A stretch of DNA of 29,323 bases from a virus. Each line of letters opens with the position of its first letter. Within the stretch, counting starts at the first letter, position 1. The position numbers were made by a program, and so were the translations under genes. The notes below the pieces were generated by a model, which searched no databases, was not told where the DNA came from, and saw only the letters and a program-made list of their open reading frames with translations. Location of the stretch: positions 1-29,323 of the IMG/VR virus record IMGVR_UViG_3300025141_000525. One strand, written 5' to 3'. Shown piece by piece: positions 1-29,323 of this stretch.

Positions 1-5919: not shown

Positions 5920-8280
5920 ATGACAAACAGTCAAAACCATTATAACACACCACAGCAATTACAAAGCTACGAAGCATTAAAATTTTACCTAGATTGTCTT
6001 TTTCCCGAGAATTCAGGATGGATAGAATTAAGGCCATTTTCTGATCAAGAGGATTTATTTCCTCATAAATATGGAGCGCGGCGCTGGTATCCATCTGTAG
6101 AGGCATTTTTAAAAAAAGCACCTTCTATATTTGAGTATCTAAAGGATAATAGAAATGGTGCATTTATTGGAGTATTACCGCGTATAGAGAGCGGAGTAGG
6201 TAAAAAAGAGCATATCCATACCGGTTATGCTATCTGGAGCGATATAGACGATAAAGACACAGGATCAAGAGCCAATACATTAAAGATGATTGATTCTCTT
6301 TCCCATCCTCCATCCTGTGTGGTGGAGAGCGGTGGAGGATGCCATGTATACTACTGGCTAACAGAGCCAGCAGAAGGATCAGATATAGAGGCAGCCAACA
6401 AACTATTAATTAAGGCCACCAATGGAGATAGAGCAGCATCAGATCGGAGTAGAATTTTACGAGTGCCAAACAGCTATCATTGTAAATCTGATCCAGTACT
6501 GGTATCGTTTAGGCTGCTCAATGATAACAAATATAAATTGGATGATCTGATAAATAGTCTTGGTGGACAGAACCTTTTTAATCTGGAGTTGGAAAAAGAA
6601 AAAAAGAAACATCCAGTAAAAAAGATCTCTCATAGACCAGTACAAGAGATCTCTCCTAGTATTGATGAATTGATGGACAAATACCCACGTATTAAGGCAT
6701 TGTATAATGGCATAGGTAAAGAGAGTGGGGGACAATCGCCGTCTGAATATGACTATGCTTTTGCACGTGAATTGTTATGGTATGGAGCCACAGAGATAGA
6801 TACATGCAACGCTCTACAGAGCAAAATACTAGACGACCAGCGGCAAAAACCACCACACTACATACAGAGGACGGTAGGTAAAGCCGCTGCTGATGTAGAT
6901 CGGAGAAAGGGGAAGGGGAAGCTTAAAATTGTTTCACGGGAAACAATCCCACAGACTCCGCCAGATGTAGCGCCGTTGGCGCTGGAGAGGTATCCAGAGG
7001 ATTACAGCAATAAAATGCTTAGAGGCAGACCGGTATCCACTATGGTTAATCTCCTCCAGCTCTTACGACAAAGAGCAAGCGGATCAGATAAGCAAATACG
7101 CTACAATACTTTTAAAGCACAAATAGAGCTTTATGGATCTAAAATAGAAGGTTGGAAAGAAACAAAGCTGATGGAATCGGTATTTGTGGCAAATCGTCAA
7201 GAATGGGAATCTAAAATGTTTGCTCGTTGTTTGGAGGCTATATCAAGAGAACATCCCTACCACCCAGTACAAGAACATTTAAAGCGCTGTCATAAAAAAT
7301 GGATACAGGATGGTAGAAAGGAGCGTATTTCTGCTGTATTTGAAAAGTACTGTAATACACTTGTAACCTATACAAAATTAATAAAACAAGCTGGTAAAGA
7401 GGTAGAGGTAGAAACATGTAAAAGACTCCTCTTGAAAGAGCTAGCTAGATGCTTCTTTGTTGGTGCTGTGGCTCGTGTATTTGAGGCTGGATGCAAGATG
7501 GAGACTACTTTAATCTTAAAAGGTTTACAGGGTTGCGGAAAAAGTACATTTTTCAAGCTTCTAGCCTCTAATAAAGACTATAAAAGTGTTGGAGAGCTTA
7601 TAAACGATAGTCCAACATGGTTCTGTGATTCTAAAATAGACGTTACAGATGGTAGAGACTCTTTTAGTAAGCTTGTAGGCTGCTGGCTCTATGAATTTGC
7701 AGAATTAGCAGCCACCAGAAAGAAGGAAGCAGAAGCAATAAAAGCCTTTTTATCTAGTGGAATGGACAAATATAGTCCAAAGTACGCAAGATACGATGTA
7801 GAGCAAAAAAGACAGGTTGTATTTTGTGGTACTACAAACGAGCTTGAGATTTTAAGGGATCTAACAGGAAATAGAAGATTCCATGTTTTAGAGGTTGGAA
7901 AAGTAGATCTAGCTGGTCTGCTGGAGGTTAGAGATCTGCTTTGGGGTGAAGCATATCAGATGTATCTAGATAAAAAAGGCTACCACCTATCCAAAGAGCA
8001 CCAGAACGAGCTTAATGCAGCACAGGAGCGATTTAAAGCATCTGATAGCTGGTCTGATGCTTTGGATAAATGGCTGCTTTCTAACAATAATGGAGGCTGC
8101 TACACCACACAGGAGATCTTATCTGGAGCTATTGGTATGGATACAGACAGACAGAACAGAGCTACCTCTATGCGCATGGCTGGTATTCTCTCTTCTACTG
8201 GCTGGACAAAGAGCAGAAAGAAGGAGGGTACTAAAAGAGTATGGAAATGGATACCACCTACAAAAGAAGAGGAGGTATAA
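5920..8280 (+). CDS. Replicative primase-helicase (AEP-like primase fused to VirE/D5-type helicase)
   Basis: A 786-residue protein that should start and unwind phage replication. The N-terminal part has primase-polymerase features: the acidic motif IWSDIDDKD (Asp108, Asp110), SGGGCHVYYWL (137-147) and SRILRVPNSYHCK (177-189), as in archaeo-eukaryotic primases. The C-terminal part is a virulence-associated E type AAA+ domain with Walker A GLQGCGKST (535-543), then WLYEFAEL, FCGTTNE and GNRRFHVLEVG (acidic, polar and arginine motifs). The linker near residue 338 encodes VSRET across a parS-like palindrome. The start ATG at 5920 follows TAGGAG. It is the only replication initiator in the genome, so the phage probably relies on a host polymerase. 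Confidence 0.88.
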   Translation: MTNSQNHYNTPQQLQSYEALKFYLDCLFPENSGWIELRPFSDQEDLFPHKYGARRWYPSVEAFLKKAPSIFEYLKDNRNGAFIGVLPRIESGVGKKEHIHTGYAIWSDIDDKDTGSRANTLKMIDSLSHPPSCVVESGGGCHVYYWLTEPAEGSDIEAANKLLIKATNGDRAASDRSRILRVPNSYHCKSDPVLVSFRLLNDNKYKLDDLINSLGGQNLFNLELEKEKKKHPVKKISHRPVQEISPSIDELMDKYPRIKALYNGIGKESGGQSPSEYDYAFARELLWYGATEIDTCNALQSKILDDQRQKPPHYIQRTVGKAAADVDRRKGKGKLKIVSRETIPQTPPDVAPLALERYPEDYSNKMLRGRPVSTMVNLLQLLRQRASGSDKQIRYNTFKAQIELYGSKIEGWKETKLMESVFVANRQEWESKMFARCLEAISREHPYHPVQEHLKRCHKKWIQDGRKERISAVFEKYCNTLVTYTKLIKQAGKEVEVETCKRLLLKELARCFFVGAVARVFEAGCKMETTLILKGLQGCGKSTFFKLLASNKDYKSVGELINDSPTWFCDSKIDVTDGRDSFSKLVGCWLYEFAELAATRKKEAEAIKAFLSSGMDKYSPKYARYDVEQKRQVVFCGTTNELEILRDLTGNRRFHVLEVGKVDLAGLLEVRDLLWGEAYQMYLDKKGYHLSKEHQNELNAAQERFKASDSWSDALDKWLLSNNNGGCYTTQEILSGAIGMDTDRQNRATSMRMAGILSSTGWTKSRKKEGTKRVWKWIPPTKEEEV
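6930..6945. promoter_or_regulatory. parS-like palindrome inside the primase gene
   Basis: TGTTTCACGGGAAACA differs by one base from TGTTTCACGTGAAACA, the consensus bacterial chromosomal parS site bound by ParB. Symmetry extends outward to 8-bp arms (ATTGTTTC ... GAAACAAT). It lies in the coding linker between the primase and helicase domains. Confidence 0.55.
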
Positions 8281-8282
8281 CA

Positions 8283-9077
8283 ATGCAACCCTTTTTCACT
8301 TATTTTGGAGCCAAATGGCGAAATAGTACAGCTTATCCAGATCCACAATTCGATACTATCATAGAGCCTTTTTGTGGTGCTGCTGGTTATTCTGTACGTA
8401 GATCAAATGGTAGGAATGTAGAGCTATACGATAAATCAGAACACATTATCATGACATGGAATTACCTAATTGGAGCCTCCGAAAAGGAAATTAGGAACCT
8501 ACCAGATATAGAATACGGTACATCTGTAGAGGATGAAAAGTACAAATTGACACAGGAGCAGCAGAATTTTGTAGGCTGGTTTATGAATACTGGAACAGTA
8601 AAACCTTACAAGAAACCGTCTAAATGGTTCGCTCCAGAATCTGCTTTTGATGCTTCTATAATTTGGGGTCAAGTCAGGAGAAATAGAATATCGTCACAAT
8701 TGCGATATATTCGACATTGGAAAGCTACACAGTCCAGTTATGAGGATATACCAAATAAGGAAGCATGCTGGTTTATAGACCCTCCTTATCAAGTACATGG
8801 AAAGCATTACAAGCACAGCAACAAATACATAGATTTTAAGCATCTAGGAGAGTGGTGTAAGGCTCGTAAAGGTCAATACATTGTGTGTGAGGGTATAGAA
8901 GCAGACTGGCTACCATTTGAGGCTCTAGGACGCTTTAAAACCAAATCAGACAAAAAGAAGAAAGACCAGCTAGCTAAAAATGGAGAGTTTAAAGAAATGG
9001 AGTACATTTACACAAATACACCACTTCCAAAGCAGCTTTCTCTACTGGATTTCTGTACCAGCTTAGAGGAGGTGTAG
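8283..9077 (+). CDS. DNA adenine methyltransferase, D12 class (Dam-like)
   Basis: I start at the ATG at 8283, which has GAGGAGG just upstream; a longer frame from 8241 overlaps the primase. The 264-residue product shows FTYFGAKW at the N-terminus, EPFCGAAGYSV (residues 28-38, the S-adenosylmethionine-binding motif I) and IDPPYQ (165-170, the catalytic DPPY). The order motif I before DPPY and the FGAK start define the alpha-group D12 family that makes N6-methyladenine. It probably protects phage DNA from host restriction, often at GATC. It is tightly linked to the primase, so it is expressed early. Confidence 0.9.
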   Translation: MQPFFTYFGAKWRNSTAYPDPQFDTIIEPFCGAAGYSVRRSNGRNVELYDKSEHIIMTWNYLIGASEKEIRNLPDIEYGTSVEDEKYKLTQEQQNFVGWFMNTGTVKPYKKPSKWFAPESAFDASIIWGQVRRNRISSQLRYIRHWKATQSSYEDIPNKEACWFIDPPYQVHGKHYKHSNKYIDFKHLGEWCKARKGQYIVCEGIEADWLPFEALGRFKTKSDKKKKDQLAKNGEFKEMEYIYTNTPLPKQLSLLDFCTSLEEV

Positions 9078-9078
9078 T

Positions 9079-9342
9079 GTGGAGGTATCCGATCACATTA
9101 AAAAGGCTGCTGGTGCTGTGTCTCTTTTTGGAGAGGTGAGAAGCATCCAGATCCTAGGAATACCACATACAGCGCTAAAAGCCTATGCTGGTGAAAACAA
9201 AGAGTATGTGATTTCAGTAATTAGAGGTGTGTGGAGTTGGAGTAGTTGTAGCTGCTCTGGCTACATGTACACAAATTTATGTAAACACATTTACAAAGCA
9301 AATTTATATTTAGACAAAAAAGAAGAGGAAAAAAAACAATGA
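9079..9342 (+). CDS. Small SWIM zinc-finger protein
   Basis: Eighty-seven residues from a GTG start that follows the methylase stop after one base. CSCSGYMYTNLCKH (residues 57-70) is a CxCx8CxH SWIM-type zinc site, which in other proteins binds DNA or partner proteins. A basic C-terminus (KKEEEKKQ) follows. GAGGAGG lies upstream at the methylase 3' end. The stop overlaps the next ATG (ATGA). It sits between a DNA methylase and a PAPS-reductase-like gene, so a nucleic-acid role is reasonable. Confidence 0.75.
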   Translation: MEVSDHIKKAAGAVSLFGEVRSIQILGIPHTALKAYAGENKEYVISVIRGVWSWSSCSCSGYMYTNLCKHIYKANLYLDKKEEEKKQ

Positions 9343-9512
9343 AAATAACAGAAAAACAATGGAATTCATACAGAGATGTACAAGATTCTGGAGTAACAAA
9401 CATGCTAAATTTTAAACTGGTTAGCCAATTAACTGGATTATCCAGATTTCAATTAATGTTTATTATTCGCAATTATGAATCACTCATGAAAAAATATGAA
9501 GGTGAAAAATGA
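9339..9512 (+). CDS. Small conserved-looking phage protein
   Basis: Fifty-seven residues beginning MKITEKQWNSYRDVQDSG and containing VSQLTGLSRFQLMFII, which looks like a small helix-turn-helix (residues about 28-46). It overlaps its upstream and downstream neighbours by 4 bases each (ATGA), strong evidence that it is translated. Similar short proteins are common in phage early operons. Its function is unknown. It may be a partner of the enzyme encoded next. Confidence 0.7.
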   Translation: MKITEKQWNSYRDVQDSGVTNMLNFKLVSQLTGLSRFQLMFIIRNYESLMKKYEGEK

Positions 9513-10372
9513 TAGAATTTCCAGACAAAGGAGAAAAGCTAGTTGTAGGTGTCTCTGGCGGTAAAGATTCGACTGCTGTATGTTTATATTTGCAAAAACT
9601 AGGCTTTACCCCCAACTCATATAAAAGAGTATTTTGTGATACTGGATGGGAAAATGAATCAACGTATAAACACCTCGAGGATTTAGAGAAAATAATTGGT
9701 AAAATCGATAGGATAGAATTTGAGGCTCCCACCAGAGAAGACGATTTAGAATTTATTAACAGCATAGAAAATCAGCTAGGTTTTAAATCTCCAATGATCC
9801 GATTTATTATTTATTATGGTTATTTTCCAAGTGGAAAAAAACGCTGGTGTACCAGTAAATTAAAATTAAAACCACTTGAAAAATATCTAAACGATTTAGA
9901 GTTTATACCTATAAATGTTACCGGTATCCGAAAAGAGGAGGGTAACAAGAGAGCAAAAATGCAGGAGTGGGAATGGGCGGATCACTTTGATTGTTGGAAT
10001 TGGCGACCAATTATCGATTGGTCGGAATCCGATGTAATTAACATTCATAAAGAATTTGGTGTTATTCCGAATCGTCTTTATTTAAAAGAGCAGATGAGTA
10101 GAGTAGGCTGCTGGCCTTGTATCTATGCGCGAAAAAAAGAAATCGCTCAATTGGATAAAAACAGAATCGATATCATTCGCCAACTGGAGAATTATGTAAC
10201 TTCCAAGCATGATAAAAAGGCTACATTTTTCCGATCTGATATCAGAGGCTCCAGAGATCGCTCTATTGATGAGGTGATAGAATGGAGCGCCACCAGTAGA
10301 GGAGGAAACCAATTTGAGTTATTCGATCTACGTCCTCCAACGTGTCGAAAATGGGGTTTATGTGGAGTTTGA
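9509..10372 (+). CDS. PAPS-reductase-like (PP-loop ATP pyrophosphatase) protein
   Basis: A 287-residue protein of the PAPS reductase/DndC-like group. SGGKDS (residues 16-21) is the PP-loop that binds ATP or PAPS; RWCTSKLKLKP (112-122) carries a conserved cysteine; GIRKEE is at 139-144; and Cys201, Cys204 (MSRVGCWPCI), Cys279 and Cys285 (CRKWGLCG) could hold an iron-sulfur cluster or zinc. Cellular relatives reduce sulfate or add sulfur in DNA phosphorothioation. Phage members occur widely without dnd partners, and their substrate is unsettled. No dndDE or sulfurtransferase gene is present here. DNA or nucleotide modification is the natural guess given the methylase upstream. Confidence 0.85.
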   Translation: MIEFPDKGEKLVVGVSGGKDSTAVCLYLQKLGFTPNSYKRVFCDTGWENESTYKHLEDLEKIIGKIDRIEFEAPTREDDLEFINSIENQLGFKSPMIRFIIYYGYFPSGKKRWCTSKLKLKPLEKYLNDLEFIPINVTGIRKEEGNKRAKMQEWEWADHFDCWNWRPIIDWSESDVINIHKEFGVIPNRLYLKEQMSRVGCWPCIYARKKEIAQLDKNRIDIIRQLENYVTSKHDKKATFFRSDIRGSRDRSIDEVIEWSATSRGGNQFELFDLRPPTCRKWGLCGV

Positions 10373-10502
10373 AATAGACTATAGAGAATTACTGTGGCGG
10401 CTCTTAATATCTAAAGATTTAGGAGCCGCTAGATCTAATTCTATAATCGACACATTATCTAATGTGCAGTGTAAATGGCTCTATTTGCTGTTTAAATTTT
10501 GA
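10314..10502 (+). CDS. Small overlapping protein with TTG start
   Basis: Sixty-two residues in the +2 frame, overlapping the last 59 bases of the PAPS-reductase-like gene. The start is TTG at 10314, with a strong AGGAGG at 10300-10305 and an 8-base spacer, which supports it despite the rare codon. The sequence (VLQRVENGVYVEFEIDYREL, later CKWLYLLFKF) is not of a family I know. An intrinsic terminator follows 53 bases later, so this would be the last gene of the early operon. Confidence 0.6.
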   Translation: MSYSIYVLQRVENGVYVEFEIDYRELLWRLLISKDLGAARSNSIIDTLSNVQCKWLYLLFKF

Positions 10503-10554
10503 ACTAAATACAGAAATGTGTAGGTTCATACTGTTTATCTAAAATTTTAAAGAC

Positions 10555-10581
10555 AAAAGCTTCCATATGGAGGCTTTTTTT
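10555..10581 (+). terminator. Intrinsic terminator of the early operon
   Basis: AAAGCTTCC (10556-10564), loop ATAT and GGAGGCTTT (10569-10577), with one G-T wobble, then a run of seven T. A standard Rho-independent terminator after the early genes. Confidence 0.8.
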
Positions 10582-10598
10582 ATTGATTCTGTGTGTGT

Positions 10599-10642
10599 GT
10601 ACCAACCTGTGTACCAACCATGTACCAACCTGTGTACCAACC
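10599..10642 (+). repeat. Four direct GTACCAACC repeats (iteron-like)
   Basis: Copies of GTACCAACC start at 10599, 10611, 10622 and 10634, i.e. every 11-12 bases, close to one DNA turn, so all face the same side of the helix. Three inverted copies lie 135-230 bases downstream. The pattern fits cooperative binding by an initiator or transcription regulator. Confidence 0.85.
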
Positions 10643-10776
10643 TCCACATTAAAAAACGCTACTGGAGGCCGCTGTAATCCCTAATGTACCTATGTACTCT
10701 ATCTTTTTACTAAAACTATTGTCAGGATAATAATAGTAATAAAGTATAGGGTATACAATTAGATCTAGGTTAGGTA

Positions 10777-10874
10777 GGTTGGTACACATACAGTACACAA
10801 CTGCTAAAAACTACACTCTAGGTATCTACAGACAAGATTTTATAAGGTACACAGGTTGGTACATAGGTTGGTAC
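10777..10874 (-). repeat. Three inverted copies of the same 9-mer
   Basis: GGTTGGTAC, the reverse complement of GTACCAACC, lies at 10777-10785, 10854-10862 and 10866-10874; the last two are 12 bases apart. With the upstream four copies they bracket an AT-rich 134-base stretch (10643-10776). The last copy ends 24 bases before a promoter -35 box. Confidence 0.85.
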
Positions 10875-10898
10875 ATTTATATAGATGTAAACTTACTA

Positions 10899-10927
10899 TT
10901 GACACCTATATATAAATACAGTATTCT
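10899..10927 (+). promoter_or_regulatory. Strong sigma70-like promoter
   Basis: TTGACA (10899-10904), exactly 17 bases, then TATTCT (10922-10927). It would drive the two small genes at 10985 and 11246. The inverted iterons immediately upstream suggest activation or repression by the iteron-binding protein. Confidence 0.75.
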
Positions 10928-10984
10928 ATTTGTGTTGCAGAGAATTTATCTGTGTGACACAACCAAACTAAACCAAGAGAAATA

Positions 10985-11209
10985 ATGTACTACACAAAAT
11001 ACTCAAGAAAACATAAAATTGCTTTTACATTTAGCCTTTCCTCTAGTGGCTATGTAAGTGTCGAAATAATCGGCGGATATAATGGAGGAACTAGCAACCG
11101 ACAAATTTGTAATTCTGGCTTGTTTAGAGGAGAGACAATTACAGCAAATAAAAAAACCTTTGAGAAAACTTGTAATCGTTGGTATCGCTCACATTTGAGC
11201 CGAATTTAA
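10985..11209 (+). CDS. Small protein of unknown function
   Basis: Seventy-four residues with a basic N-terminus (MYYTKYSRKHKIAFTFS), a beta-rich middle (SGYVSVEIIGGYNGG) and two cysteines. It is the first reading frame after the 10899 promoter, with a weak AAGAGA ribosome site. I recognise no family. The product could be a middle-phase regulator, but nothing proves it. Confidence 0.5.
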   Translation: MYYTKYSRKHKIAFTFSLSSSGYVSVEIIGGYNGGTSNRQICNSGLFRGETITANKKTFEKTCNRWYRSHLSRI

Positions 11210-11245
11210 ACCAACCAACCAAACCAACTAAAACAGGATAAAACA

Positions 11246-11590
11246 ATGATTAACGAAAGAACAGAAAGACACATAAACAAGCTGGTAAAACTCAATTCTC
11301 TGGTGGATGCTAGAGATCAGAAGATCGTAGATCTAAATGAGGAAGTAGAATCACTCAAAGAAGAGGCTGCTTTACTTCGTAAATACGAAGCTGTATCACA
11401 GCAGCAGCTGGAGAAAGCCAAAGCAGAAAAGGAGGAAATACGATTTAGCCTGTGTGAATATGGAGATCGTATCGTGGAGGCTCGCACTTGTACATGGAAC
11501 CTTTACAATTTCTTAGTTTTAGAACAGTCTAAAGGACTAGATATAGATCTTGATCAAGTGAGAGAGATTATAGAGATACTACACGACTAG
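11246..11590 (+). CDS. Coiled-coil protein of unknown function
   Basis: One hundred and fourteen residues. Residues about 5-70 form a continuous charged coiled coil (IVDLNEEVESLKEEAALLRKY and on), and the C-terminal part is helical and acidic. The start ATG has AGGATA upstream. It shares the promoter at 10899 and ends before a bidirectional terminator. Such proteins often serve as phage assembly or regulatory partners; no specific function can be assigned. Confidence 0.65.
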   Translation: MINERTERHINKLVKLNSLVDARDQKIVDLNEEVESLKEEAALLRKYEAVSQQQLEKAKAEKEEIRFSLCEYGDRIVEARTCTWNLYNFLVLEQSKGLDIDLDQVREIIEILHD

Positions 11591-11610
11591 AGCAAACTCT
11601 AGCTACTCTC

Positions 11611-11640
11611 TAGCCTCCTCTGTGGAGGCTTTACTTTTTT
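11611..11640. terminator. Terminator between converging genes
   Basis: AGCCTCC (11612-11618), loop TCTGT, GGAGGCT (11624-11630), followed by TTACTTTTTT on the plus strand. It ends the 10985-11590 operon, and its hairpin also lies just past the minus-strand gene stop at 11631. Confidence 0.75.
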
Positions 11641-12002
11641 CTGGCTCTGGTTCTGCGCTGTACTCTTTTCTGTGCTGCTTTGGTTGGCTTGACGGTTAGA
11701 GCATCTCTTAATTCCTCTGCAGAGGATACTATTATATCTGCTTCCTGTTTGATCCTTGTACGCTTTGGTATAGATGAGACACCTAAAGCCAGAGTAGCCA
11801 GCCGCGCGGCTCCCTTTGGACTGGTAGAGCCTTCGATCAATCCAACACCATGTAACCTACCAACAGACTCCAAACGTATAGCAACTGCTGTAGCTTGATC
11901 TGTAGCCCATCCAAAGCGGTTTTTAAATACTGGGATTGCTGCTTCTATTCTTTCGTTTGCTGCTCTACCTGTGACTGTGATATCTTGTCTGGTCTTACTC
12001 AT
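11631..12002 (-). CDS. Basic minus-strand protein, probable DNA-binding regulator
   Basis: One hundred and twenty-three residues from the ATG at 12002, which has GAGGTG seven bases upstream; a GTG nine bases earlier overlaps that site and is less likely. The N-terminal half is helical (NERIEAAIPVFKNRFGWATDQATAVAIRLESV), and the C-terminus is strongly basic (KAAQKRVQRRTRARKK), as in nucleic-acid-binding proteins. It is a single gene reading against its neighbours, with a near-palindromic AGGTGTATCTATACCT in its own promoter region. This suggests an autoregulated repressor or a DNA-compacting protein. No family is recognised. Confidence 0.65.
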   Translation of the reverse strand: MSKTRQDITVTGRAANERIEAAIPVFKNRFGWATDQATAVAIRLESVGRLHGVGLIEGSTSPKGAARLATLALGVSSIPKRTRIKQEADIIVSSAEELRDALTVKPTKAAQKRVQRRTRARKK

Positions 12003-12172
12003 CTTGTACACCTCGATGTTTTTATAACTACTATTATATAGGTGTATCTATACCTGTGTGTCAGTTTTTTTAGTTACCCCGTAGGTAACCGACCACCCTC
12101 CTTTCTCGCTAGCCATCTATCAACTACTGGACATGTTATAGTTGATGCTGGACAATAAAAAAGGGATTGGAC
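12003..12172. promoter_or_regulatory. Divergent control region with three dyads
   Basis: A minus-strand TATAAT lies at 12033-12038 with a CTGACA at 12059-12064 (spacing 20, weak). Dyads are AGGTGTATCTATACCT (12040-12055), GTTACC-CCGTA-GGTAAC (12073-12089) and ATCAACTA-12 bases-TAGTTGAT (12119-12146). GGACA occurs three times between 12129 and 12173. The region separates the basic regulator from the packaging and head operon and probably controls both. Confidence 0.45.
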
Positions 12173-12457
12173 ATGCAAGAGGAAGAAAGAGGGAGAGAGT
12201 GGAGAAATCGGAGGAGAGCCAAGTGTAAATCATGTGGAGCCTCTATTATCTGGAGTAAGACCAAAAATGATAAATGGATACCACTGGATTTAGATGTAGA
12301 GAGGAGAGCCATTTATTTTACGCGTAGATTGGTTATGGACTGTTTGATCTCTGGTAAACAGGAGGCAAAATTAGATAGAGTAGAAATCGTACCAACGTAC
12401 TCAATTCATTTTGAAACATGCCCAAATTCAAAGCAGCATAGAGAGACAAATGGATAA
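12173..12457 (+). CDS. Small zinc-binding phage protein
   Basis: Ninety-four residues from the ATG at 12173 (AAAGGGA upstream); a TTG two codons earlier is less likely. CKSCGASIIW near residue 19 and HFETCPNSKQH near the C-terminus give a split Cys-Cys / Cys-His zinc site, an arrangement seen in small phage proteins next to terminase genes. It overlaps the small terminase start by 8 bases and leads the late operon. Its role is unknown. Confidence 0.65.
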   Translation: MQEEERGREWRNRRRAKCKSCGASIIWSKTKNDKWIPLDLDVERRAIYFTRRLVMDCLISGKQEAKLDRVEIVPTYSIHFETCPNSKQHRETNG

Positions 12458-13079
12458 GGCCAGTACCAGAAAAAAATTATCTCCATCTAAAAAATTGGAG
12501 GTCTGGAACGAATACAAAAGAGGCGGCTGCTCTGTTAGATCCTTGGCTGCTAAATATGGCTGCTCTAAATCCACAGTATCCAATATCATAAAAGGAGAGC
12601 GTCCAGAAATTCCAACAGCTTTACCAGATCCTCCAGAGGTTAAGGAGAGTTTGAAACGAGCCAAAATTAACGAGTCTAAAGAGTTGGGGGTAAACAACGA
12701 TAAAAATTTAGATTTGGATGAGCCTGGCATTAACAAAAGAAATAATTTTTTATCAGATCCTTTAGAATTTCGGGAAAAAAAACTAGAGGAGATCGCTATC
12801 GATTTACAGACCAGCCGGATCTCTGGTCGGACGAGTATAATTCCACAGCTACACAGACTCCACCTATCGATACATGATGAGGTTACACAGATGAGAGAAT
12901 CAGGGGAAGGTGTGGAGGATGGTTTAGATCAAGCTGCTTTAGTCGCTACCATAGTTGGTACAATTTCAAAGTTGCCTCCAATGATACGACAAAATATACA
13001 AGATCAAATAGAGGATTTAGAGACAGGTAGAATTATATCATTCCCACAGACACAGATAGAAGATGAAGAAATTGGATAA
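12450..13079 (+). CDS. terS: Terminase small subunit
   Basis: A 209-residue protein starting at the ATG at 12450; an upstream in-frame TTG at 12411 would sit inside the previous gene. KKLEVWNEYKRGGCSVRSLA then AKYGCSKSTVSNIIKGERP (residues about 11-50) is a helix-turn-helix of the resolvase/terS type for recognising the packaging site. A long helical region for oligomerisation follows, then an acidic tail (PQTQIEDEEIG) that could contact the large subunit. The stop overlaps the large terminase start by 17 bases. The order and fold make the call secure even though small terminases diverge fast. Confidence 0.8.
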   Translation: MDKASTRKKLSPSKKLEVWNEYKRGGCSVRSLAAKYGCSKSTVSNIIKGERPEIPTALPDPPEVKESLKRAKINESKELGVNNDKNLDLDEPGINKRNNFLSDPLEFREKKLEEIAIDLQTSRISGRTSIIPQLHRLHLSIHDEVTQMRESGEGVEDGLDQAALVATIVGTISKLPPMIRQNIQDQIEDLETGRIISFPQTQIEDEEIG

Positions 13080-13611
13080 CCTAAAACGAATTTGTAATTC
13101 GGTGCTGGAGTTAGAGGAGAGAGCCTATAAACGTCCTCTAGATTTCGTGTCTTTTTGTCCTCCCCAGCTTCAGTTTTTACGCTGTACAGATAAGTATTTT
13201 ATTTTGAGAGGTGGTAATCAAATTGGCAAGTCATTTGTGGGAAGTGCAGAGGTAATTTATAGAGCCTCCTCACATCCAACAGATAAAAGCAGATCTCTAC
13301 ATCCGTACAAAAAGACACCACCACCACCAATTAGTATTTGGATCGTGTGCCATAGCTGGAGCCAGTCGGTAGAGATGCAAGAGCGAGTCTGGAATCTGGT
13401 AGCAAAAGACGATTTAGAGGATGGTACAGAATATGTATCTGGTAAAGGATTTCGCGGCGCTGGTACTCCAGTAGTACGGTGGAAAAATGGATCAGTAGTA
13501 AAATTTAAAACGACACAGCAAACAGGAGGAGGAAAAGGCACAGTAGCACTGGCGAGCGGTTCAGTTGATTTCGTATTAATCGATGAACCACCGCCGGCTG
13601 CTGTGTGGTGA
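13063..13611 (+). CDS. terL: Terminase large subunit, ATPase half (frame-interrupted)
   Basis: A 182-residue ATPase domain of the DNA packaging motor. Walker A is RGGNQIGKSF (residues 49-58), an adenine-binding QxxF-type motif PPQLQFL lies upstream, and Walker B is VLIDEPPP (171-178) with the catalytic glutamate. The frame ends at TGA (13609-13611) exactly where the conserved stretch after Walker B should continue as VW-SELVAR. The rest of the enzyme lies in the +1 frame. Skipping from TGG (13606-13608) to TGG (13613-13615) would give a normal enzyme of about 497 residues. Confidence 0.85.
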   Translation: MKKLDNLKRICNSVLELEERAYKRPLDFVSFCPPQLQFLRCTDKYFILRGGNQIGKSFVGSAEVIYRASSHPTDKSRSLHPYKKTPPPPISIWIVCHSWSQSVEMQERVWNLVAKDDLEDGTEYVSGKGFRGAGTPVVRWKNGSVVKFKTTQQTGGGKGTVALASGSVDFVLIDEPPPAAVW

Positions 13612-14563
13612 CTGGTCAGAATTGGTAGCGAGAACCCTTAGAAGAAAAGGTAGCGCTCTAGCATGTACATTTACACCAGTAGGAGTACCAGTAGACTATT
13701 TAAAAAAAATGGTAGATGATAAATTAGTAACAGATATACACGCTCCTCTGACAGTCAGAAATGTACAGCCAGTAGGATGTAAAAGGAGCCTGTTATCAAA
13801 TGCAGAAATAGAGGCCATTGGTCGGAGTTATTTGAACTTCGATAGATCGTGTAGGATGATGGGATCGTGGGAAGGTTTTACACCAGATGGAATTGTCTTT
13901 GAGCATTTTAGAGATGAATTAATTAGTGATGTAGATCCTAGACGTAGCAAGGATTTATCAAAAGGAGTTTGGAAATTATCAGTAGGCATAGATCACGGAT
14001 CAGCAGCCGGATCAGAATTCGCTTTGTTGGTGGCTACATGGCTACCTAGAGACAATAAAACCAAACCATACATATTTTGTATGGACGAGTATTACTCTGG
14101 AGCGGCTACAGCAGAGGTACATGCTAGAGGAATTTTAGCGATGTTAAGAAGAAATCGTCTAGATCATAAAATGATCGATCGATGGACTGGAGATAGATCA
14201 CACAGAGGCGATAAATATGGTGGTCGTATGAGTAACACAATGCTTAGAGCAGCATTTGAACATGTATTAAACTACCCTAGAGGCAGAGGATTTTATATAC
14301 ACACAGCCTATAAACCAGCCTACTCTGTTTATTATGGCTCCAGAGTACTATCAGAATTGCAAGGATTATCGAGATTCCAAGTTCATCCAAGATGTAAAAG
14401 TTTAATTAAGAGTTTTAAAAATTGGGCTATCCTGAAAAATGGTAGAATGGATAATAATTCTGAGTACAAACATGCTCTGGATTCGTGTCGTTATGCTACC
14501 ATGGCTCTAATAAATCCAACATACAGAACACCAAAGAATTCCAACCTAAAAATTATAAGGTGA
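13583..14563 (+). CDS. terL: Terminase large subunit, nuclease half (frame +1)
   Basis: The frame opens at 13580 after a TAA and runs to 14563. The ATG at 13583 has no ribosome site and encodes residues that do not fit the family, so homology effectively begins at SELVARTLRRKG (13616). FTFTPVG-like CTFTPVGVPVDYL is the coupling motif. The RNase H-like nuclease shows SVGIDHG, MDEYYSG, TGDRSH and a late Asp in HALDSCRYA, the acidic metal ligands that cut DNA at filling. Without the ATPase half this cannot package DNA, so either a frame-restoring event joins the two, the two chains act together, or the sequence carries a 7-base insertion. Confidence 0.85.
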   Translation: MNHRRLLCGDWSELVARTLRRKGSALACTFTPVGVPVDYLKKMVDDKLVTDIHAPLTVRNVQPVGCKRSLLSNAEIEAIGRSYLNFDRSCRMMGSWEGFTPDGIVFEHFRDELISDVDPRRSKDLSKGVWKLSVGIDHGSAAGSEFALLVATWLPRDNKTKPYIFCMDEYYSGAATAEVHARGILAMLRRNRLDHKMIDRWTGDRSHRGDKYGGRMSNTMLRAAFEHVLNYPRGRGFYIHTAYKPAYSVYYGSRVLSELQGLSRFQVHPRCKSLIKSFKNWAILKNGRMDNNSEYKHALDSCRYATMALINPTYRTPKNSNLKIIR

Positions 14564-14567
14564 TAAA

Positions 14568-16010
14568 ATGAAACAAGCACCAACTAAACCAGCCGGATTA
14601 GACAGCGAAACAGAATCACGCTGGTCTATGAATTCACTTCGATACAGATTGTTAACAGGCCAGTGGTCTGATGACTTAGAGGATGAATTAGGCCGACATT
14701 TTAGTTCTGAGCGGAGAGCCGTTATCGGTATTGCTGATATGAGTAGTAATGTATTTGCATCTGTTACCAAAGCATTAGCCAGCCTCTATACAGAGGCTCC
14801 ATCTATCCAAACCACAGCCCCAGCAGAGGAACTATTAGCCAGAGATGGAATCGTACATCGTGCTGGGCTGTGGAGTATAATGCAACGCGTCCAATTGTAT
14901 ACTGTAGGATTAAGAGAGATGTTTGTACATGTTGGTTTAAATAGTACCAATGATGGATTAGTTTACAGACCTGTTACACCAGATTGGATCTATGCTACAG
15001 CGCCAAGAAACGAGCCAATGGAGCCAAATTTTTTAATGGAATTACGATTACGGCTCACAGAAGATAATGATTATTTATGGACATACGATGTATACGATTT
15101 GCGAGATCTATCGAATCCAGAATTTAAAATCGTTACAGTGGATGGATCTGGAGAAATCGGAGAGGATGTATCTGATCAATTTGGCGGCTCTGCTATAGGT
15201 GCAGCTTATCCATATAGATTATCAGATGGTACACCTATTCTACCGTACTCCATTTATCATGCAGAGTTAACGGGTGATCGGCTCTTTGATAGCTATACTG
15301 GCTCAGAATTAGTGGCTGGCTCTTTGGTGAGCGCAGCCCTACATACGTATCTTGTACACCTCACCAGAGACTGCGCGTTCCCAATTCGCTACACGATGGG
15401 GTGCGATATTGCTGGCGGCTCTGTGTTTGATAGTTCTGGCTCGGCTCGTAGAATTGGGATACCAGCAGATCCATCTAGTATAATGTGTTTTACTCCAGAT
15501 CCAGAAATGCAAGGATTAGGACAGCCCATGTTAGGACAATTCAGTAATAACGCAGATCCAGAGCAGCTATTAAACGTTATAACCCTATATGAAAGGAAGC
15601 TGGCACAGATGCAAGGTGGAATTAATCCGGCTTCTGTACAGAAGATCTCTGGTGATCCGCGTAGTGGCTATGCAATAGCAATGAGTAAATCAGATATGCG
15701 AGATAATCAACGTAAAGCTATTCCGGCCATGGTTAGAGGTGACTCTAAAACATTGCAAATTTCATCTGTAATTTGTAATCGTTTTCTTGGTAAAAACTTT
15801 CCAGAGTCTGGATTCCAGATCAGTTACCATAGTATCCCTATGAACAAAGAGGAATTAACCAGCCAGAGAACCGATCTAATTGATAAAATGGCGAATGGAT
15901 TAATTACTAAAATAGATGCTATCCAATCTCTGTATCCAGATTTTAGTAGAGAGGAAGCAGCCGAATATTTACGCGAGATTAAAAGACAACAAATAGAATT
16001 TCCAGCTTAA
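14568..16010 (+). CDS. Portal protein
   Basis: A 480-residue portal, the dodecameric ring at one head vertex through which DNA enters and leaves. Position right after the large terminase, size and features fit: an acidic N-terminus, a central part with beta structure and clip-like loops, the helical stretch LNVITLYERKLAQMQGGINPASVQ typical of the portal stem/crown, and a C-terminal MNKEELTSQRTDLIDKMANGLITKIDAIQSLYPDFSREEAAEYL, as in SPP1-type portals. No single catalytic motif is expected. It starts 4 bases after the terminase stop. Confidence 0.8.
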   Translation: MKQAPTKPAGLDSETESRWSMNSLRYRLLTGQWSDDLEDELGRHFSSERRAVIGIADMSSNVFASVTKALASLYTEAPSIQTTAPAEELLARDGIVHRAGLWSIMQRVQLYTVGLREMFVHVGLNSTNDGLVYRPVTPDWIYATAPRNEPMEPNFLMELRLRLTEDNDYLWTYDVYDLRDLSNPEFKIVTVDGSGEIGEDVSDQFGGSAIGAAYPYRLSDGTPILPYSIYHAELTGDRLFDSYTGSELVAGSLVSAALHTYLVHLTRDCAFPIRYTMGCDIAGGSVFDSSGSARRIGIPADPSSIMCFTPDPEMQGLGQPMLGQFSNNADPEQLLNVITLYERKLAQMQGGINPASVQKISGDPRSGYAIAMSKSDMRDNQRKAIPAMVRGDSKTLQISSVICNRFLGKNFPESGFQISYHSIPMNKEELTSQRTDLIDKMANGLITKIDAIQSLYPDFSREEAAEYLREIKRQQIEFPA

Positions 16011-16024
16011 GAAAAGGAGAAGAA

Positions 16025-16807
16025 ATGGAGATCAAAAATATAGAAGGAATAGAATACATTTTAAAAACAGATGTAGACGATTTGGTGAGAGCCAGATTAT
16101 CGAAAGTTTCAGAACGTGCCAGAGCGGCCGAGAGCCGCGTATCTGAGTTAGAAATAGAGTTGGGGGAAAGCGCTGGATCTACAGCAAAAATATCAGATTT
16201 GCAATTACAAATTCAATCCTTAAACGGTGAATTAGAGCAGAGCCGATCTCTTTACAGCATCCACAGCACTATAGCAGATCATGGTTTTACAGATTCCAAG
16301 ATGAGGAAATTTATCAATTGGGAATATAAAGAAGCTATGCAAGACATACCAAAAAAAGAGCAGCCGGATTTAAATACATGGCTCACCAGTTTAAAAGATG
16401 ATCCATCTAAAGCATCGATAGCATTAAGACCACATTTAAAAGCACCAGCAGCACCACCAGCACCAGCAGAAGAATCTATAGAGTCTCCAGCGGCTCCAGC
16501 GGCTCCAGCGGCTCCAGCGGCTCCAGCGGCTCCAGTAGTGGAGACTATGGATAGAGCGCAACTGGTAGAACTGGCTAGAGCGGCTCTAGGTGTGAGCGCA
16601 GCACCAGCAGCACCAGCAGCACCAGCAGCACAGATACAGAATCACAGTACGTCCGTACTACCGAAACCAAAAACAGTAGCTGGTAACATTGTAGATAGAG
16701 CATTAGCAGATCCGACTGGTGAACTGTGGAGGAAGGGAATGGAGAGCGGAGAAATACAAAAATATTACTACTCCCAAAATACACCAGCAGCATTTAAAAC
16801 ACAGTAA
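16025..16807 (+). CDS. Scaffold-like protein with Ala-Ala-Pro repeats
   Basis: A 260-residue protein with a strong AAGGAGA ribosome site. Residues about 20-85 are a long coiled coil (SKVSERARAAESRVSELEIE ...), the middle is a low-complexity linker of AAP repeats, and the C-terminus (residues about 220-260) is a conserved-looking helix RALADPTGELWRKGMESGEI. Coiled coil plus flexible linker plus C-terminal helix, placed between portal and capsid, is the form of a head scaffold. The linker comes from two separate arrays: GCGGCTCCA five times (16490-16534) and GCAGCACCA three times (16598-16624). No protease domain is present. Confidence 0.65.
   Translation: MEIKNIEGIEYILKTDVDDLVRARLSKVSERARAAESRVSELEIELGESAGSTAKISDLQLQIQSLNGELEQSRSLYSIHSTIADHGFTDSKMRKFINWEYKEAMQDIPKKEQPDLNTWLTSLKDDPSKASIALRPHLKAPAAPPAPAEESIESPAAPAAPAAPAAPAAPVVETMDRAQLVELARAALGVSAAPAAPAAPAAQIQNHSTSVLPKPKTVAGNIVDRALADPTGELWRKGMESGEIQKYYYSQNTPAAFKTQ
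16490..16624 (+). repeat. Two tandem 9-bp arrays coding Ala-Ala-Pro
   Basis: GCGGCTCCA occurs five times in a row at 16490-16534, and GCAGCACCA three times at 16598-16624 with a partial copy. Both give AAP, but with different codons, so each array grew on its own. Confidence 0.9.
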
Positions 16808-16811
16808 AAAA

Positions 16812-16839
16812 AAGAGCCTCCTAAATTTAGGAGGCTCTT
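16812..16839. terminator. Bidirectional terminator between scaffold and fibre genes
   Basis: AAGAGCCTCCTAAA and TTTAGGAGGCTCTT form a perfect 28-base palindrome. On the minus strand it is followed by a T-run (the A-run at 16806-16813), making a strong terminator for the fibre operon; on the plus strand only TTAGCTTTTG follows, so it is weaker for the scaffold message. Confidence 0.85.
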
Positions 16840-16861
16840 AGCTTTTGTGGACTATTGTAGA

Positions 16862-18010
16862 TTAGATGCTTACAGCAATATCTACAGCTAGGTTTGAAGA
16901 AGAAATAATGGTGAGAGCGCTTGTAGAACTATAAATTACTTCGACATCTACTTTAGCACTATCAGAAGTACGCAATACAGCGATCTGTACCAATTTATAA
17001 CCGAGGTTATGAGTAACAGTGTAAGCTTGATCAGCCGTTAATGATACGTTGCTCTGGCTGTGTCGAAACTTACTCATATCAGTAGCAATAGAGTTACCAG
17101 TGATAGCTACACCAGTACCAGCTACATAATTACCAGCAATAGAATTACCAGTGATAGCAACACCAGTACCAGCTACATAATTACCAGTAATAGTATTACC
17201 AGATACAGCAATACCAGTACCAGCCACAAGAGATACTGCCAGAGTACCAGAAGAATTAGTAATACCGGTTCCAACAGTAAAGACATTACCATCAGTACGG
17301 AGCCAAGCAGCATCTGCAGCAAAAGAATTACCAGATAATGCTAAACCATTACCAGCAACATAATTACCAGAGATAGTATTACCAGATACAGCTACACCAG
17401 TACCAGCTACTAGAGATACTGCCAGAGTACCAGAAGAATTAGTAATACCAGTGCCAGCAGTAAATACATTACCATCACCACGGAGCCAAGCAGCATCTGC
17501 AGCAAATTCTCCAGCACCATCTAAAACAAGTCCATCACCAGCGCTAAAAATGTTACCAGCACCACGGAGCCAGTTTACATCTGCTGAGAAAACAGAACCA
17601 GCTAGACTAATACCATTCCCAGCAGTATAAGCATTACCATCATTTAGGTGAGCGAAATCAGAGGCCTGTGTAGGTGTGTCTACTTTTGCTATGTAGGTGA
17701 GAGAAGGATTAGCAGCAGATAAAACAAGGATATCACCCTTTTTAAAGCTTGCTGGAATACCATTACTGATCCAAGCTGCTAACGTTGTATACTGACTATC
17801 AACCGTTACATCTGTAATTAGCAGATTATCAACTCCTAACGCTCCATTTGTAACTGTTAGCATCGATTGAGAGCCAGCAGCGATAGAACTGATGTAACTC
17901 AAACCAGATACATCTGATCTACGTGCTACAGATTTATCATTCGCTCCAGCGCTATCTACTCGTAAATCACCAAAAAACTCCATAACTGGAGCATAATTAT
18001 ATTGTGCCAT
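16862..18010 (-). CDS. Repeat-rich fibre-like protein
   Basis: A 382-residue protein with AGAGGT before its start. Residues about 110-310 are a chain of short Gly/Ala/Asn/Ser/Val repeats (GNYVAGTGVAITGNSI and relatives), including a 61-residue block AADAAWLR ... SGNYVAG that occurs twice and a 17-residue unit repeated near the end. Such stretches form beta-helical or triple-stranded fibre shafts. The last ~70 residues (SLTADQAYTVTHNLGYKLVQ ... YSSTSALTI) form a separate beta module that resembles the whole 77-residue product of the next upstream gene. A tail or head fibre that touches the host surface is the best guess. The minus strand in a plus-strand head operon is unusual. Confidence 0.7.
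   Translation of the reverse strand: MAQYNYAPVMEFFGDLRVDSAGANDKSVARRSDVSGLSYISSIAAGSQSMLTVTNGALGVDNLLITDVTVDSQYTTLAAWISNGIPASFKKGDILVLSAANPSLTYIAKVDTPTQASDFAHLNDGNAYTAGNGISLAGSVFSADVNWLRGAGNIFSAGDGLVLDGAGEFAADAAWLRGDGNVFTAGTGITNSSGTLAVSLVAGTGVAVSGNTISGNYVAGNGLALSGNSFAADAAWLRTDGNVFTVGTGITNSSGTLAVSLVAGTGIAVSGNTITGNYVAGTGVAITGNSIAGNYVAGTGVAITGNSIATDMSKFRHSQSNVSLTADQAYTVTHNLGYKLVQIAVLRTSDSAKVDVEVIYSSTSALTIISSSNLAVDIAVSI
17229..17450 (-). repeat. Long internal repeats in the fibre gene
   Basis: AGAGATACTGCCAGAGTACC and flanking sequence at 17229 recurs at 17412, a 183-bp (61-codon) period. A further 51-bp (17-codon) repeat starts at 17094 and 17145. These give scope for copy-number change by slippage. 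Confidence 0.8.
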
Positions 18011-18047
18011 TTTAAAAACCTCTATTTGTATGTAGTGATGTTAATCA

Positions 18048-18281
18048 TCACCTATAATATACAGTACCAGATAGAGCAGTCGATAAAGCAATTGTGAACG
18101 AGCCAGAGGAATAGGTGATAGCAGCCTCTATAATGGCTCCTGTGGTTAATACAATCCAGATAGATGGATAGTAAGATAAAGAGTGAGAAATTGTTATTGT
18201 ATCGGTATTTAAAAACCCTACAGAGTGAGGAGTGAGATTGGCAGAGCCATTATTACCACCTCCATTTATATAGCCAGCCAT
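18048..18281 (-). CDS. Small protein matching the fibre C-terminal module
   Basis: Seventy-seven residues, with GGAGGT before the ATG that overlaps the upstream stop (TAATG). After a Gly/Asn-rich start, TITISHSLSYYPSIWIVLTT ... ITYSSGSFTIALSTALSGTVYYR follows the same pattern as the fibre C-terminus (VTHNLGYKLVQIAVL ... VIYSSTSALTIISSSNL), including the H-x-L-x-Y motif. It may be a free capping, decoration or adhesin domain working with the fibre. Confidence 0.65.
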   Translation of the reverse strand: MAGYINGGGNNGSANLTPHSVGFLNTDTITISHSLSYYPSIWIVLTTGAIIEAAITYSSGSFTIALSTALSGTVYYR

Positions 18282-18592
18282 TAGGGATAAACCTCCATAA
18301 CAAATATCACATTATTAGCAGTACCAGCCACAGTAGACACACACACAGAATCTACACCATCTGGTACAGTCTGAGAATAATAGAGACCAGCGGCAACTAT
18401 TGCAGAGTCTACAGCAGATCCAGCATCTCCATCACTGTAAGAAAATGAAACATATAATTTCTGGCTCTCACACATAAAGGAAATTCTTTTGACTGGATCT
18501 GGATAAAAAATTTCTAAAAAATTTACTGTGACAGTTGGAATTGTTTTATTAGGCTCTCCATTATCTAGAGCGTTTTTAAAATCGATACTCAT
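18281..18592 (-). CDS. First gene of the fibre operon, unknown function
   Basis: One hundred and three residues (MSIDFKNALDNGEPNKTIPT ...), beta-rich with a few cysteines and no membrane segment or known motif. The A-rich leader offers only GAGA as a ribosome site. Its stop overlaps the next ATG, so it is translated with the two fibre-like genes and probably makes a structural or decoration protein of the same appendage. Confidence 0.6.
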   Translation of the reverse strand: MSIDFKNALDNGEPNKTIPTVTVNFLEIFYPDPVKRISFMCESQKLYVSFSYSDGDAGSAVDSAIVAAGLYYSQTVPDGVDSVCVSTVAGTANNVIFVMEVYP

Positions 18593-18661
18593 TTATTTTT
18601 TTTCTCTCATTTTTAATAGTTCACATTTTATATATTATTATATAGAGTAAAAAGGTAAAAA

Positions 18662-19054
18662 ATGAGAAGAAGATTTCGACGTGATATTTTGATAACTACA
18701 TCACCAGTACCACCAGATTATTATCGTAAAAAATTCAAATATGAATCTGGTTTGACTCCATTTAATATCTGGTTTAGAGAGCAGCTAAAAAAGTGTGGTG
18801 GTCTTAAGGTATTTACAAAAGAGTCAAAAATAAAATATCCGACTGCTAAATGTTGGACATATAAAACTAACCCACAGACGAATTCAATTTATGATATCGC
18901 TAAATATTTTGGTACAAAATTTGGAGTCGACTACATGCAAATTGTAGCAGAGATTGAAAATTTAAAACTTCAAAAGGGTACTGATAAACCACTGAACATC
19001 TGTTCACAGCCAAAAAAAGGACGTTCAAAAGTAGAGGCTCAAATATCGCGCTGA
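18662..19054 (+). CDS. XRE-like regulator whose 3' end lies in inverted repeat arm B
   Basis: A 130-residue basic protein (MRRRFRRDILITT ...). FNIWFREQLKKCGGL (residues about 38-52) matches YSIWLKDFMKQHQI of the minus-strand XRE gene at 4528, and NSIYDIAKYFGTKFGVDYMQIVAEI is typical of the last two helices of a Cro/C1 domain. The C-terminal ~22 residues (LNICSQPKKGRSKVEAQISR) are coded inside arm B. The start ATG has a weak AAGGT. Its promoter must lie in the 69-base gap shared with the fibre operon. It probably regulates through the palindromes in arm B, in parallel with the 4528 gene at arm A. Confidence 0.65.
   Translation: MRRRFRRDILITTSPVPPDYYRKKFKYESGLTPFNIWFREQLKKCGGLKVFTKESKIKYPTAKCWTYKTNPQTNSIYDIAKYFGTKFGVDYMQIVAEIENLKLQKGTDKPLNICSQPKKGRSKVEAQISR
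18993..19006. promoter_or_regulatory. Operator-like palindrome B2
   Basis: TGAACATCTGTTCA is the same dyad as A2 at 4489-4502. Here it also lies within coding sequence of the XRE-like gene. Confidence 0.55.
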
Positions 19055-19255
19055 AGACGTTTTAAAAACAGAGCGGTATACTGACACGTTAGAGGCTACA
19101 GAACGATTTTAGACATCTGGAATTTGATCGATTTGAAGGGGTCAAATTTCGCGTTTAAGGTGCTTCTAATGTGTCGCTGGTATATTGACACCTAAAAGCT
19201 CTTAGAACGATTTTGGACTTTTTTTGACGTATACATTGTTCACTTTTTGCAATTA

Positions 19256-19275
19256 TACTGTAAACTTGTACAGTA
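19256..19275. promoter_or_regulatory. Operator-like palindrome B1
   Basis: TACTGTAAACTTGTACAGTA has 7-bp arms (TACTGTA / TACAGTA). It occupies the place of palindrome A1 but has a different half-site, as expected if each arm is read by its own regulator. Confidence 0.6.
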
Positions 19276-19330
19276 CAGATAAGAATTACAAGTATTGTAG
19301 AAATTGCAATAATTACAAGAATTATAAGAA

Positions 19331-19359
19331 TTGCACAATTAGAAATATTGGTATATGAT
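19331..19359 (+). promoter_or_regulatory. Promoter for the capsid-tail operon
   Basis: TTGCAC (19331-19336), 17 bases, TATGAT (19354-19359). It lies just after arm B and gives the capsid gene its own start after the interrupting fibre cassette. This makes sense because the scaffold message ends at 16839. Confidence 0.6.
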
Positions 19360-19496
19360 AGAAATATCTATGGACAGTCGGACTGGTAAAAAACGGTAGA
19401 TATTAAAAATTCTCTGATCTTCTCATCTCTCAAGATGTAAAAAAGTGAAACCAAGATCATTACTAATATCAACAATTTTTTTTATAGGTTTTAAAA

Positions 19497-20432
19497 ATGG
19501 CTACTATTTCAGCACCACAAAATTACGCTAATGTTTATAGTTCGGGACTTCGTCTCGCAGCTATGATATCTGCGCAAGTTTCCCTTTTACTGTCAGATAA
19601 AGCATCTCTTAGAGATCTGGTTATGTTTGGCGGAGATATTACCGGATCCGGTAGTAATGCAATTAAATTACGCTATGCGGATTATGGAGCGGGTCAACCC
19701 TTTGTCTCTGCTTCTGATGGTGTGGCGCTAGCTGCGCAGGATATGACAGGAGAGACAGCGACAATTACAATTGGACGCTCTGCCATGCGCTATAATTTGT
19801 CAGACCTCATGGTTATGACATCTCTGGGCAAGGATTTGGATCCTTTTAATATCGCTAATGGGCTTGTAGAGGCTGCAGAGGCCAGAATGAGCGCGTTAAT
19901 TGCTGCTTCATTCCTCTCTACCACTACCAATAAAGGCTCTACTGGTACAGATCTAACTATTGCCAATTGGCTGGATGCTATGTACCATCTACAAGGACAA
20001 TCTAACAATCCTCCTTTTCATTGCGTTTTAGCACCATCACAATTTAATCACCTACAGAAAGCTATTCGTTCAGAAAACAATAACTTTCTTGCTTTTAGTG
20101 CTGCTTCTGAAGAACTCGCACGATCTAAGCCTCAAGGCTATTGCGGTGAATTTCTCGGTGTAGAACTGTACAAGAGCAGCCGCGTATCTGAAACAGCAGA
20201 TACTAATGGCTGGCATGGCGCCATGTTTACAAAAGAAGGAATTGCTTATGGTGTAGGTACTCCGTCCAGTATGGTAGGTGGTAACCAAGAGATTCGACCA
20301 AATGGATCTCCAGTGGTTATCTCTTTCTCTCGAGATGAAGCAGCCGGGTTATCCGAGGTTATCGGCCATCTGTATTTTGGTGCATCTTTGGTTGAGCAAT
20401 CGCGAGTAGTTGGTATAACTACTAAAAAATAA
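19497..20432 (+). CDS. Major capsid protein
   Basis: A 311-residue head shell protein, probably of HK97 fold. It has the size, lacks any leader or membrane segment, and shows a regular mix such as NYNLSDLMVMTSLGKD-like RYNLSDLMVMTSLGKDLDPF, ANGLVEAAEARMSALIAASFLSTT (long spine-like helix), HCVLAPSQFNHLQKAIRSE and GVELYKSSRV, the pattern of phage capsid proteins with a central helix followed by a conserved LAPSQ strand. Its codons differ from its neighbours (only 2 of about 13 arginines are AGA, with CGT/CGC/CGA preferred), as expected for the most highly expressed gene. It has its own promoter, a long leader and a big hairpin behind it. Confidence 0.82.
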   Translation: MATISAPQNYANVYSSGLRLAAMISAQVSLLLSDKASLRDLVMFGGDITGSGSNAIKLRYADYGAGQPFVSASDGVALAAQDMTGETATITIGRSAMRYNLSDLMVMTSLGKDLDPFNIANGLVEAAEARMSALIAASFLSTTTNKGSTGTDLTIANWLDAMYHLQGQSNNPPFHCVLAPSQFNHLQKAIRSENNNFLAFSAASEELARSKPQGYCGEFLGVELYKSSRVSETADTNGWHGAMFTKEGIAYGVGTPSSMVGGNQEIRPNGSPVVISFSRDEAAGLSEVIGHLYFGASLVEQSRVVGITTKK

Positions 20433-20436
20433 GTTT

Positions 20437-20487
20437 GAGGTGTGATAGAGAGGGGTTTCCCTTTTCTATCCTCCTCTATCACACCTC
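20437..20487 (+). terminator. Long hairpin after the capsid gene
   Basis: GAGGTGTGATAGAG (20437-20450) pairs perfectly with CTCTATCACACCTC (20474-20487), and a smaller AGGG/CCCT hairpin lies inside. No T-run follows. It may partly stop transcription or protect the 3' end of a very abundant capsid message. Confidence 0.65.
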
Positions 20488-20522
20488 TCATTTAGAGAGC
20501 AAAAAAAAAAGGGAAAACTATT

Positions 20523-21137
20523 ATGAATGAAGCATTTTTAGGTAATACACTACAGAAAAGACATAAGGAAGGCTTAAACATGCCTTCCAATGATCCTTTT
20601 TACCTTACACACCATCCTGAACAGTGGGAACTGGTCGAACTGGATAAAAACAAGCCAGAGTTTTTACCTCAATTTGGTAAATTAATAGAGATGGCTGGAG
20701 TAAATGGTGTGGAGGCTGTACGAGGTGGTACAGATAGTGTAATGGCTAGAGCCGCTCTAAGAGAGCGTAACGTTACAGTATTGCCTCTTGAGATGGGCTA
20801 TCTTACCAGATTCCCTACCAAATCAGGAGGCTGGTATTATACGCTAAAGTGGAATACACCAAAGCAAATAGCCGGACGAGTGATCTCTAAGATGGACTCT
20901 GGAGCCTGGAATACTTTCAGAAAAGAATTGATATCTACTGGCATAATAGATCCAATTGATCCTGATTTGGTTGATATTATGGTTCATGATTTGGAACGAG
21001 AAAAAGATAGACTCGTACCACAGCAACATATACCAGAGCGTAGAGCGGATATGGATGCCATTAGTAAGAAAATTAAGGATATGAGAGCCGCTCTAGCCAA
21101 ATCCAAGAGGCAATCTGGAGTTGGGGGTAAAGCATGA
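20523..21137 (+). CDS. Head-associated protein of unknown function
   Basis: Two starts are possible: ATG 20523 (204 residues, AGGGA upstream) or ATG 20580 (185 residues, NMPSNDPFYLTHHPE..., AAGGAAGG upstream). The second lies in a hairpin that pairs its ribosome site with the first codons. The protein is mixed alpha/beta with a basic helical C-terminus (DMRAALAKSKRQSG). It is unlike any family I know, but in this position phages encode head maturation or head-tail joining proteins. Confidence 0.6.
   Translation: MNEAFLGNTLQKRHKEGLNMPSNDPFYLTHHPEQWELVELDKNKPEFLPQFGKLIEMAGVNGVEAVRGGTDSVMARAALRERNVTVLPLEMGYLTRFPTKSGGWYYTLKWNTPKQIAGRVISKMDSGAWNTFRKELISTGIIDPIDPDLVDIMVHDLEREKDRLVPQQHIPERRADMDAISKKIKDMRAALAKSKRQSGVGGKA
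20567..20588 (+). promoter_or_regulatory. Hairpin enclosing ribosome site and start codon
   Basis: GGAAGGC (20567-20573), loop TTAAACAT, GCCTTCC (20582-20588). It hides the GGAAGG ribosome site and places ATG 20580 at the loop edge. It could make the inner start depend on ribosomes coming from ATG 20523. Confidence 0.5.
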
Positions 21138-21274
21138 ATCGTGGAGAAACAGTAAATAAATTGGTGGAGCGATTCGTAGAAAGTTCTAAAAAAAATGGCT
21201 CTCAAATTTCAGAAAGAGAAGCGCGTAAAATTGCTTTACGTGCTGAAAAAATTAACCGTAGAAAACAGCAATAA
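21134..21274 (+). CDS. Very small basic protein
   Basis: Forty-six residues (MNRGETVNKLVERFVESSKK ... NRRKQQ), helical and basic, starting in the ATGA overlap with the previous stop. The overlap and codon style argue that it is real. Its function is unknown. Confidence 0.6.
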   Translation: MNRGETVNKLVERFVESSKKNGSQISEREARKIALRAEKINRRKQQ

Positions 21275-21289
21275 TACAGAGGTGATAAA

Positions 21290-21616
21290 ATGGCATTTGC
21301 TAGTGATATATTATTTTCAATCGATACAGCACTCCAGCAAAAAGGCGGAGTAAATTCTGAAGCAATTATTATAAATAAAACATTAGTCTATAATGATAGT
21401 TCGATTCAACTACTAAAAAATACTACCGGATCATTAGATGTAATTTTGCCAGCCGTAAAAGATGGTGTATATTTTTGGGTTAAGTCCAAAGCGTCTAGTA
21501 GTTCAAACATTATTGTAAAAGATCCAGACGGTGGAACTATTGCAACTTTAGGCGCTGGAAATGCTGTTTTAGTTGTTTCAGATGGTGTTGCTTGGTGGGA
21601 TGTTATAACAGGTTAA
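21290..21616 (+). CDS. Small beta-rich structural protein, possible head decoration
   Basis: One hundred and eight residues with AGAGGTGA before the start. The sequence alternates short strands and Gly/Ser turns (GSLDVILPAVKDGVYFWVKS ... TIATLGAGNAVLVVSDGVAWW), as in phage decoration or receptor-contact domains. It is between head and connector genes. No motif proves the role. Confidence 0.55.
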   Translation: MAFASDILFSIDTALQQKGGVNSEAIIINKTLVYNDSSIQLLKNTTGSLDVILPAVKDGVYFWVKSKASSSSNIIVKDPDGGTIATLGAGNAVLVVSDGVAWWDVITG

Positions 21617-21619
21617 TTT

Positions 21620-22366
21620 ATGGCTCTTTTTCCATCTCCCAGAATTAGACTCCACGAAGTTTTAGAGCGCGGTAAAGCGGCTACTACGACCCTTAAAATA
21701 TATGAGGATGGTACAGCGGTTACACCTACCAGCGCTGATTTTAGTCTATTGGATGAGAGTGGAGAGGATGTGGTAGCATATACAGCAGCTACCATAGTTG
21801 GTACAGAGATCAGCTATTTAATTCCAGCCTCAAAAATACCAACTACGATAGCATTTTCAGACTCGTATTTAATACTGTGGAAAGTTCTAATATCTGGTAC
21901 AGAGTATATATTTCGTAGATCGTGTGCCATAGCTAGATCTAAGTTGTTTCCCGTTATCAATGATCCAGATTTAGAGGCACATTATAGCGATATAGCCAGT
22001 ATTAGACCCTCTTCCATGAGTAGCTATCAGAGTTACATCACAGAAGCATTTATCCAGATAATACAGCGTCTGAGAGATAATGGTAATTTTGAGTATTTGA
22101 TTATCGATAATCAATCCCTACGCTCTATCCACCTAGATCTAACCTTTTATCTGATCTGGAAAGACATGGATAGTTCTGGATTAGGAGAGGCCAGATATCT
22201 GGCTCTAGCCCAAGAACATCGAAGATCTTATGATGCTGGCTTTAAACGTCTTAAACTTCGCTACGATCTATTAGAGGATGGTGTAGCATCTGATCCAGAT
22301 GGAGGACGACCAGCCAAAGCACCAATTTATACTGCTACACCTCCACAGGTTAGGAGGCGCTGGTAA
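21620..22366 (+). CDS. Head-tail connector protein
   Basis: A 248-residue protein. The N-terminal ~115 residues form a beta domain (TTTLKIYEDGTAVTPTSADF), and the C-terminal half is helical (YITEAFIQIIQRLRDNGNFEYL ... EARYLALAQEHRRSYDAGFKRL), the latter like head-completion (gp6/gp15-type) adaptors that bind the portal. The stop overlaps the next start by one base (TAATG). The call rests on order and helix pattern. Confidence 0.55.
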   Translation: MALFPSPRIRLHEVLERGKAATTTLKIYEDGTAVTPTSADFSLLDESGEDVVAYTAATIVGTEISYLIPASKIPTTIAFSDSYLILWKVLISGTEYIFRRSCAIARSKLFPVINDPDLEAHYSDIASIRPSSMSSYQSYITEAFIQIIQRLRDNGNFEYLIIDNQSLRSIHLDLTFYLIWKDMDSSGLGEARYLALAQEHRRSYDAGFKRLKLRYDLLEDGVASDPDGGRPAKAPIYTATPPQVRRRW

Positions 22367-22806
22367 TGGCTGCTGTATCATTCTCTACAATACGCTCCAG
22401 ATTTGCTACAAAAGTGTTAACGCTTTCTGGCTATTCTTTGTCCAGAAATCCATTTGATGATTTTAATCGTAATCCTAATGCTGTAGCGCATAAAAGAGCC
22501 TCTATAGGTGTCTCCATGATCGCTAGATCGGATCAAAGAGAGTCTACCTCTGTTGGTGTGCTGTGTCAGAGTATAGTAGTAGTAAAATATCCATATAGAC
22601 TAAGACCAAAAGATCAAGTTTTAGACTATGATGGCTCTATGGATAGTGTGGAGGAAGTAATAAAAGCTCTAACCGTTAGAGCAGCGCCACTACATACAGA
22701 TCTACAAATATTTTTTAATGATGCTAGTCACGACATTACAGATTCTGGTGAGTACATCATCAATACTTTAAATTTTACGGTAATCCATACCATAGCACTA
22801 ACATAA
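22366..22806 (+). CDS. Tail completion / tail terminator protein
   Basis: A 146-residue alpha/beta protein immediately upstream of the tail tube gene, the usual site of the tail terminator that caps the tube and joins it to the head. It carries the features of this type of protein: a basic N-terminus, strands such as GVLCQSIVVVKYPYRL and a C-terminal NTLNFTVIHTIAL strand. Sequence conservation in this family is poor, so the call is mostly positional. Confidence 0.55.
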   Translation: MAAVSFSTIRSRFATKVLTLSGYSLSRNPFDDFNRNPNAVAHKRASIGVSMIARSDQRESTSVGVLCQSIVVVKYPYRLRPKDQVLDYDGSMDSVEEVIKALTVRAAPLHTDLQIFFNDASHDITDSGEYIINTLNFTVIHTIALT

Positions 22807-22821
22807 ACAGAGGTAAAAAAA

Positions 22822-23322
22822 ATGGCATATTCTTCTAATATCGTCAAAACTAAACGAGATGGACAAGTAACATTAATGGACTCTGGAGCCGCTAATACTC
22901 TAATTGCTGATTTTTCTGTAGGTGACTTTTCAGTAGAAATGGCAAAACCTGAATTACTCGTAATTCGTGATAGAAATACGATAAGGGGCGCTAGAAACGG
23001 TGATGATCCTTTAATAACCTTCTCATTTACTGTACACATGAGAGCGATACATGACACTGGAAACGATACTCTTCTTGATTTTATTGGTCTTGGTGCTGGT
23101 GTTGGAACCATGGGAGCCACCACACTAACATCCAGTGGTGGTACTGGATACGAGCCGTTTTTAATCGACGTTAAATTCGTAGATGATGCCACAGCTTTAG
23201 GAGATGGTAAAGCTTATACTCTAAAGCTTCTTAAATGCCAATTGATAGCCTCCATATCTGAAGGAGAGCCAAATCAAATAGCAATAAATGGTACTGCTTT
23301 AGGTGGTATTACGGTATTGTAA
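22822..23322 (+). CDS. Major tail tube protein
   Basis: A 166-residue beta-rich protein: MAYSSNIVKTKRDGQVTLMD, then GDDPLITFSFTVHMR and a C-terminal GEPNQIAINGTALGGITVL strand pair, the simple domain that stacks into tail tube rings. It precedes the tail chaperone pair and the tape measure, the fixed order in siphophages. It is likely to be highly expressed. Confidence 0.75.
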   Translation: MAYSSNIVKTKRDGQVTLMDSGAANTLIADFSVGDFSVEMAKPELLVIRDRNTIRGARNGDDPLITFSFTVHMRAIHDTGNDTLLDFIGLGAGVGTMGATTLTSSGGTGYEPFLIDVKFVDDATALGDGKAYTLKLLKCQLIASISEGEPNQIAINGTALGGITVL

Positions 23323-23349
23323 AAATCAATATAAAAAAAAGGGGAAAAC

Positions 23350-23682
23350 ATGGATAAAATAGAAATTAAATCTCTTGGTGAATTTGAAATAATAAAACCA
23401 AGAGCATGCGTATCGTATGATTTAATATCGTGCTGGTCAGACAACCAAAGCAGAGCACACCTCGGCCGGCTGGCAGCGGCTGCTATTGGTATTGCTGTTG
23501 GTGGTGCTGGTCTACCAAAATATGATATCGATGCTGCTATGCCTATATCCTATGGAGGATTAGTATTAGATCGACTAATCGCCAAAGGTGTAGAGCCAGC
23601 CGAAATCATAGAAAAGGGTATGTTAATTCTTACAGAATTAGCACCACAGATACTAAGAGAGGAAGATATTAAAAAAAAATAA
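23350..23682 (+). CDS. Tail assembly chaperone, short form (G-type)
   Basis: A 110-residue, partly helical protein between tail tube and tape measure. It ends in a run of nine A (23671-23679) directly before TAA, so its last codons are ATT AAA AAA AAA TAA. The run is the slippery site for the longer form. AAAAGGGGA is the ribosome site. Confidence 0.8.
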   Translation: MDKIEIKSLGEFEIIKPRACVSYDLISCWSDNQSRAHLGRLAAAAIGIAVGGAGLPKYDIDAAMPISYGGLVLDRLIAKGVEPAEIIEKGMLILTELAPQILREEDIKKK

Positions 23683-23921
23683 GGCTTTATCTGCTATCAA
23701 ATTCTGGATCAATTGAACGTTTAGGATTTGCCATTAGTAGACACTGGAGGAGAGAGCCGTACTGGTTTGAAAACCAGCCTAGAGAACTCCAGATAAAACT
23801 TTTAGCAGATTACCGATTAGAGGCCATGGATCAAAAAGAATTACAGCAGAAAAAACGAGCGGCACAGGTTGAGCAATTTCATCTGAATAGATCAAAATTT
23901 AGTAAAAGTGGTGCTGTATGA
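23350..23921 (+). CDS. Tail assembly chaperone, -1 frameshift product (GT-type)
   Basis: A -1 slip on the nine-A run joins the 110-residue short form to an open frame that reaches TGA at 23919-23921, about 190 residues in all. The added part (SGSIERLGFAISRHWRREPY, then WFENQPRELQIKLLADYRLEA and a charged tail) looks like the second half of a G/GT chaperone, which binds the tape measure protein during tail assembly. No other gene starts in 23683-23917, and the stop overlaps the next start (ATGA). The frame has no start of its own with a ribosome site. Confidence 0.85.
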
Positions 23922-24340
23922 GATTGCGATATGGTAAAGGAGCCGGATCAATAGAGGTAAAAGGATCTCTTAAAAATACTATCCTTAAGGCTTTGCGTAA
24001 TTCTAATGGGATTCTGTTGGATGCTATGGAGGAGGAGTTAACAAAAATAGAGAAAAATGCTGTAAAGAATTGGCCTGTTAGACAAAAAAAGTACGGCAAA
24101 TCTAAAGACTCCAGATCCAAATTTACTAAAGGATTTCGCATCTTACCCCCAACTACAGTAGAGGCATTTATTCGTAATTCTGCTGAGTATGCCTATGCAA
24201 TTAGAGCCGGTAAATCTTCGACTACAAATGTAAAAGAAGGAGAGAGGGTAGCTGTAAAATTAGTGTTTGATCCGACAGAAGAAGCCGCCGAAAGAATATT
24301 AAAAAAAGTGGCTGATAGCATGATGGATTTACTGAGGTGA
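23918..24340 (+). CDS. Minor tail / connector protein (HK97 gp10-like style)
   Basis: A 140-residue basic protein: NWPVRQKKYGKSKDSRSKF then GFRI ... VEAFIRNSAEYAYAIRAG, followed by a helical C-terminus. The NxxxYAYxIxxG pattern is seen in small head-tail and tail proteins such as gp10-like ones. Its usual place is upstream of the tail tube, so finding it between chaperone and tape measure is unusual. It is coupled to the chaperone by ATGA. Confidence 0.5.
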   Translation: MRLRYGKGAGSIEVKGSLKNTILKALRNSNGILLDAMEEELTKIEKNAVKNWPVRQKKYGKSKDSRSKFTKGFRILPPTTVEAFIRNSAEYAYAIRAGKSSTTNVKEGERVAVKLVFDPTEEAAERILKKVADSMMDLLR

Positions 24341-24343
24341 AAA

Positions 24344-26488
24344 ATGGCTGCTGACATAAATAAAACATTTGAAATTACGATGAAGGGTAAAACCAAACCT
24401 CTTCAGGATAGTTTAAAGCGTTTAGATGGACAAACAGAGAAATCTAGTAAAAAAATAGCGGATGGATTAGACAAAGCATTTAAAAAGGCAGAAAAAACAG
24501 CCAAGAAATCAACCAATAAAATCAAGCTAAATTTAAAATCAGTAGCAAAAGCTGGTGCTGGTCTTGCTGTGGTGGCTGCTGGTATGGCTCTAGGTGGTAA
24601 AGCCGCTTTTGATTTTGCGCGTAAAATCGGAGATCTTACAAACCAATTAGCAGATGCTAGCGCTCGTAGTGGTCTAACCGTACAGCAATTACAGAGCCTT
24701 TCTCTAGCGCTGGAGGGTAGTGGTTTAAACCTCCAGCAGATGGAGCCAGCATTAGATAAATTTCCTCTACAGCTAAAAAAGGCGGCTGATGGCTCTAAAA
24801 AAATGGAGGCTGCTTTTAGACGTGTTGGAGTATCTGTAAAAAATACAGATGGATCACTCAAAAATACAAATGTGGTATTTGAGGAGACTTTAAAAGGGTT
24901 GTCTAACATTGAGAACTCCAGCACCAAAGCAGCTACAGCTATGGAGTTATTTGGTAAACAGGGAGGTATGTTAATACAATCTGGTGCTATTGACGGTATG
25001 GAGTCATTTAATAAATTGGTTGATGAGTTCGGTATTAAAACCAGTCAAAACGCCTTAAAAGGTGCTGCTACTATGCAAAGAGCATTAGCAGATTTAAAAA
25101 TGGTGGCTGAGGGTACTGGTCAATCTCTATTGATCGCCTTTACTGGTGGAGGTATCACGGATTTAATCGACACCATGACAAAAGCCTTTATTGGATTTGG
25201 TGTGGTGGTCGAAAACATAGCAGAGGCCATAAAAAATAGGATGGGATCATTATCCGGTTTTATGGGCTCTATGGCTGCTGTTTTAAGAGGAGAATTCTCC
25301 ATTGCTGCTGATATGGCTAAACATGCTTTTGAGGGATGGATTAACACGGGTTTTTCTCTCTCCAGATCGATGGATGAAGCCAATGAAAAAATAGCCACAT
25401 TTACCCAATTATCAAAAGAGGCCCGCGCTGCTGGCGGAGGCGCTGGCGGAGGCGCTGGAGGAGGTGGAGCAACTACCACAGAGGAGACACAAGAGATAGA
25501 GAAACAGGTAGATTTAGAGCAGTTAAGAGCACAGGTATTAAACATCCAAAAGGCCGCTAATTCTGATATTGTCGGAAAAAGACAGAAGATCATGGATACG
25601 TATAACGAGCAATTATCTATACTGGATAAAATTGCTGAGGAGTCCAAAGGAGAGATAGACGTAGAACAGGCTAAAATGGATCTGTTTATGAAAAATGAAG
25701 CAGATCTACATAATCTACAAATGGCAAACAGAGCCGAATTAAAAGAGGCAAATGCAGAAGCAGCAGCAGATGAATTAGAGGCGCTGGAGCGGATCAAGGA
25801 GGCCAGAAAAGCAGCTTTTGAGTCTGCTCTATCTGGCGCTCTCACCATAGCTGATTCTATGGCGACTATAGCAGAAAATCAGATTTCTCATCTTGAAACC
25901 AGAAAAGAAAAAGGTTTAAAAATAATAGAGAACATGGAGAAATCTGGACAATTAACAGCAGAAGCAGCAGCCAAACAAAGAGCAGCACTCGAGGACGAAA
26001 CCACCAAAAAAATAGAGGCTGCTAACATGAGAGCATTTAATATTAAAAAAGGTGTTGCTATATCCACCAGTATTATCGATGCTTTGTCTGCTTCAGTACG
26101 TGCTTTTGCTGATTATCCTTTCCCACAGAGCGCGCTAATATCTGGAGCGGCTTTAGCGGCATCTATGGCACAGGTAGCAGCCATACAGAGCCAGCCACCT
26201 CCTACATTTGATATTGGAGGTATGGTAGGCAATAGAGATCCACTAACTCCAGATGCCGTAAATGCTAACCTCCTATCTGGAGAAGCTGTGTTATCCCGTC
26301 AAGACGTCCGAAATATAGGAGGAAAGGCCGGATTAAAACGATTACAGCAAGGAGGAGGAGGAGGAGGAGGTGTGGTGGTTATATCACCATTTAAACATTT
26401 TGATAAATTTGTAAATTCATCTCTAAAACGTCCTACACGTCTAAAAAGTTTAATTGGTGCTACCTCCACAGGTAACAGAGGATATTAA
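24344..26488 (+). CDS. Tape measure protein
   Basis: A 714-residue protein, the longest tail gene after the Asp-box protein, and directly after the chaperone pair. It has a long helical N-terminus (KKADGLDKAFKKAEKTAKKS style), a hydrophobic Ala/Gly segment (KAGAGLAVVAAGMALGGKAA, about residues 69-88), a Gly-rich hinge (AAGGGAGGGAGGGG, near 365), a coiled coil and a second hydrophobic part SALISGAALAASMAQVAAIQ. The end (FDIGGMVGNRDPLTPDAVNA, LLSGEAVLSRQDVR) is typical of these proteins. At about 1.5 angstrom per residue it predicts a tail near 105 nm. Confidence 0.9.
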   Translation: MAADINKTFEITMKGKTKPLQDSLKRLDGQTEKSSKKIADGLDKAFKKAEKTAKKSTNKIKLNLKSVAKAGAGLAVVAAGMALGGKAAFDFARKIGDLTNQLADASARSGLTVQQLQSLSLALEGSGLNLQQMEPALDKFPLQLKKAADGSKKMEAAFRRVGVSVKNTDGSLKNTNVVFEETLKGLSNIENSSTKAATAMELFGKQGGMLIQSGAIDGMESFNKLVDEFGIKTSQNALKGAATMQRALADLKMVAEGTGQSLLIAFTGGGITDLIDTMTKAFIGFGVVVENIAEAIKNRMGSLSGFMGSMAAVLRGEFSIAADMAKHAFEGWINTGFSLSRSMDEANEKIATFTQLSKEARAAGGGAGGGAGGGGATTTEETQEIEKQVDLEQLRAQVLNIQKAANSDIVGKRQKIMDTYNEQLSILDKIAEESKGEIDVEQAKMDLFMKNEADLHNLQMANRAELKEANAEAAADELEALERIKEARKAAFESALSGALTIADSMATIAENQISHLETRKEKGLKIIENMEKSGQLTAEAAAKQRAALEDETTKKIEAANMRAFNIKKGVAISTSIIDALSASVRAFADYPFPQSALISGAALAASMAQVAAIQSQPPPTFDIGGMVGNRDPLTPDAVNANLLSGEAVLSRQDVRNIGGKAGLKRLQQGGGGGGGVVVISPFKHFDKFVNSSLKRPTRLKSLIGATSTGNRGY

Positions 26489-26491
26489 AAA

Positions 26492-29323
26492 ATGGCTGAT
26501 ATATCACCAGACTATCAAAGAGGATTTCTTTTACCCTATAATCTAGGTGTACAAGATATTTTTTCCACAGAAAAGAATTACACAGAGCAGAGTTTAAAAG
26601 CTGGTACTGCAGAGGCTGCTACTGGTGTAAAACAGGTGGTGGAGTGCACTGGAGATCAATCCAGTACAATACAGATCCAAACCTTAAAAGGTGGTACAGC
26701 GGGTAGAGGTGCTGGATTTGGCTGGAAATTATCCACAGATACAGATTACTATGGAGCCAATAGCATAAATGCTCTAAATGAGTGGAATATGTTATCCTCT
26801 GGCTCTGTGGTAAATGCATATCAAGCGCCAGCAGCATTAGCGACAGCAGAAGGTGATATTTTGATATCCTATAAAAAAACCTCTGGTGCTGATAGTTATA
26901 TTTATGTAGCTAAAAAGGCCGCTGGTGCTGCTTCTTTTGCTGGTGGAGTGTTAGTAGTATCTGGTAGTTCTACCACATCAAATTACAGCTATCCAGCGCT
27001 GGTACAGCTATTGGACGGCTCTATCTTGCTGGTGGTGTGGAGGCAGTATGTTTTATCCTCTGCTGGCGCTCAATTATACGTCTATAGATCGGTAGATGCT
27101 GGAGAGAATTTTACGCTGGTATCCTCTGGAGCGCTGGATATACCAGTAGATTTATCCATCTACACATTAGGACGAATCCACCTTGGACAGTATGAGGGTC
27201 AAATCTTGCTTTTAGGTGAGTTGGTGAGCAACACAGGATCAAACTACAATATTGCTTTACAAGCTGCTTCTATCGATGCTGGAGCCACATTTACAACGAT
27301 AGGAACTACAGCAAATCATAATTTTGTTTATAGACCCTCCATAGTCGTAAATTCTAAAGGATTTGCGGTAACCTATATTTCAGGAGATACCAGCGCTGTA
27401 TTTTACCAATTACCTAATGCATTTACGAGCCTAAAAACCTCTGTATCTGGCTCCAGCACAGTTATTACATCGTACAGAGTAGGTAAAATTGTATCTAATG
27501 AATTTACAGATGGAGATCATACCTCTTGGATAGATGAGAGAGGCATGATTTACGCAGCATTTAAAAACACAGATCTGGATAATCATACAAATGGAGGTAA
27601 TGGAGGCTGGTGGCTACAAGCCTCCGCCGATAATGGATCTACATGGAGCCTGTTAGGTAATGGTACTGGTAATCCAGCTACAACGTCTATAGAGCCATAT
27701 GTATTTAGCATGAATACAGATAATTTATCTCTCTCTCTTGTATCTGCTGTGGCTGTACAAGGTGGTTTTTATTGGTTTTCAAATTTAGATACTACAGTAG
27801 CTAATTTAGATGCCTCTGTGGTGTATATTGCTCTATCTGGCTATTCTACTCTGACTCTACCACCAAGAGTAGCAGATGGAGACTTTAGAAAGAAATTTGG
27901 CTATGTAGCTACATATCTACCATTGGATCTACCAGATGTATCTGCTAGCTGGACTCTGACACAGACAGGAGGAAGCAGCTCTATCATCTCTAGTGGACTG
28001 GATATAGACACAGCAGCCACAGAGCATAGATACTACAATTACTCCTCTTTTCCGTCCTCTGTAGGTATTACAGATGTTAATGGTGCTATTGTTCGATTTG
28101 CGGTAACTTCCTCGGTTGGGGGTAATGTAGTAAATGCTGATAGGATGCTAGATGTACAGATAGGAGGTACTACATTAGGCTACAGAGTACAGTGTAGGGT
28201 AGATGGTACAAATATCCGTCTATATGATGCTGTAGCTACCAGCACACTAGCTACTGTGGCTCCAGCTGGTGGATACCTATCTACAAATGGTGTTGAGATC
28301 GTTTTAGCTATTGCTGGTGGTAAAATATCAGGATGGTATAGAGAAGATAATCAGGATAGCGCTAAAAAATGGCATGAAATAGGGATTAATATAACGTGTG
28401 CCAATGGAGGAGCGTTATCTAATCGGGTTCGATTTGGTCATTTTTCCAGCAGTGGAACTATAGAGAGCAGATTTAGAGAGGTGTGTATCTCTGGTGGCTC
28501 TGCTGTAGGTGCTAATATGGCCTCTGGTTTTATCAATCCAACCAATTTAGAAACCAAGGAATATCCAGAGTATGGAGTATATCAATACGTAGCAGAGGGA
28601 TTACAGATCACTACAAAAGACTCTCCAGCGTATCAAGGAGATACATACACGATACAGCCAAGATCTGAAAACGGCATAGAAAATCTATTTCTCCAGAGCA
28701 GCCCAACACCACAAAAACAATGGCGATCTAATAGTGTGACTTCTGGTACTGTGCCAGAGCAATTAATTCCACTGCTATTAGATCCAAACAATCAAGAGAT
28801 ACAATTTGATTCTGATCTTCTTGGTATCCACCTATCAAATATCAATTTCAGACAGTTTAAAATAGAAGGATATGATGTAGGTACTGGTAATTGGGTAGTA
28901 TTAGCAGATGTGGATACATCTGCTGGTAATTTAACAGCAGCATATACGAGACACGGTAAAACCATAATTGGAGCCGCTGGAAATTCACCATATTTCTTTG
29001 CAGATGAATTAGTAGATTGGATTGTAGAATTACCCGCTGGAGATGGATCACCAGTATTTAGAGAGATCGATAGAAATACAGAGGGTAGCTGGACTGGAGC
29101 CGGATCTAGTAGGAATTCTGTAATATCGTTTAAAGATACAGATGGAGGAGATCCAACCTCTGGAACGTGTCATTTTATACCAAACAAATCAACCATTGCC
29201 ATATCTCTAAATGGAGCCACCTACAGCGCTATAGCTGTGAGAATTCCAGCACAGTACACATTACACAAAGATTTTAGAATAGGCTCTTTTGTGTGTGGTG
29301 GTATCCACATAATAGCGCCACAG
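26492..29323 (+). CDS. Large tail protein with Asp-box (BNR-like) repeats, N-terminal part
   Basis: The frame is open from ATG 26492 to the right edge and continues at position 3 to 620, giving 1,104 residues in the closed circle. Asp-box motifs SVDAGENF, SIDAGATF and SADNGSTW (near residues 200, 260 and 378) follow S-x-D-x-G-x-x-(F/W), the turn signature of sialidase-type beta-propellers. The following part is beta-rich (lectin-like style) and mentions no catalytic Arg triad I can identify. It follows the tape measure, so it probably forms the tail tip or fibre that binds or trims a surface glycan. GAGG lies 10 bases before the start. Confidence 0.8.
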   Translation, partial: MADISPDYQRGFLLPYNLGVQDIFSTEKNYTEQSLKAGTAEAATGVKQVVECTGDQSSTIQIQTLKGGTAGRGAGFGWKLSTDTDYYGANSINALNEWNMLSSGSVVNAYQAPAALATAEGDILISYKKTSGADSYIYVAKKAAGAASFAGGVLVVSGSSTTSNYSYPALVQLLDGSILLVVWRQYVLSSAGAQLYVYRSVDAGENFTLVSSGALDIPVDLSIYTLGRIHLGQYEGQILLLGELVSNTGSNYNIALQAASIDAGATFTTIGTTANHNFVYRPSIVVNSKGFAVTYISGDTSAVFYQLPNAFTSLKTSVSGSSTVITSYRVGKIVSNEFTDGDHTSWIDERGMIYAAFKNTDLDNHTNGGNGGWWLQASADNGSTWSLLGNGTGNPATTSIEPYVFSMNTDNLSLSLVSAVAVQGGFYWFSNLDTTVANLDASVVYIALSGYSTLTLPPRVADGDFRKKFGYVATYLPLDLPDVSASWTLTQTGGSSSIISSGLDIDTAATEHRYYNYSSFPSSVGITDVNGAIVRFAVTSSVGGNVVNADRMLDVQIGGTTLGYRVQCRVDGTNIRLYDAVATSTLATVAPAGGYLSTNGVEIVLAIAGGKISGWYREDNQDSAKKWHEIGINITCANGGALSNRVRFGHFSSSGTIESRFREVCISGGSAVGANMASGFINPTNLETKEYPEYGVYQYVAEGLQITTKDSPAYQGDTYTIQPRSENGIENLFLQSSPTPQKQWRSNSVTSGTVPEQLIPLLLDPNNQEIQFDSDLLGIHLSNINFRQFKIEGYDVGTGNWVVLADVDTSAGNLTAAYTRHGKTIIGAAGNSPYFFADELVDWIVELPAGDGSPVFREIDRNTEGSWTGAGSSRNSVISFKDTDGGDPTSGTCHFIPNKSTIAISLNGATYSAIAVRIPAQYTLHKDFRIGSFVCGGIHIIAPQ
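29198..29323. repeat. Terminal overlap with bases 12-137
   Basis: These 126 bases are identical to 12-137. The next 11 bases outward match at 8 of 11. The repeat lies in the middle of a gene, so it marks circular closure or circular permutation of the assembly and not a designed terminal repeat. Confidence 0.95.

Follow-up and report, generated by a model that had tools for sequence, protein, structure and literature searches.

The window, i.e., the whole stretch of 29,323 nucleotides analyzed here (IMG/VR record IMGVR_UViG_3300025141_000525), contains a gene for the large terminase subunit TerL that is divided between two out-of-frame ORFs. The first and the last 137 bases of the window (1–137 and 29187–29323) overlap with 98% identity, and therefore the genome is apparently circularly closed and close to complete with a size of about 29.2 kb. 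No close phage was found in the collections of phages and plasmids, and no tRNA genes were detected in the window. The terL locus is single, as no second TerL was found in the window genome. It is flanked by the genes for a probable small terminase and a probable portal protein (Table 1); the latter was named by its position after terL, without a family match, and served as control gene. Further upstream, positions 9509–10372 code for a phage protein with a PAPS reductase domain (Pfam E = 4e-22).

Table 1. Features of the interrupted terL locus (window coordinates).
Feature	Start	End	Strand	Description
Upstream HTH protein, probable small terminase	12411	13079	+	Weak HTH matches; phrog_1206 terminase small subunit, E = 0.067
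terL ORF1	13063	13611	+	182 aa; N-terminal half of TerL ATPase with Walker A, Walker B, catalytic Glu
ATG in +1 frame	13583	13585	+	Overlaps Walker B GAT-GAA; possible internal start if the gene is split
7-base insertion TGGTGAC relative to unbroken relatives	13606	13612	+	Equivalent to TGGT-GAC-TGGT; placement ambiguous inside the TGGT repeat
Candidate take-off codon TGG (Trp)	13606	13608	+	Read from sequence; last sense codon of ORF1
TGA plus C, net +1 element	13609	13612	+	Read from sequence; TGA at 13609–13611; TGAC also in L060 and L139
Candidate landing codon TGG (Trp)	13613	13615	+	Read from sequence; product fits spacing of relatives; reading would restart at TCA 13616
terL ORF2	13613	14563	+	Rest of ATPase (motif III CTFTP) and RNase-H-like nuclease; +1 frame, SELVARTL...
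Downstream gene, probable portal protein	14568	16010	+	Intact

In ORF1, the Walker A motif reads GGNQIGKS and the Walker B motif VLIDEPPPAAVW in translation, and the stop codon follows just past Walker B. ORF1 alone matched the PHROGs terminase family phrog_2 with E = 1.5e-6 and the joined protein with E = 2.5e-14, and both ORFs are colinear with a single unbroken protein in relatives. AlphaFold2, run on the alignment of relatives, gave a confident TerL model of the joined protein (mean pLDDT 84, pTM 0.80), whose nearest solved structure was the TerL of phage D6E (Foldseek E = 4e-16). As modelled, the joined protein is a phage large terminase with Walker A/B ATPase and RNase-H-like nuclease in one fold, and the junction lies in a loop between the Walker B strand (170–174) and the helix 184–191.

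The original prediction had described an interruption at TGG-TGA-C-TGG with continuation in the +1 frame, and this was confirmed. A second contig (IMGVR_UViG_3300002514_001667, 6947 bp, possibly from the same sample) is 100.000% identical to window positions 12084–19030 including the site. Translation also gave the two predicted products, VW-SELVAR for a hop from TGG to TGG and VW-DW-SELVAR for a plain +1 shift. That the second frame has no ribosome site agreed with our inspection: no Shine-Dalgarno-like sequence was seen ahead of the +1 frame, nor ahead of the in-frame ATG at 13583, which the prediction had not mentioned. The TGA is followed by C, a weak termination context, and a conserved polyproline run is located just 5′ of the interruption. 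A homopolymer is absent from the site. RNA folding there was no lower than in the shuffled background (z about 0), and neither Rfam matches nor a recognisable nascent-peptide signal were found at the site. Reassignment of the stop codon was ruled out, because the interruption involves a change of frame and each of TGA, TAA, and TAG terminates other ORFs of the window.

Profile and protein scans for TerL relatives yielded about 240 matching loci. The unbroken set comprised 122 distinct cores, which formed 98 clusters at 90% DNA identity, counted here as lineages. The nearest relatives, L140 (58% identity) and L011 (55%), read DEPPPPQVWSELAAR and DEPCGPLVWSELVGR, respectively, i.e., VWSEL without the seven bases, and the spacing from the DE of Walker B to the next helix is constant in lineages with at least 40% identity. 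Compared to these relatives, the window carries the seven extra bases TGGTGAC, and the product of the hop would have exactly their length, whereas that of the plain +1 shift would be two residues longer. None of the about 98 unbroken lineages had an in-frame or +2 insertion at the site, and no other frameshifts were seen elsewhere in TerL genes. Portal genes from the TerL loci served as a control: of 115 distinct ones, none was frameshifted and one had a real in-frame stop. This stop is a TAA at about codon 423 of the portal gene of L070, in the context GAT-TAA-C; the stops in the portal genes of L123, L128, and L169 were alignment end effects and not breaks. An in-frame TAA in the context GAT-TAA-C also occurs at about codon 236 of the otherwise intact TerL genes of L012, L136, and L137. 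It is identical in contigs from two metagenomes, and the neighbouring genes use TAA as a normal stop.

The comparison with relatives proposed in the original prediction showed most of them to be unbroken and without TGG-TGA-C-TGG; this does not refute recoding, as two further lineages are interrupted. L060 (IMGVR_UViG_3300026187_002745) reads DEPPPPD-TGA-C-TTG-TGG and L139, together with L208 (IMGVR_UViG_3300030331_005188), DEPPPPD-TGA-C-CTT-TGG. Both carry a 4-base insertion with a net +1 effect two codons upstream of that in the window, giving GAC-TGA-C and GAT-TGA-C, respectively. In total, three lineages (the window with L002, L060, and L139 = L208) are interrupted at most 6 bases apart, compared to about 98 unbroken ones. 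In all three, the net shift is +1, TGA-C directly follows the candidate take-off codon, and take-off and landing codons can be read by one tRNA each (UGG/UGG in the window, GAC/GAC in L060, GAU/GAC in L139). A hop would also restore the family length in L060 and L139, and a plain +1 shift would lengthen the product by one or two residues across the lineages. When all of IMG/VR was scanned for DEPPPP-NNN-TGA, 40 matches were obtained, and the only terminases among them were L060 and L208.

Random insertions simulated near the site created a junction stop plus a cognate codon pair in 0.7% of the cases and simulated tandem duplications in 3.3%. In L060, the inserted bases form a perfect tandem duplication of 4 bp (GACT-GACT). 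Since such a duplication alone creates matched codons, the pair in L060 is, at the level of the sequence, not independent evidence for a hop; GAT-T-GAC of L139 is not a fresh tandem copy. Judged from the alignments, the clustering of interruptions in three lineages exceeds chance, and the two further lineages with the same phase, TGA-C, and a cognate pair shift the balance towards recoding. Of the two options in the original prediction, hop or insertion, the seven bases are indeed an insertion relative to L140 and L011, but a lone insertion, which had been regarded as the simpler explanation, now appears the less likely one.

A supported clade unites L060 and L139 with L030. L030 shares 93% DNA identity with L060, yet it is unbroken and lacks the insertion, whereas L060 and L139 share only about 69% DNA identity and have the insertion at the identical position. 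Around the insertion, 20 of 96 sites differ between L060 and L030, compared to about 6% elsewhere (Fisher p = 1e-6). This patch of raised divergence, at about 985–1135 of L060, is centred on the TGAC insertion and suggests that a short patch was exchanged in L060 or L030. The insertion may have been inherited once and lost in L030, or it may itself have been exchanged; parsimony fits both histories. In ORF2, the L060 branch shows 21 synonymous versus 1 nonsynonymous codon changes, indicating that the downstream frame is under purifying selection, which does not fix the age of the insertion.

The reading we prefer, with a probability of roughly 0.4, is that translational recoding, most likely a short stop-hop, underlies terL expression. 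Recoding in either form, hop or plain +1 shift, would together account for a little over one half of the probability. Ribosomes would arrive at UGG 13606 while UGA-C occupies the A site, and most of them would terminate there, releasing a 182-aa fragment without motif III and nuclease. In some, the peptidyl-tRNA(Trp) would leave UGG, slide 7 bases past UGAC, and re-pair with UGG 13613, so that translation resumes at UCA and a 497-aa TerL is formed. In L060 and L139, an equivalent 4-base hop could be made by tRNA(Asp) from GAC or GAU to GAC. The polyproline run upstream could slow the ribosome. A packaging motor requires few TerL copies, and therefore even inefficient joining could be enough. 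What weighs against recoding is that the site showed no significant RNA structure, SD-like element, or recognisable nascent-peptide signal, and that L030, so close to L060, is unbroken. More tentatively still, with the odds against it, the three sites could represent a natural and repeatedly evolved short stop-hop of 4 or 7 bases over UGA-C between cognate codons inside the TerL ATPase domain.

We infer that the two frames are actually joined in translation, and by a hop, which accounts for the cognate pairs as well as for the matching product length. The alternative form of recoding is a plain +1 shift of the kind known from the gene for release factor 2 (RF2), taking place at UGA-C. UGA-C is the stop context of RF2, and GAC would be the codon read in the +1 frame in each of the three lineages; the window thus resembles prfB in having UGA-C in the A site and a +1 shift. 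However, prfB has an SD-like element (AGGGGG) 3 nt upstream and a re-pairing P-site codon, both of which are absent from the window, where the upstream sequence is CCGGCTGCTGTG. The P-site tRNA(Trp) or tRNA(Asp) would re-pair poorly in the +1 frame (UGG to GGU, GAC to ACU), and the product, VW-DW-SELVAR in the window, has a length that does not fit TerL, being one or two residues longer than in every relative. We consider this variant improbable. Slightly more improbable is a split gene: after termination, translation of ORF2 would begin independently at ATG 13583, and the motor would be built from both polypeptides. The Walker B Asp is encoded by GAT in all three interrupted lineages, which creates the ATG in the +1 frame, but 53% of the relatives use GAT anyway, this ATG has no Shine-Dalgarno-like sequence and lies upstream of the stop, and the break would cut through the ATPase core immediately past Walker B.

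A serious rival, albeit an unlikely one, is that the insertions are non-programmed mutational scars at a hotspot and the contigs defective genomes. Such scars could be, e.g., repair footprints of a nuclease cutting the conserved Walker B coding sequence, or the result of short-patch recombination. The repeat structure of the inserts (GACT-GACT in L060, TGGT-GAC-TGGT in the window) and the divergence patch centred on the L060 insertion both fit this explanation, and the in-frame TAA codons in the L012 TerL and L070 portal genes demonstrate that damaged essential genes do occur in such contigs. Scars would not be expected, however, to be +1 with an immediate TGA-C and cognate codons in every event while no in-frame or +2 scars are found in about 98 lineages. 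The constraint on the downstream frame in the L060 branch and the L139 sequence, which is no fresh tandem copy, also argue against them, and no homing endonuclease was found near the site in the subset of window ORFs that was compared with Pfam and PHROGs. An assembly or sequencing artefact is very improbable: all sequences are metagenome contigs and L060 and L139 are each represented by one contig, but the window site recurs without difference in the second contig and contains no homopolymer, and three similar errors at one spot would be needed in a data set with no frameshift in 115 portal genes.

The best-known case of bypassing is T4 gene 60, in which take-off and landing codons match and a stop directly follows take-off (PMC5009743). 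Common to it and the window are two separate ORFs in different frames that encode a single protein, matched codons (UGG/UGG, and Asp/Asp in L060 and L139), and a stop immediately 3′ of take-off. In contrast, the gap of gene 60 is 50 nt and not 4 or 7 nt as in the window, L060, and L139; it depends on stem-loops and a nascent-peptide signal, whereas no fold below the shuffled background was detected at the window site; and it is neighboured by a homing endonuclease gene (mobA), none being found among the window ORFs scanned. Synthetic stop-hops function, but no natural in-frame stop-hop is known (PMC5009743); those in E. coli span 9 bases and stay in frame, whereas the hop in the window would be natural and out of frame.

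Bypassing has also been proposed for the terminase of Streptomyces phage Hau3 (phiHau3) (PMC5009743, a 2016 review). In its genome (JX182369, L287), we found two sites close to the ATPase motifs at which the reading frame changes and UUA lies between synonymous codons. The candidate hops are GGC-UUA-CUCC-GGU at Walker A (2611–2623) and UCU-UUA-ACGG-UCC just before Walker B (2921–2933). As in the window, cognate codons flank a slow A-site codon near the Walker motifs of a terminase gene. phiHau3 differs in that the slow codon is UUA instead of UGA, the hop spans about 10 bases, and TerL family and host are others; its bypassing is likewise a proposal. From these sequence comparisons, the window case is similar to T4 and Hau3 bypassing without being T4-type in every feature.

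If the short stop-hop is real, only a small fraction of initiations would yield TerL. The hop might also shield the conserved Walker B sequence from cleavage by a nuclease or keep TerL below the detection level of host TerL sensors (Avs). Very few genes with natural ribosome bypassing are known. A short stop-hop recurring in an essential phage gene would supply several compact natural systems for testing if a weak stop between matched codons is sufficient. It would also imply that virome terminases that look dead may be functional, and form a link to the bypassing proposed for the phiHau3 terminase.

Two further observations concern duplicated sequences. In L066, a partial copy (positions 2075–2410; also present in L067) of the TerL region from Walker B to motif III is located in the interval that separates terL from the portal gene. 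In the window, the minus-strand gene at 16862–18010, a glycine-rich probable tail fibre gene, contains direct repeats at 17084–17506 with a period of about 183 bases and shorter periods, which are 90% alike.
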